Shown: in pieces, positions 1 to 64,000 of the stretch
Layout of the letters: every line of letters begins with the position of its first letter
How positions within the stretch are numbered: the first letter of the stretch is position 1
Assembly (NCBI GenBank): GCA_009842675.1
Contig: VYEX01000081.1
Coordinates: 1-64,000 of the forward strand
DNA length: 64,000 bases
Direction of reading: 5' to 3'
DNA from: Acidimicrobiia bacterium
GTDB lineage: Bacteria; Actinomycetota; Acidimicrobiia; Acidimicrobiales; Bin134
Translations under genes and position numbers: made by a program
Notes under the pieces: generated by a model
The model's database searches: none
Seen by the model: only the letters and a program-made list of their open reading frames with translations
Told to the model about the DNA's origin: nothing

Positions 1-54
1 CTCCCCCACCCCCCGGTGGACCTCCCCGACTGGTTCGGCCCGAGGACCGACTAA
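1..54 (+). CDS. 3' end of a gene entering from the left edge (partial)
   Basis: Frame 1 is open from the first base and ends at a TAA at 52-54, giving a 17-residue Pro-rich tail (PDWFGPRTD at the very end). The stop overlaps by a few bases the stop of the convergent amidohydrolase that follows, an arrangement common elsewhere in this window. Too little is present to name a product, and the open frame could be chance in GC-rich DNA. Confidence 0.35.
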   Translation, partial: LPHPPVDLPDWFGPRTD

Positions 55-1172
55 GCGGGAACCGGGATCCCGAACAACCTGGCCGGGTTGTCGGTCAGGA
101 TCTTGCGCTTGCGCTCGTCGCTGAGGTCGTCGCGCTCCACTAGCAGCTTCACCGAGTGGGGGAAGTCGCAGTCCCAGTGGCAGTAGTCCGAGGAGTAGCA
201 CAGGATGTCGTCGCCCACCTGGTCCATCACATAGGGCAGGGCCGACTCGGTGGACTCCACCCCCACGAAGCACTGCCCCGACAAGAAGTATTCCGACGGC
301 TTGCGATCCAAGATGGGAGCCTGGTCAGGCATCAGCTCGTACTCCTCGTCCAAGCGCTCCAGCCAGAACGGCAGCCAGCCGCACCCAGCCTCCATGATCC
401 CCAACCGCAGGTTGGGGAACCGGTGCAGCACCCCGCCCACGGTGAAGTTCATCGTGGCCAGCATGGCCCCGAACGGATGGGTGACGGCGTGCTTCTCCAG
501 CCGGGTGTCGTAGCGGTCCAAAACGATGGGCACCTGGTCGGGCGCCTGTCCCCCGCCGTGCACGCACACTGCGGCCCCATGGTTGTCGGCCACCTCCCAC
601 ACCGCGTCGAGGGCCGGGTCGTCCAGATTGCGGTCCAAAACGTGCTGGGCGGTCACCATGCCCACGAACAGGTCCGGGTACTGGGTGAAACACCGCTCCA
701 GCTCGGCCGCGGCCCGAACCGGGTCGATCAAGGGCAGCTTGGCCACCAGCTTGAGGCGGGTGGGGTCGTAGGCCGCATAGGTGGCCCGGGCGTCGTTCAG
801 CAGCTGACACAGCTCGGCGGAAAAGCCCGGATCGCCCAGCGCCCACTCCTCGCCCGATCCCGGAGGGAACAAGACGGCCGCATCGATGCCCTCGAGGTCC
901 ATGTCGGTCATCCGGGGGCCGGGCACGGCCATGCCCTCTCGCTGAAGCGGCGTCTCAAAGTCCAGCTCCCCAGGGGCGTATTCGCCGTAGTTCTGCTGAT
1001 CTTCGGTGTGCACTGGGGAACCGGCCCCCGGCAGGTCGCCGTAGTTGGCCTTCATCTTGGCCACGTACTCCACCATCTTCGGCCGCCACTCGGCGCTGAT
1101 GCCGTGGCGCCACTGGGGCGGCTCGCCCCCGTGGCCGTCGGAGTCGATCACGTAGTACCCGTACTTGCCCAT
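51..1172 (-). CDS. Amidohydrolase family 2 (metal-dependent TIM-barrel hydrolase/decarboxylase)
   Basis: A 373-residue protein of the amidohydrolase-2 family, whose members hydrolyse or decarboxylate small organic acids with one divalent metal in a TIM barrel. Visible metal-site elements are DSDGH (residues 10-14, in place of the usual DxH), VHGGG (His205) and SSDYCHWD (Asp329 region). The segment LHRFPNLRLGIMEAGCGW is the family's typical barrel strand. Length is normal. The ATG at 1172 is followed immediately by the conserved first strand. It is divergent from the flavodoxin gene across 74 bases. It belongs to a set of five family-2 paralogues in this window but differs most from the 1690/43892 pair. 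Substrate unknown. Confidence 0.85.
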   Translation of the reverse strand: MGKYGYYVIDSDGHGGEPPQWRHGISAEWRPKMVEYVAKMKANYGDLPGAGSPVHTEDQQNYGEYAPGELDFETPLQREGMAVPGPRMTDMDLEGIDAAVLFPPGSGEEWALGDPGFSAELCQLLNDARATYAAYDPTRLKLVAKLPLIDPVRAAAELERCFTQYPDLFVGMVTAQHVLDRNLDDPALDAVWEVADNHGAAVCVHGGGQAPDQVPIVLDRYDTRLEKHAVTHPFGAMLATMNFTVGGVLHRFPNLRLGIMEAGCGWLPFWLERLDEEYELMPDQAPILDRKPSEYFLSGQCFVGVESTESALPYVMDQVGDDILCYSSDYCHWDCDFPHSVKLLVERDDLSDERKRKILTDNPARLFGIPVPA

Positions 1173-1246
1173 CCCACCATCGTGGCACTTGAGAGACTTA
1201 GCTGCTAGAAGTCAACCCGTGAGGTTCCAGCGATGAGGATTCAGCA

Positions 1247-1693
1247 GTGAAGGCAGTGGTGATCTTTGAGAGCCGCACGGGGAACACCCAGCGAGCAGCG
1301 GAGATGATCGGCGGGGAACTGCGCCAAGCCGGCTACGAGGTATCGGTTCGCCCGGTGCATGGGATCAAGCTCACCGAGATCGCCGAGGCCGATCTGTTGG
1401 CCGTGGGCACCTGGGTAGACGGGCTGGTGCTGTTCGGCCACCGCCCCGGCGGCACGGCCAAGCTGATGACACTGCCGTCGCTGCACCACAAGCCGGTGGC
1501 CGCCTTCGCCACCTACAAGTGGTATCCGGGCAACTGCATCGACCAGATCGCCGATCTGCTGGCCTACAAGGGCGCCGATGTGATCCACCAGCGAGCGTTC
1601 AACAAAGCGCAACTCGACATCCTGGTCCCCGAGTTCGTCGACGACGTGCTGGCCGCAGTGGGGGCAGCGGAGCCGGCCGGAGCCACCGCGTGA
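1247..1693 (+). CDS. Flavodoxin-like protein
   Basis: A 148-residue protein with a flavodoxin fold. The N-terminus MKAVVIFESRTGNTQRAA carries the FMN phosphate-binding loop (SRTGNT, residues 9-14), followed by a strand ending AVGTWVDG, where the isoalloxazine-contacting loop lies. It probably binds FMN and acts as a soluble electron carrier or small flavoprotein. The start is GTG, preceded by a GAGG a few bases upstream. Its TGA overlaps the GTG of the next amidohydrolase (GTGA at 1690-1693), so the two are probably translated together. Flavodoxins of about 150 residues are typical. The partner enzyme cannot be inferred from sequence. Confidence 0.85.
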   Translation: MKAVVIFESRTGNTQRAAEMIGGELRQAGYEVSVRPVHGIKLTEIAEADLLAVGTWVDGLVLFGHRPGGTAKLMTLPSLHHKPVAAFATYKWYPGNCIDQIADLLAYKGADVIHQRAFNKAQLDILVPEFVDDVLAAVGAAEPAGATA

Positions 1694-2907
1694 CCATGAC
1701 GGCCGAGTCGTCCACCGCAACCGAGATGCCCCGCATCATCAGCGTGGACGACCACGTGGTGGAGCCTCCCGAACTGTGGTCGAGCCGGCTGCCGGCCAAG
1801 TACCGCGACGTCGGCCCCCGCATCGAGTACCTGCCCCAGGGCGAGGTGGTGCTCGACGGCGGCACCTACCGGGAGCGCCCCGGCACCGAGGGCCGCAACG
1901 TGGCCTGGTGGCTGTACGAAGACCACACCTACTCCATCAAGCGGCTCATCGCTGCGGCCGGCTACCCCTACGACGAGGTATCCGTCGAGGGCATCACCTA
2001 CGACGAGATGCGCCCCGGCTGCTGGCAGCCCAAGGCTCGGGTGGCCGACATGGAGATGAATCACACCGACGCCTCCCTGTGCTTCCCCAACTATCCCCGA
2101 TTCTGCGGCCAGCTGTTCAACGAGCGCCAGGACAAAGAACTGTCGCTTCTGTGCGTGAAGGCCTACAACGACTGGATGGTCGAGGAGTGGTGCGGCGACT
2201 CCGGCGGGCGGCTCATTCCGCTGTGCCTGGTGCCTCTGTGGGACGCCGATCTGGCCGCCGCCGAGATCTACCGCAACGCTGAGCGGGGGGTGCGGGCGGT
2301 GGCGTTCAGCGAGCTGCCCACCTGGCTGGGCCTGCCCAGCATCCACTCGGGCTACTGGGACCCGTTCTTCGCCGCCTGCGCCGAAACCGGCACGGTGGTG
2401 TGCATGCACATCGGGTCGGGCACCCGCACCGTTTCGCCCGCCGACGATGCCCCCGATGCGGTTACCGCCTCGCTGATCTTCTGCAACAGTGCGGCCTCAC
2501 TGGTCGACTTCCTCTACTCCGGGGTGCTGCACCGCTATCCCGACCTCAAGCTGATGTACGCCGAGGCCCAGATCGGCTGGATCCCCTACGCCCTGGAGCG
2601 GGCCGACGACGTGTGGGTGACCCACGCCGGCTGGAGCGGGGCCAAGAACAACATCCCCGAGCCGCCCTCGTTCTACTACTACCGCCAGGTGTACGGCTGC
2701 TTCTTCAAGGACAGCGTGGGCATGGACATGCTCGACCGAGTGGGGATCGACAACATCACCTTCGAGACCGACTACCCCCACACCGACGGCACCTGGCCCA
2801 ACACCAAAGAGGTGGCCACCCGCCTGTTCGGCCACCTCGACGCCGAGTCGGTCTACAAGATCGCCCGCGGCAACGCCATCAAGCTCTTAGGCCTGGATTT
2901 CGACTGA
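1690..2907 (+). CDS. Amidohydrolase family 2
   Basis: A 405-residue amidohydrolase-2 protein. Metal-site elements are SVDDHVVEPP near residue 17, CMHIGSG in the middle and ETDYPHTDGTWP near the end. The GTG at 1690 overlaps the preceding stop and has GGAG 7 bases upstream; an ATG at 1696 is the alternative. The frame stays open upstream to 1519 inside the flavodoxin gene, but that part is a shadow. The protein is clearly paralogous to the one at 43892-45109: both share YNDWMVEEWCG, SIHSGYWDPFFAAC and VCMHIGS at matching positions and both have 405 residues. The family includes ACMS decarboxylase-like and other aromatic or acid hydrolases; the reaction here is unknown. Confidence 0.9.
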   Translation: MTMTAESSTATEMPRIISVDDHVVEPPELWSSRLPAKYRDVGPRIEYLPQGEVVLDGGTYRERPGTEGRNVAWWLYEDHTYSIKRLIAAAGYPYDEVSVEGITYDEMRPGCWQPKARVADMEMNHTDASLCFPNYPRFCGQLFNERQDKELSLLCVKAYNDWMVEEWCGDSGGRLIPLCLVPLWDADLAAAEIYRNAERGVRAVAFSELPTWLGLPSIHSGYWDPFFAACAETGTVVCMHIGSGTRTVSPADDAPDAVTASLIFCNSAASLVDFLYSGVLHRYPDLKLMYAEAQIGWIPYALERADDVWVTHAGWSGAKNNIPEPPSFYYYRQVYGCFFKDSVGMDMLDRVGIDNITFETDYPHTDGTWPNTKEVATRLFGHLDAESVYKIARGNAIKLLGLDFD

Positions 2908-2931
2908 GCCCGGCCGGAGGCCGATGGCGGG

Positions 2932-5193
2932 TTAGCTGGCGGCCAAAGCCTGCCAGATGCGCTCGGGGGTGGTGGGCATCTCGATGTGGGACACACCCAG
3001 GTGAGACACGGCGTCGACCACCGCGTTGTGGATGGCAGGGGTCGAGCCGATGGTGCCCGACTCGCCGATGCCCTTGGCCCCAAGTGGGTTCATCGGGCTG
3101 GCCGTCTCGGTATTGCTCACCTCGAAGCTGGGCAGCTCGGCCGCGCTGGGCATGAGATAGTCGGCCAGGTTGGCGGTACGGGGATTGGCGTCCTCGTCGT
3201 ACTGCACCCACTCGAACAGCGCCTGGGCCGCGCCCTGGGCCACGCCTCCGTGCTGCTGGCCGGCCACCAGCAGCGGGTTCAAGATGGTGCCGCAGTCGTC
3301 CACCGCCACGTGGCGCAGCAGCTCCACGCCGCCGGTCTCGGTGTCCACCTCGACCACGGCAACGTGGGTGCCGAACGGGAAGGTGGCCCCGCCCTGGTCG
3401 AAGTCGAGCTCGTGGGTAATCACCCCACCGTCGGCCGCTGAGGCCAGATCAGCCCAAGACGCCGACTGGGCGGGCACACCGGCCACATGCAGGCCGCCTT
3501 CGCCCACCACGATGTCATCGGCACTGGCCTCGAGTTGCTGGGCAGCCAGTTCCTTGGCCTGGACCAGTACTTCTTCGCTGGCCTTGTAGACAGCGCTGCC
3601 CGCGGTCTGAAGCGAGCGTGAGCCCAGGGTGCCCGCGCCTCGGGGTATCTCGTCGGTGTCCGACTGGATGAGCTTGATGCTCTCCATCGGCACGCCCAAT
3701 AGATCGCTGACGATCATTGAGAAGGAGGTCTCGTGGCCCTGGCCATGGGCACTGGTGCCCACCCGGATTTCCGCGGAGCCGTCGCTCAGCACGTCCACCC
3801 GGCCGTATTCGGTGTGCAAGCCGAGCGGCGCGGTGATCTCCACATACGACGACACCCCGACACCCAGCAGCTTGGAGTCGCCCGAATCCCGCCGGGCGGC
3901 CTGCTCGGCCCGCAGATCGGCATAGCCCGAGGCCTCCAGCGCAGCGTCCAAAGCCCTCTCGTACTCGCCGGAGTCGTAGTTGGCGCCGGTCACGGTGGCG
4001 TAGGGGAACTGGTCGGCGCCGATGAAGTTGCGCCGCCGGATCTCGGCGGGGTCGATGCCCAGCTCGTCGGCGCCCACATCCAGAACCCTCTCCAGGATCT
4101 GGGTGGCCTCGGGACGGCCCGCTCCCCGGTAGGCGGCGATCTGCGTGGTGTTGGTCACCACCGCGTCGGCCACGAACCGGACCTTGGGAATCTGGTACAC
4201 GCCCTGGGCCATGGTCTGAGTGAGAATGGGCAGGAAGCTGCCGATGGCTGGATAGGCCCCGGAGTCGGCCAAGCAGTGCAAGTTCAACCCGGTAATACGA
4301 CCATCGCTGTCGAACCCCATCTTGGCGGTGAAGATGTGGCCCCGACCCTGCACCAGCGACACCATGTCTTCAGAGCGCGACTCGGTCCACTTCACCGGGC
4401 GACCCAGCTCCAATGCGGCCTTGGCCGCCACCAGGTACTCGGGATACAGGCCGGTCTTGGCCCCGAAACCGCCGCCCACCGCCGGGGCGATGAGGCGCAC
4501 ATTGTCGCCGTCGAGGCCGAACAGGCCGGCGAACCCGTCCTTGAGGCCGATGGGTGCCTGGCTGGGAAAGATCACGGTCATCCCGCCTTCGGGGGTGCCG
4601 GGCTCAACCAGAATCCCGTTGGGCTCCATGGGCACTGCGGCCAGCCGCTGGCTCTCCATCTTCACCTCGGCCACATGGGCCGCCTCGGCCAAACCGTCGT
4701 CCTCGCCAAGTTCGGTGTGGAAAGCCAGGTTGCCGCCCTCGTTCTGGGGCCACAGAACCTCAACGCCTTCAGACATGGCCTTCTCGGGATCGGCGTTGGC
4801 CGGCCGCGGGTCGTAGTCCACAAACACAGCCTCAGCAGCGTCCATGCCCTGCTCGCGGGTCTCGGTGACCACCGCAGCCACGATGTCGCCCACGAACAGC
4901 ACCCGGTCGCCGGCGATCTGCGGACGCTCGAACACTGGCAGCATGGGGAAGCCGGCCGTGGCCGGCAGCCCGATGTTCTCGCCGGTGTACACCGCCAACA
5001 CGCCGTCCATGGCCTCGGCCTCGCTGGTGTCCACCGACTCGATGGCAGCGTGGGCCATCGGTGAGCGCACGAACGTGACGTAGGCGGTGCCCTCGGGAGT
5101 GAAGTCGTCGTAATAGCGCTCTGCGCCGGTCAACAGCCCCGGATCCTCGCGGCGGACGACAGAATTTCCCAGAATCGAACCAGAACTCGACAC
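2932..5193 (-). CDS. Xanthine dehydrogenase-family molybdopterin-binding subunit, form II CoxL type
   Basis: A 753-residue large subunit of a molybdenum hydroxylase. The N-terminal part carries the family's VRREDPGLLTGAERYYDD motif, and the molybdopterin-binding domains follow (VGGGFGAK, AYRGAGRPEA at 354-360, QGHETS, LGAKGIGESGTIG). AYRGAGR is the form II signature; form I CO dehydrogenase has AYxCSFR there. The substrate is therefore probably not CO as a main function, and may be an aldehyde or N-heterocycle. The GTG start follows AGGGGA. No FAD or 2Fe-2S subunit gene is adjacent; the nearest orphan 2Fe-2S subunit lies at 14551-15063. It is divergent from the esterase at 5246 across 52 bases. 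Confidence 0.92.
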   Translation of the reverse strand: MSSSGSILGNSVVRREDPGLLTGAERYYDDFTPEGTAYVTFVRSPMAHAAIESVDTSEAEAMDGVLAVYTGENIGLPATAGFPMLPVFERPQIAGDRVLFVGDIVAAVVTETREQGMDAAEAVFVDYDPRPANADPEKAMSEGVEVLWPQNEGGNLAFHTELGEDDGLAEAAHVAEVKMESQRLAAVPMEPNGILVEPGTPEGGMTVIFPSQAPIGLKDGFAGLFGLDGDNVRLIAPAVGGGFGAKTGLYPEYLVAAKAALELGRPVKWTESRSEDMVSLVQGRGHIFTAKMGFDSDGRITGLNLHCLADSGAYPAIGSFLPILTQTMAQGVYQIPKVRFVADAVVTNTTQIAAYRGAGRPEATQILERVLDVGADELGIDPAEIRRRNFIGADQFPYATVTGANYDSGEYERALDAALEASGYADLRAEQAARRDSGDSKLLGVGVSSYVEITAPLGLHTEYGRVDVLSDGSAEIRVGTSAHGQGHETSFSMIVSDLLGVPMESIKLIQSDTDEIPRGAGTLGSRSLQTAGSAVYKASEEVLVQAKELAAQQLEASADDIVVGEGGLHVAGVPAQSASWADLASAADGGVITHELDFDQGGATFPFGTHVAVVEVDTETGGVELLRHVAVDDCGTILNPLLVAGQQHGGVAQGAAQALFEWVQYDEDANPRTANLADYLMPSAAELPSFEVSNTETASPMNPLGAKGIGESGTIGSTPAIHNAVVDAVSHLGVSHIEMPTTPERIWQALAAS

Positions 5194-5245
5194 GGTTTTC
5201 CCCTTTTTGTGTTTTCGGGAGTCGGGAGGATGTTAGAACCACCTC
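5194..5245. promoter_or_regulatory. Divergent intergenic region between CoxL-type gene and esterase
   Basis: These 52 bases separate two genes read outward. A purine-rich AGGGGA (minus strand) close to the GTG at 5193 serves as the ribosome-binding site of the molybdenum enzyme. GGGAGG lies about 18 bases before the esterase ATG, rather far for a Shine-Dalgarno site. Any promoters must sit here or inside the flanking genes. No clear -35/-10 pair was recognised. Confidence 0.4.
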
Positions 5246-6193
5246 ATGGATTTCAGCCAGCTTTACGACCCGGCCCTCGATGAATACGTGCCGGAAGCGT
5301 TGGACTTCTTGTCCCAGTTCTCGTTCGACTCGATGGTCAACGACTTGTCAACCCCCGAGGGCTTGGCCCAAGCCCGGGATCTCGAGTCGCTGGGCGGTGA
5401 CCTCGTGTCCTTCTCGGCCGTGGACAATGTCGACGTCCGCACCTACTCCGGCGCGGCGGGCGACGAGTTGGAATTGCGGATTTTTGCCCCCGACGGCCCT
5501 GCTCGAGCGATTTATCTCGACATCCACGGCGGCGGCTTCTTCATGGGCCACCCCAGGATGGGCGACGTGCGCAACCAGGCCATGGCCCGCACCCATCAGA
5601 TCGCGGTGGTCAGCGCCCAGTACCGCCTCGCCCCCGAGCATCCCTGGCCCGCCGGCCCCGACGACTGCGAGGCCGCCGCGCTCTGGGTGCTGGGATCGGG
5701 GCGAAATGAATTCGGCTCAGTGCCGCTGCTGATCGGCGGGGGTTCGGCCGGGGCCAACCTGGCTGCCACCACGCTGGTGCGGTTGCGCGACCGCCACGAC
5801 GCCGCTGGGGAGTTCATCGGGGCCAACCTGGTATTCGGGGTGTACGACCTGAGCGGCACCCCGTCGCAGATCAAGCTGGGCAACACCGGTTTCCGGGATC
5901 TATACGTGGGTGACCACGACACTGAAGGCCGTAAAAACCCCGACATATCCCCGCTGTACGCCGACCTCAACGACTTGTGCCCGGCGCTGTTCACCGTGGG
6001 CACGCTGGATTACCTCTACGACGACTCCCTGTTCATGGCCGCCCGATGGCGGGCCTCCGGCAACCCGTCCGAGCTCGCCATCTTCCCGGCCTCCCCCCAC
6101 GGATTCACCGTGTTTCCCACCAAGATGACTCGGGCCGCCAACGACCGCACCGACGCCTGGCTGGCCGGAATCCTCGATGGGATTGACGGCTAG
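5246..6193 (+). CDS. Alpha/beta hydrolase, HSL-type (family IV) esterase
   Basis: A 315-residue alpha/beta hydrolase of the hormone-sensitive lipase group. It has the oxyanion motif HGGG (His94-Gly97), the nucleophile elbow GGSAG (Ser167), an acid after TVGTLDYL and a catalytic His in SPHGFTVFP. These enzymes hydrolyse carboxylic esters, usually of short acyl chains, in the cytoplasm. No signal peptide is seen. Ten bases separate it from the following cupin gene on the same strand, so the two probably share a transcript. The natural substrate is unknown. Confidence 0.9.
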   Translation: MDFSQLYDPALDEYVPEALDFLSQFSFDSMVNDLSTPEGLAQARDLESLGGDLVSFSAVDNVDVRTYSGAAGDELELRIFAPDGPARAIYLDIHGGGFFMGHPRMGDVRNQAMARTHQIAVVSAQYRLAPEHPWPAGPDDCEAAALWVLGSGRNEFGSVPLLIGGGSAGANLAATTLVRLRDRHDAAGEFIGANLVFGVYDLSGTPSQIKLGNTGFRDLYVGDHDTEGRKNPDISPLYADLNDLCPALFTVGTLDYLYDDSLFMAARWRASGNPSELAIFPASPHGFTVFPTKMTRAANDRTDAWLAGILDGIDG

Positions 6194-6202
6194 CCTCTAA
6201 CC

Positions 6203-6676
6203 ATGAGCGTCCTAGACCAAGTTGTGCCTTCGGCTCGACACGTGGGGATCGACGACGTGCCGTTTGTGGAGAACACCGCGCTGGGCGCGCGAATGCGGCT
6301 GCTCCAGGTCAACGCTGACGACGGCCTCTATGTGCTGCACGGCTTCATGCCCGCGGGCATGACGGTGCAGACCCACCACCATCAGGGGCCGGTGCTGGCC
6401 TTCACCTTGAGCGGGGCGTGGGGCTACCGGGAGAACGACTTCATGAACCGGGGCCGCAGCTACCTCTACGAACCGCCGGGGTCCATCCACACTCTGTTCG
6501 TGCCCGAGGACAACACCGAGCCCACCGAGTTGGTGTCAGCCATATACGGCGACGTGGAGTATCTCGACCCTGACGGCAACGTGGAGTACATCTCCAACGC
6601 CCAGTCCAATCTCAAGATGTACTACCGCTACTGCGAAGAGCAGGGCATCCCTCGCCCCAACAGCATCCTCCAGTAG
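6203..6676 (+). CDS. Cupin-domain protein (dihydroxyacetophenone dioxygenase/ChrR-like)
   Basis: A 157-residue single-domain cupin. The metal-binding stretch contains HHHQGPVLAF (His cluster near residues 58-60), a conserved Gly turn and later EPPGSIHTLFVP with the second-motif His. It resembles the 2,4'-dihydroxyacetophenone dioxygenase-like cupins, which bind Fe or Zn and in some cases cleave C-C bonds using oxygen. The downstream position after the esterase suggests a shared catabolic role. Which small molecule it acts on cannot be told. Confidence 0.75.
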   Translation: MSVLDQVVPSARHVGIDDVPFVENTALGARMRLLQVNADDGLYVLHGFMPAGMTVQTHHHQGPVLAFTLSGAWGYRENDFMNRGRSYLYEPPGSIHTLFVPEDNTEPTELVSAIYGDVEYLDPDGNVEYISNAQSNLKMYYRYCEEQGIPRPNSILQ

Positions 6677-6700
6677 TCCGGGTCGCAACCGACGGCGTAC

Positions 6701-7939
6701 TCAGCCGGCGGTGTCGAGGTGGCGGAGGCGGCCGCGGGTGAGCTGGCTGGCCAGGTAGGCGGTTACCGCGATGGCGGTGATGACCAGCACCCAGCGGATG
6801 CCGATGACGCTGGCTATGCCTCCTTGCACCAGGATGCTCGCCGGCGCAGCCAGGCCGAACAGCATCATCCACAGGCTCATCACCCGGCCCCGATAGGCAT
6901 CATCGCATTGGCTTTGCAGCGCACTGGTGAGGGTGGGCATGGTCACCATGAAGGCCAAGCCCACCCCGCCCATGGCTACTACTCCCAGGGCAAAGGTCGG
7001 CACCACCGCCAACACCAGGGTGAACGCCGCCACCGCAGCCATCCCGATGGCCACAAGGCGGCTATACGGCGTATTCGGGTCGAATTGGAGCAGCAGCACC
7101 GCACCAACCAGCGACCCCAATCCGAACGCGCCCAGCAGAATGCCAAAGCCGGCGGCATCCACGCCGAAGGCGTCGTCGGCGATCACGGGGGCCAACCATT
7201 GGGTCGGGGAAATGGCCGCGGCCAACATGAAGCTGGCCAGCATCACCACTCGGATGCCCTCGATGCTGCTGGCATAGCGGAAGCCCGATAGGAAGTCGGC
7301 CAGAAATCCCTGGCTCGACGATGCCCCCGGCGGGGGCCGGGGCGGCAAGAAGCTCAGACCGATGACGAGCACGGTGAAGCTGGCCGCATTGAACCAGAAA
7401 GCCGAGGCCGCCCCCCAGTATTGGATGAGCCACCCGCCCAGCATGGGGCCCACCGCTCGGGAGATGTTCCACTGGGTGGAGTTCAAGAAGACGGCGTTGC
7501 GCATAACCCCACCGGGCACGAGCTCCACCACGATGGCCTGCTGCACCGGTGCTCCCACTGACGCGGTGGCCCCCCCGCCGAAGGAGAAGGCCACCAGCAC
7601 CCAGAACGTCTCGGCGTCGATCTGGACCACCCAGGCCAGAGCCACTGCCACCACCATCTGCCCCACCACCGTGACCAAGAACAGGCGGGTGCGGCTGTAG
7701 CGGTCGGCCAGCGATCCCCCGAACGGGCTCATTATCAGCAAGGGCACGAGTCCTACGGTGGCCGCCACCGTCACCTTCCAGGGATCGTCGGTGATGTCCT
7801 CCACCAGCCAGCCGATGGCGGCCAGATACATCATCGACCCGATGTTGGACACCACGCTGGTGGTCCAGTACAGCCGGTAGTCCCGATAGCCCAGTGCCTG
7901 CACTGAGCGCGGCGCCCGCCAATCGGGACGTTCGATCAC
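6701..7939 (-). CDS. MFS transporter (MFS_3 type, drug/siderophore exporter-like)
   Basis: A 412-residue membrane protein with about 12 hydrophobic segments. The loop after TM2 contains GGSLADRYSRTRL, a form of the major facilitator signature (GxLaDRxxRR), and PVQQAIVVELVP follows the fourth helix, as in the MFS_3 exporters (EntS-like). It likely exports a small organic compound using the proton gradient. The gene converges on the cupin gene and is read in the same direction as the D-aminoacylase-like gene upstream, 51 bases away. Substrate unknown. Confidence 0.88.
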   Translation of the reverse strand: MIERPDWRAPRSVQALGYRDYRLYWTTSVVSNIGSMMYLAAIGWLVEDITDDPWKVTVAATVGLVPLLIMSPFGGSLADRYSRTRLFLVTVVGQMVVAVALAWVVQIDAETFWVLVAFSFGGGATASVGAPVQQAIVVELVPGGVMRNAVFLNSTQWNISRAVGPMLGGWLIQYWGAASAFWFNAASFTVLVIGLSFLPPRPPPGASSSQGFLADFLSGFRYASSIEGIRVVMLASFMLAAAISPTQWLAPVIADDAFGVDAAGFGILLGAFGLGSLVGAVLLLQFDPNTPYSRLVAIGMAAVAAFTLVLAVVPTFALGVVAMGGVGLAFMVTMPTLTSALQSQCDDAYRGRVMSLWMMLFGLAAPASILVQGGIASVIGIRWVLVITAIAVTAYLASQLTRGRLRHLDTAG

Positions 7940-7990
7940 CCGCTCTTTCTAGTGGTCCCTCTGTGAATGGGGCGAGGCAGTTTGAGGGGA

Positions 7991-9715
7991 TCAGGGACCG
8001 GCGGCGGTCACCGTGTCGGTGTCGCGGCCCGAGCGGATCACGGTGCCGGGGCGGGCTTCGGTGAGCACTCCGGCCCGCTGGGTCTCTACCCCGTTGACCA
8101 AGACGTGCTCGATGCCCTCAGCACCGCCAGTCAACCGCCACCCCCCACCGGGCATGTCCCAAGCGGTGGTCACCGGAGCTTTGGTTAGGCGGGCGGGGTC
8201 GAACACCACGATGTCGGCGCACCAGCCTTCGGCCAGCCGTCCCCGGCCCCGCAGGCCGTAGTGGCGGGCGGGGCGATCGGTCACCAGGTTCACCGCCTGC
8301 TCCAGGCTCAACAGTCCCCGATCCCGCACCGTGTCGCCCACCAGCGCCGAGGAGCAGCCCCAGGTCATCATCATGTCCAGATGGGCCCCGGCGTCGGAGC
8401 CGCCAGCCAGCACCCGCGTGTCGCCCAGCATCTCGGTCCGAATTTTCCACGACTCATCGTCATCGCCCACCACCGGTGGTCCGAATCCGGTCATCAGGTC
8501 GTCTTCCAGGGCGATGTCGCACATCACGTCGAAAGGATGCTGGCCCCGTTCAGCGGCCAGTTCGCCAACGTTGCGGCCTACCAGCGCCTCTAGCGAGGGA
8601 GAGGACACGTCCACCACCGTGGTCTCAGCCCACCGCACCCAAGTGCGATGAGGAGCCTGCGCCGCGCCGTCGAGCAGCCGCTGGCGCACCTCAGGGCGGG
8701 CCAGAGCCTCGGCCTTTGCCCCGGGGTCCAAGTGCATGATCTCGGCCCAATCGAGCAGGGTGTCGTACAGCACGCCGGTAGCAAAGTTCAAACGCATCTG
8801 CATCACGTCGGGCAGCAGCAGGCCGACCACGGTGGCGCCCCGCTGTCGGGCATGGTCGGCGGAACCCAAGCGGTTCTCCCGGTAGGCATCCTCGCCGGGC
8901 CGCACGTTGAGCAGGTTCCAGTTCAAGGGCCGGTCGGCGGCCAGCACCATAGCCGTCATCAACTCGTAGATCTCTGGCGCCCAGATCGGGTTGATGCTGG
9001 GAATGAGCTCCAAGGTGGTTCCGGGGTGATCCCGGCAGACTCCGGCCAGCGCCACCATCTCGGCGTTGGTGGCCGCTCGCGACGGCACTGGATCGCCGTG
9101 GTGGTCGTTGTGGGCCGCCGCCTTGGTGGAGGAGAACCCCAGTCCTCCCTCGGCCAGGCTCTGGCCCAGCAGGGCCTTCATGGCCTCGATCTGCTCTTCG
9201 GTGGCTACCTCGCTCACCGATGCCGACCCCATGACCAGGCGGCGGATAGTGCTGTGGCCCACCAAGAATCCGGCGTTGACCCCCAGCCCACTGCCCTCCA
9301 GTCGATCCAGCCATGATCCGAACGAAGACCACCCGAAGTCCAAACCGGCTTCCAGCGACTCGGTGGGCATGCCCTCCACCCGGGCCAGCATCCGCATCAC
9401 ATAGTCGGCCTCGTCGGGAACCATCGGAGCGATGGTGAACCCGCAGTTCCCGCCAATGGCGGTGGTGATCCCGTGCAATGACGACGGAGTCAGGTGGGGA
9501 TCCCACAGCACTTGGGCGTCGTAGTGGGTGTGCACGTCGATGAACCCGGGAGCCACCGCCAAACCGTCGGCATCGATCTCCTGGCGGGCCGGCTCATCCG
9601 ACCGCCCGATCGACACGATGCGCCCGTCTTGCACGCCAACGTCGGCCACTCGACCCGGCACTCCAGTGCCGTCCACCACCATCCCGCCCCGAATAACACA
9701 ATCCAACATCGCCAT
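7991..9715 (-). CDS. Amidohydrolase family 3 / N-acyl-D-amino-acid deacylase-like
   Basis: A 574-residue protein of the D-aminoacylase/dihydroorotase-like amidohydrolases. It starts with the typical small beta domain (DCVIRGGMVVDGTG), followed by FIDVHTHYDAQVLWDP, in which HTHYD supplies two metal ligands, and GNCGFTIAP. GGSDAGAHLD gives the late catalytic Asp region. The family removes acyl groups from N-acyl-D-amino acids or hydrolyses related amides. The ATG at 9715 leads directly into the first strand. It lies divergently from the galactopyranose mutase gene, with 99 bases between. Confidence 0.88.
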   Translation of the reverse strand: MAMLDCVIRGGMVVDGTGVPGRVADVGVQDGRIVSIGRSDEPARQEIDADGLAVAPGFIDVHTHYDAQVLWDPHLTPSSLHGITTAIGGNCGFTIAPMVPDEADYVMRMLARVEGMPTESLEAGLDFGWSSFGSWLDRLEGSGLGVNAGFLVGHSTIRRLVMGSASVSEVATEEQIEAMKALLGQSLAEGGLGFSSTKAAAHNDHHGDPVPSRAATNAEMVALAGVCRDHPGTTLELIPSINPIWAPEIYELMTAMVLAADRPLNWNLLNVRPGEDAYRENRLGSADHARQRGATVVGLLLPDVMQMRLNFATGVLYDTLLDWAEIMHLDPGAKAEALARPEVRQRLLDGAAQAPHRTWVRWAETTVVDVSSPSLEALVGRNVGELAAERGQHPFDVMCDIALEDDLMTGFGPPVVGDDDESWKIRTEMLGDTRVLAGGSDAGAHLDMMMTWGCSSALVGDTVRDRGLLSLEQAVNLVTDRPARHYGLRGRGRLAEGWCADIVVFDPARLTKAPVTTAWDMPGGGWRLTGGAEGIEHVLVNGVETQRAGVLTEARPGTVIRSGRDTDTVTAAGP

Positions 9716-9814
9716 ACCCCTGCGCTATCGTCGTTTTGCGGGCCGCTGAGCCCAACCCCCCTACCGTATCCGAGACGCTCGACTGGAGTTCCCGATGTCT
9801 GCGAGGCCCACCCC

Positions 9815-10951
9815 TTGAGGCGCAGCATCGCCATCGTGGGAGCCGGGTGGACGGGGGCGGTGGCCGGACGCCTGCTCACCGACGCTGGATTCGCGGTAGA
9901 GGTAATGGAGAAAACCGAGGTGGTGGGCGGACACTCTCGGGCCGAGACCATGGATGGGGTGGTGTACGAGCCCAACGGCGCCCACATCTTTCACACCTCA
10001 AACGAGACGGTGAACGAGTTCGTGAACGCCCACGGCCTCACCCGGCCCTACGACCACAAGGTGCTCACCGAGGTATATCTATCGCCCGATGATGACGACC
10101 ATGAGAGCCGCCTGCTGTCCTGGCCTCCCCAAGTCTCAGAGCTGAGAGAGCTGCCCATCTGGCCGAGGGTGGAGCAAGAGTTGGCCGCCCTCCCTTCGCA
10201 GCCCACCGGCGACAATTTCGAGGACTACGTGGTGTCGATGATGGGCCGCACCCTCTACGACCTGTTCATCCGGGACTACACCGCCAAGCAGTGGGGCCGC
10301 CCGGCCACCGAGCTGTCGGCCCGATTCGCCCCCAAGCGCGTGGAACTGCGCCATGACGGCCACCGAGGACTGTTCCGAGACCGATGGCAGTACTTCCCTC
10401 CCAACGGCATCAACGAAGTAATCGAGTCGGTGCTGTCCCCCGTGACCGTCACTCTGAACACCGAGATCACCATCGACGACGCCGGCCGACTCAACCAGGA
10501 CTACGACGCAGTGATCGTCACCGCCGCGCTGGACGACTTCGCCCGCTGCCCCGGCGAGCTGGAGTGGCGGGGCATCGAGATGGTGTCCCAATACCACCCC
10601 ACCGCCGAGTCCGGCGGCGTTGTCACCCCGGCCTATGTGACCAATCGCCCGTCGATGCGGGTGCCCTATACCCGCACGGTGGAGACCAAGCACGCCACCG
10701 GACAGCAGATCGGGGGCACGGTGGTCAGCGAAGAGATGCCCGGCGCCCCCCGGCGCCACTACCCGGTGCTGACTGCCGACGGAGCCAACGAGCGCCGCAA
10801 CGCCGAGTTGGCCGAGAAGGTCGCCGGCTGCTTCGACATCCCGGTGTACTTCGCCGGGCGGCTGGCCACCTATCGCTATATCAACCAGGACGAGGCCATC
10901 GCCGACGCCATGGCGGTGGCCGACCGAGTGGCCGAAGAGCTCTCGGGATAG
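9815..10951 (+). CDS. glf: UDP-galactopyranose mutase-like FAD protein
   Basis: A protein of about 378 residues that resembles UDP-galactopyranose mutase, which interconverts UDP-Galp and UDP-Galf with reduced FAD and feeds galactofuranose into cell-wall glycans. The N-terminus IAIVGAGWTGAVAGRLL is the dinucleotide-binding fold. EPNGAHIFHTSNE, FIRDYTAKQWG and YRYINQDEAI are mutase-type segments. The frame has no ATG here; TTG at 9815, five codons before the Rossmann glycine motif, is the best start. The next gene begins 6 bases after its stop. No galactan synthesis genes are nearby, so the biological role is less sure than the family. Confidence 0.82.
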   Translation: MRRSIAIVGAGWTGAVAGRLLTDAGFAVEVMEKTEVVGGHSRAETMDGVVYEPNGAHIFHTSNETVNEFVNAHGLTRPYDHKVLTEVYLSPDDDDHESRLLSWPPQVSELRELPIWPRVEQELAALPSQPTGDNFEDYVVSMMGRTLYDLFIRDYTAKQWGRPATELSARFAPKRVELRHDGHRGLFRDRWQYFPPNGINEVIESVLSPVTVTLNTEITIDDAGRLNQDYDAVIVTAALDDFARCPGELEWRGIEMVSQYHPTAESGGVVTPAYVTNRPSMRVPYTRTVETKHATGQQIGGTVVSEEMPGAPRRHYPVLTADGANERRNAELAEKVAGCFDIPVYFAGRLATYRYINQDEAIADAMAVADRVAEELSG

Positions 10952-10957
10952 CCGGTC

Positions 10958-13900
10958 ATGGTTGAGTCAACGTCACAGGGCTGGCGCTTTTGGATCGATC
11001 GGGGGGGCACGTTCACCGATGTGGTGGCCCAGCAGCCCGACGGGGAGATCGTTACCGTCAAGCTGCTGTCGGAAAGCCACCGATATCGCGACGCCGCGGT
11101 AGAGGCCATCCGGACCCTGCTGGAGCTGGCCCCTGGCCACCCCATACCGTCGGACCAGGTGGCCGAGGTGAAGATGGGTACCACGGTGGCCACCAACGCC
11201 TTGCTGGAACGTCAGGGCGAGCCCACTGTCCTGGTCACCACCCAGGGATTCGCCGACGCCCTTCGCATCGGATACCAGACCAGACCTGAGTTGTTCGCCC
11301 TCGACATCGTGCTGCCCGACGTGGTGTACAGCCAGGTTGTGGCCGTGAGTGAGCGGGTACGGGCCGACGGCACCGTTGAGAACCCCCTCGATGAGGACGA
11401 CGCTCGCCGACAGCTGGCCGCGGCTCACCAGGCCGGACTGCGATCGGCCGCCATCGTGCTGCTGCACGGCTATCGCTACCCCGAACACGAAGCCCGCCTG
11501 GTGGAAATCGCCGCCCAAGTGGGCTTCGAGCACATCTCCGCCAGCCACCAGGTCAACCCGCTCATCCGCCTCGTGCCCCGAGGTGACACCACGGTGGCCG
11601 ACGCCTACCTGACCCCGGTACTGCACCGTCACATCCAGACCGTGCAAGACCAGCTCGACACATCGCTCCTGTTCATGCAGTCCAATGGAGGCCTGGCCCA
11701 CCCCCATCACTTCCGGGGCAAGGACGCGTTGCTGTCCGGCCCAGCCGGCGGAGTCGTGGGCATGGCCCGCACCGGGGAGACCGCGGGGCACGGCCGGCTG
11801 ATCGGATTCGACATGGGCGGCACCTCCACCGATGTGTCGCACTACGACGGCCGTTTCGAGCGCACCACCGACGCGGTCGTTGCCGGGGTTCGAGTCAGGG
11901 CGCCGATGATCCTGATCCACACCGTCGCTGCCGGTGGAGGGTCGATCCTGTCGTTCGACGGCAGCCGCTTCCGAGTCGGTCCCGACTCGGCCGGGGCCGA
12001 GCCTGGCCCGGCCTGCTACGGCAACGGAGGTCCTCTCACTGTGACCGACGCCAATGTCGTACTCGGTCGCCTGCACCCCGACCATTTCCCCGCGGTGTTC
12101 GGCACTGGCGGCGACCAGCCTCTCGACACCGCCGCGGCCCAAACCGCGTTCGCAGAGCTGGCCGCGGCCATCGCCGACGCCACTGGACAGCCGTGGACCC
12201 CAGAGAGGGCTGCCGAGGGGTTTTTGGATGTGGCGGTTCAGAACATGGCCAACGCCATCAAGACCATCTCGGTGCAGCAGGGCCATGACGTGAGCGCCTA
12301 CACGCTGGCCTGCTTCGGAGGGGCCGGGGGCCAACACGCCTGCCGGGTGGCCGACGAGCTGGGCATGTCCACCGTGCTGATCCATCCTCACACCGGGGTG
12401 CTCTCGGCGCTGGGCATCGGCTTGGCCGACGTTCGCTCGGTAACCGAGCGGGCGGTGGGCCAGCCGCTCACCGAAGAGTTGCTGACGACGATTGCCCACG
12501 ATATTGGCGAGCTGGCCGCCGCGGCCTATACCGAGGTGGCCGCCGACCTAGCCCACTCGCAGATCCACATCGAGGCCAGCTACTTCCTGCGCTACGAGGG
12601 TTCCGACACGGCGCTCGAAGTCACCGCCGACGACTACTTGCCAGTGCTCGCCGCTTTCGAGGATATGCACCGGACCCGCTTCGGATTCGCCTCACCCGAG
12701 ACGCCAATCGTGCTGGAGTCGATCCAGGTTGAGGCCATCGGCCGCAGCGGCCTATCGGAGACCCTGGCCGACCAGCCTGCCGAGGCTGCCCCAGGGCCTT
12801 CCGACGATCCCGCCCCCCGGGCCCGCCGCCTGGCCAGCTTCGCGGGGCAGGCTGTCGACACCCCCTTCTACGACCGGGCCAATCTGGATTCGGGCGCAGC
12901 CGTGGACGGTCCCACGGTCATCGTGGACCCCCACTCCACCACAGTGGTGGAGCCGGGCTGGGCCGCAGCGGTGGCCCCCGGCGGCGAACTGGTGTTGAAC
13001 CGGGTTGTGCCCCGCCCAGAGGCCGCGGTGGGCACCCACGCCGACCCAGTGATGCTGGAGATCTTCAACAACCTCTTCATGAACGTGGCCGAACAGATGG
13101 GGGTGGCCCTGGAGAACACCGCCGCTTCGGTGAACATCAAGGAGCGACTGGACTTCTCCTGCGCCATCTTCGACCCCAACGGCGAGCTGATCGCCAACGC
13201 TCCCCACATGCCGGTGCATTTGGGATCGATGGACATGGCGGTCAAAGCCACCATCGCCCGCCATCCAAACATGGCCCCTGGCGACGCCTTCATCACCAAT
13301 GCCCCCTACAACGGCGGCACCCACCTGCCCGATGTAACCGTAGTCATGCCCGTGTTCGATGCCGATGGGGTCGAGGTTCTTTTCTACACCGCGTCCCGAG
13401 GTCACCACGCCGACATCGGCGGAAGCGTTCCGGGCTCTGCCCCGGCCCACGCGTCCAACATCGCCGAGGAGGGAGTGCTGTTTGACGGCGAGGTGCTGGC
13501 CCGAGCCGGCCGATTCCAAGAAACAGAGATCCGGGCCTTGCTTACCGGCGCCGAATGGCCGGCCCGCAGCCCCGACACCAACCTCGCCGACATCAAGGCG
13601 CAGCTGGCCGCCTGCCAGAAAGGGGCCGTCTCCCTGGGCGAGGTGATCGACTACTACAGCTTGGCCACAGTCCACGCCTACATGGACCATGTCCGAGCCA
13701 ACGCCGCCGAATCGGTCCGCCGCTTGATCGACCGCCTGGAAGACGCTTCGTTCACCGCCAGCTTTGACGACGGCTCACAGGTGTCGGTGGCCTTTCGGGT
13801 TGATCATGACCTCCGTGCGCTGACCGTGGACTTCACCGGCACCAGCGATCAGCACCCCGGAAACTTCAACGCTCCCCAACCCGTGTGTCGGGCCGCGGTG

Positions 13901-14578
13901 CTCTATGTGCTGCGCTGCCTGGTAGACGACAACATCCCGCTCAACAGCGGCTGCCTGGAGCCGGTGGAGCTGATCATGCCGTCACCCAGCATGATCAGCC
14001 CGGTGGAGCCCGCCGCGGTCTTCGCCGGCAATGTGGAAACCTCCCAGCTCATCGTGGACACCCTGTTCGGGGCCGTGGGTTCAGTGGCCGCCTCACAGGG
14101 AACCATGAACAACGTGGTGTGGGGCAACGAACGCCACCAGTACTACGAGACCGTGTGCGGCGGTGCGGGGGCCACCGCCCGGCGAGACGGCTGCGACGCC
14201 GTCCACACCGGCATGACCAACGCCCGACTCACCGATCCCGAGGTGTTGGAGCAGCGCCACCCCGTGGTGGTGGAAGACTTCGCTATCCGTCGGGGCAGCG
14301 GAGGTGCGGGCCAGCATCGGGGCGGTGATGGCGTGGTGCGGCGCACCCGGTTCGAGGAGTCCATGAGCCTCAACGTGCTGTCCTCCCGGCGGGAAATCGC
14401 CCCTTACGGCATCAAGGGAGGCTGGCCCGGCGAGGTCGGCGTCAACCGTGTCCTGCGGGCCGACGGCACCGTGGAAAACCATCCCGGCGTGTTCCGCACC
14501 GAGGTGCAACCCGGCGACCGGCTAGAGATCGCCACTCCGGGCGGAGGCGGCTACGGTCCGTCTGAAGAGGAGCGCTGA
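10958..14578 (+). CDS. Fused hydantoinase A/B - 5-oxoprolinase family protein
   Basis: A 1206-residue protein joining both subunits of the hydantoinase/5-oxoprolinase family. Residues about 1-690 are HyuA-like, with an actin-like ATPase start (IDRGGTFTDVVA) and FDMGGTSTDVS near 285. From about residue 695 (DPVMLEIFNNLFMN) it is HyuB-like, with ITNAPYNGGTHLPD and a Gly-rich C-terminal end (GGGGYG). The fused form matches eukaryotic-type 5-oxoprolinase, which opens 5-oxoproline to glutamate using ATP. Acetone carboxylase and hydantoinase relatives are alternatives. Its 3' end overlaps the convergent 2Fe-2S gene by 28 bases. Confidence 0.9.
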   Translation: MVESTSQGWRFWIDRGGTFTDVVAQQPDGEIVTVKLLSESHRYRDAAVEAIRTLLELAPGHPIPSDQVAEVKMGTTVATNALLERQGEPTVLVTTQGFADALRIGYQTRPELFALDIVLPDVVYSQVVAVSERVRADGTVENPLDEDDARRQLAAAHQAGLRSAAIVLLHGYRYPEHEARLVEIAAQVGFEHISASHQVNPLIRLVPRGDTTVADAYLTPVLHRHIQTVQDQLDTSLLFMQSNGGLAHPHHFRGKDALLSGPAGGVVGMARTGETAGHGRLIGFDMGGTSTDVSHYDGRFERTTDAVVAGVRVRAPMILIHTVAAGGGSILSFDGSRFRVGPDSAGAEPGPACYGNGGPLTVTDANVVLGRLHPDHFPAVFGTGGDQPLDTAAAQTAFAELAAAIADATGQPWTPERAAEGFLDVAVQNMANAIKTISVQQGHDVSAYTLACFGGAGGQHACRVADELGMSTVLIHPHTGVLSALGIGLADVRSVTERAVGQPLTEELLTTIAHDIGELAAAAYTEVAADLAHSQIHIEASYFLRYEGSDTALEVTADDYLPVLAAFEDMHRTRFGFASPETPIVLESIQVEAIGRSGLSETLADQPAEAAPGPSDDPAPRARRLASFAGQAVDTPFYDRANLDSGAAVDGPTVIVDPHSTTVVEPGWAAAVAPGGELVLNRVVPRPEAAVGTHADPVMLEIFNNLFMNVAEQMGVALENTAASVNIKERLDFSCAIFDPNGELIANAPHMPVHLGSMDMAVKATIARHPNMAPGDAFITNAPYNGGTHLPDVTVVMPVFDADGVEVLFYTASRGHHADIGGSVPGSAPAHASNIAEEGVLFDGEVLARAGRFQETEIRALLTGAEWPARSPDTNLADIKAQLAACQKGAVSLGEVIDYYSLATVHAYMDHVRANAAESVRRLIDRLEDASFTASFDDGSQVSVAFRVDHDLRALTVDFTGTSDQHPGNFNAPQPVCRAAVLYVLRCLVDDNIPLNSGCLEPVELIMPSPSMISPVEPAAVFAGNVETSQLIVDTLFGAVGSVAASQGTMNNVVWGNERHQYYETVCGGAGATARRDGCDAVHTGMTNARLTDPEVLEQRHPVVVEDFAIRRGSGGAGQHRGGDGVVRRTRFEESMSLNVLSSRREIAPYGIKGGWPGEVGVNRVLRADGTVENHPGVFRTEVQPGDRLEIATPGGGGYGPSEEER

Positions 14579-15063
14579 GCGGCCAGGCGGACGCCCTCCA
14601 CGATGCTGGTGTAGCCGGTGCAGCGACACAGCGTCCCAGCCAGAAACTCCCGGATCTCCCTGTCGGTGGGCTCTGCGGCGCCGGCGGGCCGGTCGGCCAG
14701 CCAGGCCACAGTGGACATGATGATGCCCGGCGTGCAAAAGCCGCACTGGAAGCTCATGGCGTCGGCGAATGCCTGCTGAACCGGCCCCAGCACCGGGTTG
14801 CCGGGGTCTGTCGTGTCGACCAGGCCCTCGATGGTGGCCACCTCGCAGCCGTCAGCTTGCACGGCCAGGATGAGGCATGACCGCACCGCGGCGCCGTCCA
14901 CCAGCACCGTGCACGTCCCGCACACCCCGTGTTCGCACCCCACGTGGGTGCCGGTGAGCCCGCACTGGCGGCGCAAGAAGTCGGCCAGTGTGGTGCGGGT
15001 CTCGGCTTCTGCGGTGTAGTCCAGCCCGTTGGCTCGCAGCCGCACGGTGCGCGTCGGGCTCAT
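14551..15063 (-). CDS. Orphan 2Fe-2S small subunit of a molybdenum hydroxylase (CoxS/XdhC-small type)
   Basis: A 170-residue protein with two [2Fe-2S] domains. The plant-ferredoxin type N-terminal cluster uses Cys43, Cys48, Cys51 and Cys63 (HVGCEHGVCGTC). The C-terminal helical cluster has QCGFCTPG and LCRCTGY. In the family it passes electrons from the Mo centre to FAD. No large or FAD subunit lies next to it: upstream, 18 bases away, is an SDR on the same strand. It could serve the form II CoxL-type subunit at 2932-5193 or the one at 37948-40302, neither of which has its own small subunit. The ATG at 15063 is clear. Confidence 0.92.
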   Translation of the reverse strand: MSPTRTVRLRANGLDYTAEAETRTTLADFLRRQCGLTGTHVGCEHGVCGTCTVLVDGAAVRSCLILAVQADGCEVATIEGLVDTTDPGNPVLGPVQQAFADAMSFQCGFCTPGIIMSTVAWLADRPAGAAEPTDREIREFLAGTLCRCTGYTSIVEGVRLAAQRSSSDGP

Positions 15064-15081
15064 CGCATTACCGCCATGGTC

Positions 15082-15882
15082 CTACCAGGTGATGCTCTGG
15101 CCGGCGTTGGCCCGCAGGATCTGGCCGGTCACAAAGCGGGAGGCGTCGGAGGCCAAGAACCAGATCAGGTTGGCCTGGTCAGACGCCTCGCACACCTCGC
15201 CCAGCGGAGAGCGATCCCGCATCAACTTGAGATAGCTGTCCATCTCCACAGCGTCGACATTGCCCTCGGAATCCCTCAGATGGCCCCCAACGAAGTTGGT
15301 GAGCGTGAACCCGGGGGCGATGGTGTTTACCCGAATTCCGCTAGGCCCCGCCTCAACGGCCAGCGACTGGGTGAGCATCGCCACCGCTGCCTTGGTTGCG
15401 GCGTACACCGACAAACCGCCCACTGGAGTGTTGATGGCAGTGGCCGACACATTGATGATCGAACCCGACCCCTGGGGGGCCATTACCCGCATGGCAGCCT
15501 GGCAGCCAAAGAACACGCCCTTGAAGTTGATGGCCACCACCCGGTCGAACTCGGCCTCGCTCACATCCACCACATCGCCGTAGCTGCCCACCCCGGCCAC
15601 ATTGGCCATCACGTCCAACCGGCCGAATTCGTCTGTTGCCGCGGCCACCAGAGCGCTCACCTGCTCAGCCTGGGTGGTATCCACCGATTTAGCCACCGCC
15701 CGGCCACCGCCGTCAACGATGCGGTCCCTGGTTCGGGCTGCTCCCTCACCGTCGATGTCGCCCAGCACCACCGCGGCCCCCGCCGCGGCCAGTGTCTCCG
15801 CAGCCGCCTCGCCGATGCCGCTGGCCGCCCCGGTGATGCACGCCACTCGCCCGCTCAGGTCGAACACGCCAAGCCCTTTCAT
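15082..15882 (-). CDS. SDR family NAD(P)-dependent oxidoreductase
   Basis: A 266-residue classical short-chain dehydrogenase. Cofactor motif TGAASGIG lies near residue 17, the Asp of LGDIDG suggests NAD preference, the structural motif reads NVAGVG, catalytic Ser is in INVSAT, and the Tyr-Lys pair is YAATK. It oxidises or reduces a hydroxyl/keto group of an unknown substrate. The ATG at 15882 was chosen; the frame runs further upstream, but that part reads into the region before the PAC2 gene and looks like a shadow. It is co-directional with the 2Fe-2S subunit just downstream, which may hint at a linked oxidation pathway. Confidence 0.9.
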   Translation of the reverse strand: MKGLGVFDLSGRVACITGAASGIGEAAAETLAAAGAAVVLGDIDGEGAARTRDRIVDGGGRAVAKSVDTTQAEQVSALVAAATDEFGRLDVMANVAGVGSYGDVVDVSEAEFDRVVAINFKGVFFGCQAAMRVMAPQGSGSIINVSATAINTPVGGLSVYAATKAAVAMLTQSLAVEAGPSGIRVNTIAPGFTLTNFVGGHLRDSEGNVDAVEMDSYLKLMRDRSPLGEVCEASDQANLIWFLASDASRFVTGQILRANAGQSITW

Positions 15883-16003
15883 AAAACCAGTTTGTCTTAC
15901 CGTTATCTGGCTTGCCCCACCGCCGCGCCGGTGCGGGCTGCCATACGCAGGTAGCCACATCAAACGGCTTGCCATCCATCGGCGCGAGTGTGAGTCTTGG
16001 GCA
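15883..16003. promoter_or_regulatory. Divergent intergenic region between SDR and PAC2 gene
   Basis: About 120 bases separate the outward-reading SDR and PAC2 genes, so promoters for both are expected here. No convincing sigma-factor boxes, operator palindrome or strong Shine-Dalgarno sequence was recognised by eye. Confidence 0.35.
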
Positions 16004-16861
16004 ATGGCGGTGGAACTGGAATGGCTGGTGGACCAACCCACCCAATCCAACCCGGTCATGGTGGTGGCATTGGAGGGGCTATTCGACGCGGCTGACGCGG
16101 CCACCACCGGAGTGCGCTTGATAAAGGAAAGCGCCAACGGCGTCGAGCCGCTGGCCCGCATCGACCCCGAGGGGTTCTTCAACTTCCAGGACCGCCGCCC
16201 TGAGGTCCGACTGGACGACAACGGCCGGCGGGTCATCGACTGGCCGGTCACCGAGGTCGACGCGGTAGAGCGCTACGGCGCCAAACACCCCCTTGTGGTG
16301 GTGGACGGCGTGGAGCCCCACCTGCGGTGGCGGACATTCGCCGACTACCTGGTTGAGGTGGCCACCGAGTGCCAGGCCGGCCTAGTGGTCACGCTCGGGG
16401 CCATGGTCGGCCTCGCGCCCCACACCCGGCCGCTGGGGGTGGTGGGCAGCTCCACCAATGTCGAGTTGGCCCGCATGTTCGGCTTAGGCCGCCCCACCTA
16501 TGAGGGCCCGACCGGCCTGGTGGGTGCACTCCACGACGCATTGGACCAGGCCCACATCCCGGTAATCTCGTTGCGGGTGTCGGTGCCCCACTACGTGCCC
16601 GGACCGCCCAATCCCGAAGCCACCCGGTCGCTACTCAAGCGATTCGAGCTGATCACCGGCATCATCACCGACCACGAGGAGCTCGACGAAGCCGCGGCGG
16701 CTTGGCGAGAGCGGGTGGACACCGCCGTGGCCGGCGACGACGACCTCAAGAACTACGTCGCCCAGCTGGAGCGTCAGATCGATGAGGCCGACGACCTGCT
16801 CCCCACCGGCGACGACCTAGCCACGCAGTTCGAAGCCTTCCTCCGCGACCCCTGGAAATAA
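16004..16861 (+). CDS. PAC2 family protein
   Basis: A 285-residue protein of the PAC2 (proteasome assembly chaperone-like) family, common in actinobacteria. Recognisable parts are the N-terminal strand pattern PVMVVALEGLFDAADAA, the middle segment VVTLGAMVGLAPHTRP and the stretch ISLRVSVPHYVPGPPNPEA, followed by a helical acidic C-terminus. The role in bacteria is not settled; a link to the actinobacterial proteasome or to ATP-grasp partners has been suggested for relatives. It converges on the selenoprotein gene, the two stop codons being only 4 bases apart. The ATG at 16004 is the first before the conserved strand. Confidence 0.85.
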   Translation: MAVELEWLVDQPTQSNPVMVVALEGLFDAADAATTGVRLIKESANGVEPLARIDPEGFFNFQDRRPEVRLDDNGRRVIDWPVTEVDAVERYGAKHPLVVVDGVEPHLRWRTFADYLVEVATECQAGLVVTLGAMVGLAPHTRPLGVVGSSTNVELARMFGLGRPTYEGPTGLVGALHDALDQAHIPVISLRVSVPHYVPGPPNPEATRSLLKRFELITGIITDHEELDEAAAAWRERVDTAVAGDDDLKNYVAQLERQIDEADDLLPTGDDLATQFEAFLRDPWK

Positions 16862-16865
16862 GGTT

Positions 16866-17399
16866 CTACGCCGCGGTCAAGCGGGCGAGGGCCTCGTCGA
16901 TGATGGTGGTGGCCAGCTTCTGGAGGGATTCGTCGTCGAGGGTGGAGACGGGGTGGGGGACAGTGACTGCGGGGTAGGAGGCCATGCCTACGGTGGGGGC
17001 GAACGACTCGACCACCGGCTCAAACGGCTCGGTGATCAGCAGCATCGACGGGATGCCCCTGGACTCCATGTGAACGGCGTCGTGCAGACTGCACGCCGTG
17101 CAGGCCCCTCAATCGCCCAATCCGGAGATGATGAGGTGGGAGCGGGCAGCCAGCATCTCGGCGTCGTCAGCGTCGATGGGCTTGCCGGCGGCCGATTTGG
17201 AGTGGACCACGATGTCGGCCACCGGAAGGCGTTCCCGCAGGCCCTCGGCCACGTAAGTGAGAAGTTCTTTGGCGTTGTTCTTGGCGTTGTCGATCACCCC
17301 AATGACCACGGGCTCAGCGGGCATCTGGCGAGGCGCCATGGCAACTTCTTCAACATGGGCTTCTTCGTAGACTGGGGACAACACCGTTACTGACGACAC
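16866..17399 (-). CDS. UGSC-type selenoprotein with in-frame UGA (selenocysteine at residue 97)
   Basis: Read through the TGA at 17111-17109, the frame from GTG 17399 encodes 177 residues matching the UGSC (seleno)protein family along its whole length. It has an early strand VVIGVIDNAKNNAKELL, then LIISGLGD-U-GACTACSLHD with Sec97, Cys100 and Cys103, then the MESRGIPSMLLITEPFEP and VPHP segments that follow the motif in that family. The family is known from genomes that use selenium and often shows GDUGSC; here Ser is Ala. Read as ordinary genes it would split into a 96-residue piece and a 67-residue piece with conserved sequence between them lost. AAGGAGGAG precedes the GTG at good spacing. 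A thiol/selenol redox role is inferred. Confidence 0.9.
17074..17099 (-). promoter_or_regulatory. Bacterial SECIS-like hairpin just downstream of the UGA
   Basis: On the minus strand the 7-base arms ACGGCGT (17099-17093) and ACGCCGT (17080-17074) pair perfectly. Inside them GCA and TGC pair to leave a GTC loop at 17089-17087, with a 3-base ACG bulge below the upper stem. The loop begins with G and starts 19 bases after the UGA, inside the 16-37 base distance known for bacterial SECIS elements. A competing smaller hairpin (CTGCAC-GGC-GTGCAG) overlaps it. It should bind SelB to direct selenocysteine insertion. Confidence 0.75.
17109..17111 (-). other. UGA codon predicted to encode selenocysteine
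   Basis: The TGA lies exactly where the UGSC family has selenocysteine (or Cys in non-seleno homologues). Reading continues in the same frame for a further 80 codons to a TAG that lies 4 bases from the convergent PAC2 stop. Residues on both sides are conserved family segments, so a true stop is unlikely. Confidence 0.88.
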
Positions 17400-17413
17400 G
17401 AGAACTCCTCCTT
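17400..17413 (-). promoter_or_regulatory. Strong ribosome-binding site of the selenoprotein gene
   Basis: AAGGAGG (17413-17407, minus strand) lies 7 bases before the GTG at 17399 and overlaps by one base the TGA of the upstream gene. This fixes the GTG as the start of the selenoprotein and couples its translation to the partner gene. Confidence 0.75.
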
Positions 17414-18474
17414 CACGCCAAGGGTAGCCCGTCGCCGGGTGCGGCCACCTTCCGGGTGACCGCCACCGAGTGAACCGTCGGCGCCCAGTTGGGGATATAG
17501 GCCGACCATCCTGCCCCCGCGCTGCCTGCGGTAACCAGGAAGATGTCGTGGGGTCCTCGAACCGTGTTGAGCTTGCCGTCGGCATCGGGGGTCATGTCGT
17601 TTTGAGCCGTGAACTCCTGCAATACCCCGCCCGCCGCCAAGTGCTCGGGGGTCACCCTGCTGTGCTCGGCCAAGAACTCCCGCACCATGGGCTTGGTCCA
17701 GCCCGCCTCGGCCAGGATTTGGCGGTGCTCGGGGCCGATCACCAGCAACACCTGGTGTTTCTTGGCCACCGCATAGGTGGCCGGGCCGGTCATGGCGGAG
17801 GCAAACGTCAACAAGATCCCCTCGGGATCGCCGTTGAGGTGGTTGGCCACCTGGTGAGGGCTTTCGGAGGGGAACATGGTCACCGTTGTGTCCTCCTCGC
17901 CGTAGCCCAGCTCCACCCGAAGCGGCGGCCATCCCTCGGGCGGGGATTCTTCGGCCACCAGCATGGTGTATTTGCCAGGGTGGCCCAGCGATGATCCGTC
18001 GAGGGTGTCCGACCGGGCCCCCAACACGTTCATGGCCACCAGCCGCAGGGCCCGGCCCACCGTGGCGTTGGCCCGATAGCCCGGACCCAACGCATTGCGC
18101 CCGGAGTTGAACCCCAGTTCGGCCACCAGGGGACCGCTCACCACCGCACAGAGCGCGGCGCCGCCAGTGCTGGTCACCACCGTGTGGCACCCGAAGCGGG
18201 GGTCGAACATGGCCGACAAACCGGCCAGCACCACCGGGAAGTACTCGGGGCGACAGCCGGCCATCACCGCATTGACGGCCGCTTTCTCCGCGGTCACCTC
18301 TCGCGACCGCTCAGGCACACTGCCCACTATGTCGGCCGGGCCCAAACCGGCATGGTCCAGCATCGCCTGCACCCGCTCCGGGGTGGGCGGAATCACCGGC
18401 AGTCCGTCGGTCCACCCCCGGTCGAAGAACTCCTCTTGGACATCCCCCGCATCGAGCACCAACTCCTGAGCCAT
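17413..18474 (-). CDS. Conserved protein of unknown function, operon partner of the UGSC selenoprotein
   Basis: A 353-residue protein. The N-terminus contains FFDRGWTDGLPVIPPTPERV, a pattern seen in actinobacterial and marine proteins found with UGSC selenoproteins. Other features are a Cys in MAGCRPEYFPVV, FGCHTVV with a second Cys, STGGAALCAVVSGP, and a Gly-rich end GSAGAGWSAYIPNW. No signal peptide or membrane segment is obvious. Its stop lies 13 bases before the selenoprotein start, so the two form a tight operon and probably act together, perhaps as substrate-binding and redox parts of one enzyme; that is inference. I cannot assign a reaction. Confidence 0.8.
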   Translation of the reverse strand: MAQELVLDAGDVQEEFFDRGWTDGLPVIPPTPERVQAMLDHAGLGPADIVGSVPERSREVTAEKAAVNAVMAGCRPEYFPVVLAGLSAMFDPRFGCHTVVTSTGGAALCAVVSGPLVAELGFNSGRNALGPGYRANATVGRALRLVAMNVLGARSDTLDGSSLGHPGKYTMLVAEESPPEGWPPLRVELGYGEEDTTVTMFPSESPHQVANHLNGDPEGILLTFASAMTGPATYAVAKKHQVLLVIGPEHRQILAEAGWTKPMVREFLAEHSRVTPEHLAAGGVLQEFTAQNDMTPDADGKLNTVRGPHDIFLVTAGSAGAGWSAYIPNWAPTVHSVAVTRKVAAPGDGLPLA

Positions 18475-18501
18475 CTCCCGACGCTAGTAGGGTTCCCCGC
18501 C

Positions 18502-19296
18502 GTGACCGGAAGACTGACAGGCAAGAGAACCATCGTGACCGGCGCGGGCTCGGGCATCGGCAAGGCCGCGGCCCAGCTGTTCGCCGCCGAGGGGGCCCTG
18601 GTGATGTGCGCCGACATCAACGGCGACGCTGCCGCGGCCACCGCGGCCGAGATCGGCGACCAGGCCATCAGTCTGGGGGTGGACGTGACCCAACCCGGCG
18701 ACTGCCAAGCCATGACCGAGCAGACTGCATCTGCATTCGGCGGCCTCGACGCGGTGTACTCCAACGCCGGGGTGGACGGACCCGGCCGAGCCGGCGACCT
18801 CAGCCTCGAAGAGTGGAACCGGGTGATCGGGGTGAACCTCACCGGCAAATGGCTGGCGGTCAAGTTCGCCATTCCCCACCTCATCGAGGCCGGCGGCGGG
18901 TCGTTGGTCCTCCAGGCCAGCGTCGGCGGCGTGATCGGCGTACCGGGAATTGCCGCCTATGCCGCAGCCAAGGCCGGGGTGATCGGCCTCACCCGGCAGA
19001 TGGCGGTGGACTACGGCCCCGACAACATCCGGGTCAACGCCATCTGTCCTGGGACTGTGCCCACTCCCCTGGTGCGGGCCACCTACGAGAAGCGGGGCGG
19101 ATTCTCCGCAACGGCCAACGCACCGGAAGATGCCACCGTCGACGAGATGATCGAGGCGGCCGTAGTACGCCATCCCATCGGCCGCCTCGGCACCACCACT
19201 GACATCGCCCAACTCGCCCTGCACCTGGCCTCGGACGAATCGTCGTGGACCACCGGCGCCGCCATCGTCATCGACGGCGGAATGTCGGTGGCCTGA
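18502..19296 (+). CDS. SDR family oxidoreductase
   Basis: A 264-residue classical short-chain dehydrogenase. TGAGSGIG near residue 12 binds the cofactor, CADINGD gives an Asp favouring NAD, NAGVDG is the structural motif, and YAAAK holds the catalytic Tyr and Lys. The C-terminal GGMSVA is typical. GTG at 18502 is chosen because it sits directly before GRLTGK; the frame upstream overlaps the divergent neighbour. It shares only the general fold with the SDR at 15082. Substrate unknown; 27 bases separate it from the divergent selenoprotein operon. Confidence 0.88.
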
Positions 19297-19309
19297 TCAA
19301 TCCTGGGGT

Positions 19310-19873
19310 TCAGCTGAGTTCGGCGAAGAACTTCTTCCAGGTGTCCAAGCTCTCGGGGAGCTCTGCGGAGCTGATTTGGCCGAAGTAGCGCTTGCGATCG
19401 GCCTCTGTGAGCCCGCCGTCCACCAACTCGGCCATGTCCATGTAATACACCATGGCGACGCTGCGCTCAGCAAAGCGCCACTCCCCGCCGTCATGGCGGT
19501 ACTGGTCGAAGTAGCGCAGGCCAGTCACGAAGGTCCTTCCCTCAATGCCCAATTCGGCGTGGGCGTTGACGATGCCGGAGGCGTGGCCGGCGCGGTTGGC
19601 GTCGAGCTCAACCAGATGGCTGTTGGGATAGTGGTATGTGGCGCCGAACGAAGACAGCCGGTCGGTGTAGAAGTCCACGATGGCCGACCGTCCCTCATTG
19701 ACCACCGCGCCGTCGCCGTGTCGAAAAACGGCGTCTTCGGTGAACAAGGCGGCCACCGCGTCAATGTCCCGGTCGTCCACCGCCATGCCATAGCGAACTA
19801 CCAGATCTCGGATCTCCTCCCGAGCCTCCATTCGGGCGATTCGCTCAGACAGGCCATCAGTCGCACTGGTCAT
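19310..19873 (-). CDS. Nuclear transport factor 2 / SnoaL-like protein
   Basis: A 187-residue SnoaL-like protein. The N-terminal helix [25 protein letters not shown] and the strand pattern [12 protein letters not shown], followed by [16 protein letters not shown], are typical of this alpha+beta barrel. The fold serves as dehydratase, hydrolase or isomerase (for example steroid delta-isomerase, scytalone dehydratase) or as a non-catalytic binder. The ATG at 19873 begins MTSATDG; the longer frame upstream has no conserved sequence. It converges on the SDR gene. Confidence 0.85.
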
Positions 19874-20003
19874 TTCATTTGCCTCCCGGTCTCGAGCCTC
19901 TGATGCCCCCGGTCGGGAGCCATCGAAATTTGTCGGCTTCGGCCAGCGAAAACTACCGTCGCCCTCTGTTGACCGGCAACACCCGGTCGTCCTGAGGGGG
20001 GCC
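19874..20003. promoter_or_regulatory. Divergent region upstream of the ABC transporter operon
   Basis: These 130 bases lie between the SnoaL-like gene and the first permease gene and should hold the promoter of the transporter operon. The permease ATG is preceded at short distance by a GAGGGGG run. No clear operator repeat was found. Confidence 0.35.
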
Positions 20004-20912
20004 ATGCTTCTAGCTTTCGGCAACTTCACTGCTGATCCAAGCGTCAATTTGCAGTTGTTGATCGGCGGATTGGCCCTAGGGGCCATTTACGCCGTGGTGG
20101 CTCTCGGCTTCGTGCTCGTCTATAAGAGCACCGACGTGCTGAATCTGGCCCACGGGGAATTCCTGATGCTCGGGGCGTATTTCGCGCTGACGTTTTTGAT
20201 ATCCGAAAACCTCAACTTCTTCTTGGGCGTTCTCGTGCTGCTGCTGGTGATGCTGGTGTTCGGACTATTGGTCCACTACGGGATCATGCGACGAATGGTG
20301 GGCCAGGGCTTCTTTGCCATTGTGCTGATCACCCTGGGCATCGCCACCATCATCCGCGCCCTATTGCTCATCTTCTACGGACCCACGGAGCGAGCCCGCC
20401 TCGACTTGCTTCCCCAGGGCAGCTTCGAAGTTGGCGGCGCCACGGTGAGGCACGTGGATCTGATCATCTTCGCCGTGGTGGCGGGGTGTGTGCTGCTGTT
20501 CTTCCTCTTCTTCAAGTACACCCGGCTGGGACTGCACATGCGGGCGGTGGCCGACGACATCGAGGCCGCCGCGGCCATGGGCATCGACCCCGACAAGGTG
20601 TACGCCATGACGTGGGCCGCGGCCATGGTCATGGCCGGGGTTGGTGGACTGCTATTCGGCCATGTCACCGGGGCCATCGACCGCAGCATCGAGGCCATCG
20701 GCCTGCGGGCCTTCCCCGCCGCGGTGGTGGGCGGGCTCACGTCGCTGGGCGGCTCCATTGTCGGCGGCCTGGTGGTGGGGGTGATCGAGCAGTTCGCCAA
20801 CGGTCATCTGGGCACCAAGTGGCGGGAGCCGGTGGCCTTCTCTGTGATGTTCGTGGTGCTGCTGGTGCGACCGACTGGCCTCTGGGGCCGGAAGGACCTG
20901 GAGCGGGTATGA
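20004..20912 (+). CDS. livH: Branched-chain amino-acid type ABC transporter permease (LivH)
   Basis: A 302-residue inner-membrane permease of the HAAT family. It begins LLIGGLALGAIYAVVALGFVLVYKSTDVLNLAHGEF, the LivH hallmark in two pieces, and carries the EAA-like cytoplasmic loop GLHMRAVADDIEAAAAMGI that contacts the ATPases. Roughly eight hydrophobic segments. It pairs with LivM to form the channel. The following four genes complete the transporter in the order permease, permease, ATPase, ATPase, binding protein. The substrate may be an amino acid, amide or small carboxylate. Confidence 0.92.
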   Translation: MLLAFGNFTADPSVNLQLLIGGLALGAIYAVVALGFVLVYKSTDVLNLAHGEFLMLGAYFALTFLISENLNFFLGVLVLLLVMLVFGLLVHYGIMRRMVGQGFFAIVLITLGIATIIRALLLIFYGPTERARLDLLPQGSFEVGGATVRHVDLIIFAVVAGCVLLFFLFFKYTRLGLHMRAVADDIEAAAAMGIDPDKVYAMTWAAAMVMAGVGGLLFGHVTGAIDRSIEAIGLRAFPAAVVGGLTSLGGSIVGGLVVGVIEQFANGHLGTKWREPVAFSVMFVVLLVRPTGLWGRKDLERV

Positions 20913-20949
20913 GCTGGGAACTGGAAGACTCATTCTTGCGGGGCGACCT

Positions 20950-22290
20950 ATGACGGCCACGGAGAATCCCCCGGCCCAGCAGACTGCTCAGACCTACCGT
21001 CCTTCCACCCTCCAGCGGTTTCTTCCCTTCATCATCGCCGCGGTGGTGCCGTTCATCCTGGGATCGACCACCGGCGACTTGAATTTCTGGTGGAAGGCGG
21101 TGATCACGGTTGTGGTCTTGGTCGTCGTCGCCCGACTGGCCTGGAAATGGACGCCTCGGGGCGAGCTCACCCACCGCGAGGACATGCGCTTGTGGCGGAC
21201 CCCCAGCGATCGGTCGTGGGCGGCGTTGACCATGTTCGGCCTGCTGGTGCTGCCCTTCATCTTGGCCTCCGACTTCACGCCCCCCATGGGCTTCCCCTGG
21301 GCCACCTGGTTCGCAGTGGTCAACCTGGTGTTGATCTTCGCCATGGGCGCCGCGGCCTTCAACCTGCTGGTGGGCTATTCCGGCCAGATCAGCCTGGCCC
21401 ACGTGGCGTTCTTGGCTCTGGGCAGCATCGTCGGCGGCGTCGTCGGGGTGCAGTGGAGCGGCGGAAACATGTGGTACGCCCTGCCGGCTGCGGCCCTGGC
21501 CGGAGCGGTGGTGGGTGCAATCTCCGGTCTGCCCGCCCTGCGGCTCAAACACCTCTACCTGCTGCTGGCCACTTTCGGCTTCCACTTCGTGATGATGCTG
21601 GTGTGGCGGGAGTACCTCCAGGAGTACTTCGGCTTCGTCGGCATCCGCTTCAAGGGTGAGAACTCCCCGCGGATCGCTTCCTGGCTGCACTGGCTGCCCG
21701 GCATTGACCCCGACCAAAACGGCGAGTTCGTCATCACCGGCCAGTTCCGGTGGTATTGGGTGCTCATGCCCATCACGGTGCTTTCGATTCTGTTCATGGT
21801 GAACGTGGTTAGGACTCGGGAGGGACGGGCGTTCGCCGCGGTGCGCGACCGAGACGTCTCCGCCTCGCTGCTGGGCATCAACGTGGCTCGGTCCAAGCTT
21901 TTTGCCTTCGCTTTGTCTTCTGCGATTGTGTCCATGTCGGGAGTGCTGGCCTCGTTCTACATCGGCTCTCGGGGCGAGGACAGTTTCAACGTCCAAACGG
22001 TGTTGAACTACGCCATCATCATCGTGGTCGGCGGCTTCTCCAGCATCCAGGGGGCCATCTTCGGCTCAGCGTTCTTCTGGTTCCTGCCCGAATGGTTCAA
22101 ATGGGCCCGAGAGGAGCTCTGGTTCGTGAGGGACATCGACTTCCTCAGCGACTATCCCAGCGAGATCGACTTGGCCATCAAGGGGTTCTTGGTGGTGATC
22201 ATCTTGATGTTCAAGCCTGATGGCTTGGCCGGCATGTGGCGGGACTTCAAGAACTGGCTGGGCCGCACACTGGCCAGGAGCAACCCATGA
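20950..22290 (+). CDS. livM: Branched-chain amino-acid type ABC transporter permease (LivM)
   Basis: A 446-residue second permease. The LivM core starts near residue 125 with AAFNLLVGYSGQISLAHVAFLALG, split by hydrophobic turns, and contains the EAA-like loop FAAVRDRDVSASLLGINVARSKL. The first 120 residues form an extra N-terminal region with two or three hydrophobic segments and a charged stretch, longer than in E. coli LivM but common in actinobacteria. The start lies 37 bases after the LivH stop. The stop overlaps the ATG of the ATPase gene (ATGA). Confidence 0.92.
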   Translation: MTATENPPAQQTAQTYRPSTLQRFLPFIIAAVVPFILGSTTGDLNFWWKAVITVVVLVVVARLAWKWTPRGELTHREDMRLWRTPSDRSWAALTMFGLLVLPFILASDFTPPMGFPWATWFAVVNLVLIFAMGAAAFNLLVGYSGQISLAHVAFLALGSIVGGVVGVQWSGGNMWYALPAAALAGAVVGAISGLPALRLKHLYLLLATFGFHFVMMLVWREYLQEYFGFVGIRFKGENSPRIASWLHWLPGIDPDQNGEFVITGQFRWYWVLMPITVLSILFMVNVVRTREGRAFAAVRDRDVSASLLGINVARSKLFAFALSSAIVSMSGVLASFYIGSRGEDSFNVQTVLNYAIIIVVGGFSSIQGAIFGSAFFWFLPEWFKWAREELWFVRDIDFLSDYPSEIDLAIKGFLVVIILMFKPDGLAGMWRDFKNWLGRTLARSNP

Positions 22291-23114
22291 ACGCCCGCGG
22301 ACTCGACCTGACGATTGAAGGCCTAACGGTGGTCTATGGAGGAGTCACTGCGCTGGATGACGTGCGCATCGCGGTGCCCTCCGGTGGCTTCGTCACGGTC
22401 TTAGGGGCGAACGGAGCGGGAAAGACCACCCTGGTCCGATCGATCACCGGCCTGCTCTACCTCCATAAGGGCCGAGTGCGCCGGGGCAGCATCGTGTTGG
22501 GGGGAGAGTCGATTCTGGGCAGGAAGACCCCCGATATCGTTTCCGCTGGCGTAGCCCAAGTACCCGAGGGCCGCAAGCTGTTCCCCAACCTCACGGTGAA
22601 GGAGAACCTGCTGTGCGGGGCGGCCAGCCGCAGCGACCTTTCCGGCATCGACGATTCGCTGGATCAGAACCTGGATCTGTTCCCCCAGCTGCGTCCGCTG
22701 CTCAGCCAAACCGCGGGATTGCTATCAGGAGGCGAGCAGCAGATGGTGGCGGTGGGGCGAGCACTGATGTCGCAGCCATCTCTGTTGATCTGCGATGAGC
22801 TGTCGTTGGGGCTGGCCCCCAAGATCGTCCACCGGCTGTTCGAGCTGCTCACCGAGATCAACGAGACTCGAGGCACATCGATCCTGGTCATCGAGCAGAA
22901 TGCCAGCCTTGCTCTTGAGCACGCGGCCGACGCTTACGTCTTGGAATTGGGCCGGGTGCTCATGGAGGGCAGCGCGGCCGAGCTCCGAGGCAATCCAATG
23001 GTGCAGGAGCTTTACCTGGGCGGCGGCGGTGAGGCCCACACCTCCTACGCCGCCATCGAGCGCCCCCGCGGTGAAAGGCGCCGGGGACGCAAGAAGCCAG
23101 GTGGCGATTCATGA
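22287..23114 (+). CDS. livF: ABC transporter ATP-binding protein (LivF-type)
   Basis: A 275-residue ATPase. Walker A GANGAGKTT near residue 38, LivF-type VPEGRKLFPNLTVKENL, signature LSGGEQQM, Walker B LLICDEL and the H-loop region VIEQNASLAL are all present. The C-terminal 25 residues are an Arg/Gly-rich basic tail (RPRGERRRGRKKPGG) not usual for LivF. The ATG at 22287 overlaps the LivM stop. Walker B has D-E followed by Leu rather than Pro, normal for this subfamily. Confidence 0.92.
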   Translation: MNARGLDLTIEGLTVVYGGVTALDDVRIAVPSGGFVTVLGANGAGKTTLVRSITGLLYLHKGRVRRGSIVLGGESILGRKTPDIVSAGVAQVPEGRKLFPNLTVKENLLCGAASRSDLSGIDDSLDQNLDLFPQLRPLLSQTAGLLSGGEQQMVAVGRALMSQPSLLICDELSLGLAPKIVHRLFELLTEINETRGTSILVIEQNASLALEHAADAYVLELGRVLMEGSAAELRGNPMVQELYLGGGGEAHTSYAAIERPRGERRRGRKKPGGDS

Positions 23115-23908
23115 GCGACGCCATCTTGACCTTCGACGACGTGACCGTGCAGTTTGGCGGGGTCCGGGCCTGCGATTCGATCAGCGGTCGGGTGGACCGG
23201 GGGTCTCTGTTCGCACTGATCGGCCCCAACGGAGCGGGCAAGACCACCCTGGTCAACGCCATATCGGGGGTGTACAAGCCGCTGCCCGGCGCTCAAGTTC
23301 AGTTCCACCCCGAAGGCGGGCCCCCCGAGGACCTGCTGGCCTACCGCCCCTTCCAGATCGCCCGTCTAGGAGTGGCTCGAACCTTCCAGAACCTGGGGCT
23401 GTTCATGGGCGAGAACGTGCTCACCAACCTGCTGCTCGGCCGCTACATCCACGAGCACACACGGCTCATCGAGGGCGGACTCTTCACCCGGCGAGCAGTC
23501 AAACGGGAGTTGGCCGCTCGCCAAGCCATCGAGCGGGTGGTCGAACTGCTGGATTTGGGAGCATTTCGGCGGGATTCGGTAGGCGACTTGCCCTACGGAG
23601 TGCAAAAGCGCATCGAATTCGGCCGCGTCCTGGCCATGGAGCCCGAGCTGTTGATGCTCGATGAGCCCATGGCCGGCATGAGCGTGGATGAGAAGCAGGA
23701 CATGATCCGCTACATCTATTCGGCTCAAGATGAGCTCGGCATGACCGTTTTCCTTATCGAGCACGACATGGGAGTGGTCATGTCGATCGCCGACCATGTG
23801 ATGGTGTTGGACTTCGGCCAGAAGATCGCCGAGGGAACCCCAGCGGAGATGCAGCAGGACGAGCGGGTGATCGCCGCCTACCTCGGCACCGAGATGGCCG
23901 AGAACTGA
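23111..23908 (+). CDS. livG: ABC transporter ATP-binding protein (LivG-type)
   Basis: A 265-residue ATPase. Walker A GPNGAGKTT near residue 38, the LivG pattern ARTFQNLGLFMGENVLTNLLLG, signature LPYGVQKRIEFGR (the usual LivG form of LSGGQ), Walker B LLMLDEPMAGMS and H-loop VFLIEHDMGVVM. It overlaps the previous gene by four bases (ATGA). With LivF it makes the ATPase heterodimer of the uptake system. Confidence 0.92.
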   Translation: MSDAILTFDDVTVQFGGVRACDSISGRVDRGSLFALIGPNGAGKTTLVNAISGVYKPLPGAQVQFHPEGGPPEDLLAYRPFQIARLGVARTFQNLGLFMGENVLTNLLLGRYIHEHTRLIEGGLFTRRAVKRELAARQAIERVVELLDLGAFRRDSVGDLPYGVQKRIEFGRVLAMEPELLMLDEPMAGMSVDEKQDMIRYIYSAQDELGMTVFLIEHDMGVVMSIADHVMVLDFGQKIAEGTPAEMQQDERVIAAYLGTEMAEN

Positions 23909-24047
23909 GATAGCCACCGATTTAGCCCCTGACGCCAACGGTGAATTATGGTGACCTGCTGTTATGCCAATCGTTGGATACTCGACTATTGGACTACCAA
24001 ATAGGGCCGCCTAGTTGGTGGCACCAGAAACAAGAGGGGAAATACCT
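23909..24047 (+). promoter_or_regulatory. Intergenic region before the binding-protein gene
   Basis: About 140 bases, more AT-rich than the coding DNA around it, between the ATPase and lipoprotein genes. A Shine-Dalgarno-like GAGGGG lies shortly before the ATG at 24048. The gap is long enough for a separate promoter, which would allow more binding protein than permease to be made, as is common for such systems. No sure -35/-10 pair was identified. Confidence 0.4.
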
Positions 24048-25403
24048 ATGACTCGACGCTGGCTGAAGATTCTCGTAGCCCTGTTCGCGTTCGCACTGAT
24101 CGCGGCAGCCTGCGGCAACGACGACGATGACGCTGCACCGGCGCCGGCACCCACAGCCGCTGCGACCGAAGCACCAGCACCCGCACCCACCGAGGCACCG
24201 GCCCCGACTGAAGCCCCCGATATGGGGGTGCCCGACAACCCGGACAACGGCGTCACCTCCAGCTCGATCAAAGTCGGCTGGATGGGCGACCTGACCGGGC
24301 CGACCGCATCGTCTCAGCAGTTCAACAGCCACGGCAGCGAGGCCTACTTCGAGTGCGCCAACCGTGACGGTGGCGCCCTGGGCCGCATGTTCGACTACCT
24401 CCCCGAGGACGACCAGTTCAACGCCGACAATGCGGCCATCAACTTCACCAAGCTCACCGAGGACGACAAGGTTCTTGCCCTGGTCGGCTTGGGCGGCTCG
24501 CACATCAGCACCCAGCTCCAGCCCGATATCGAAACTCTGAACCTGCCGGTGATCGGCCCACCCCAGACCATCGACATCCAGCTTGAGGGCGACCAGTACT
24601 TCAACAACCTGGCCCACTACGGCGACCAGGCCGACCTGGCCGCCGGCCACATAGCCGCCACCGTCGGCGGCATCGAGAACGCCGTGGTCATGGGCATCAG
24701 CCTGGAGGTGCCCTCCGGCACCGAGTTCGCCGCCTATGTGGAGCAGTCGGTGGAGAAGGGTGGCGGAACCTACGTCAACACCCTCTACGTAGCTCCGGGC
24801 GCCTCTGAGGTGACCGCGCAGATGGTGGAGCTGCAAGCCGGCATCGACGACCATGGCGTGAACTACGTCACCCTCCACGGGTCTCCCGGTGCTGGCCTGG
24901 TGGTCATGCAGGGCATGGCCGACGTGGGCATCACCGACGTACCCATCATCGGCATCCACGGCATCGCGGCCAACTCGATTTGGACCGAAGGCCCGGAGTC
25001 GGTGAGCGATGAGACGTTTGGCATTCACTCGTTCCTGACCGCCAACAACAACATCGAGGCCTCGGCCATGATGGAGGAGTGCGCATCGCTGGCCGGCTAC
25101 GACGGCGAGCACCTCAATCTGAACTTCGCTCACGGCTTCTTGAACGGCTACGTGTTCCACCAGGCCGTGGAGCGGGCCGCCGAGACCGGCGAGCTGAGCC
25201 GTGAGAGCCTGACCGAAGCCCTCAAGGGCAGCTTCGACACCATGGGCATCACCTGCCCGATCGACTGGGCGGCCCACCCGCACCACAGCCAGTGCGGAGC
25301 GGCGTTCTCACTCGACGCTGCTTCGGGCGGCATGGTGGCGGCCAATCCGTTCGCCTTCTACGCCGACAGCTTCGACGGCGAGTACGGCATCGAGATCGGC
25401 TAA
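24048..25403 (+). CDS. ABC transporter substrate-binding lipoprotein (LivK/HAAT type)
   Basis: A 451-residue exported lipoprotein. A basic start (MTRRWLK) is followed by a hydrophobic segment ending ALIAAAC, with Cys22 as the lipidation site. A low-complexity Ala/Pro/Thr/Glu linker follows, then the periplasmic-binding type I domain, opening IKVGWMGDLTGPTASS and including YFECANRDGG. It captures substrate at the outer face of the membrane for the LivHMFG complex. The ligand cannot be read from the sequence; acidic residues are abundant. A P450 gene follows after 22 bases on the same strand. Confidence 0.92.
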   Translation: MTRRWLKILVALFAFALIAAACGNDDDDAAPAPAPTAAATEAPAPAPTEAPAPTEAPDMGVPDNPDNGVTSSSIKVGWMGDLTGPTASSQQFNSHGSEAYFECANRDGGALGRMFDYLPEDDQFNADNAAINFTKLTEDDKVLALVGLGGSHISTQLQPDIETLNLPVIGPPQTIDIQLEGDQYFNNLAHYGDQADLAAGHIAATVGGIENAVVMGISLEVPSGTEFAAYVEQSVEKGGGTYVNTLYVAPGASEVTAQMVELQAGIDDHGVNYVTLHGSPGAGLVVMQGMADVGITDVPIIGIHGIAANSIWTEGPESVSDETFGIHSFLTANNNIEASAMMEECASLAGYDGEHLNLNFAHGFLNGYVFHQAVERAAETGELSRESLTEALKGSFDTMGITCPIDWAAHPHHSQCGAAFSLDAASGGMVAANPFAFYADSFDGEYGIEIG

Positions 25404-25425
25404 TCGAACAAGGGGAGCCCCTGCG

Positions 25426-26664
25426 TTGTCGGACACCAGCATGATCGCCGAGGACTTCGCCGATTATCTGGCCGACAACGTGGGGGCCGACCCCTACCCC
25501 ATATTCCGCCGGATGCGCGATGAGGCCCCGGTGGTGTGGGCCGAGCCGCTCCAAGCCTGGGTGCTGACCCGGTGGGATGACATCACCGCCATGCTGGAGG
25601 ACGGTGAGAGCTACGGCCCGCTGATGAACCGTCCGGGCACCTCCAGCATCTTCGGACGGGCCATCTTGCAGATGTCGGGCGACGAGCACCGGCGCAAAGA
25701 CGCCATCTTGGCCAAGCGCCTGCGCGGCCCCCGCTATCTCGGGTCCACTATCGAGGAGATCGTCTCGGGGTTGGTCAGCGAATACGGCGACCAGCTGCCG
25801 GTGGCTCCTGAGACCGCCGACTTGCGCACCGGGCTCACCGAGCCGGTTCCGCTGGGCGCCATCGCCGAGCTGATGGACATGGGGGCGGCCAGCAACTTCC
25901 GGACTTGGTACAACGACATCGTCGCCGCGGGAACCTCGAACTTCGCCCAAGACCCGGTGGTCCACGCCAAGGGAGAAGCGGCTCGCGACGAGCTCTACGA
26001 CTTCGTCACCCCCAGCATCGCCGAGCGCCGCACCTGCCCCGGTGACGAACTGCTGTCCGACCTGTGCTCCATGGAGTACGAGGGCGAGCGGCTGTCCGAT
26101 GACGAAGTCCGCAGTTTCACCGCGTTCTTGCTGTCAGCGGGCATCGAGACCACCGACCGGGCGCTGGCCAACCTGTTCAAGCACCTCATCTTGCAGCCCG
26201 AGCAGTGGCAGCGCCTAAAGGACGACCCGTCGCTGGCCAGCTCGGCGGCCACCGAGATTCTCCGCTTCCGCCCTCCGGTGCAGGCCATTGTGCGCATGGC
26301 CAAGCAGGACATGGAGGTCTGCGGCACCATGATCCCGGCCGAGAGCAAGCTCATGGGCTTTATCGCCAGCGCCAACCACGACCCCGACCGCTTCGACAAC
26401 CCCGGGGTGTTCGACGTGGGCCGCTTCGAGGGGGCAGAACGCCCTAACTACACCCCCATCGGCCCGGTTCGGGCCTTCGGCGCCGGTCCTCACACCTGTA
26501 CCGGGTCGCTTCTGGCCAAGCTGGAGATGGAGCGCACCCTGGAGTACTTGGTCGACCGATTTGACCACTTCGAGTTCGCCGGCGACGTGCCCCCCGATAC
26601 CGGCATCGTGCTCCGCTCCCCCGAGACCCTCGACGTAGTCCTTCACCCCGCCGAGGCTGCTTAG
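25426..26664 (+). CDS. Cytochrome P450
   Basis: A 412-residue soluble bacterial P450. The I-helix oxygen-activation motif is SAGIETT, the K-helix ExxR is EILR, and the haem loop is FGAGPHTCTG with Cys358 as thiolate ligand. The TTG start at 25426 is supported by AGGGGAG 8 bases upstream; ATG at 25441 is the alternative. It follows the transporter binding-protein gene closely, so it may oxidise the imported compound or a derivative. It needs a ferredoxin and reductase, neither of which is encoded nearby. Its end overlaps the convergent XdhC-YHS gene by four bases. Confidence 0.92.
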   Translation: MSDTSMIAEDFADYLADNVGADPYPIFRRMRDEAPVVWAEPLQAWVLTRWDDITAMLEDGESYGPLMNRPGTSSIFGRAILQMSGDEHRRKDAILAKRLRGPRYLGSTIEEIVSGLVSEYGDQLPVAPETADLRTGLTEPVPLGAIAELMDMGAASNFRTWYNDIVAAGTSNFAQDPVVHAKGEAARDELYDFVTPSIAERRTCPGDELLSDLCSMEYEGERLSDDEVRSFTAFLLSAGIETTDRALANLFKHLILQPEQWQRLKDDPSLASSAATEILRFRPPVQAIVRMAKQDMEVCGTMIPAESKLMGFIASANHDPDRFDNPGVFDVGRFEGAERPNYTPIGPVRAFGAGPHTCTGSLLAKLEMERTLEYLVDRFDHFEFAGDVPPDTGIVLRSPETLDVVLHPAEAA

Positions 26665-27659
26665 GCAACGAACGCCGCGGGATCGGCTTCGAAGCGCTGT
26701 TGGCAGCCGGCAGCACAGAAGTAGTAGTCGCTGCCGTTGAAGGCCGCTCGATAGCGAGCGTCGGCCACCAAAACGGACATGCCGCACACCGGGTCGACGG
26801 CCTCTTGGGGGCGTTCTAGGGGGGCTGCCTCGGCATCGATTTCGAGCCAGCCCTCAGCCCGACGAGCCACCAGATCGGCCAATATCGCAGCGGCGATCTC
26901 CCGATTGGGAATGCGACCGAGGTCCAAGCCGGCCGGTGCGCTGATGCGGGTCAGATCGTCGTCGCCGAATCCCTGGGTGCGGAGGTAGTCGCTCATGGCT
27001 TGAGCCCGCTTGGCCGATGCCACCAAGCCGATGTAGCCGGCGTCGGTGCCCAGCGCGGCCGCCAAGGCCACGTCGTCGTAGTGTCCCTGGGTGGCCACTA
27101 CCACCGCGGTGGCCGGATCGATGGCAAGGCTGCTCAGATCAAGGCTTGTGCGCACTAGTTCGGGGTGCTCGTGGTCGTCGGGCTGGCCGCCATCGTCAAC
27201 GATCACTGCATCCCAGCCAATGGCGGTAGCCACTGCGGCGATGGCGTCCACCGCCGGGGAGCGGCCGATCACCACCACTTGGGGGGCGGGCAAGTTCGGC
27301 TCCAGGTAGATCTCCATCGCTCCCTCCGAATCACACGCCATGGCAATCGAGCGCAGGCCGTCGCTGTCGTCATCGGCCTGACCAGCGACAGGACCGCGAT
27401 TGCGATCCCGGCCGTTTGAAGGGCCCAAGCACAGCAGCCGGGGTTGGCCATGGTCTAGGCAGGCCAGCGCCTCAACGATCACGGTGGGCTCGGCGCAGGC
27501 CCCGCCCAGCCAGCCCCGCACCGTGCCGTCGGACAGGATCACCGCCTGCGACCCCTGCTGGCCCGACGACGGCGCTCGGCGCCAGATCACCGAGGCCAGC
27601 ACAAACGGCAGCCGCAGTCGACGCAACTCCACTGCCCGAGCCAAGACGTCGACGTTCAC
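26661..27659 (-). CDS. XdhC/CoxI-family protein with C-terminal YHS domain
   Basis: A 332-residue protein fusing two domains. The first about 270 residues are XdhC-like: an N-terminal half with QGSQAVILSDGTVRGWLGG and a Rossmann half with VVVIGRSPAVDAIAAVA and YIGLVASAKRAQAM. XdhC proteins bind the molybdenum cofactor and help sulfurate and insert it. Residues about 288-332 form a YHS domain (DPVCGMSV, YYFCAAGCQQRF), a small metal-binding module often found in copper or heavy-metal proteins. The GTG start lies 18 bases after coxL, making it the fourth gene of the CO dehydrogenase operon, so it probably matures that enzyme. The fusion is notable because the CO dehydrogenase site contains both Mo and Cu. 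Confidence 0.88.
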   Translation of the reverse strand: MNVDVLARAVELRRLRLPFVLASVIWRRAPSSGQQGSQAVILSDGTVRGWLGGACAEPTVIVEALACLDHGQPRLLCLGPSNGRDRNRGPVAGQADDDSDGLRSIAMACDSEGAMEIYLEPNLPAPQVVVIGRSPAVDAIAAVATAIGWDAVIVDDGGQPDDHEHPELVRTSLDLSSLAIDPATAVVVATQGHYDDVALAAALGTDAGYIGLVASAKRAQAMSDYLRTQGFGDDDLTRISAPAGLDLGRIPNREIAAAILADLVARRAEGWLEIDAEAAPLERPQEAVDPVCGMSVLVADARYRAAFNGSDYYFCAAGCQQRFEADPAAFVA

Positions 27660-27677
27660 AGCACGAGCACCTAGCGA

Positions 27678-30029
<2,352 letters not shown>

Positions 30030-30038
30030 GATTGCTCC

Positions 30039-30518
30039 TCAGCTTCCGTTGGACGACTCGGCCACTCGGGCCGCTGCCGTCTGGATGGCCTTGACGATGT
30101 TGATGTAGCCGGTGCACCGGCACAGGTTTCCCGAGATGGCCCAGCGCACCTCGTCATCTGAAGGGTCGGCGTTCTCAGCGATGAGCGAGGCGCCCACCAG
30201 CATCATGCCTGGGGTGCAGAACCCGCATTGGAGGCCGTGGTCGTCGGTGAACGCCGACTGGATGGGGTGCAGGCCGTCGGCGGTCTTGAGGCCCTCCACG
30301 GTGGTGACCTCGGTGCCGTCGGCCTGCGCGGCCAGCACCGTGCAGGCCTTGACCGGATTGCCGTCCATCAGCACTGTGCAAGCCCCGCAGCTGGTGGTGT
30401 CGCAGCCCACATGGGTGCCGGTCAGCCCGACTGTGCGGCGGATGTGATCCACCAGCAGGGTGCGGGGCTCCACGTCGCTGGCGTGATCGGAACCGTTGAT
30501 GGTGATGTTGATTTCCAT
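30039..30518 (-). CDS. coxS: Aerobic CO dehydrogenase small subunit, two [2Fe-2S] clusters (CoxS)
   Basis: A 159-residue iron-sulfur subunit. The first cluster is bound by Cys39, Cys44, Cys47 and Cys59 (HVGCDTTSCGAC); the second by Cys98, Cys101, Cys133 and Cys135 (QCGFCTPG, LCRCTGY). It carries electrons from the Mo-Cu site to the FAD of CoxM. The start ATG lies 2 bases after the coxM stop, with GGGAG upstream. It is the middle gene of coxM-coxS-coxL, the order found in known form I operons. Confidence 0.95.
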   Translation of the reverse strand: MEINITINGSDHASDVEPRTLLVDHIRRTVGLTGTHVGCDTTSCGACTVLMDGNPVKACTVLAAQADGTEVTTVEGLKTADGLHPIQSAFTDDHGLQCGFCTPGMMLVGASLIAENADPSDDEVRWAISGNLCRCTGYINIVKAIQTAAARVAESSNGS

Positions 30519-30520
30519 TG

Positions 30521-31384
30521 TCAGCTCCCTTCGGCCTGCTGGACGGCGGCGGCCAGCCCCCGCTTGGTGTAGGTGCGGACCACCTGGCGCTTCCAGGCGG
30601 CGGTGCCCCGAACATCGTCGCGGGGCTCGGCGGCTGTCGCGGCCAACTCGGCGGCCTCGGCGAACAGCTCATCGGAGGGCTGCTGGCCCACCAACAGCGC
30701 CTCGGCGTCGGCCACCTTGGTGTTGATGGGGTTCACCGAGGTCAAGGCCAAACCGGCTGCGGAGATGGCCCCGGAGTCATCCAACTCCAGATGGCAAGCC
30801 ACGGCCACGGTGGCGTAGTCGCCGACCTTGCGCTCCAGCTTGAGGTAGGCCCCGCCCGAGCGGCCCGAGGGAACGGGAATGCGGAGCCCAACCACCAGCT
30901 CGTCCTCGCCCAGCGTGGAGGTGAACGCCCCGTCAACGAAGTCGGCAATCGGAATCGACCGCTCGCCGTTAGGCCCCTGGGCCAAGACGTCGGCCCCGGT
31001 AGCCAACAGCACCGAGTTCCAGTCTCCCTCCGGGTCGCAATGGGCCACCGAACCGCACATGGTCCCCCGGTTGCGGACCAGGGGATCGGCCACCCACGGG
31101 GCCGCGGCGGCAATAGCTCCAAAGGTGGCGTCCGAGGCCACCACATCGGCGTGGCGGACTAGCGCCCCCACTTGGAGATGGCCGTTGGCCCGTTCAATAG
31201 CGTCCAAGCCGGCAATGCGGTTGATGTCGATGAGGGTCTCAGGAAACGCCACCCGCATCTTCATCATGGGGATCAGGCTCTGGCCCCCCGCAAGGAACCG
31301 GCCGCCCTCTCCCGCGTCCGCCTTGGCCTCCACGGCCTCACCGACAGACTGGGCCACCACTAAGTCGAATCGTGAAGGAAACAC
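30521..31384 (-). CDS. coxM: Aerobic CO dehydrogenase medium subunit, FAD-binding (CoxM)
   Basis: A 287-residue FAD subunit. The N-terminal FAD motif AGGQSLIPMMKMR (near residues 31-43) is as in known CoxM. The second FAD motif, usually TIGG, reads TMCG here in NRGTMCGSVAHCDPEGDW. The C-terminal CO-dehydrogenase flavoprotein domain follows. It hands electrons to quinones or the respiratory chain. The GTG start has a strong GGAGGAGG upstream and is the first gene of the operon. A divergent region of 91 bases separates it from the NYN gene, which is read in the same direction. Confidence 0.93.
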   Translation of the reverse strand: MFPSRFDLVVAQSVGEAVEAKADAGEGGRFLAGGQSLIPMMKMRVAFPETLIDINRIAGLDAIERANGHLQVGALVRHADVVASDATFGAIAAAAPWVADPLVRNRGTMCGSVAHCDPEGDWNSVLLATGADVLAQGPNGERSIPIADFVDGAFTSTLGEDELVVGLRIPVPSGRSGGAYLKLERKVGDYATVAVACHLELDDSGAISAAGLALTSVNPINTKVADAEALLVGQQPSDELFAEAAELAATAAEPRDDVRGTAAWKRQVVRTYTKRGLAAAVQQAEGS

Positions 31385-31475
31385 CAGTCCTCCTCCCCTG
31401 GACTTCGATTGTTCCCGTCACCCTACCCCTCAGCCGAATCGCCCCGCTGAGGAAGTGAGAGTGTTCATCTGTGGT

Positions 31476-31853
31476 TCAACCCAATCGGCGATCCAGCCGA
31501 TCTCGGAAGGCTCGGGCGCCAACGACGACGGCGCCGTGTCGGCGCACCTGACGAGCAAGCTCACGGTCAGAGGTGACCACCGTGGCCGCCGACGGGTCGT
31601 CCATCGCCGCCACCTCATCAGCAATGCGCTCATCGGCCGCGTCAGGACCGCGACGGGAGGCATAGGCCAACTCGACTACACCGTGGCTTCCGGCAGGCAA
31701 GCTGGGAACCGGCCGGCCGTCGGCCACGACAAGAGCGGGCACGCCAGCGTCGCCCAAGTCTTCGACCAAACGGATCAACGCGCCATCCCGATCAGCCCAC
31801 CAGCCGTCGGGCCGACACCCGATCACGTTCATAGCGTCAACCACCAACACCAA
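31476..31853 (-). CDS. NYN (PIN-like) domain RNase-type protein
   Basis: A 125-residue protein with a NYN/PIN-like nuclease fold. VLVVDAMNVIG (Asp6, Asn9) is the first acidic motif, ALVVADGRP follows, then DERIADEVAA and VVTSDRELARQVRRHGA give the remaining acidic residues. It resembles YacP-type and 'NYN domain' proteins of actinobacteria, thought to cut RNA. The ATG at 31853 precedes the first strand directly. The gene is not obviously part of the cox operon, which starts 91 bases downstream. Confidence 0.82.
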   Translation of the reverse strand: MVLVVDAMNVIGCRPDGWWADRDGALIRLVEDLGDAGVPALVVADGRPVPSLPAGSHGVVELAYASRRGPDAADERIADEVAAMDDPSAATVVTSDRELARQVRRHGAVVVGARAFRDRLDRRLG

Positions 31854-31976
31854 TACCCCCCAGAAATTGGCCGCACTTGCGGTAGGGCGGTGAGTGGCGT
31901 CGGTGGCGGACCTGGCCGCTCCGACGGCCAGGCCGCTTCCGGCGACAGGACCCGCCGGCCCTGATGGACCCGAAAA
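31854..31976. other. Intergenic stretch, nothing recognised
   Basis: About 120 bases between the Dyp-type peroxidase stop and the NYN gene start. It contains no conserved frame, tRNA-like fold or clear terminator; some C/G-rich complementarity exists, as expected by chance in this DNA. Confidence 0.3.
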
Positions 31977-32897
31977 TTAGGCCAGGCTTGAGTCCAGGCA
32001 CTCCACGGACGGAGCGAAGTAGTAGCTGCCCGAAGCCGGGTTCGAGAAGTCGGTGAGCATGTCGCGCACCTGGCCATTGCGGCCATACATCGCATCCATG
32101 CGCTCCCGGAACGGTGCCTGAGTCTTGCAGAAGGCCATGAAGTACAGGCCCACGGTGCCATCGTGGAAGGCATACGGCGTGGACCGGCGGGCGATCTCAT
32201 CCCGCTTGGGCTTGGACGCATCAGCGGTCTCGCCCTCGCGCAGCTCTACGTGGGAGAGGTGCGAGTGCGGGGCCTGCTCGTCCAGGCGGGTGGAGTCGGC
32301 CTTGGTCCGACCGAAGTTCACCTCTTGGGTTGCCACATCCTGCTTCTCCCAGGCCACCAGGTCGTGGACCCAGCGCTGGGCGATGATGAAGCTGCCTCCC
32401 GCACCGGCCTCGCCATCGGGAATGATGGCCACTGCGGGCTGATCCTCGTCCTCCGGATTGCCGGTGCCGTCGATGAACCCGGTCATGTCCAGGCTCTCGC
32501 CGTAGATGAAGGTGGGGGTTTCCCGGGCCACGCTCATCCCCGAGGCGATCAGGGCCATGCGGGCATCCCACTGGGCCTTCCACACTAGGTCCTTCTCGTC
32601 GTGGGTCATCCAAAGCAGCAGCTCCTCCTGGGTGCCTTTGGCCTCGCGGCCGCTGCCGTCGATGGACTCCACCGTGTGATAGGGCTGGAAGTCGCCGGGA
32701 ACGTCGTCGGTCAGATCGGCCAACAGCGTGGGGCCGAGCCCGATCACCAGATTGATCCCTAGGGCATCGCAGTTGCTGCGGCAGTCGGAGATGGCCGACT
32801 TGATGCCCCCCAAGTCAGCCCCGTCGCCGCGGCTGAGGTGGACGTACCACTGGTATTTGCCCATATCGTTGAAAATTGCCGGCTGGCAGGTCGCCAT
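31977..32897 (-). CDS. Dyp-type haem peroxidase
   Basis: A 306-residue dye-decolourising peroxidase. The distal motif GxxDG appears as FIDGTGNPED, with its Asp as acid/base. A later His in SHLSHVELRE is a candidate proximal haem ligand, followed by the family-typical RRSTPYAFHDGTVGLYFMAFCKT. It uses peroxide to oxidise phenolic or other substrates. No Tat or Sec signal is visible, so it is cytoplasmic. The ATG at 32897 has AAGGAGGAG upstream and defines the start. It is divergent from the crotonase-type gene. Confidence 0.9.
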   Translation of the reverse strand: MATCQPAIFNDMGKYQWYVHLSRGDGADLGGIKSAISDCRSNCDALGINLVIGLGPTLLADLTDDVPGDFQPYHTVESIDGSGREAKGTQEELLLWMTHDEKDLVWKAQWDARMALIASGMSVARETPTFIYGESLDMTGFIDGTGNPEDEDQPAVAIIPDGEAGAGGSFIIAQRWVHDLVAWEKQDVATQEVNFGRTKADSTRLDEQAPHSHLSHVELREGETADASKPKRDEIARRSTPYAFHDGTVGLYFMAFCKTQAPFRERMDAMYGRNGQVRDMLTDFSNPASGSYYFAPSVECLDSSLA

Positions 32898-33010
32898 TGC
32901 GCATCTCCTCCTTGAAAACGTCGACTTGGAACGAAGTCTGGCACTATTGCCACGCAGATTCATCTTGAAGCGGAAAAATTCGGGATACAACCCAACAACA
33001 GGAGAAGCCG
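32898..33010. promoter_or_regulatory. Divergent promoter region, peroxidase / acyl-CoA operon
   Basis: A 113-base AT-richer spacer between two outward-reading units. It holds the strong AAGGAGGAG of the peroxidase gene (minus strand) and an AGGAG about 8 bases before the ATG at 33011. A loose TTGAAG and TACAAC, 15 bases apart, might be a plus-strand promoter, but the spacing is short and I give it little weight. Confidence 0.4.
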
Positions 33011-33805
33011 ATGAACCCCGACGATTACGGCGCCTTGGAAGTGTCCACCGTCGATCGCATCACGACGGTGGAGATCAACCGACCTGAGGCCTACAACGCC
33101 ATCAATTCAGTGCTGCACGACGATTTCACCCGAGTGTTCACCGACCTTGACCAAGACCCTGATACCGACGTGGTAATTCTCACCGGGGCCGGCAAATCGT
33201 TCTGCGCTGGCGGTGATATTCCCTGGCTGCGCAGCATGGCCGGCAATGTGGCTGAAGTGGAACGGGTAATCCGGGCTGATAGGCGCATTACCGAGTCGGC
33301 CCTCACCCTGGAGAAGCCCATCTTGGCCAAGGTGGATGGCCCCGCGGTTGGGCTGGGCTGCTCGCTGGCGCTGTACTGCGATTTCGTCTACGCCTCGGAG
33401 CGTTCGGTGTTCGGCGACCCTCACGTGTCGGTGGGGCTGGTGGCCGGCGACGGTGGTGCCCTTTTGTGGCCTCAGTTGGTGGGTTATGCCCGGGCCCGGC
33501 GGTATCTGCTCACCGGCGACCTGATCAAGGCCCCCGAAGCCGCTGATATCGGCCTCATCACCGAATGCGTGCCCGGCGACGAGCTCGACGCCACCGTGCA
33601 GGCCATGGCCGAGAGGATGCGCGACGGCGCTCGGTTGGCCATCAAGTTCACCAAGGCATCCATCAACGCGGGCCTGCGCCAGGTGGCCAGCGCGGTGGTG
33701 GACCGGGCCGCCTCCACAGAGGGGCTCACAATGATGACCGAGGACTTCGTGATCGCCCTCGATGCGTTTATTGCCAAAGAGCCCCCTGAGTTCATCGGCC
33801 GCTAG
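33011..33805 (+). CDS. Enoyl-CoA hydratase/isomerase (crotonase) family protein lacking both hydratase glutamates
   Basis: A 264-residue crotonase-fold protein. EINRPEAYNAIN and AGKSFCAGGDIPWL form the CoA-binding and oxyanion parts, and DGPAVGLGCSLALYCD the second half of the oxyanion hole. In true hydratases Glu144 and Glu164 (rat numbering) sit in GCE and PE; here the equivalents are Ser118 and His138. Simple syn-hydration is therefore unlikely, and isomerase, hydrolase or decarboxylase activity should be considered. It abuts the acyl-CoA dehydrogenase gene with no gap, and the kinase-like gene follows, so all three are probably one operon. Confidence 0.9.
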   Translation: MNPDDYGALEVSTVDRITTVEINRPEAYNAINSVLHDDFTRVFTDLDQDPDTDVVILTGAGKSFCAGGDIPWLRSMAGNVAEVERVIRADRRITESALTLEKPILAKVDGPAVGLGCSLALYCDFVYASERSVFGDPHVSVGLVAGDGGALLWPQLVGYARARRYLLTGDLIKAPEAADIGLITECVPGDELDATVQAMAERMRDGARLAIKFTKASINAGLRQVASAVVDRAASTEGLTMMTEDFVIALDAFIAKEPPEFIGR

Positions 33806-34972
33806 ATGGACTACCCCCCCGAAGCCGAGCACCACGGGTTGCTGCGGGAGACCGTTCGGCGATTCGTCGAGACTGAGGTGCCCCGAGAGCTGGCCAGAAA
33901 GTGGGATCGGGAAAACGAGATCGACCGGGGTGTGCTCTACAAGCTGGCCGATCTCGGGCTGTTCGGCATCACCATCCCCGAGCGCTACGGCGGTTCAGGT
34001 CGGGACATCACCGCCACCATGATCGTGATCGAGGAGCTGTGCCGCCGCAGTACCGCCCTGGGCAGCGGATATATCTACGGCGCCTGCTACGCGGGGATGA
34101 ATCTGGTGGACACGGCCAGCGAGGCCCAGCGCCAAGAGTGGCTGCCCAAGGTGGCCCGGGGGGAGATGCTGTTCTCCTACGGGCTGACCGAGCCCGATGT
34201 GGGCTCCGATCTGGCCAGCGTTGCCACCACCGCGGTCCGCGACGGCGAGGTGGTGCGGATCAACGGCGCCAAGCGGTTCTGCTCGGGCACCACCTACACC
34301 GACTACATCTACGCCCTGGTCAACAGCAATCCCGATGGCGAGCGCTATCACAACCTCTCGTTTGTACTGATCCCCCCTCGCCACCCAGGGGTGACCATCG
34401 AGACCCAGCACGCCATGGGCCTCAAGGGCTCGATGACCACCGATGTCACCTTCAAAGACGTGGAAGTGCCGGCCGACAATATTGTGGGCGGCGACGACGG
34501 CTGGAACCAGGGATGGGCCAAGCTGGCCGGCCCCGGGTTGGACGTGGAAAAGATCGAGGTGGCGGCCATGGCGCTGGGTATCGCCACCGGGGCGGTTGAA
34601 GACGCTTGGGCCTACGCTCAAGAGCGGGTCCAATTCGGCAAGCCCATCAGCAGCCACCAATCCATCCGCCACATGCTGTCCGAAGGCCGCACCCGGTTGT
34701 TGGCCTCCCGGCTACTCACCTATCACGCGGCCCGATTGCTGGATGAGGAGAAGCCGGCGTCGGTGGAGACCTCGATGGCCAAGCTGTTCGTGTGCGACAC
34801 CGCCAAAGACATCGTGCTGTCTATGCAACAGGTGATGGGCGCCTACGGCTACGTGGAGGACTTCGACATGGAGCGCTACGTTCGCGACGTGCTGGTCATG
34901 CCCATCATCGGCGGCTCCTCCGCCATCCAGCGAAACAACATCTCAAACCGCCTCAAGCTCGCCAAGGAGTAG
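33806..34972 (+). CDS. Acyl-CoA dehydrogenase
   Basis: A 388-residue FAD-dependent acyl-CoA dehydrogenase. FSYGLTEPDVGSD is the flavin-contacting signature, RVQFGKPISSHQSIRHML the mid signature and MGAYGYVEDFDMERYVRD the late one. The usual catalytic Glu slot (YEGT before IQR) is Gly369 here (IIGGSSAIQR). Glu248 in GLDVEKIE matches the position of the base in isovaleryl-CoA dehydrogenase (GLDLER), so the substrate may be a branched or long acyl-CoA. It starts directly after the crotonase gene. The APH-like kinase gene begins 6 bases after its stop. Confidence 0.93.
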   Translation: MDYPPEAEHHGLLRETVRRFVETEVPRELARKWDRENEIDRGVLYKLADLGLFGITIPERYGGSGRDITATMIVIEELCRRSTALGSGYIYGACYAGMNLVDTASEAQRQEWLPKVARGEMLFSYGLTEPDVGSDLASVATTAVRDGEVVRINGAKRFCSGTTYTDYIYALVNSNPDGERYHNLSFVLIPPRHPGVTIETQHAMGLKGSMTTDVTFKDVEVPADNIVGGDDGWNQGWAKLAGPGLDVEKIEVAAMALGIATGAVEDAWAYAQERVQFGKPISSHQSIRHMLSEGRTRLLASRLLTYHAARLLDEEKPASVETSMAKLFVCDTAKDIVLSMQQVMGAYGYVEDFDMERYVRDVLVMPIIGGSSAIQRNNISNRLKLAKE

Positions 34973-34978
34973 CCCGCG

Positions 34979-36343
34979 ATGACCGTGACCAAAGACCCCA
35001 TGGACACCGATGCCGCTACCGAGAAGGTGGTGGCCTGGCTGGAGGACAATCTGGGGGGCACGGTCACCCATGTCGATCGTCAGGCCCGTTGGCGGCCGGT
35101 GTGGTTCGCCGACTTGGAGCGCAACGGCGAGCAACTGGAGCTGTGCGTACGGGGTGACCGCACCGACATGCCCTTGGTGTTCCCGCTCGACCACGAAATG
35201 CGTCTGCAATCCCTGCTCGGTGATCACGGCATCCCGGTGGCCCACGTGTACGGATGGATCGACGACCCTGCCGCCTACGTCATGGACCGGGTTCCCGGCG
35301 AGAACCACTTCGAGAACTGCACCGATGCCGAACGGGACGCGGTGGTAGACGACTACCTGCACATCCTGGCCCGGATGCACGCCCTTGACATCCAGCCCTT
35401 CGTTGACGGGGGCATCATGCGAGCAGACCGACCAGAGGAGTCGGGCTTGCTGGGTTTGAGGCGCTACGAGCAGCTGTACCGCAGCGTAAAGACGCTCCCC
35501 GACCCGTTCTTGGAGTTCAGCTTGGGATGGTTGCACCGCAATCCCCCGTTCTCCCGGGGCCGGGAGTCGGTCATCGTGTGGGACACCGGCCAGTTCCATC
35601 ATCAAGACGGCCAGGTGCTGGCCGTACTCGACGTGGAGATCGGCCACATCGGCGACCCGATGATGGATTTGGCCGCGTGGCGCCAGCGGGACACCGTGCT
35701 CGGGTTCGGCAACTTCGCCAAGCTGTACGACCGCTACGGCGAGCTGGCCGGCGAACCGGTGGATTTGGACGCCATTCAGCGCCACCACTTCATGTTCACC
35801 CTCTCCAACCAGCTCCCGTTCAGCGCCGCGCTGCGTCAGCCGGCCCCCGACTCCGACCTGATGACCAACCTCCAGTGGTGCTATGAGACCAACCTGTTCG
35901 CCACCGAGGCTCTGGCCGAGATCCTCGGCGTGGAGCTGCCAGAAGTGGAGATGCCCGAACCCCGGGAGTCCCGAGCCGAAGTGGTGCTCAACCACCTGGT
36001 GCGCAATCTGCGCACCGTGCAGATCGAGGACGAATACTTGCGCTACAAGCTGCGGACCATGTTCCGCATGGCCCGCCACGCCGCCCGCATCGACGAGATC
36101 GGCGACGCCGTCTCCGAGGCCGACCTCGACGACCTCCACGAGCTGTTAGGGCACCGCCCGGAGTCATGGCTGGCGGGCGAAGCCGAGCTAGAGCAGTTTG
36201 TGTTGGCCAACGCCGACACAGATCGCTACGACGAGGCCTTGGTCACGCTGTTCCACAAGCGCAATCTGCGGGCTCAAATGCTCCTCGGCCCCGCGGGCTC
36301 AGCCATGGCCCGTCACCTGCGAATTCAGACCTTCAGCGACTGA
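34979..36343 (+). CDS. Aminoglycoside phosphotransferase-family (ACAD10/11-like) kinase, variant active site
   Basis: A 454-residue protein with the kinase-like APH fold. LAVLDVEIGHIGDPMMDLA contains the metal-binding Asp218 in the place of the DWE of ACAD11-type kinases. The catalytic loop, normally HGDxxxxN, reads VWDTGQFH: Asp202 remains, but the His and Asn are changed. The C-terminal 110 residues form an extra helical region. APH domains paired with acyl-CoA dehydrogenases phosphorylate 4-hydroxyacyl-CoAs in mammals (ACAD10/11) and in the bacterial levulinate (lva) pathway. The operon position after the dehydrogenase supports a similar role here; the altered motif leaves activity open. 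Confidence 0.82.
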   Translation: MTVTKDPMDTDAATEKVVAWLEDNLGGTVTHVDRQARWRPVWFADLERNGEQLELCVRGDRTDMPLVFPLDHEMRLQSLLGDHGIPVAHVYGWIDDPAAYVMDRVPGENHFENCTDAERDAVVDDYLHILARMHALDIQPFVDGGIMRADRPEESGLLGLRRYEQLYRSVKTLPDPFLEFSLGWLHRNPPFSRGRESVIVWDTGQFHHQDGQVLAVLDVEIGHIGDPMMDLAAWRQRDTVLGFGNFAKLYDRYGELAGEPVDLDAIQRHHFMFTLSNQLPFSAALRQPAPDSDLMTNLQWCYETNLFATEALAEILGVELPEVEMPEPRESRAEVVLNHLVRNLRTVQIEDEYLRYKLRTMFRMARHAARIDEIGDAVSEADLDDLHELLGHRPESWLAGEAELEQFVLANADTDRYDEALVTLFHKRNLRAQMLLGPAGSAMARHLRIQTFSD

Positions 36344-36346
36344 CTC

Positions 36347-37225
36347 TTAGTCTGCTCGGGGCCGGCAAGCCACGGCAGCGGCACCGATGAGCCCGCCATT
36401 GGCACCGAGAGGACTGGGGACGATGCGAGCCCCTTGGGAATGGACCAAGCGGCAGACGCGGTCGATCTCAGCCTGGGCGGCGTCGAAGAAGTCGTCGCCA
36501 TAGCCAAAGGCCACCGATCCGCCGACCACGGCCAGGCGAAGGTCCAGGAGGTTGGCCACCGACCCCACTCCCCGACCCACCAGCGTGCCCACTCGCCGGC
36601 GCATCTCCACCGGCGCGTCAGCAGGGGAGACCCCACCCAACAGATCGGCGATGGCAGTGCCCGACGCTTGGCCCTCCAGCAGGCCCACCGCCCCGGCGGC
36701 GTCGGCTCGACCGCCCTCGACCACGAAGATGTGACCGATGTGGCCGGCATTGCCGTCGGCACCGTCAAGCAGCCGCCCGTTCAGCACGATGCCACCCCCT
36801 ATGCCGGTGGAAACCACCATGGCCAGGTAGTTGTCTTCTCCGACGGCACCGCCCACCCATCCTTCCGCCAAGGCCAAGGCCTTGGCGTCGTTGTCCACCA
36901 CCACCGGTATTCCGAGGACTTCAGACAGGCGATCTCGAAGGGGGAAGTCTCGCCACACGGCGATGTTGAGCGGAGACAGCAGTCGATGGTTGTCTCGAGA
37001 CGGTCCGCCGCTGCCCACCCCGCACACGCTCACCGGCTTGCTGTGCTCCTCGAGAACCTCCCGCGCCAACTCCACAATCAGGGTGAATAGCGCTTCTTCG
37101 TCAGCAGCCTGAGACGGCCCTCGCCGCTGACACAGCACCTGCCCATTTGGGGCAACCACGCCGACAGCCACCTTGGTGCCGCCGATGTCCACGGCCAGCA
37201 CCGGGCCGTCGAGCACTATCTCCAC
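36347..37225 (-). CDS. ROK-family sugar kinase/glucokinase
   Basis: A 292-residue ROK protein. LAVDIGGTKVAVGVV is the ATP phosphate-binding loop, VDNDAKALALAEGW holds the catalytic Asp region, and STGIGGGIVLNG the second phosphate motif. The usual ROK zinc motif CxCGxxGCxE is missing; the matching segment reads GHIFVVEGGRADAAGA, as in some actinobacterial ROK kinases. It phosphorylates a hexose such as glucose, but this is not certain. Its start overlaps the aquaporin end by 10 bases (37216-37225). Confidence 0.88.
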   Translation of the reverse strand: MEIVLDGPVLAVDIGGTKVAVGVVAPNGQVLCQRRGPSQAADEEALFTLIVELAREVLEEHSKPVSVCGVGSGGPSRDNHRLLSPLNIAVWRDFPLRDRLSEVLGIPVVVDNDAKALALAEGWVGGAVGEDNYLAMVVSTGIGGGIVLNGRLLDGADGNAGHIGHIFVVEGGRADAAGAVGLLEGQASGTAIADLLGGVSPADAPVEMRRRVGTLVGRGVGSVANLLDLRLAVVGGSVAFGYGDDFFDAAQAEIDRVCRLVHSQGARIVPSPLGANGGLIGAAAVACRPRAD

Positions 37226-37920
37226 GGGCTGAGATTATCTTCGCCCGAAGCTCCTTCCGCTTTCTGTCCCGCGGGGTACACGAAGCGGATCAACAGCACC
37301 GCGGCCACCAGCCCAGCGATCTGCATCACAATGAACATGGGCGCCGACGACGGCTCAATACCGGCAAACGTGTCGGAGAACATGCGCCCGACGGTGACCG
37401 CTGGGTTGGCGAAGCTGGTGGACGAGGTGAAGTAGTAGGCCCCGCCGATATAGGCGGCCACTCCGCCGGCCACATACCGAAGCCGCCCAGTGCGCACCAG
37501 CGCGAATATCAGGGCCACCAGCCCGGCGGTGGCGATGACCTCGCCCAGCCACAGATGGCCGGCCGAGCGGTCCTTGGTGGACCAGTTCACCGCGTCCAGG
37601 TCGAACATCAGATTGGCCAGCACCGTCCCGACCACCGCGCCGGCCACCTGGGCGGCGATGTACGGAGCGATATGGCGACGAGGAAAGTCCCCCAATGCCC
37701 AGTCAGCCAGCGTCACCGCCGGGTTGAAGTGGGCCCCCGACACCGGGCCGAACATCAAGATGATGGCGAACAGCACCGCGGCGGAGGCCGCTGCGTTCTG
37801 GAAGAGCTGCAACCCCACATCAGTGGGCGACAGCCGTTCGGCCATGATGCCCGAGCCCACTACGCCGATCAGCAGCAGCGCGGTGCCCACGGCCTCGGCC
37901 ACCAGCTTTCGACTCAGCAC
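37216..37920 (-). CDS. MIP-family aquaporin/glycerol channel
   Basis: A 234-residue channel with about six transmembrane segments. Both Asn-Pro-Ala boxes are present: HFNPAVT (residues 66-68) and FANPAVTVGR (172-174, with Arg179 of the selectivity filter). The sequence around the second box (SFANPAVTVGRMFSDTFAGI) resembles the bacterial aquaporins often linked with arsenic genes, but no ars gene is present here. It likely carries water or a small neutral solute. It overlaps and precedes the ROK kinase gene, which could suggest polyol uptake followed by phosphorylation; that is inference. Confidence 0.9.
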   Translation of the reverse strand: MLSRKLVAEAVGTALLLIGVVGSGIMAERLSPTDVGLQLFQNAAASAAVLFAIILMFGPVSGAHFNPAVTLADWALGDFPRRHIAPYIAAQVAGAVVGTVLANLMFDLDAVNWSTKDRSAGHLWLGEVIATAGLVALIFALVRTGRLRYVAGGVAAYIGGAYYFTSSTSFANPAVTVGRMFSDTFAGIEPSSAPMFIVMQIAGLVAAVLLIRFVYPAGQKAEGASGEDNLSPWR

Positions 37921-37947
37921 GTGAGAAAGCTAATACGCTCGGCGACC

Positions 37948-40302
37948 ATGCGGTTCACCGGCTCCAGTGTTCCCCGACGGGAGGATCCCCGACTGCTGGC
38001 CGGCGCGGGTCGGTTTGTGGACGACATCAACCGTCCCGACCTGCTGGAAGCAGTGTTCGTGCGCAGCCCGGTGGCCCACGGGCGACTGGTTTCCGTCGAC
38101 CCCGATGCCGCCCTGGATACCGAAGGCGTTGTGGCCGTGCTGACTGCTGAGGATCTCGCCCAGTGCTGCTCCCCCATGGGGCTGGGCATAGGCGGGCCGC
38201 TGATCGTGCCTGCTCATCTGCCCTTGGCTGACGAGAAAGTGCGCTTCGCGGGTGATCCGGTTGCTTTGGTGATCGCCACCAGCCGGGCCGCGGCTGAAGA
38301 CGGCGCCGATGCGGTGGAGGTCGACATCGAGCCGCTGCCCCCAGTGACCTGTTCCGCCGCAATGGGCGAGAACGCCGCCGCCGTTTGGGATGAAGCCCCT
38401 GACAACGTGCTGTGGTCAGGAGGGGAGGTGTGGGGCGACCCCGACGAAACCTTCGCATCGGCCGCCCATGTCATATCCGAGACGCTCGCCCAGCACCGCC
38501 ACACCTGCGTCCCCCTGGAAGCCCGGGGCGGATTGGCCGAGTACGACCCGTCTGCCGGCAACCTCCGCTACGAAGTGTCCCATCAGAACCCCCACGCGTT
38601 GCGGGTGCACCTGTCGGCCATCTTGGGGCTGCCAGCCACGCAATTGCGGGTGATTTGCGACAGCATCGGCGGGTCGTTCGGCCTGAAATCCAACCCAACT
38701 CGGGAGGATGTTGCGGTGTGCGCGGCCGCTCGCCTCTTGGGCCAGCCGGTGCGCTGGGTGGAAGATCGGGCCGAGAATCTGGTGGCTGGCGGCCACGCCC
38801 GCGAAGAGCAGGTGAGCGTGGAGGCCGCCCTCGACGAAAACGGAGTGGTGATCGGCTTGCGGGCCGATCTGGTGATGGACCACGGTGCCTACCCGTTCTT
38901 GAACCTCCCGATGTCGCTGTTCGCCAACATCATCAAGGTGCTGCTGCCCGGCACTCTGCGGGTGCGCCACTACCAGTTCCGCGGGTCGGTGGTGGCCACC
39001 AACAAGGCGTCATTCGTGGCCTATCGGGGGCCGTGGGAGATCGAGTGCTGGGTGCGGGAGCGCCTCATGGACCTCATTGCCCGCCAGCTCGAACTCGACC
39101 CGCTGGAGGTACGCCGCCGCAACTACATGGACGACGACCAATTCCCCGGCGCCATGCTCACCGGCCCCACCCTGGAATTCATGACCATCAACCAGACCCT
39201 GGACCGGGCGGTGGAACTGGCCGACTACCAGGGCTTTCGAACCGCCCAGGCCGAAGCCCGAGCCGAGGGTCGCTATCTGGGCATTGGCCTGTGCACCTAC
39301 TTGGAACCCGGCCCCGGTCCCACCGACTACGGCCAGGCGCTGGGCTTCACCTACGAGCAGCGTTCGATGCAGCGGGCCCGGGTGAAGCTGGAGCCCGACG
39401 GGTCGGTCACCCTGTTCACCAGCCAACAGCCCCACGGCCAGAGCCATGAGACCACCTTGTCCCAAGTGGTAGCCGACGAGCTGGGGGTGGGCATCAACGA
39501 CGTGCGGGTGGTGTGCGGCGACACCGATCAGGTGCCGTTCAACATGGTCAGCACCGGGGGGAGCCGGGCCGCCACCCTGGGAGCCGGTGCTGCCCAAGGC
39601 GCGGCCCGCATCGTGCGCAACAAGCTGCTGTCGGTGGTGGCCAACTTGCTGGAGGCCAACCCCGACGACCTGGAGATCATCGATGGGGTGGTGGCGGTAC
39701 GGGGTTCCCCCGACCGCTCCAAGACGGTGGCCGAAGTGGCCCGACTGTCCTACATGGCACCGTTCACCCTGGACGAGGCACTGGGCGACGGGTTCGATGC
39801 ATCGTTCGACTTTGAGACCCCCGCCGGCGGGTGGACCCAGTCAACCCACGTTTGCTGGGTGGAACTGGACCCTGGCACCGGGCTGGTAACCGTGCCCCGC
39901 TATCTGGTGGTTGAGGACTGCGGAGAGATGATCAACCCCGCGGTGGTGGAGGGCCAGATCAGAGGCGGAGTGGCCCAGGGGATTGGCAGCGTGCTGCTGG
40001 AGCGCATCATCTACGACGACAGCGGGCAGTGCACCACATCCACGTTCATGGACTATCTGCTCCCCACCGCAGCGGAGATCCCCCGCATCGACATCGAGCA
40101 TCTCGAGGGTCCGTCCCAGGGCGACGTGCCCTGGCGGGGGGTGGGCGAAGGCGGGGCCATCGGCGCTCCCGCCGCAGTGTGCAACGCCATTGAAGACGCC
40201 CTCGCCCCCTGGGGCGTCGCGATCACCGAGCAATATCTCCCTCCCAGCCGCATCCTTCAGTTCATTTCCCCCGCCGCAGAGCCAGATACGGCTGGCAACT
40301 AG
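37948..40302 (+). CDS. Xanthine dehydrogenase-family molybdopterin-binding subunit with AYRGPW motif
   Basis: A 784-residue large subunit, third of its kind in the window. It starts VPRREDPRLLAGAGRFVDD and has GGSFGLKSNP for the Mo-pterin loop (Ser in place of the middle Gly of GGGFG), AYRGPWEIE at 358-363, GQSHETTLSQ and WRGVGEGGAIG. The active-site loop AYRGPW differs from form I (AYRCSFR) and form II (AYRGAGR). Copper-bound CO oxidation is excluded by the missing Cys, but hydroxylation of an aldehyde or heterocycle is plausible. No S or M subunit lies nearby. The ATG at 37948 was chosen; the open frame upstream overlaps the aquaporin gene. A cupin and a TauD-like gene follow. Confidence 0.92.
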   Translation: MRFTGSSVPRREDPRLLAGAGRFVDDINRPDLLEAVFVRSPVAHGRLVSVDPDAALDTEGVVAVLTAEDLAQCCSPMGLGIGGPLIVPAHLPLADEKVRFAGDPVALVIATSRAAAEDGADAVEVDIEPLPPVTCSAAMGENAAAVWDEAPDNVLWSGGEVWGDPDETFASAAHVISETLAQHRHTCVPLEARGGLAEYDPSAGNLRYEVSHQNPHALRVHLSAILGLPATQLRVICDSIGGSFGLKSNPTREDVAVCAAARLLGQPVRWVEDRAENLVAGGHAREEQVSVEAALDENGVVIGLRADLVMDHGAYPFLNLPMSLFANIIKVLLPGTLRVRHYQFRGSVVATNKASFVAYRGPWEIECWVRERLMDLIARQLELDPLEVRRRNYMDDDQFPGAMLTGPTLEFMTINQTLDRAVELADYQGFRTAQAEARAEGRYLGIGLCTYLEPGPGPTDYGQALGFTYEQRSMQRARVKLEPDGSVTLFTSQQPHGQSHETTLSQVVADELGVGINDVRVVCGDTDQVPFNMVSTGGSRAATLGAGAAQGAARIVRNKLLSVVANLLEANPDDLEIIDGVVAVRGSPDRSKTVAEVARLSYMAPFTLDEALGDGFDASFDFETPAGGWTQSTHVCWVELDPGTGLVTVPRYLVVEDCGEMINPAVVEGQIRGGVAQGIGSVLLERIIYDDSGQCTTSTFMDYLLPTAAEIPRIDIEHLEGPSQGDVPWRGVGEGGAIGAPAAVCNAIEDALAPWGVAITEQYLPPSRILQFISPAAEPDTAGN

Positions 40303-40312
40303 CGTTGTGGCC

Positions 40313-40786
40313 GTGAGCGACAACCCCATCGGCGAGCGGCGCCCTATTCGCATCGCCGAAATCGAATGGGAGGATTTCACCGACCCTGATGAGCCCGACC
40401 GGGAACCGGGGCCGTTTGTGCGCTGGTTGGTGGATCCGGCGTCGGGCAACCGGGTCATGCACGTCAAGTCGTGGGCGGGGCGTAACGCCGCGGCCCACTG
40501 GCATTTGTCCGACACGGTGTATCTGGTGACCAAGGGGGAGTTCATCGTCGAAGGCGAAGAGCCCTACCAGGAGGGCGACTTGCGCTGGGTACGGGGTGGA
40601 TTCGCCTACGGGCCGGAGCGCTCAGGGCCCGACGGCTGCGAGTACCTGTTCTTCAGCCTCGGCCCCTACGACAAGCTCGACCCCGACGAGTACCCGCCCC
40701 CACTGGGCCGCTGGGACGATCCCTCCAGCTGGGTGGACGGCTACCCCCAAGTTGAACGGGCCAAGTTGATGGACAGCCCCCGATGA
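40313..40786 (+). CDS. Cupin-domain protein
   Basis: A 157-residue cupin. HWHLSDTVYLVTKGEF is the first motif with two metal-binding His, and the later GDLRWVRGGFAYGPE forms the second half. It begins with GTG at 40313 (GTG at 40307 also possible), 10 bases after the molybdenum-enzyme stop. Its last four bases overlap the dioxygenase start. As part of this small operon it may be a dioxygenase or isomerase on the same substrate. Not closely similar to the cupin at 6203. Confidence 0.78.
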   Translation: MSDNPIGERRPIRIAEIEWEDFTDPDEPDREPGPFVRWLVDPASGNRVMHVKSWAGRNAAAHWHLSDTVYLVTKGEFIVEGEEPYQEGDLRWVRGGFAYGPERSGPDGCEYLFFSLGPYDKLDPDEYPPPLGRWDDPSSWVDGYPQVERAKLMDSPR

Positions 40787-41640
40787 GCCTCAAGATCACC
40801 CCGCTGGACGCTGTTCTCGGCGCTGAGGTTGACGGATACGATTTCGCCGCAGCACCGGACTCGGAGACAGCTGAAGAGCTGCTGGCCGCCGTGGACGAGC
40901 ACCTGCTCCTTTTGTTCCGCAACCCCGAGCCCCCTACCCCTGCCCAGGTGACCGATTTCTGCGAGTCGTTCGGTCCTCTTCGGCCCACGCTGGCCGACAA
41001 GTCCCGCCTGCCGGGCTTCCCCGGGATCAACCGGGTGTCCAATGTGGACGTCGACGGGGTGGTCGGCACCGGGGGCACCGACGTGGTGACCTTCCACTCC
41101 GATCTCAGCTTCACCCCGCCGCTCATCGAGTTCCTGTACTTGGACGCGGTGATGCTGCCGTCATCAGGCGGCACCACCAAGTGGTTGAACCTGGTCGCCG
41201 CCTACCAAGACCTCGACGAAGACATCCGAGCCCGTATCGACGATGTAGGCGTGGTCTACCGGCTGCGCGACGGCCTGGACTTCGGCAGCTACTTCAAAGC
41301 CAGCGACGGCGAGTCACTGCTGGCTGACCGCACCTGCATATCCCTGGTGCAGACCAACCCCCGCAACGGCCGCCGCAGTGTGTGGCCCAACACCGGCCCC
41401 GATTTCGCCGCCGACGTGGAGGGCCACGGCCCCGATGAAGGCACCGCCCTTCTGGCCGAGCTGTTCGCCCACTGCACCCAAGACCGCTACGTCTACGAGC
41501 ACTATTGGACCGTCGGGGAGTCCGTCTTCTGGCTCAACACCCAGACCATGCACCAGCGCGAGGCCTTCCCCCCCGACCAAATCCGTGAACTCCGTCACGT
41601 GAACATCCTCGGCCACACCGACCCCCGCCAGGCCGCCTAG
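40783..41640 (+). CDS. TauD/TfdA-family Fe(II)/2-oxoglutarate dioxygenase
   Basis: A 285-residue non-haem iron dioxygenase. The facial triad is visible: HSD (His105, Asp107) after VVTF and the distal His257 in TQTMHQREAF; Arg in ELRHVNILG binds 2-oxoglutarate. The family hydroxylates sulfonates, phenoxyacids, carnitine-type and related compounds with O2 and 2-oxoglutarate. It starts in an ATGA overlap with the cupin gene. Position after a molybdenum hydroxylase suggests a joint oxidation pathway for an organic acid. Confidence 0.9.
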   Translation: MSLKITPLDAVLGAEVDGYDFAAAPDSETAEELLAAVDEHLLLLFRNPEPPTPAQVTDFCESFGPLRPTLADKSRLPGFPGINRVSNVDVDGVVGTGGTDVVTFHSDLSFTPPLIEFLYLDAVMLPSSGGTTKWLNLVAAYQDLDEDIRARIDDVGVVYRLRDGLDFGSYFKASDGESLLADRTCISLVQTNPRNGRRSVWPNTGPDFAADVEGHGPDEGTALLAELFAHCTQDRYVYEHYWTVGESVFWLNTQTMHQREAFPPDQIRELRHVNILGHTDPRQAA

Positions 41641-41653
41641 AAGGAAAAAGACT

Positions 41654-42619
41654 ATGACCACTCGTCAACGCTGGTTCCGCTATGGGACGTTGGCCGTGGC
41701 TATCGCCCTTGTCTTCGGGTTGGTGGGCTCTTCGGCCGGCGGACAAGCCCCCGATGAGCGGGATGCGAAGATCGCCGAGCTGGAAAAGCTCGTCGCCGAC
41801 AGAGACACGCTGATCGCGGCCCAGGAATCGCTGCTCAACGAGTACCGATGCTTGTTCAACGTCGACACCCAGCTGGTTCCCAACGGTTGCCCAGGACCAA
41901 CCCAGCCAACGCCCACTCCGACCGCCACACCAACCGCCGTGCCCACGGCCACCCCGACGCCAACCGCGACTGCATCTCCGACACCGACCGCCACTCCCAC
42001 CCCGACGCCAACTCCCCTGCCTGACCCGACCATCCCCGCGGGCACCACCGAGGAACAGTGGGAGCAGCTCCGCCAGTGCAACGCCAACGGCAACTACCAG
42101 TACGCCAACCCCAACGGGATCAACTTTGGCGCCTACGAGTTCAGACGAGTCAGTTGGAACGATTTGGCCCGCCGCCATTACCCCCGCCTCATTGGTGTCG
42201 TGCCCAACGAAGCGGCTCCCGCCGACCAAGACCGCATGGCCTACGCCCTCTACGAAGAGCGGGGGTGGGCACCGTGGCCTAGCTGTAGACCATCGTCCCA
42301 GCCAGGAGACACCACGCCTGCGGACCCGACCTCATTCCCCCCAATACCGGCAGGCACCACCCAGGCCCAGTGGGACCAACTCATCCGGTGCGAGTCTCAG
42401 GGCAACTATCGGGCCTACAGCTCTGTCGGGCCGTTCTTGGGCGCCTTCCAATTCCTCCAAAGCACCTGGGACTGGGTAGGCGGTATCCACTACCCCCGCC
42501 TGGTGGGAGTAGATCCCCGCGACGCAGCCCCCGCCGACCAGCACCGCATGGCCTACGCCCTATACGGGATGCAGGGATGGCGACCGTGGCCCGCCTGCAC
42601 GGCGGCTTTCCGCCAGTAG
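41654..42619 (+). CDS. Secreted protein with two Rpf-like transglycosylase domains
   Basis: A 321-residue exported protein. A basic N-terminus and hydrophobic segment (AVAIALVFGLVGSS) form a signal, then a charged heptad-like helix (about residues 34-65), a Thr/Pro-rich linker, and two copies of an Rpf-type domain. Both copies end with DRMAYALYEERGW or HRMAYALYGMQGW. The second has the catalytic Glu247 in RCESQGNY. In the first the same position is Asn143 (QCNANGNY), so only the second is likely active. Rpf proteins cut peptidoglycan and help dormant actinobacteria resume growth. AAGGA lies just before the ATG. Confidence 0.88.
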   Translation: MTTRQRWFRYGTLAVAIALVFGLVGSSAGGQAPDERDAKIAELEKLVADRDTLIAAQESLLNEYRCLFNVDTQLVPNGCPGPTQPTPTPTATPTAVPTATPTPTATASPTPTATPTPTPTPLPDPTIPAGTTEEQWEQLRQCNANGNYQYANPNGINFGAYEFRRVSWNDLARRHYPRLIGVVPNEAAPADQDRMAYALYEERGWAPWPSCRPSSQPGDTTPADPTSFPPIPAGTTQAQWDQLIRCESQGNYRAYSSVGPFLGAFQFLQSTWDWVGGIHYPRLVGVDPRDAAPADQHRMAYALYGMQGWRPWPACTAAFRQ

Positions 42620-42673
42620 CCACCGGCCGCTAAACACTCCCCTGTTGACTGCGATCAGATTCAGGAGATGGCG

Positions 42674-43621
42674 ATGAGAGGCATGAGAATCGGGGCGATG
42701 GCGGCGGAGGGAACCGGCGATCCGCCGGTTCCGGGGATGAGCGGACCGCCGGGGTTGGCCGAGATAGTGGAAAACGCCCAGCGATTTGAGGCGCTGGGCT
42801 TGGACACGGCTTGGATCGCCAACATTGAGATCGACGCGGTCACCGCATCGGCGGTCGTCGGCACCGCTACCAGCAGCATCGAAATAGCCACCGGCGTGAC
42901 CCCCACCCCCATGCGCCACCCCTTTGCCTTGGCTCAGCAGGCCGCCACTGCGCAGGCCGCGTGCGGCGGGCGGTTCACCCTGGGCATCGGCCTCTGCCAC
43001 CAGGGGATGGTGGAGAACTTGATGGGCCTGTCCTACGCCCGCCCGGCCCGCCAGATGAAGGAGTACCTGGAGATTGCCGGTCCCATGCTGCGGGGCGAGG
43101 GAATGAACTACCAGGGCGACATCTACACCACCCGATGGCGGGGTCTGTCGCACGCGCCCCCTACCGACATCATCGTGGCCGCCATGGGGCCCATCATGCT
43201 GGGCCACGCCGGGCGCCTGGCCTCGGGTACCTTCGTGTGGGCCACTGGCCCCAACACGCTGGCCGACTACGTGGTGCCCACCATCGGCGCGGCAGCCGAA
43301 GCCGCCGGCCGTCCCCAGCCCAGGGTTGCTGCCGGGTTCCCGATCTCGGTAGTCGACGACGCCAAGGCTGGCTATGAGGCCGCCGCCCGCACATTCGCCC
43401 ACTACAAGGACATCCCCTCGTATCGGGGCATGCTCGACCGGGAGGGCATGCCCGGCGTGGAGGACTTGGCCATCACCGGCGATGAGGCCGCGGTGACTGC
43501 CCAGCTGGAGCGCGTTCGAGATGCCGGAGTCACCGACTTGGTGGCCTTCATCTACGACACCGACAACCAATCCCGAGCCCGCACCGAAGCGCTGCTGGGA
43601 GAATTGTCCGGCTCAGCCTGA
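42674..43621 (+). CDS. LLM-class flavin/F420-dependent oxidoreductase
   Basis: A 315-residue luciferase-like monooxygenase. GLAEIVENAQRFEALGLDTAWIAN is the start of the barrel, IEIATGVTPTPMRHPF and GGRFTLGIGLCHQ are flavin/F420-contacting strands of this family. Actinobacterial members often use F420. ATG at 42674 is preferred because AGGAG lies 6 bases before it; ATG 42668 overlaps the Shine-Dalgarno too closely. The 3' end overlaps the small convergent gene by 9 bases. Substrate unknown. Confidence 0.88.
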   Translation: MRGMRIGAMAAEGTGDPPVPGMSGPPGLAEIVENAQRFEALGLDTAWIANIEIDAVTASAVVGTATSSIEIATGVTPTPMRHPFALAQQAATAQAACGGRFTLGIGLCHQGMVENLMGLSYARPARQMKEYLEIAGPMLRGEGMNYQGDIYTTRWRGLSHAPPTDIIVAAMGPIMLGHAGRLASGTFVWATGPNTLADYVVPTIGAAAEAAGRPQPRVAAGFPISVVDDAKAGYEAAARTFAHYKDIPSYRGMLDREGMPGVEDLAITGDEAAVTAQLERVRDAGVTDLVAFIYDTDNQSRARTEALLGELSGSA

Positions 43622-43882
43622 GGCCAGCAGAGCGATATAGGGCTCGGGGTTGCCGATCCAGCGCAGGGCCCGCAACTCTTCGGTGCTGCGACGGCCTGAT
43701 AGCACGGCGTGCAGTTCGTCAAGAGGCGCCTCCAGCGTGGCTGCCGGGGGCATCCGGTCGGCCACTCCGACGATCCGGGTCTGGTCGCCAAATCGCAGCA
43801 CCAGGCCTCGCAGTCCGACGTCAACGATGCGTCGGCCCAGCTCGGCGGCCAGCTCTTCGAATTCCGGGCTGACTGCGGCCAC
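43613..43882 (-). CDS. Small protein, possible SCP2-like domain
   Basis: An 89-residue frame starting with GTG, 9 bases after the amidohydrolase stop. LVLRFGDQTRIVGVADRMPPAATLEAPLDELHAVLSGRRS, read in parts, resembles the C-terminal sterol-carrier-like domain of mycothiol-dependent isomerases (the LSGRRS turn). No catalytic residues are recognised. It is in the same frame as the upstream amidohydrolase but separated by a TGA. It is probably a real short gene of the minus-strand cluster; its role is unknown. Confidence 0.55.
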   Translation of the reverse strand: MAAVSPEFEELAAELGRRIVDVGLRGLVLRFGDQTRIVGVADRMPPAATLEAPLDELHAVLSGRRSTEELRALRWIGNPEPYIALLASG

Positions 43883-43891
43883 CAGCCGGGC

Positions 43892-45109
43892 TCAGCCCCG
43901 CAGCTCAGCCGCGCTCGGCAGGTCTAGGCCCAGCATCCGAATGGCGTTGTCACGACAGATGGCGTCCACTTCGGCCTGGGTCAGGTGCCCCATCTGCGAG
44001 GCCAGCAGTTTCTTGGAGTGCGGCCAGGTCGAGTCGGAGTGGGGGTAGTCGGTCTCGGTGGTGATGGTCTCCAACCCGATGGCGTCGATGTTGGCCAAAC
44101 CCACCTTGTCGTCGAAAAAGCACACGAACACGTGGTCCCGGTAGTAGGTGGACGGCGGCTCGGGCACCTTGTCGGCCACCCCGCCCCAGGCGGCGTTCTC
44201 CTTCCACACCACGTCCACCCGGTCCAATATGTAGGGCAGCCAGCCCATCTGGCCCTCTGAGTAGGCCACCTTGAGCCCGGGGAACCTAACGAACACGCCC
44301 GACATCAAAAAGTCCACCAGCGAATAGGTGGCGTTGGAATGCACCAGCGCCGAGCCCACCGCACCGGGGGCGTCGGGCGAGGTTGACACCATCTTCGAAG
44401 ACGAACCGATGTGCATGCACACCACGGTGGCAGTCTCCTCGCACGCGGCGAAGAACGGGTCCCAGTAGCCGGAGTGGATCGACGGCAGGCCCAGATTGGG
44501 CGGGATCTCCGAGAAACACACCGCCCGCACACCCCGCTCGGCGTTGCGCCGAACTTCGGCTGCGGCCAGTTCCACATCCCACAGCGGGATGAGACAAAGC
44601 GGGACCAGCCGGCCTCCGGAGGGGCCGCACCACTCCTCCACCATCCAGTCGTTGTAGGCCTGCACGCACAGCAGGGCCAGGTCCATGTCGGAGGCCTCGG
44701 CAAACGCCTGGCCGCAGAACCGGGGGAACGACGGGAAGCACAGCGAGGCGTCCACATGGCCGATGTCCATGTCGGCCAGCCGGTGCTCCACCTGCCAGGC
44801 ACCGGGCTGCATCTCCTCGAAGGTGATACCCACCATCTGGAGCTCATCGCGAGGGAAGGTCACCGCCGAGTGGGTGCGGACCATCGGATAGTGGAGATCC
44901 TCGTAGTACCAATACGCGGTGGGCCGGCCTGTGCCCTCTGTCCACGAGAACACGCCACCCACATATGAGATCTCGCATGGGGCGGTCACCACCCGGGGGC
45001 CGATGTCGGCGTAGCGGGAGGGCAGCCGCGACTGCCACACATGAGGCGGCTCGATGACGTGGTCGTCTACCGAGATGATGGGCGGGATCTCGATGGCCGC
45101 CGCACCCAT
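43892..45109 (-). CDS. Amidohydrolase family 2
   Basis: A 405-residue amidohydrolase-2 protein, nearest in sequence to the one at 1690-2907 (shared YNDWMVEEWCG, SIHSGYWDPFFAAC, VCMHIGS, TETDYPHSDSTWP). Metal-site elements are SVDDHVIEPP near the start, CMHIGSS and ETDYPHSD. The ATG shares a base with the stop of the upstream P450 gene (TAATG), so the two are translationally coupled. Coupling to a P450 suggests removal of a carboxyl or amide group from an oxidised compound. Substrate unknown. Confidence 0.9.
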   Translation of the reverse strand: MGAAAIEIPPIISVDDHVIEPPHVWQSRLPSRYADIGPRVVTAPCEISYVGGVFSWTEGTGRPTAYWYYEDLHYPMVRTHSAVTFPRDELQMVGITFEEMQPGAWQVEHRLADMDIGHVDASLCFPSFPRFCGQAFAEASDMDLALLCVQAYNDWMVEEWCGPSGGRLVPLCLIPLWDVELAAAEVRRNAERGVRAVCFSEIPPNLGLPSIHSGYWDPFFAACEETATVVCMHIGSSSKMVSTSPDAPGAVGSALVHSNATYSLVDFLMSGVFVRFPGLKVAYSEGQMGWLPYILDRVDVVWKENAAWGGVADKVPEPPSTYYRDHVFVCFFDDKVGLANIDAIGLETITTETDYPHSDSTWPHSKKLLASQMGHLTQAEVDAICRDNAIRMLGLDLPSAAELRG

Positions 45110-46344
45110 TACTGCACCGCGATGGGGAACATACCCAGAGCACCGTCGCCCTCGGGCTCGCTGCGGGTGAACTCCGCGTTCAGACCGATCAGTCCTCGGG
45201 TGAATGCTCCGGCCCGGTACTGGGGCTCATAGAAGGGCTCCAACTTCATATCGGGCAGCCGCCGAGTCATCTCTTCGAACATCACTTTCAGCTGCAAGCG
45301 GGCCATCGACGCCCCTAGGCAGAAATGGGTACCGAAGCCGAAGGAGAGATGGTGGCGGGCATCGCGCCGCACATCCAGCTCGTCGGGATTCTCGAAAACC
45401 TCGGGGTCGCGGTTGGCCGAGGCATACATCAACAGCACCTGATCGCCCTCGTTGAGGGTCTTGCCGTGCAGCTCATGGGCGGTGGTCACCGTGCGGCGCA
45501 TGTTCAAGATGGGCGACACGTAGCGGATGAACTCCTCCACCGCGGTCTCGCCGATCACCTGGGGCTCGTCAATGAGGATCTGGCGCTGGTCGGGGTTCTC
45601 CATCAGCGCCAAACAGGTGGTGCCGATCACCGTGCGGGTGGTCTCGGCCCCGCCGTCCAGCACCAGGAGCACCTCGTGCATGATGTCCTCGTCGCTGAGC
45701 GGCTTGCCGTCCAGTTCCTTGTGGCACCACATGGAGATGAGGTCGTCTTGGGGGTCGGCCTTGCGCTTTTGGACCAGCTCGTAGGTGACGCCCATCCAGT
45801 CTTCGATGGCCCGGTCGCCCTGCACAGTGTGGAATGCGGGGCCGCCGCCACCCTGCATGGTGGCCTCCGACCAGTGCATAACTCGGGACCACATCTCGGG
45901 GGGATAGCCCAGCCGCTCGCCGATCATGTAGGCCGGCAGCGGTGCGGCCAGGTCGTAGACCACATCGCACCATCCCCGGGGGGCCACCCGGTCGATCAAT
46001 TCGGTGACCACCGCTTTGATCTTGTCTTCTTGCTTGCGAACGGCCCGGGGGGTGAACTCCCGGGCCACCAGCATCCGCTGGCGCTGGTGGTCGGGGTCGT
46101 CCATGTTGATCATGGAGTCCGACATCTCGATCTTGGGGCGGCTGCCGGAGGCCGAGCTGTACAGGTCGGTGTTCTTCTCCACGGCCAGAACATCAGCGTG
46201 GCGAGAAACGCCCCAGATCTCGTTTTTGGCGTCCCAGTACAACGGGTCGTTCTCCCGCAGCCAGGCATACACCGGGTACGGGTCGCGGGCGTACATGTAC
46301 CCGTCCAGCAGATCGACGGTCTGAGTCACCTGAGCAGTCGCCAT
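45109..46344 (-). CDS. Cytochrome P450
   Basis: A 411-residue P450. I-helix DGGAETTRT, K-helix EEFIR and haem loop SFGFGTHFCLG with Cys342 are all standard; the sequence begins LLDGYMYARDPYPVYAWLREN. It resembles actinobacterial P450s of the CYP120/CYP142-like, lipid or steroid oxidising kind more than the one at 25426, but this is only an impression. The ATG at 46344 starts MATAQ. The downstream amidohydrolase starts in its stop codon and Fe-SOD lies upstream on the same strand. No ferredoxin gene is nearby. Confidence 0.92.
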   Translation of the reverse strand: MATAQVTQTVDLLDGYMYARDPYPVYAWLRENDPLYWDAKNEIWGVSRHADVLAVEKNTDLYSSASGSRPKIEMSDSMINMDDPDHQRQRMLVAREFTPRAVRKQEDKIKAVVTELIDRVAPRGWCDVVYDLAAPLPAYMIGERLGYPPEMWSRVMHWSEATMQGGGGPAFHTVQGDRAIEDWMGVTYELVQKRKADPQDDLISMWCHKELDGKPLSDEDIMHEVLLVLDGGAETTRTVIGTTCLALMENPDQRQILIDEPQVIGETAVEEFIRYVSPILNMRRTVTTAHELHGKTLNEGDQVLLMYASANRDPEVFENPDELDVRRDARHHLSFGFGTHFCLGASMARLQLKVMFEEMTRRLPDMKLEPFYEPQYRAGAFTRGLIGLNAEFTRSEPEGDGALGMFPIAVQ

Positions 46345-46373
46345 AAGCGGCGATGGTAGTGGGCGCGCTTCGT

Positions 46374-46958
46374 TCAGTCGGAAGCGAGGTTCTCGGCGGC
46401 AAACTCCCAGTTGATCAGGTGGTCCAAGAACGCCTCGACGTAGGCAGCCCGAGCGTTCTGGTAATCGAGGTAGTAGGCGTGCTCCCACACATCGACTACC
46501 AGCAGAGCCCGATGATCTTGCAGCAGGGGCAGATCGGCATTTGCGGTCTGCACGATGTCGAGTCCACTGCCATCGGCCACGAGCCAGGTCCAGCCCGAGC
46601 CGAAAAGCCCCACCGCCGCGTCGGCGAACTGGCGGCGAAACTCATCGGTCGAGCCGAACGACTCCTCGATGGCCGCTCCAACCGGGCCCGACGGAGCGCC
46701 GCCCCCGTCAGGGCTCATCGAGTGCCAGTAGAAGGTGTGGTTCCAAATCTGGGCTGCGTTGTTGAAGATCGCGCCCTCGGCGCCCAAGACCACCTTTTCG
46801 AGCTCGGCCCCCTCCCACTGGGTGCCGGCGGTCAGACGGTTTAGGTTGGCCACATACCCGGCGTGATGGCGCCCATAGTGGTAGCTCATCGTGTCAGCGC
46901 TCACATACGGTTCGAGCGCGCTCTGGCTGTAGGGAAGGGGGGGAAGCTCAAACGCCAT
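46374..46958 (-). CDS. sodB: Superoxide dismutase, Fe type
   Basis: A 194-residue Fe/Mn superoxide dismutase. Metal ligands are His27 (SYHYGRHH), His74 (WNHTFYWH), Asp156 and His160 (VVDVWEHAYYLDYQN). Gln70 in NNAAQIWNH is the position that marks iron enzymes; Mn enzymes usually have Gly here with a Gln elsewhere. It removes superoxide in the cytoplasm. Its start overlaps the upstream amidohydrolase end by 11 bases, so it is expressed with this oxidative cluster, perhaps to protect from P450-derived radicals. Confidence 0.93.
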   Translation of the reverse strand: MAFELPPLPYSQSALEPYVSADTMSYHYGRHHAGYVANLNRLTAGTQWEGAELEKVVLGAEGAIFNNAAQIWNHTFYWHSMSPDGGGAPSGPVGAAIEESFGSTDEFRRQFADAAVGLFGSGWTWLVADGSGLDIVQTANADLPLLQDHRALLVVDVWEHAYYLDYQNARAAYVEAFLDHLINWEFAAENLASD

Positions 46959-48357
46959 AACGGGCTATAACGGTACCGGCAAAAAATTCGGGATTGGTAG
47001 CCGTATACATCCGAAACGGATTCTCGAACACAAACGCCCGGAAGTCCTCCTCGGTGATAAGCCCCTCCTCCACTAAGCCATGAGCCTCGTCCATGAGAGA
47101 TCCGATATCAGTGACATCCCAGTGGCCGATGTCGGAGGAGAACACCGCATTGAGCTGTACCCCGCAGGGGTTCGCCGGCCCGAAGGCCACATGCACGCCC
47201 CGGTCGTCGGCCTCACATCCGAAGTAGAGCGACGACGCGAACGACTCGGCGATCTCCTCGGGCGAGCTCACTGCGAGCTGGGTCCACTCGTCGGGCTCCT
47301 CGGGAGTGCCCCCGTGGATGGGCATTTCGTGGGCGTAGGCGGCCAGGTCGTCGCCCAGAGTCGCCCGAAAGTTGTCCCCGTAACGCTCGAAGTATCGCCC
47401 CAATTCGTCGATATCGAGCAGGGCAGGGTCGAAGTTGCGCTGGATGGCTTCCCAGCTGCGCTTCTCCCAGTGCTCGATGACGTCGCACAAGAGCTGGGTT
47501 CCCCACGACACGCCACATTCCAAGAACACGAACGGCAGCTCGGGAATGCGGCGGGTGACCCCGCCCAAGAACAGTGATTTGCACAGCTCGTACATCAGGG
47601 CCTGGAACTGGCCGATGTGATTGGCGGTGTAGCTGGACACGAAGGTGTGTACGCCCGGGCGGAAGGAAAGGCCGCCGTGGAAGGTGGCGGCGAAGCCGAG
47701 TTCAACGCAGCGGCGCCACACCGGGTCGTAGTCGTAGGCCGAGTCCAGCCCATAGCAGTCAAACCAGTGGCGCTGGCCAGGCCATAGCCAGCCAGATCGG
47801 GTCTGTTGGTCGGGCTCGTCAATGGGCCGCATGACTCCTTCGGCAAACACAACTACTTTCAGGCCCAGCGCGGCGCAGTGCTCCAACTCGGCGATGGCCT
47901 CATCGGGGGTGTGAGCCGGGATAATCCCCGCCATTGCCATGCGTTCGGCGTAGGGGTTGTAGACGTCGGCATAGAACTCGTTGAAGGCCCGGCATAGGCC
48001 CATGCGGTAGTCGGCGTCTTCCACCGCGCAGCTGGTGAGGGTGTTAGTGGGATACAGCACCGTGTAGTCGATGCCGACTTCCGGCAGCCGCTCGTAGAGC
48101 AGGGCGGGCAGCATGGCCGTGGCCCGGTCGAGCACATTGGCGGTGTGCGTCCCCCACCAGGCCCCCTGCGGCGAGCGGGTCCGGCGGCGCTCTTCGAAGC
48201 TGCGGGCCTTCTGGGAGTTGCGCATCGGAAGGCCCTCCGACAGGTACCGACCGTACAAGTCAGCCCCCAGCACCCGCTCCAGGTGAGGCTGTTGTGCCGC
48301 GGTGATCTCCAGCACATGGCCGTCGGCGTCGATCACCGGGTGGCCGAATCGGCTCAC
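46948..48357 (-). CDS. Amidohydrolase family 2 (long form)
   Basis: A 469-residue amidohydrolase-2 protein. VIDADGHVLE near residue 8 is the first metal motif, TFHGGLSFRPG the His region, and SSDIGHWDVTDIG the late Asp. It is about 60 residues longer than its neighbours, mainly in the middle. The start is GTG. It lies 42 bases downstream of the next paralogue, with the SOD gene following in an 11-base overlap. The late motif SDIGHWD resembles that of the protein at 51 (SSDYCHWD). Confidence 0.88.
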   Translation of the reverse strand: MSRFGHPVIDADGHVLEITAAQQPHLERVLGADLYGRYLSEGLPMRNSQKARSFEERRRTRSPQGAWWGTHTANVLDRATAMLPALLYERLPEVGIDYTVLYPTNTLTSCAVEDADYRMGLCRAFNEFYADVYNPYAERMAMAGIIPAHTPDEAIAELEHCAALGLKVVVFAEGVMRPIDEPDQQTRSGWLWPGQRHWFDCYGLDSAYDYDPVWRRCVELGFAATFHGGLSFRPGVHTFVSSYTANHIGQFQALMYELCKSLFLGGVTRRIPELPFVFLECGVSWGTQLLCDVIEHWEKRSWEAIQRNFDPALLDIDELGRYFERYGDNFRATLGDDLAAYAHEMPIHGGTPEEPDEWTQLAVSSPEEIAESFASSLYFGCEADDRGVHVAFGPANPCGVQLNAVFSSDIGHWDVTDIGSLMDEAHGLVEEGLITEEDFRAFVFENPFRMYTATNPEFFAGTVIARYGV

Positions 48358-48399
48358 CGCAGTCTCCGCTCTATCCCAGAGGCGAGGTTCTCAATCGGA

Positions 48400-49620
48400 C
48401 TAGGGCAGGCAGTCGTCGGGCAGCGGGTGGCGGAACAGGCGAGCCGCATTTTCGTGGGTGAGCTTGCGGATGACGTCGTCGCTCAAATGCCCCAGCTTCG
48501 ACTCAAGCGTGTCCTGGCATTCGGGCCAGGTGGAGTCGGCGTGGGGATAGTCGGTCTCAACCATGGTGTGGTCGAGGTTCATTGCGATCACCGCGTCGAT
48601 CGACGACGGATCGTTGATGGTGCAGTAGTAGAAGTTGCGCATCAGCACTTCGTGGGGACCGATGTCGGTACCGCCGGGCCACACCCCCCGTCCGTGACCT
48701 GAGATCTCAATTTGGTGCTTGAGCCGGTCGTACATGATGGGCACCCAGCCACAGCCTCCTTCCGACATGGCGATCTTGATGTTGGGATAGCGCACCGGGA
48801 TGCCCGACCACACCCAGTCGGCCGCGGCCGCATAGGCGTGCATCTGGAACATGGTGGCCCCCACACCTATGGGCGGTCCGCCAGGATCAGTGGGCATAAC
48901 GTGTCCTGATGACGCCACGTGCAGGCAGATCACAGTGTCGGTCTCCTCACACGCCCTCCACACCGGGTCCCACCATTCACTGTGGATGGACGGCAGATCG
49001 ATGTTGTGGGGAATCTCCGGCAGCGTGACGGCCACGAAACCCCGCTCCGCATTGCGGCGGATCTCGGCGGCGGCCAGATCGGCGTCTTTGAGCCACGTGA
49101 TTCCCATGGGGATGATGCGCTCGGGATAGGAGCCCCACCACTCCTCATAAATCCAGTCGTTGAACGCCCGGGTCACCGCCAAGCCAAGTTCGGGATCGGA
49201 GCAGTCCGAATACACCCGGCCGCAGAATCCGGTTATCTGGCTGGGAAAGCAGATCGACGCCCAGATGCCGCCCAGGTCCATGTCCTGAATGCGGGCCTTT
49301 ATGTCCCAGGATCCCCGGCGCATGTCGGAGAAGCGGGCCGGCTCTATGGTGAAGTCATTGCGGTCGGCCCGCCCCACCAGGGCGTTCAGGCCCAGCTGGG
49401 CGTAGATCTCACCGTCGAACTCCCAGTGCTGACCGCCGTCTTCGCCTTCGACAACCTTCGGCGCCCGGTCGGCGAACCGAGCAGGCAACCGGCCCTCGAA
49501 CAGCCAGGGCGGCTCCACTAGGTGGTCGTCAACCGAGATGAGCGTATAGCGGATGCGCTGGGGCTCGGGGTCGGGAAGCAGCAGATCACTGGGCTTCTCG
49601 TGAATATCGACGATGGTCAT
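48400..49620 (-). CDS. Amidohydrolase family 2
   Basis: A 406-residue amidohydrolase-2 protein. ISVDDHLVEPPWLFEG is the first motif, CLHVASSG holds the mid-barrel His and ETDYPHADSTWPE the late Asp. It has the same layout as the proteins at 1690 and 43892 (YEEWWG for VEEWCG, SIHSEWWDPVWRAC for SIHSGYWDPFFAAC). It is the first gene of the minus-strand cluster that runs to 43613. ATG at 49620 begins MTIVDIHEKPSD. Confidence 0.9.
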   Translation of the reverse strand: MTIVDIHEKPSDLLLPDPEPQRIRYTLISVDDHLVEPPWLFEGRLPARFADRAPKVVEGEDGGQHWEFDGEIYAQLGLNALVGRADRNDFTIEPARFSDMRRGSWDIKARIQDMDLGGIWASICFPSQITGFCGRVYSDCSDPELGLAVTRAFNDWIYEEWWGSYPERIIPMGITWLKDADLAAAEIRRNAERGFVAVTLPEIPHNIDLPSIHSEWWDPVWRACEETDTVICLHVASSGHVMPTDPGGPPIGVGATMFQMHAYAAAADWVWSGIPVRYPNIKIAMSEGGCGWVPIMYDRLKHQIEISGHGRGVWPGGTDIGPHEVLMRNFYYCTINDPSSIDAVIAMNLDHTMVETDYPHADSTWPECQDTLESKLGHLSDDVIRKLTHENAARLFRHPLPDDCLP

Positions 49621-49700
49621 GGCAGAAGCCTACGGTTCGGGGTGCGACCTGCGCTAGAAGCCAGCCCCTCAATCTTGGAATTCGTGCTGGAGGCTTCGGC

Positions 49701-50078
49701 TCAGTCTAGGCCGGCGGCCCGGAATGCCCGACTGAGCAGCGAGGGCACTTCTCCCACCGCGGCGTCTTCCAAATCATCCTCAACCTCGTCCTCCATTTCT
49801 GGAAGCCGGAAGTCATCAGACGAATCGGTAGAGGCGTCGTCGATCAACACCAATTCGGGCTCGAATTCGGTCTCATCGGCCGGCGGGCGCGAATCCGACA
49901 GCGTCCATCCCAATGGCACCACAATGGCGTCGGCATGGGCCCGGCACAGCGGAACACCGGCGATGCCGGTGTCCTCCTGGATACCGACAATCTGGGCCGA
50001 CAGATCCTGGGCATTTATCAGCAGGATTGCGGTAGCACGTTTGTCGCAACACACTCGTGCGCAGAATTTTCCCCGCAT
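49701..50078 (-). CDS. DUF3499-like protein
   Basis: A 125-residue protein resembling the actinobacterial DUF3499 family. It has an N-terminal CARVCCDKRATAILL, a central PLCRAHADAIVVPLGW, which together give Cys and His residues spaced as in a small zinc site, then a long acidic tail rich in Asp/Glu (EMEDEVEDDLEDAA) ending LLSRAFRAAGLD. In mycobacteria this gene lies near whiB2 and a phosphomannomutase. Here a phosphohexomutase gene lies about 2 kb away. GTG at 50102 would add eight residues. Function unknown. Confidence 0.75.
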   Translation of the reverse strand: MRGKFCARVCCDKRATAILLINAQDLSAQIVGIQEDTGIAGVPLCRAHADAIVVPLGWTLSDSRPPADETEFEPELVLIDDASTDSSDDFRLPEMEDEVEDDLEDAAVGEVPSLLSRAFRAAGLD

Positions 50079-50164
50079 ACAAAAGAAAATACCGCCGTTC
50101 ACGCCTGAAATAACGGATACCCCGGTTGCGCCGTCTCCCTAGCTGGCTGTAGATAGGTGAGGAG

Positions 50165-51169
50165 ATGAAGCCAGAATCAGTACACCGCCGGTCCGTTGAC
50201 ATCATGGCCCGCCAACTGGAGTTGTGCCGGGCCGCGCCAAGCCGCCCAGCGATGGTGCTGGCTGACGATGCCACTGAACCTGCCCTGCTCGACGCCGCCA
50301 TACATGCGCTGCACCAGGTCGGCACCCTTCCCACATCGGTCTTTGTCGACCAACTGCCTTCTGATGAGCCGAGCGCCGAACCGACGACACCGGACATTGT
50401 TGTCAACCTCTTGAACGGCTACTCCGATGAAGTGGAGTCCTTGGTTCCCTCGAACGCCCGGGTGCTGTCGGTAGTCGCTCACAGCACGGGCGAGCTGCGA
50501 GGAGTGGTGCCCCATGTCGGATTGAGCCGCCGGGTAAAGCGGGGCATGGATCTGCTGGATGCCGGGCAGGAACTGCATGTGGGCGACGACCAGGGAACGA
50601 ATTTGCGGATCGGTCTCAGAGGCGCCCGCCGGTGGATGCACGACGGTCTGGCCACCGTCCCCGGCACAGTTGCTGAGTGGCCTCGGGGAATGATCGGTTC
50701 GTCTTCTGCTGAGGGTACCGCCAGGGGAACCGTGGTCATTTCGCCCGGAGACATCTGGCTGCCGATGGGCTGGTACGCCCGGTCTCCGGTGGTCTTGACC
50801 TTTGAGGGCGGTCGGATGGTGCGCATTGAGGGACCGCAAAGCGAGACCGATGCCATACGAGCCCATCTGGCTTCGGTTGGCTCCCCCTCGGCCTACCGGC
50901 TCGACGCGGTAGAAATCGGCCTGCTGTGGATCGACAGCCCCCGACCGCCGGCACTATTCGAGCCGGGATTCGCCGGTTCATTCGGAGTTGCCGACCGCTA
51001 TGGCCATGTGGTGATTGCCACCGGCGATTACCCCACCGTGGGAATCGCCTGCTGTTTGAGGAGCGCCACGGTGGCCGTCGACGAGGTGGCGGCCGTGCGG
51101 TCGGGGCAACCCCAAGGAGACCTCGCACCCGACGTCTACGAACAGGCCGCCCACCGCTTCCCGTTGTAG
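50165..51169 (+). CDS. M29 aminopeptidase / NicX-like protein
   Basis: A 334-residue protein with the layout of the M29 aminopeptidase-NicX group. The N-terminal half is an alpha/beta domain (PDIVVNLLNG); the C-terminal half has the segment GTNLRIGLRGARRW, then EWPRG, GTVVISPGDIWLP and VVLTFEGGRMVRIEG, the pattern that surrounds the metal site. NicX cleaves 2,5-dihydroxypyridine; others are metallopeptidases. The late metal-binding His/Glu residues are not clear, so the activity is uncertain. AGGTGAG precedes the ATG. Confidence 0.5.
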   Translation: MKPESVHRRSVDIMARQLELCRAAPSRPAMVLADDATEPALLDAAIHALHQVGTLPTSVFVDQLPSDEPSAEPTTPDIVVNLLNGYSDEVESLVPSNARVLSVVAHSTGELRGVVPHVGLSRRVKRGMDLLDAGQELHVGDDQGTNLRIGLRGARRWMHDGLATVPGTVAEWPRGMIGSSSAEGTARGTVVISPGDIWLPMGWYARSPVVLTFEGGRMVRIEGPQSETDAIRAHLASVGSPSAYRLDAVEIGLLWIDSPRPPALFEPGFAGSFGVADRYGHVVIATGDYPTVGIACCLRSATVAVDEVAAVRSGQPQGDLAPDVYEQAAHRFPL

Positions 51170-51239
51170 TGGTTGGCCCCCGGGGCCATTGCCCTTTCGA
51201 GAGGTCACCTGATCGGCCATCCCTGTAGTGTCCCAGCGC

Positions 51240-52172
51240 ATGGAGATGCGCAGCATTGGAAACCTGTCGGCCTCGGTGATCGGGCTGGGGTGCAACAACT
51301 TCGGTATGACCATTGACGCCGATGCCACCCAGACCGTGGTCGATGCCGCAATTGACGCCGGAATCAACTACTTCGACACCGCTGATTTGTATGGTCGGGG
51401 CAAGTCCGAAGAGTTCCTCGGTGCTGCTCTGGGCAGCCGGCGCGACCAGGTGATTGTGGCCACCAAGTTCGGGCACCCCGGTGCCCTCCCCGAGGGGCAG
51501 AAGGGCGGCGACCCGACCTGGATCCGCCAAGCCATCGAGGCCAGCTTGGCTCGGCTCAACACCGATCGCATCGATCACTACCAGCTTCACATGCCTGACA
51601 CGGACACTCCCCAAGCAGAAACGTTGGGCACCCTGCAAGAACTGGTGGATGAGGGCAAGGTCTTGGAGATCGGGTGCTCCAACTTCAGTGCCGAGCAGAT
51701 CGACGAGTCGAAGCTCGCGGCGGCGCAGGCCGAAGCAGGCAACTACGCCAGCGTGCAGAACCACTACTCGGTGTTGACCCGCGACGTAGAGGATGAAGGC
51801 GTGGCCGATGCCTGCGAGCGCACCGGGATGACGGTGGTTCCCTACTTCCCCCTGGAGTCCGGGCTGCTCACCGGCAAGTACTCGGGGATGAGCCCCCCTG
51901 AGGGAACACGCCTGTCAATGTGGAAGGGCGAGATGCGGGACATGTTCTTGAGCGAAGACAACCTGGCCGCGGTGGATCGGCTCACCAGCTATGCCGCCGA
52001 CTCGGGCCACAGCATTCTGGAACTGGCCATCGGGTGGCTGGTGTCCAACCCGGCGGTGGCCACGGTTATCTGCGGCGCTACCAAGCCCTCTCAGGTGGCC
52101 TCCAACGTTGCTGCCGCCAACTGGGCAATGTCACCTGCTCAGCGATCCGAGATCGCCGCGCTGGCCTCATAG
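51240..52172 (+). CDS. Aldo/keto reductase
   Basis: A 310-residue NADP-dependent aldo/keto reductase. The tetrad is complete: Asp46, Tyr51 (FDTADLYG), Lys77 (ATKFG) and His118 (YQLHMPD). GCSNFS and the end VICGATKPSQV are the cofactor loops. The ATG at 51240 is chosen; GTG 51228 is in frame upstream. It probably reduces an aldehyde or ketone. Its 3' end overlaps the convergent phosphohexomutase gene by 34 bases. Confidence 0.9.
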   Translation: MEMRSIGNLSASVIGLGCNNFGMTIDADATQTVVDAAIDAGINYFDTADLYGRGKSEEFLGAALGSRRDQVIVATKFGHPGALPEGQKGGDPTWIRQAIEASLARLNTDRIDHYQLHMPDTDTPQAETLGTLQELVDEGKVLEIGCSNFSAEQIDESKLAAAQAEAGNYASVQNHYSVLTRDVEDEGVADACERTGMTVVPYFPLESGLLTGKYSGMSPPEGTRLSMWKGEMRDMFLSEDNLAAVDRLTSYAADSGHSILELAIGWLVSNPAVATVICGATKPSQVASNVAAANWAMSPAQRSEIAALAS

Positions 52173-53782
52173 ATCAACTCTCGAACCGCCTCGCTCAAAG
52201 TAATGAGGGGGTCGGGGAATGTAATGTCGCCGACCACTTCGATATAGCCCTTGATCTGGGGCTCGGTGCCGCTAGGGCGCAGCGAAACCCGGCTGCCGTC
52301 GGCCAGATCGAACCGGAGCACATCGGCCGGGTACAGCCCGCCGACCCCGTGTCGAAAGTCGGTTGTCTCGACGACCTCGACGCTGCCGAACCGGTGGGGC
52401 AGCCTGTCCCGAATCACCCCCATCACCTCTGAGCCTGCCCGCCCGTCCAGCTCCACACTCACCTGATCTGTGCGGTGGAGGCCGAATTCGTCCATCAGCT
52501 CACCAAGCCGCTCAATAGGAGTTCGCCCATCCTCCATCGCCAGCGCACGGCACAAAGCCACAAACTGCACCGCCGCGCTGATGCCGTCTTTGTCCCGTAC
52601 TTGATCGCTGCAGGCGAAGCCCAGCGCCTCTTCGTACCCGAATACCAGCCTCCAATCCAGGCCGTCGTCGCGGGGCTCGAGATTGTCGGCCGCCCGGGCG
52701 ATCCACTTGAACCCGGTCAGCGTCTCCACGTGGGTGGCCCCCCGGGCCTCCGCGATCCGACCCACCAGCCGGCCTGACACGATGCTGTTGGCCACCACTC
52801 GCTCGGTTCCGCCGGGATTGGTCCGAAGCATCCAGTCGCACAGCAGGGCACCGATCTCATCACCGGTCAAGATGCGCCATTCGTTGCCGTAGGCCCAGAC
52901 GACGGCAGCCAGGCGATCGGCGTCAGGGTCTGTGGCCAACGCCAGCGGCGTGTCGATCTGCTCAGCCCGGCGGATGAGCTTGGCCAGGGTGTCGTGATCC
53001 TCCGGGTTGGGCGATACCACGTTGCGAAACAGCGGGTCGGGCTCGGCCTCGTCTTCCACCACAAACGGGCGCCCATTGTTGATGGAATCGAGGGCCCGGC
53101 TCAATAGGGGCAGACCGACTCCTTGGAGCGGGGTGTAGGCCAGAGGGTGAAACGGCCCACGGATGGCCACATTGGACAAGATGGCGGTCAAGTATTCGAC
53201 GCTCACATCGGCCTCCTCCCTCGTTGCCGACGGCAATTCCCGAGGGGGCAGCGGCTGGGAGGCCATGTCCTCTTCGATGGCTTGGTCATGAGGCGGAATG
53301 ATCTGGGCTCCGTCGCCCAGATACACCTTGACGCCGTTGTCGCCAGCAGGGTTGTGACTGGCGGTGACCATCACGCCGGCGTCGGCCCCGAGATGGTCCA
53401 CGGCAAAGGCCAGTACCGGGGTGGGTGCCTTCGGGGTCAGCATCACGGGGTGGCAACCGGCAGCCGCAAGCACCGAAGCCACGTCGTCGGCGAACACTTC
53501 GGAGTTCTGGCGGGCGTCATAGCCGACCACTACCTTGGCGCCCGAGCCAATATGGCCAGCCAAGGCCGCCGCAGTCTGGCGGACCACCACCCGGTTCATG
53601 CGGTTGGGGCCCGCACCCATCGGGCCTCGGATGCCGGCGGTGCCGAAGCGGAGCCGGTCGCCGAAGCGGTCGTCGATACCCGCTTGGTCGCCGGTCTTGA
53701 TGAGCAGCTCCAGTTCGGTCCGAGTAACTGGGTCGGGATCGGCGGCCAGCCACTCCTCGGGGGTGGGGACCTGGGCGTTCAC
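52139..53782 (-). CDS. Phosphohexomutase (phosphoglucomutase/phosphomannomutase; possible phosphopentomutase)
   Basis: A 547-residue alpha-D-phosphohexomutase. Phosphoserine loop TASHNPAGDNG (Ser142), metal loop DPDADRLA, sugar-binding GYEEALGF and phosphate-binding RPSGTEPQIK are all in order. Length is typical of the PGM2/PmmB type. It begins with GTG overlapping the stop of the PNP gene (GTGA). In M. tuberculosis pmmB also lies next to the PNP gene deoD. Enzymes of this type may act on ribose-1-phosphate as well as hexose phosphates, which would complete nucleoside salvage here. The context supports, but does not prove, a pentomutase role. Confidence 0.92.
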   Translation of the reverse strand: MNAQVPTPEEWLAADPDPVTRTELELLIKTGDQAGIDDRFGDRLRFGTAGIRGPMGAGPNRMNRVVVRQTAAALAGHIGSGAKVVVGYDARQNSEVFADDVASVLAAAGCHPVMLTPKAPTPVLAFAVDHLGADAGVMVTASHNPAGDNGVKVYLGDGAQIIPPHDQAIEEDMASQPLPPRELPSATREEADVSVEYLTAILSNVAIRGPFHPLAYTPLQGVGLPLLSRALDSINNGRPFVVEDEAEPDPLFRNVVSPNPEDHDTLAKLIRRAEQIDTPLALATDPDADRLAAVVWAYGNEWRILTGDEIGALLCDWMLRTNPGGTERVVANSIVSGRLVGRIAEARGATHVETLTGFKWIARAADNLEPRDDGLDWRLVFGYEEALGFACSDQVRDKDGISAAVQFVALCRALAMEDGRTPIERLGELMDEFGLHRTDQVSVELDGRAGSEVMGVIRDRLPHRFGSVEVVETTDFRHGVGGLYPADVLRFDLADGSRVSLRPSGTEPQIKGYIEVVGDITFPDPLITLSEAVRELIYEASAAISDR

Positions 53783-54588
53783 AGCACCTTGATGACGGTG
53801 CTCAACACTTCGGTAACCCGGCCCTGAGCGGCTTGGCCCGCGTCCAACACTTCCTGGTGGTCGAGCTCACCCCCCATGCCCGCGGCCGCGTTGGTTACCA
53901 GCGATACGCCAGCCACCTCGGCCCCCAGATGGCGCACGGCAATGGCCTCTAGCACCGTGGACATGCCCACCAAGTCGGCGCCCATGCGGGCCAGCATGGT
54001 TATTTCCGCCGGGGTCTCGAAGTGCGGTCCCACCAGTCCGGCGTACACCCCCTCGCCCACCGACGGGTCGATGACACGCACCGCCTCGCGGATGCGCGAT
54101 GAGTACAGGTCGGTCAGGTCGGTGAATCGGATGGCGTAGCCCTCGGGCGGTGCCGGGCCGAACAGTGGGGACTGTCCGGTGAGGTTGATGTGGTCGCTGA
54201 TCAGCACCGGTTGGCCCACGCCGAACGCCGGGTTCATACAACCGGCCGCATTGGTGAGAACCACCGTGGAGCATCCCGCGGCCACCGCGGCCCGCACGCC
54301 GTGGACCACATCGGCGGGCGAATGGCCCTCATAGAGATGGACCCGGCCCGCCATTACCAGCACGCGCCGGTTGGCCACATTCACCGCGCTGAGTGTGCCT
54401 CCGTGGCCGGGCACCGACGGCGGATGGAAGCCGGAGATGGTCTCAGCAGCCACCGCGGCATCAACGGTGCCCAGATCTTGGGCAACCTCGGCCCAGCCCG
54501 AGCCCAATACCACCGCAGCGTCGAAGTGGCTCCCCAACTGCTCAATGAGCTGGGCTCCGGCCTGCTCAGCTCGCTCGAATGGGTTCAT
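53779..54588 (-). CDS. punA: Purine nucleoside phosphorylase (trimeric type)
   Basis: A 269-residue purine nucleoside phosphorylase. VPGHGGTL is the phosphate-binding loop, GRVHLYEGHSP follows, TNAAGCMNP is the nucleobase region, GPHFETPAEI carries the base-contacting Glu, VGMSTVLEAI the sugar site, and VTNAAAG the catalytic Asn. It splits purine nucleosides with phosphate into base and (deoxy)ribose-1-phosphate. The ATG at 54588 fits family length; the longer frame upstream is a shadow. The adenosine-type kinase gene lies upstream and the mutase gene downstream, a salvage cluster. Confidence 0.93.
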   Translation of the reverse strand: MNPFERAEQAGAQLIEQLGSHFDAAVVLGSGWAEVAQDLGTVDAAVAAETISGFHPPSVPGHGGTLSAVNVANRRVLVMAGRVHLYEGHSPADVVHGVRAAVAAGCSTVVLTNAAGCMNPAFGVGQPVLISDHINLTGQSPLFGPAPPEGYAIRFTDLTDLYSSRIREAVRVIDPSVGEGVYAGLVGPHFETPAEITMLARMGADLVGMSTVLEAIAVRHLGAEVAGVSLVTNAAAGMGGELDHQEVLDAGQAAQGRVTEVLSTVIKVL

Positions 54589-54644
54589 GTCCTGATGGTA
54601 GGTGGCGCCGGTGACACTTCCCGCACCACCATCGAGGGGAGGCG

Positions 54645-55640
54645 CTAGCCAGCCAAATGGGCCAGCGATCCAGTGGGGCGGGCGCCGAACTGGCTGATGG
54701 TCTCGGTGGCGGCCAGAGAGCCCAGCCATCCGCACTGGGCCAGGTCCATTCCCTGGGTCCAGCCGTAGAGAAATCCAGAGGCATACAGGTCCCCCGCCCC
54801 GGTGGTGTCCACCACCTTGGGCGGCGAAGAAGGCGGCACCTCGATGATCTCATCAGGGGTGACCAATACCGAGCCTCCTTCGCCCCGGGTCAGAGCGGCC
54901 ACCGCGCACCGCCCCTGCACCGCGGCTATCGCGGCTTCGAAATCGTCGCCCGTCTCGTACAGGGTGCAGATCTCATGCTCGTTTCCGAACAGCAGGTCGA
55001 TGGGGCCGTCCACCAAGTCGAGCCACTCCTGGTGGTGGCGCTCCACACAGAAGCTGTCCGACAACGTGAACGAGATGGTCCCCCCGGAGGCCGAGCAGAT
55101 CGAGATGGCCTTGCGGATGGCCTCCTTGGTGATGTCCACGTCCCATATGTAGCCCTCGCAATACAGCACCTGGGCCGCCCCCACCAGGTCGGGGTCGATG
55201 TCGTCGGGGTGCAGCTCGGTGCTGGCCCCCAGGTAGGTGTTCATGGTCCGGGCCGCATCGGGGGTGACGATGATCAAGCATCGGGCGGTGGGCGGCCCCG
55301 CGGTGGCTGGGGCCACCTCGAAGCGCACCCCCAGCGCCCGTATGTCGTGGGCGAACACCTCGCCGAGCTGGTCGTCGCGCACCTTGCCGATGTAGCCCAC
55401 CTGCCCCCCGAACGAGGCCACCCCGGCCACCGTGTTGGCCGCCGAGCCCCCCGATGTCTCAATGGCCGGAGCCATGGCACCATAGAGCTGTTCAGCCCGG
55501 TCAGCGTCGATCAACGTCATCGCTCCTTTGACCAGGCCATGAGCGTCAATGAAATCGTGCTCCTCGGTGCTGATCACATCGACCATGGCGTTGCCGATCC
55601 CGACTACGGCCAACTCGCCCACTCCGCTTTTCCCAACCAC
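54645..55640 (-). CDS. PfkB-family kinase, adenosine-kinase-like
   Basis: A 331-residue PfkB sugar/nucleoside kinase. ETSGGSAANTVAGVASFGG is the substrate-binding glycine region and DTTGAGDLYASGFLYG holds the catalytic Asp and anion hole. The lead GNAMVDVI and the length fit bacterial adenosine kinase-like proteins, which phosphorylate adenosine to AMP. The neighbouring nucleoside phosphorylase supports a nucleoside substrate. GTG at 55640 shares a base with the stop of the upstream aldo/keto reductase (TAGTG). Confidence 0.88.
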   Translation of the reverse strand: MVGKSGVGELAVVGIGNAMVDVISTEEHDFIDAHGLVKGAMTLIDADRAEQLYGAMAPAIETSGGSAANTVAGVASFGGQVGYIGKVRDDQLGEVFAHDIRALGVRFEVAPATAGPPTARCLIIVTPDAARTMNTYLGASTELHPDDIDPDLVGAAQVLYCEGYIWDVDITKEAIRKAISICSASGGTISFTLSDSFCVERHHQEWLDLVDGPIDLLFGNEHEICTLYETGDDFEAAIAAVQGRCAVAALTRGEGGSVLVTPDEIIEVPPSSPPKVVDTTGAGDLYASGFLYGWTQGMDLAQCGWLGSLAATETISQFGARPTGSLAHLAG

Positions 55641-56608
55641 TAGCCGGAGAAGATGTAATCGAGGTCGGCGTCAGCCAGAACCGTGCCCTCAGCGGCAATG
55701 TTCTCATCCACTTCTTCCACCGTGGCATTGGCCACGATGACCAGAGGATTGAAGTCGGCGTGGAGGGCCCAGGCCAGCGCTATTTGGCTGAGGCTCAGGC
55801 CGAGTCGGCGGCCCACCTCGGCAGCCCGCTCTCGCCGAGCCCAGTTTTTGTCGTTGAAGTAGCAGCGGGCGGTGTCGGCGATGAATCCCTCGGCGGCTTC
55901 CAACTCAGCCCGGCTGATCCGCTCGCTCAAGAACCCTCCGGCCAGCGACGACCAGGCGACCACCGCCACATCTCGTTGGCGATGCCACTGCCGGTCGGCT
56001 TCCCGTTCGGGTCCGGTGAGGGTGACCACATCGGGCCAAGGATCATCGAGCTGGTCGGCAAGGCTGTAGTGGGCGCTGTTGGCCACCGGGCCTCTCAAAT
56101 CATGGGTGGCGGCATAGTCCAACGCCGCTCCAATGCGAGCCGTCGTCCAATTCGACACCCCCCACGCCCCGATGTGGCCCCGGTCGATGGCGGCGTTGAC
56201 GGCCTCGACCAGAATGCCGATCTCGACATCTGGATCGTCGCGGTGGAACATCCAGAGGTCGAGCCGATCGATGCCGATCTGCTGGCGCGACTTGTCGATG
56301 TCTTCGACGATGGCGTCGGGACTTACTCGGGATCCCCAGTCGGAAATATCAGGATGGCACCCCTTGGCGATCACGACGATGTCTTCGCAACCACCCCGAT
56401 GGCTGATCCACCGGCCGAGCATGGCGTCCACGCTTATGTCGCCGAAGGCGTAGTTGACTGCGGTGTCGAATGCAGTGATTCCCCCCTCAACCGCGGCATC
56501 GAGCATTTCCAGGCGGGTCTCCTCGTCGAGAGCGAACAGGCTGATCGCCCCTTGGACCACTCGGCTAACAGGAGCATCTACACCGGGAAGTTCGACGTAC
56601 TGCATCAT
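55640..56608 (-). CDS. Aldo/keto reductase
   Basis: A 322-residue aldo/keto reductase. Tetrad residues are Asp48 and Tyr53 (FDTAVNYAFG), Lys in IAKGCHPD and His in LWMFHRDDP. The C-terminal half (AEGFIADTARCYFNDKN) is like sugar or secondary-alcohol reductases rather than the protein at 51240. Downstream overlap with the kinase gene is one base; upstream it overlaps the Gfo/Idh gene by four bases (ATGA). Such a unit may interconvert a sugar or inositol derivative. Substrate unknown. Confidence 0.87.
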   Translation of the reverse strand: MMQYVELPGVDAPVSRVVQGAISLFALDEETRLEMLDAAVEGGITAFDTAVNYAFGDISVDAMLGRWISHRGGCEDIVVIAKGCHPDISDWGSRVSPDAIVEDIDKSRQQIGIDRLDLWMFHRDDPDVEIGILVEAVNAAIDRGHIGAWGVSNWTTARIGAALDYAATHDLRGPVANSAHYSLADQLDDPWPDVVTLTGPEREADRQWHRQRDVAVVAWSSLAGGFLSERISRAELEAAEGFIADTARCYFNDKNWARRERAAEVGRRLGLSLSQIALAWALHADFNPLVIVANATVEEVDENIAAEGTVLADADLDYIFSG

Positions 56609-57606
56609 GAATCGCCTTCTTCAAAGGGGTAGACGACTCCGAGTTTGCCTCGGATCTCATCGCACAAGCCGGCCATCTCCAAAGTCAAAGACAGCGGCAT
56701 GTGCTCGCTCTCGGTACGCCCGGCCCGCACGCCGTCGACCACCTCTTGGATCTCGTATTCGAACCCATTGGCCCGATGGGGGATCTCCTCGACTTCCTCT
56801 TCGCCCCCGGCCCGCAAGATGGCCCGATCGGCGGCAAAGAAGACCGGGATCTCAATCGACCCGGCAGTGCCGTAGATCATTGCGCTGAAGTCAAGGTTGG
56901 CCACGGTGGCACAGCCCAACTGGGCCAGACCTCCGCCGGGGTACGACGCGGCAATGGAGACGATTTCGTCCACGCCGGTTTCGCCCACCCTGCCGACCAC
57001 CCCATACTCCGAGGGATGGGATCCGTAGAGCCAATGGGCGATGGTCAAAGGGTAAACCCCGACGTCGAGCAGGCTTCCCCCGGCGAGGTCGGGATTGAAC
57101 AGCCGGTGCTCAGGCATCACCGGGGCGGCGAAGCCGAATGCAGCCGTCACCAGCTGCACATGGCCGATGCGCCCGTCGTCGACCCAGCGGCGCACCACCT
57201 CATAGATGGGCAGAAACCGGGTCCACATCGCCTCCATGGCGAACACGCCCGCATCCCGAGCGGCGTCCACAATCCGAGTAGCGCCCTCCAGGTTGGGCGC
57301 GAGCGGCTTCTCCACCAGCACCGCCACTCCTGCATCAACGCAGGCCAAGGCCGCCTCAACATGGGACGGGTGGGGTGTGCATATATACACCGCATCGAGC
57401 TGTTCGGCATCCAGCATCTCGCCCACCGACCCGTAGCTCGCGGCGATGCCGCGGTCTTGGGCGAAAGCGCTGGCCCGACCGCTGTCCCTGCCTGCGACCG
57501 CGTCAATATGGGCACCTTCCACAACTTCCATTGCCGACAGAAACTGCCCGGAGATGTGGCCGTGGCCGACCATGCCAAACCGAATGTCGTCTGCCTCGGC
57601 CACCAT
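56605..57606 (-). CDS. Gfo/Idh/MocA-family oxidoreductase
   Basis: A 333-residue NAD(P)-dependent oxidoreductase. IRFGMVGHGHISGQFL is the Rossmann start, VYICTPHPSHVEAALACVDAGVAVLVEKPLA holds the conserved Lys of EKPLA in its end, and GGSLLDVGVYPL contains the Asp of the second motif. It oxidises or reduces sugars, inositol or related compounds. It is the first gene of a minus-strand operon of five (oxidoreductase, aldo/keto reductase, kinase, PNP, mutase). The gap of 117 bases before it is likely to hold the operon promoter. Confidence 0.9.
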   Translation of the reverse strand: MVAEADDIRFGMVGHGHISGQFLSAMEVVEGAHIDAVAGRDSGRASAFAQDRGIAASYGSVGEMLDAEQLDAVYICTPHPSHVEAALACVDAGVAVLVEKPLAPNLEGATRIVDAARDAGVFAMEAMWTRFLPIYEVVRRWVDDGRIGHVQLVTAAFGFAAPVMPEHRLFNPDLAGGSLLDVGVYPLTIAHWLYGSHPSEYGVVGRVGETGVDEIVSIAASYPGGGLAQLGCATVANLDFSAMIYGTAGSIEIPVFFAADRAILRAGGEEEVEEIPHRANGFEYEIQEVVDGVRAGRTESEHMPLSLTLEMAGLCDEIRGKLGVVYPFEEGDS

Positions 57607-57723
57607 TGCCTCCTTGAACCCAGCGAGGTCCGAGGCTAACGGACACCATTTGGCAGGGCATTACTGAGGCAGAACCCCTCCGCTACTGTGCTTTTGTCCA
57701 GTCCGCTTCAGGGAACCGCGTTC
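57607..57723. promoter_or_regulatory. Divergent region before the salvage operon and the PhyH gene
   Basis: These 117 bases lie between the outward-reading Gfo/Idh and PhyH-type genes and should hold promoters for both. GAGGCAA near the Gfo/Idh ATG (minus strand) is a possible ribosome-binding site; the PhyH gene has CAGGGA before its ATG. No operator palindrome recognised. Confidence 0.35.
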
Positions 57724-58542
57724 ATGAGCGACCGAATCGACGGCGACGAATACCAAGTATCCGACGAAGAGAAGGCATACTTCGCCGAGTACGGCTATGT
57801 GCATCTGCGGGGACTCTTGACCGACGACGAGGTCGGCGAGCTCGAGACCACCTACGACCGGTTCCTGCGCCGAGAGATCGAGGTGCCAGGCAAGGACTAC
57901 TGCGACATGGCCGGCGACTACGGCAGGAACCCCGAGGACTTCTCGATCATCAACGTCATGCTCCCCCGGCGCTACTACCCGGCCTGGCAGGGCAACATCT
58001 TCGAGCGGCGGGCGGCGTCAGCGGCTCGCCAACTGTGCGGCGACGGGATGGCCATCGACTACGACCAGATCTTGGCCAAACAGCCGTACAAGGAAGACGC
58101 TGTGTTCGCCTGGCACCAGGACATGGCCTACTGGCCTGAAACCCCCGACACCCGCACGGCCACGTTTTGGCTGGCCATCGACGACTCCACAATCGCCAAC
58201 GGCTGCATGCGCTTCGTGCCCGCCACCAACCGGGAGGAGACGCTGCGGCCCCACACCCCCCAATACGGCGACCGGGGCGAATCCCACGCCTTGGGCACCG
58301 ATCTGCAGGTCGGCGACCAGCCAGTCCCTGTGCCCATCAGCCGGGGCGACGTGACCGTGCACAACGAGCGGGTTATGCACGGCTCGGGCGGCAATTCCAC
58401 CGCCGGGTTCCGCCGGGCCTACGTCATCGCCTTCCGTGCCGAGGAAACCGTGGCGATCGAGCGCCAACTCGGCTTCACCCACAGCCACAACGACAGCGGC
58501 GAAGTGCTCGACCAGGTCGGCGTCGAAGGCCAAACCCGCTGA
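57724..58542 (+). CDS. Phytanoyl-CoA dioxygenase (PhyH)-family protein
   Basis: A 272-residue Fe(II)/2-oxoglutarate dioxygenase. The iron triad is His131, Asp133 (AWHQDMAYW) and His219 (VMHGSGGN), with Arg in GFRRAYVIAF binding 2-oxoglutarate. FAEYGYVHLRGLL at the start is typical. It hydroxylates a small organic substrate using O2 and 2-oxoglutarate. ATG at 57724 begins MSDRIDG. It is monocistronic and converges on the GH3 gene. Confidence 0.9.
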   Translation: MSDRIDGDEYQVSDEEKAYFAEYGYVHLRGLLTDDEVGELETTYDRFLRREIEVPGKDYCDMAGDYGRNPEDFSIINVMLPRRYYPAWQGNIFERRAASAARQLCGDGMAIDYDQILAKQPYKEDAVFAWHQDMAYWPETPDTRTATFWLAIDDSTIANGCMRFVPATNREETLRPHTPQYGDRGESHALGTDLQVGDQPVPVPISRGDVTVHNERVMHGSGGNSTAGFRRAYVIAFRAEETVAIERQLGFTHSHNDSGEVLDQVGVEGQTR

Positions 58543-58567
58543 TCAGGTTTAACCCGCCGCAATCTGG

Positions 58568-61000
58568 CTATCTTCGCTCGTCCACGCGAGAAGGAGTTGT
58601 GAACGACGTGCGGTGATCGAGCTTGAGGCTGCTTATCAACCGGAAATTGGCTCTCAGCGGGAGGTCGACCGACGACGACCCGATCATCACCTCGATATCG
58701 CCCTCCTCGACCACCAATTCGAAATTGTGGTCGAGAAAGGCGAGTTGGCTGGTGTCGAAGTCGAATTCCACCCGGCAGCTCTCCCCAGGGTCAAGCGACA
58801 CCCGGTGGAAGCCAGCCAGCTGCCGTACAGGACGGGTGATCGACCCCACCACATCTCTCACATAGAGCTGCACAACCTCGTCTCCAGCGCGATCACCGGT
58901 GTTGCGCACATCACAGCCGATCACAACCACATCTCCAGCCTGGACGCCGGTGTCAGACAAAGCGAGATTGCTGATCTCGAATGAGGTGTAAGAACGGCCG
59001 TAGCCGAAGGCCCAGACCGGAGCACTGGGTCCGTCCACATAGGCCCGGTCGGATGACGAACCGCTGCCATGCTTGTGCCCGTGGTAGGTCGGCGACGCCC
59101 CCACCCCGGCAGGAAACGAAACGGGAAGCTTGCCCCCTGGGTTCAGCTCACCGAACAGGGCCGAGGCGATGGCCTGAGAGCCTTCAGGCCCGGGATGCCA
59201 TGCCTGGATAATGGCCTTGGCTCCGGCCAGGTCGCCGGCGATATCCAACGGCCGGCCGCTGACCACGACCGCAACTGTGGGCACCCCGGTGGCGATCACT
59301 CGTCGCACCAGTTGGGGCTGCGCCCCGGGAAGCTCAAGCGTCTTGCGATCGCGCCCCTCTCCTCCGGTGGCGTCGCCCACCCAGCCGGTCTTCTCGCCCA
59401 CCGCCATCACCACCACGTCGGCATCCAGAGCCGCGGCTACCGCCTCGTCGATGCCGTCTTCATCACGGCGGGTCCAGTCACAGCCTTTGACGCTCGTGAC
59501 CGGGGCGTATTGGCCGATGGCCTCGGCAATAGTGCTCATGGTGGGGTACAGATCTGCGATCCCCCGATCCAACTCGATCGGGTCGATGATTGCCCCGGTG
59601 CTGTGGAAGATCAGGGAGACCGCGTCCAGCATCGGATCGGGAGAGTTCTCATCGACCGAGTCGTCGATATCTTCAGAGGGCTCGAACACGCCGGCCATCG
59701 ACCCGCCGAGGCCCTGAGACATCGCCATGAAGAGTTCGAGGGCGGCGGCCGGGGTGTAGGCCGCGAACAGGCCCCGAAGCGTGTCGGCCATCGGCCCGAT
59801 CACCGCCACCGATCCGGCATCGGAGCCAAGGGGAAAGGTCCCGTCATTCTCCAGCAAGACCAGCGACGCGTCGGTGATTGTTCGGGACAACTCCAGCGCC
59901 TCTGGCTCATTGAAGGCGACCGCCGCCCGGTCGGGATCGACAGTTGGAGAGTCCATGAGGCCGACCTGGAAGCGCTGGGTCAAAGCCCGCTCCACCGCAA
60001 GGTCGAGGACCGATTCGTCGAGATCGCCGTTTCGGACGGCATCGGGCAGCGAGGGGTAGCCGATGCCGGTGGGCAATTCGATGTCGAGCCCGGCCGACAG
60101 GGCCAGGACCCCGGCTTCAGCGTCGGTGGCGGCCACGGCGTGAGGCCGGCGAAGCCGAGCCACCGCCGAGTAGTCGGCCACCACGCAGCCCTGGAATCCG
60201 AGTTGGCCGCGCAGCAGGTCGGTGAGGATCTCCGGAGAGCCGGCCACCGGCACCCCGTCGATCTCGGAGTATGAATTCATCACCGAGGCCAGTCCGGCGT
60301 CGCGGATGGCACCTTCAAAGGGCAGGGCGTAGACCTCGTGTACTGCTCGGGGCCCCATGGGGCTGGCCGTTTGGTTCAGGGCCCCTTCGGTATAGGAGTA
60401 ACCGAGGAAGTGCTTGCCGGTGGCGATCGCGCCCCCGCCCAGGTCGTCGGTCTGCATGCCGCGGACGAAGGCGATGCCCATCGCGGTGCACAGAAAGGGA
60501 TCTTCGCCGTAGGTCTCGTGGACTCGGCCCCACCGAGCATCCCGGTTCACGTCCAGCACCGGCGATAGCACGTGGTTGATGCCAACCGCTCGGGCTTCAC
60601 GGCTGGCCACTCCGGCCATCTGCTCGATGAGCTGGGGTTGGAACGTGGCCGCCAAGGCGATGGCGGTGGGAAAGGCGGTAGCGGAGTCTTGGGCCAGCCC
60701 GCACAGCGACTCGTTGTGGACCATGGCCGGAATCCCCAGCCGGGTGTTATCCCGCAACCACTCCTGGATGGAGTTGAGGACCAAGGCCAGCTCCCGGGGC
60801 CTTCTGGCCAGGCCCCCACCCATGCAGATGTGGCCCACACCGTGGGGAATCAACTCGCTCACCTTGTCGGGATCGAGCCCGGTTGGCCCCATGAACATAC
60901 CGGGGAACACGCCCACTACCTGGGCGGCCTTTTCCTCCAGGGTCATGCGCGATAGGAGATCAGCCACCCGCTCGGGGATGGGCAAATTGGAGTCGGTCAT
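58568..61000 (-). CDS. Glycoside hydrolase family 3 (beta-glucosidase type)
   Basis: A 810-residue GH3 enzyme in three domains: N-terminal TIM-like barrel (MTLEEKAAQVVGVFP; GKHFLGYS; nucleophile Asp276 in VVADYSAV), alpha/beta sandwich (DVVVMAVGEKTGWVGDATGGEG, a loop in which the acid/base Glu is expected) and C-terminal fibronectin-III-like domain (DVRNTGDRAGDEVVQLYVRD). No signal peptide, so it hydrolyses beta-linked oligosaccharides or glycosides inside the cell. The ATG at 61000 is followed by the usual short lead. The neighbouring PhyH gene converges on it. Confidence 0.92.
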   Translation of the reverse strand: MTDSNLPIPERVADLLSRMTLEEKAAQVVGVFPGMFMGPTGLDPDKVSELIPHGVGHICMGGGLARRPRELALVLNSIQEWLRDNTRLGIPAMVHNESLCGLAQDSATAFPTAIALAATFQPQLIEQMAGVASREARAVGINHVLSPVLDVNRDARWGRVHETYGEDPFLCTAMGIAFVRGMQTDDLGGGAIATGKHFLGYSYTEGALNQTASPMGPRAVHEVYALPFEGAIRDAGLASVMNSYSEIDGVPVAGSPEILTDLLRGQLGFQGCVVADYSAVARLRRPHAVAATDAEAGVLALSAGLDIELPTGIGYPSLPDAVRNGDLDESVLDLAVERALTQRFQVGLMDSPTVDPDRAAVAFNEPEALELSRTITDASLVLLENDGTFPLGSDAGSVAVIGPMADTLRGLFAAYTPAAALELFMAMSQGLGGSMAGVFEPSEDIDDSVDENSPDPMLDAVSLIFHSTGAIIDPIELDRGIADLYPTMSTIAEAIGQYAPVTSVKGCDWTRRDEDGIDEAVAAALDADVVVMAVGEKTGWVGDATGGEGRDRKTLELPGAQPQLVRRVIATGVPTVAVVVSGRPLDIAGDLAGAKAIIQAWHPGPEGSQAIASALFGELNPGGKLPVSFPAGVGASPTYHGHKHGSGSSSDRAYVDGPSAPVWAFGYGRSYTSFEISNLALSDTGVQAGDVVVIGCDVRNTGDRAGDEVVQLYVRDVVGSITRPVRQLAGFHRVSLDPGESCRVEFDFDTSQLAFLDHNFELVVEEGDIEVMIGSSSVDLPLRANFRLISSLKLDHRTSFTTPSRVDERR

Positions 61001-61110
61001 TCCTCAACCCACATGAGTGTGTGCCGCCAGCGGACACCGACAAGATCTCTTTGGGTGATGACCAGCTTGAACGGGTGTTCGTTCCTGAGGGCCAACACCA
61101 TAGAGAGACC

Positions 61111-61800
61111 CTACAAAAGAGAGACTCGGATCAGCAGTTCGGCCAGTTCTTGGGGACGGGAGGCGAAGGCGCTGTGGCCAGCGTCGAGGTTGACGATCTC
61201 GTCGACTTGGGCGGTACGGGCCTGTTCCCGCTGGTAGGCAGGCGGTAGAGCCTCGTCCTTTTCCAGCAAGATGTAGCTGGAGGGAACTCCGGTCGGGCCG
61301 GTGGCCAACGTCACCTTCTCGGCCATTGGACCGGGGGGCTCGGGACCCAACCGGGACAAGAGCCAGATCGAGGTCTCCTTGTCCAGGTCGTTGCAGAACA
61401 TGGTCTCGAAGTCCACCTCCCGGGAGATGGGCGACAACGGGTCGTTCATCCGATCCTCCACCGACTGCCCCACTGAAGGGTTTGTCGTGGACAGATACAC
61501 CAGCCGCCGTAATCGGCCCTCCAGCCGGTATGCAGCCGGAGTGATCGTGATACCGGCCAATGAGTGCCCTACCAGCACGACATCGTGCAGATCGCGGCTC
61601 TCAATTTCCGCGACGACGTCGTTGACATAGTCGTCGATGTAGATGGAGTCGAGTGGCTTCTCTTCAAGACGGTTACCGTGGCCGACCAAGTCAATGGCCA
61701 CCACCGTCTCAACCTGCGGGCCCGCCTCCAGGAATGGAATTACCCGCTCCCAACACCACGCCCCATGGACAGCACCATGGACCAGCACAAAGTTCGCCAT
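61111..61800 (-). CDS. Alpha/beta hydrolase (EstC / methyl-esterase-like)
   Basis: A 229-residue alpha/beta hydrolase. FVLVHGAVHGAWCW is the oxyanion strand, GHSLAG holds nucleophile Ser80, and NLDAGHSAFASRP the catalytic His. This layout matches EstC and plant methylesterase/hydroxynitrile-lyase-type proteins. It likely cleaves a small ester. A 110-base gap without genes separates it from the GH3 start; its own promoter lies before 61800, where the TA-like pair is divergent. Confidence 0.87.
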   Translation of the reverse strand: MANFVLVHGAVHGAWCWERVIPFLEAGPQVETVVAIDLVGHGNRLEEKPLDSIYIDDYVNDVVAEIESRDLHDVVLVGHSLAGITITPAAYRLEGRLRRLVYLSTTNPSVGQSVEDRMNDPLSPISREVDFETMFCNDLDKETSIWLLSRLGPEPPGPMAEKVTLATGPTGVPSSYILLEKDEALPPAYQREQARTAQVDEIVNLDAGHSAFASRPQELAELLIRVSLL

Positions 61801-61885
61801 CCCCCGGTACTAGCAAAAGCCCTACGTACGCTGGGCAATCAAATGCCAGTAGGCCCGTGGGTGAGGCGTGTGTATGCTGCAATTG

Positions 61886-62071
61886 ATGACTGATCTCGCA
61901 AAATCGCCCACCAAGAAGCGGGGTGCTTCGCGCATAAGTGAAGAAGGCCGCGAGATCATTGGGGAAATCATCAAGAGCGGGGCCCTCGAAGAAGCGCTGA
62001 GAGAGGTCGACGAAATGGAACTGGAAGCCCAGATCCACGAGGCCAATGCTCGACGACGGAAACAGGAGTGA
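61886..62071 (+). CDS. Small basic/acidic protein, possible antitoxin
   Basis: A 61-residue protein, basic in the first half (SPTKKRGASR) and strongly helical and acidic in the second (ALEEALREVDEMELEAQ), a shape usual for antitoxins. ATG at 61886 is chosen; ATG 61874 also fits. No strong ribosome-binding site precedes it, and a TATGCT near 61873 might be a -10 box, so the message may be nearly leaderless. Its stop overlaps the GTG of the next gene (GTGA). The family was not recognised. Confidence 0.6.
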   Translation: MTDLAKSPTKKRGASRISEEGREIIGEIIKSGALEEALREVDEMELEAQIHEANARRRKQE

Positions 62072-62517
62072 TTGTCTGCGACGAGTATTCGGCCCTCGCA
62101 GCCCTCACAGACAAGCTCCCTAGAGAATTCGATCAGGTCCAGATCGCGGTCACGCCCACCGCCTACGGACGACTCCTTCGCGGCCTACACAATCCGGGTC
62201 ACCCAATCGAGGTCAATCCCGGCCAAATCAGCCAGCTTGTGAAACACCTACCCCCCGATGACCAAGCCGCTCTCCTCGATCCAGATCCCGAAGTTGCGGT
62301 CGTTCTCGACACGCGACCCTTCTTGAACAGCGTTGCTCGGATCTCTGTGGAATACGGGCTTTCGTGGATGGCAGCGGAAATGGCCGCAGCTGCCATCCAT
62401 CATCGTGCGCTTCTGCACTACGGAAGACCCGCAAATGTTCCGCCCAGAATTCACTCTCTGCTGAACAGCGAACCGCTTGTCGGAATCCGGATAACGGATG
62501 TATGGACCATGACCTGA
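62068..62517 (+). CDS. PIN-like protein, possible toxin
   Basis: A 149-residue protein. It opens IVCDEYSALAAL, like the first strand and Asp of VapC-type PIN nucleases, and has a helix WMAAEMAAAAIHHRALLHYG similar to the late PIN helix. The usual central Glu and late Asp are not clearly kept, so the nuclease activity is doubtful. It starts in a GTGA overlap with the antitoxin-like gene, the classic arrangement. The codon use is more AT-rich than the flanking genes, which fits recent transfer. Toxin role is inference. Confidence 0.55.
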   Translation: MIVCDEYSALAALTDKLPREFDQVQIAVTPTAYGRLLRGLHNPGHPIEVNPGQISQLVKHLPPDDQAALLDPDPEVAVVLDTRPFLNSVARISVEYGLSWMAAEMAAAAIHHRALLHYGRPANVPPRIHSLLNSEPLVGIRITDVWTMT

Positions 62518-62583
62518 GTGAATGGCGAAGCCTAGAGAGTTCTCCGCGACAAACCCTGCCACCGCTTCATCTAGTCTCAGCCG

Positions 62584-64000
62584 ATGGCTGAGGACTCCTC
62601 GAACCCTTATCGGTTGCCCCGAGGCGTGGTGCCGCGGCGGTATGAGCTGCGGTTGGAGCCTGATCTGGAGGCGTTCACGTTTGCGGGGACGGTGGGGGTG
62701 GACATCGAGGTGCTGGAGCCGATGGGCGAGATCGTGCTCAATGCGGCTGAGTTGGATATCAGCGGGGGCGACCTAGACGGAGTGGCCCTGGCCGGGGTTG
62801 ACTACGACGACGAGCACGAGCGTGCGGTGCTGCGACTAGGTGGGTCGGCGTCGCCGGGGCCGGCTCGATTGAACTTGAGCTTCACCGGCACGCTGAATGA
62901 CCAGCTTCGGGGGTTCTACCGCTCCACGTTCACCGACGACGATGGTGATGAGCGGGTGATCGCCACCACGCAGTTCGAGTCCACCAACGCCCGGCGGGCG
63001 TTTCCGTGCTGGGACGAGCCCGATCTCAAGGCAGTGTTCGAAGTGACCTTGGTGGTGCCCGACAACCTGATGGCGGTGTCTTCCGGGGCCGAAATCAGCT
63101 CCCAGGCCACCGGCGACGGCCGTCGGGCGGTGTCGTTCGCCTCCACCATGGAGATGTCCACCTACCTGCTGGCCTTCATCGTCGGACCGCTCGAGGCAAC
63201 CGAACCGGTGGATGTGAACGGCACGCCGCTGCGCATCGTTCATCCCATCGGCAAGGGCCACCTCACCGAGTACGCCCTCGATGCCGGGGCGTTCTGCCTC
63301 AGCTTCTTCGAGGACTACTTCGCCATCGACTATCCCGGCGACAAGCTCGATCTGGTGGCCATTCCCGACTTCGCCTTCGGGGCCATGGAGAACATGGGCT
63401 GCGTCACCTTTCGAGAGATCCTTCTGCTGTTAGACCCCGACTCCTCCACCCAGCAGGAGCGCCAGACCGCGGTGGACGTAATCGCCCACGAGCTGGCCCA
63501 CATGTGGTTCGGGAACCTGGTGACCATGAAGTGGTGGAACGGCATCTGGCTCAAGGAGGCCTTCGCCACCTTCTGCGAGATGCTGGCGGTAGACGCCTAC
63601 CGCCCCGATTGGAAGCGGTGGCTGGCCTTCGGGCTCTCTCGGGCCGCGGCGTTCGACGTGGACGCCCTGGCCGCCACCCGAGCCATCGAGTACCCGGTGG
63701 TCTCCCCCGCCGACGCCGAGGGCATGTACGACCTGCTCACCTACGAGAAGGGCGCCGCGGCGGTGCGGATGCTGGAGCAATACCTGGGGGCTGATCAGTT
63801 CCGCGACGGGGTCCGCCATTACCTCCGGCACCACTCCTACGCCAACACTGAGACCCACGATCTGTGGGACGCCCTGGCCGAGTCCACCGGTGAGCCCGCC
63901 CGTGACGTGATGGACTCGTGGATCTTCCAGGGCGGCCACCCGGTGGTGACCGCCGCGGCCGGTGACGACGGGACGGTGACCCTCAGCCAAAGCCGGTTCC
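62584..64000 (+). CDS. pepN: M1-family metallo-aminopeptidase (truncated by window end)
   Basis: The first 472 residues of an M1 aminopeptidase; the gene continues past the right edge. GAMEN (residues 266-270) recognises the substrate N-terminus, HELAH (302-306) with Glu325 binds zinc, and FESTNARRAFPCWDEPDLKA is typical of the N-terminal beta domain. These enzymes remove residues from peptide N-termini in the cytoplasm. The ATG at 62584 begins MAEDSSNPYRLPRGVVP. The frame is open from there to the last base. Confidence 0.92.
   Translation, partial: MAEDSSNPYRLPRGVVPRRYELRLEPDLEAFTFAGTVGVDIEVLEPMGEIVLNAAELDISGGDLDGVALAGVDYDDEHERAVLRLGGSASPGPARLNLSFTGTLNDQLRGFYRSTFTDDDGDERVIATTQFESTNARRAFPCWDEPDLKAVFEVTLVVPDNLMAVSSGAEISSQATGDGRRAVSFASTMEMSTYLLAFIVGPLEATEPVDVNGTPLRIVHPIGKGHLTEYALDAGAFCLSFFEDYFAIDYPGDKLDLVAIPDFAFGAMENMGCVTFREILLLLDPDSSTQQERQTAVDVIAHELAHMWFGNLVTMKWWNGIWLKEAFATFCEMLAVDAYRPDWKRWLAFGLSRAAAFDVDALAATRAIEYPVVSPADAEGMYDLLTYEKGAAAVRMLEQYLGADQFRDGVRHYLRHHSYANTETHDLWDALAESTGEPARDVMDSWIFQGGHPVVTAAAGDDGTVTLSQSRF

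Follow-up and report, generated by a model that had tools for sequence, protein, structure and literature searches.

The locus examined here raises the question of whether an in-frame TGA ends a short protein or is read as selenocysteine (Sec). The window, by which we mean the whole 64,000-nt stretch analyzed, belongs to contig C71 in the 3.39-Mb, 95.5% complete genome of an uncultured sponge-associated actinobacterium. The preliminary description of this DNA had noted that a TGA at 17109-17111 interrupts a continuous frame; this was confirmed, and the strand, which had been left out, is the minus strand, a forward-strand reading of the coordinates being wrong. From a GTG start (17399-17397), the frame runs through 96 codons, the UGA at codon 97 (17111-17109), 80 further codons, and a TAG (16868-16866), giving a 177-aa product from a gene spanning 16866-17399 on the minus strand. 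The TAG lies 4 nt from the stop, at 16861, of a convergent plus-strand PAC2-family gene (15602-16861, assigned by profile match and relevant only as context), as had been reported. On the selenoprotein gene's own strand, 13 nt upstream, is a gene encoding a 353-aa protein (17413-18474, minus strand), which we call the partner. Direct reading of the sequence places a ribosome-binding site, AGGAGG, at 17407-17412 (minus strand), right behind the partner's stop codon, and because of this placement and the 13-nt gap the two genes look like one transcript. The expectation that a gene caller would return a 96-residue stub and miss the rest holds only in part: the stub length hinges on the GTG at 17399, the longest standard ORF upstream of the UGA starting at 17585 and having 158 aa, and the existence of the NCBIfam model NF041046 means that such genes are not invisible to every caller.

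When the read-through product was searched as a single protein, its two halves together matched the UGSC family, in agreement with the original proposal. The Pfam UGSC profile PF24696 aligned with residues 6-175, across the UGA, at 156.5 bits (E 1e-45; cut-off 25), and the NCBIfam UGSC_fam profile NF041046 aligned with residues 32-175 at 125.4 bits, barely over its cut-off of 125. UGSC entered the literature as a selenoprotein family with the 2008 Global Ocean Sampling (GOS) survey, whose UGSC entries comprise 255 Sec and 21 Cys forms (PMC2398784), and it is listed again in the catalog of a 2026 review (PMC13188914). The novelty attached earlier to a hidden selenoprotein was thus overstated, and the window gene adds one member to a known family. 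The texts searched internally for UGSC give no function for it, and at the level of titles and abstracts UGSC and glycine reductase co-occur only in selenoproteome and metalloproteome surveys and reviews. In common with the family it has Sec with Cys at +3 and a Sec insertion (SECIS) hairpin, and its profile match spans the whole length and exceeds both cut-offs, but its motif (GD-U-GACTACSLHD) reads UGAC rather than UGSC. In an alignment of 31 family sequences, the columns of C97 (Sec or Cys), G98, and C100 are invariant, so that the UxxC arrangement is present; position +2 is Ala here, and the same Ser/Ala swap occurs in other sequences matching the family profile, namely loci L082 and L083 and the Cys form L072. 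Ser at +2 supplies the S of the family name, and the curated criterion is the profile. UGAC is a clade trait, common to the genus and to L134-L138, L082, and L083, and the window gene belongs to the UGAC clade of a known but functionally unexplained selenoprotein family. The earlier characterization as a UGAC variant retaining Cys+3 therefore stands, but Cys+6 is no addition of this gene, being found in 18 of the 31 aligned members. A sister branch (L140 and L142) carries UAAC, one residue further from UGSC than UGAC.

UGSC genes were detected in 150 of the 298 genomes of the order; almost all among the matches listed carry one TGA, and it falls at the same codon in every translated relative locus. 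For the nearest loci, 27 were fetched from named genomes using the partner protein, and the 26 that reach the UGSC gene take in chromosomes OX638350.1 and OX638344.1 and Candidatus Poriferisocius aerobius; by these matches the host falls within or close to the genus of the latter. In all 26 the UGA is kept and the second half behind it is conserved, which bears out the claim that the 80 downstream codons are in frame and conserved, and none ends at the UGA position. Among nine orthologs from the genus, dN/dS was 0.106 before the UGA and 0.108 after it, and third codon positions were the most variable on both sides. If codon 97 were a real stop the second half would drift, yet it is as constrained as the first.

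The sel genes and tRNA-Sec, named in the preliminary description as a check on the host, are all present in its genome. A tRNA-Sec with anticodon UCA (ARAGORN) scored 67.5 bits, over its cut-off, at position 2603 of contig C74; selA (403 bits) and selB (269 bits) adjoin each other on the same contig; and selD (359 bits), on contig C39, has an in-frame TGA of its own in a Sec-type context (SHGAGUAGKLGPTE). The host encodes six UGSC genes, the window gene and five paralogs, each with exactly one in-frame TGA.

Across the order, the 150 genomes with UGSC divide into 137 in which selA is strongly matched and 13 in which it is not. Five genomes of high completeness (G053, G155, G180, and G246, of one genus, and G255) have neither selA nor a selB match over the cut-off, and every UGSC copy in them is stop-free; the translated copies of G155 and G246 are Cys forms. 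Cys also occupies the Sec column in L040/L072 (CGAC) and in L073-L075. Genomes with a TGA-bearing UGSC gene and neither selA nor selB are mostly fragmented assemblies (G001, G063, G170, and G197), and in G282, where a lone C-terminal selB match accompanies the TGA-bearing gene, the pattern suggests a gap. Fragmentation does not account for one exception: G242 and G261, of one genus and 94-96% complete, retain the UGA-containing UGSC gene and lack selA, selB above the cut-off, and the partner. G242 (L027/L077) also retains a hairpin that has the usual loop; the G261 locus is L107. Two small-genome relatives that share a genus with each other, G035 and G085 (1.8 and 2.2 Mb), have kept selA and selB, and the UGSC gene and partner are absent from them.

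A bacterial-type SECIS hairpin is predicted at 17078-17098 (minus strand), with a nine-pair stem, eight of whose pairs form in the window gene, and an apical loop GUC (17089-17087) 19 nt after the UGA. In 42 distinct Sec sequences we scored pairing against a single template, in which nine stem pairs enclose a loop of three bases at 19 nt from the UGA. The loop was GUG, GUC, GUU, or GUA in 40 of them and CCG in the other two. Mean pairing was 7.93 of 9, against 5.40 expected from synonymous recodings of the same amino acids, and fell to 1.3-4.5 when the partner strand was slid by 1 to 4; four Cys homologs had 4.5 pairs, against 4.2 expected from synonymous recoding. These figures are descriptive, as the sequences are related and not independent. 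Two-sided changes (CG/GC and GC/AT) show covariation within the stem, stem position 20/26 being CG in 34 sequences and GC in 8. Four loci (L057, L058, L077, and L079) fit the template poorly or have a shorter stem. Single-sequence RNA folding z-scores for the hairpin were not significant, and the comparative test was used. A loose version of the hairpin rule was also passed by 16 other TGAs of the window lying in frames open on both sides, so the rule alone is not specific; the five of these that were checked gave no Pfam family match when read through, and we therefore claim no second selenoprotein in the window. The stem is built from the codons of roughly residues +4 to +11 (TACSLHDA), and where Trp (UGG) replaces Cys (UGC) at +6, the opposite stem arm changes to match. 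Residues in this stretch, Cys+6 among them, are thus partly set by RNA structure, and their conservation alone is no safe sign of catalysis.

On this comparative sequence evidence, the UGA is almost certainly decoded as selenocysteine by the host Sec machinery, under the direction of the hairpin that begins its loop 19 nt further on within the reading frame. That it is a real stop, leaving a 96-aa truncated protein or a decaying pseudogene, is how the standard code would read it, and the loss of Sec in some fused relatives points the same way; equal purifying selection on both sides, retention of the UGA by all nearest orthologs, covariation in the hairpin, a complete Sec machinery, and a Cys/Sec exchange that tracks selA and selB make this highly improbable. 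An error of sequencing or assembly would need only a single base, the difference between UGC or UGU and UGA, but the same UGA recurs in many independent assemblies, the two chromosomes named above included, and in all six host paralogs, which leaves such an error scarcely credible.

The partner is the second constant feature of the locus. The 353-aa protein has no sequence match in Pfam, NCBIfam, or the PDB, but its family, of roughly 350 residues, occurs in 148 of the 298 genomes and together with UGSC in 146 (Fisher 9e-78); 146 of the 152 genomes with either gene hold both. It adjoins UGSC at all six paralogous loci of the host and in nearly every relative examined, and in Sporomusa and Vibrio the two are fused in single proteins. 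The Sec/Cys site of these fusions reads GDMGT or ADMGT, and because both Sec and Cys have been lost, some relatives evidently do not work by the Sec/Cys chemistry considered below. A fusion of UGSC with a conserved domain termed Unknown_1 appears in the UGSC material of the 2008 ocean survey (PMC2398784) and resembles the Sporomusa and Vibrio fusions; Unknown_1 is likely the partner domain. Comparisons of the partner with UGSC itself, with PF07355, and with GrdE (probability 0.2) gave no relationship, and no partner was found in viral contigs. The literature searched, which excluded subscription papers and supplements, describes neither the partner nor a relation of UGSC to GrdB.

The gene neighborhoods differ among relatives. 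The order is trxB, trxA, partner, UGSC in Arthrobacter and partner, UGSC, trxB in Roseovarius, and in Variovorax the partner has trxB three genes upstream of it; none was detected next to the window pair, nor close to its counterparts in Natrinema, Halorientalis, Halalkalicoccus, and Neorhizobium. Culturable strains with Cys versions of the pair are Arthrobacter sp. ERGS1:01 and Roseovarius sp. THAF8. The paralogous pairs of the host sit among genes for SDRs, enoyl-CoA hydratases, CoA-transferases, flavin monooxygenases, and transporters, and the fused forms neighbor aconitase X.

A remote relation connects UGSC with component B of glycine and proline reductases. Profile comparison of UGSC with PF07355 (GrdB/PrdB) gave a probability of 93.7 and an E value of 2e-7, with Sec column aligned on Sec column. 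Repeating it directly with hhalign gave 90.3 and 1.5e-6, or 81.6 and 1.1e-5 with Sec masked, and the best of 100 column-shuffled controls reached 6e-4, the next 0.04. The window protein itself has no direct PF07355 match at E 1e-3, matching only PF24696. The PF07355 proteins of the order, one of them in the host, are likewise encoded with an in-frame UGA and share the local sequence pattern. Shared with GrdB (of glycine, sarcosine, and betaine reductase) and PrdB are the placement of Sec and the succession of a strand, U-x-x-C/G, a helix, E..GIPT or GIPS, and a later P-H/Y-P. The window protein differs in having no N-terminal GRDB part, and GrdE (PF09338) is absent from the host genome, the partner not being GrdE-like. 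The comparison is supportive but remote, and suggests that the two Sec domains are distantly related. New here are the near-obligate partner, this remote GrdB tie, and the thioredoxin reductase neighbors in some relatives.

The association of the two genes is established genetically; from the GrdB profile relation, the thioredoxin neighbors, and the catabolic gene neighborhoods we infer a mechanism and a substrate role, namely a thioredoxin-fed two-component reductase acting on catabolic substrates. The UGSC protein would be the Sec subunit and the product of the upstream gene the other subunit of one enzyme. The selenol of U97, at a helix start and with the resolving Cys at +3, would attack a substrate bound by the partner or jointly with it, and the selenenyl-sulfide formed would be re-reduced by thioredoxin, as in component B of glycine and proline reductase; the six host pairs would serve different catabolic substrates. 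Taken as a whole, Sec insertion together with a thioredoxin-fed selenol reductase of GrdB-like chemistry, built with the 353-aa partner and with paralog-specific substrates, seems to us somewhat better than an even bet. More tentatively, and with the balance tipping slightly against it, UGSC and partner may form a separate class of thioredoxin-driven selenium reductases, tied to glycine and proline reductase through nothing but the Sec domain. The class would be widespread and duplicated among actinobacteria of the order and would have Cys versions in haloarchaea and in other bacteria, and each pair would act on a catabolic substrate of its own.

Two other functions were weighed against the selenol reductase. 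UGSC could be a general thiol-redox selenoprotein, a peroxiredoxin- or thioredoxin-like antioxidant with the partner as client or scaffold; the UxxC motif fits this, as does the likely Trx-like fold assigned to UGSC in the 2008 GOS paper (PMC2398784). The UGSC structure, predicted with confidence (pLDDT 94.6), has strands alternating with helices and U97 at a helix start, and its matches among solved structures (Foldseek/VIA) are flavodoxin-, receiver- or response-regulator-, and PurE-like, none outstanding; the thioredoxin fold is not among the matches shown, although such a list cannot exclude it. These matches, the position of the paralogous pairs among catabolic genes, and GrdB/PrdB as the best profile relation found make an antioxidant role rather unlikely. 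A Sec enzyme that performs no reductive cleavage, for example an isomerase or lyase that depends on selenium or a metal and is formed together with the partner, would accord with aconitase X beside the fused forms and with the partner's best Foldseek matches, to class I fumarate hydratases and to folds of the cyanuric acid hydrolase type; these matches are weak, however, and VIA-align gave a Z of about 5 and an rmsd above 5 A, which is not significant, so that we regard such an enzyme as distinctly improbable. The near-constant, unnamed partner gene makes the function of the selenoprotein testable.

Several further observations concern plasmids and the host. A UGSC gene of the Sec type (UGSCTSWSVH, with 8 of 9 stem pairs) is found on plasmid p2-T1 of Acidovorax sp. 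T1 (L151, about 8800-10078), close to a partner match over which the plasmid's gene table has no CDS. On the Halorientalis and Halalkalicoccus plasmids (L187 and L188), the UGSC gene is flanked on both sides by a gene for a hypothetical protein; with two partner matches in each record, the partner may be present in duplicate. Also in the host genome is a PF07355 gene that resembles PrdB and whose frame contains a UGA (LTPVUPLCTRTV; L163:1225-1674, on contig C17 of the host assembly, G000, near 150299-150718, minus strand), and with selD and the six UGSC genes this brings its apparent selenoprotein genes to at least eight.
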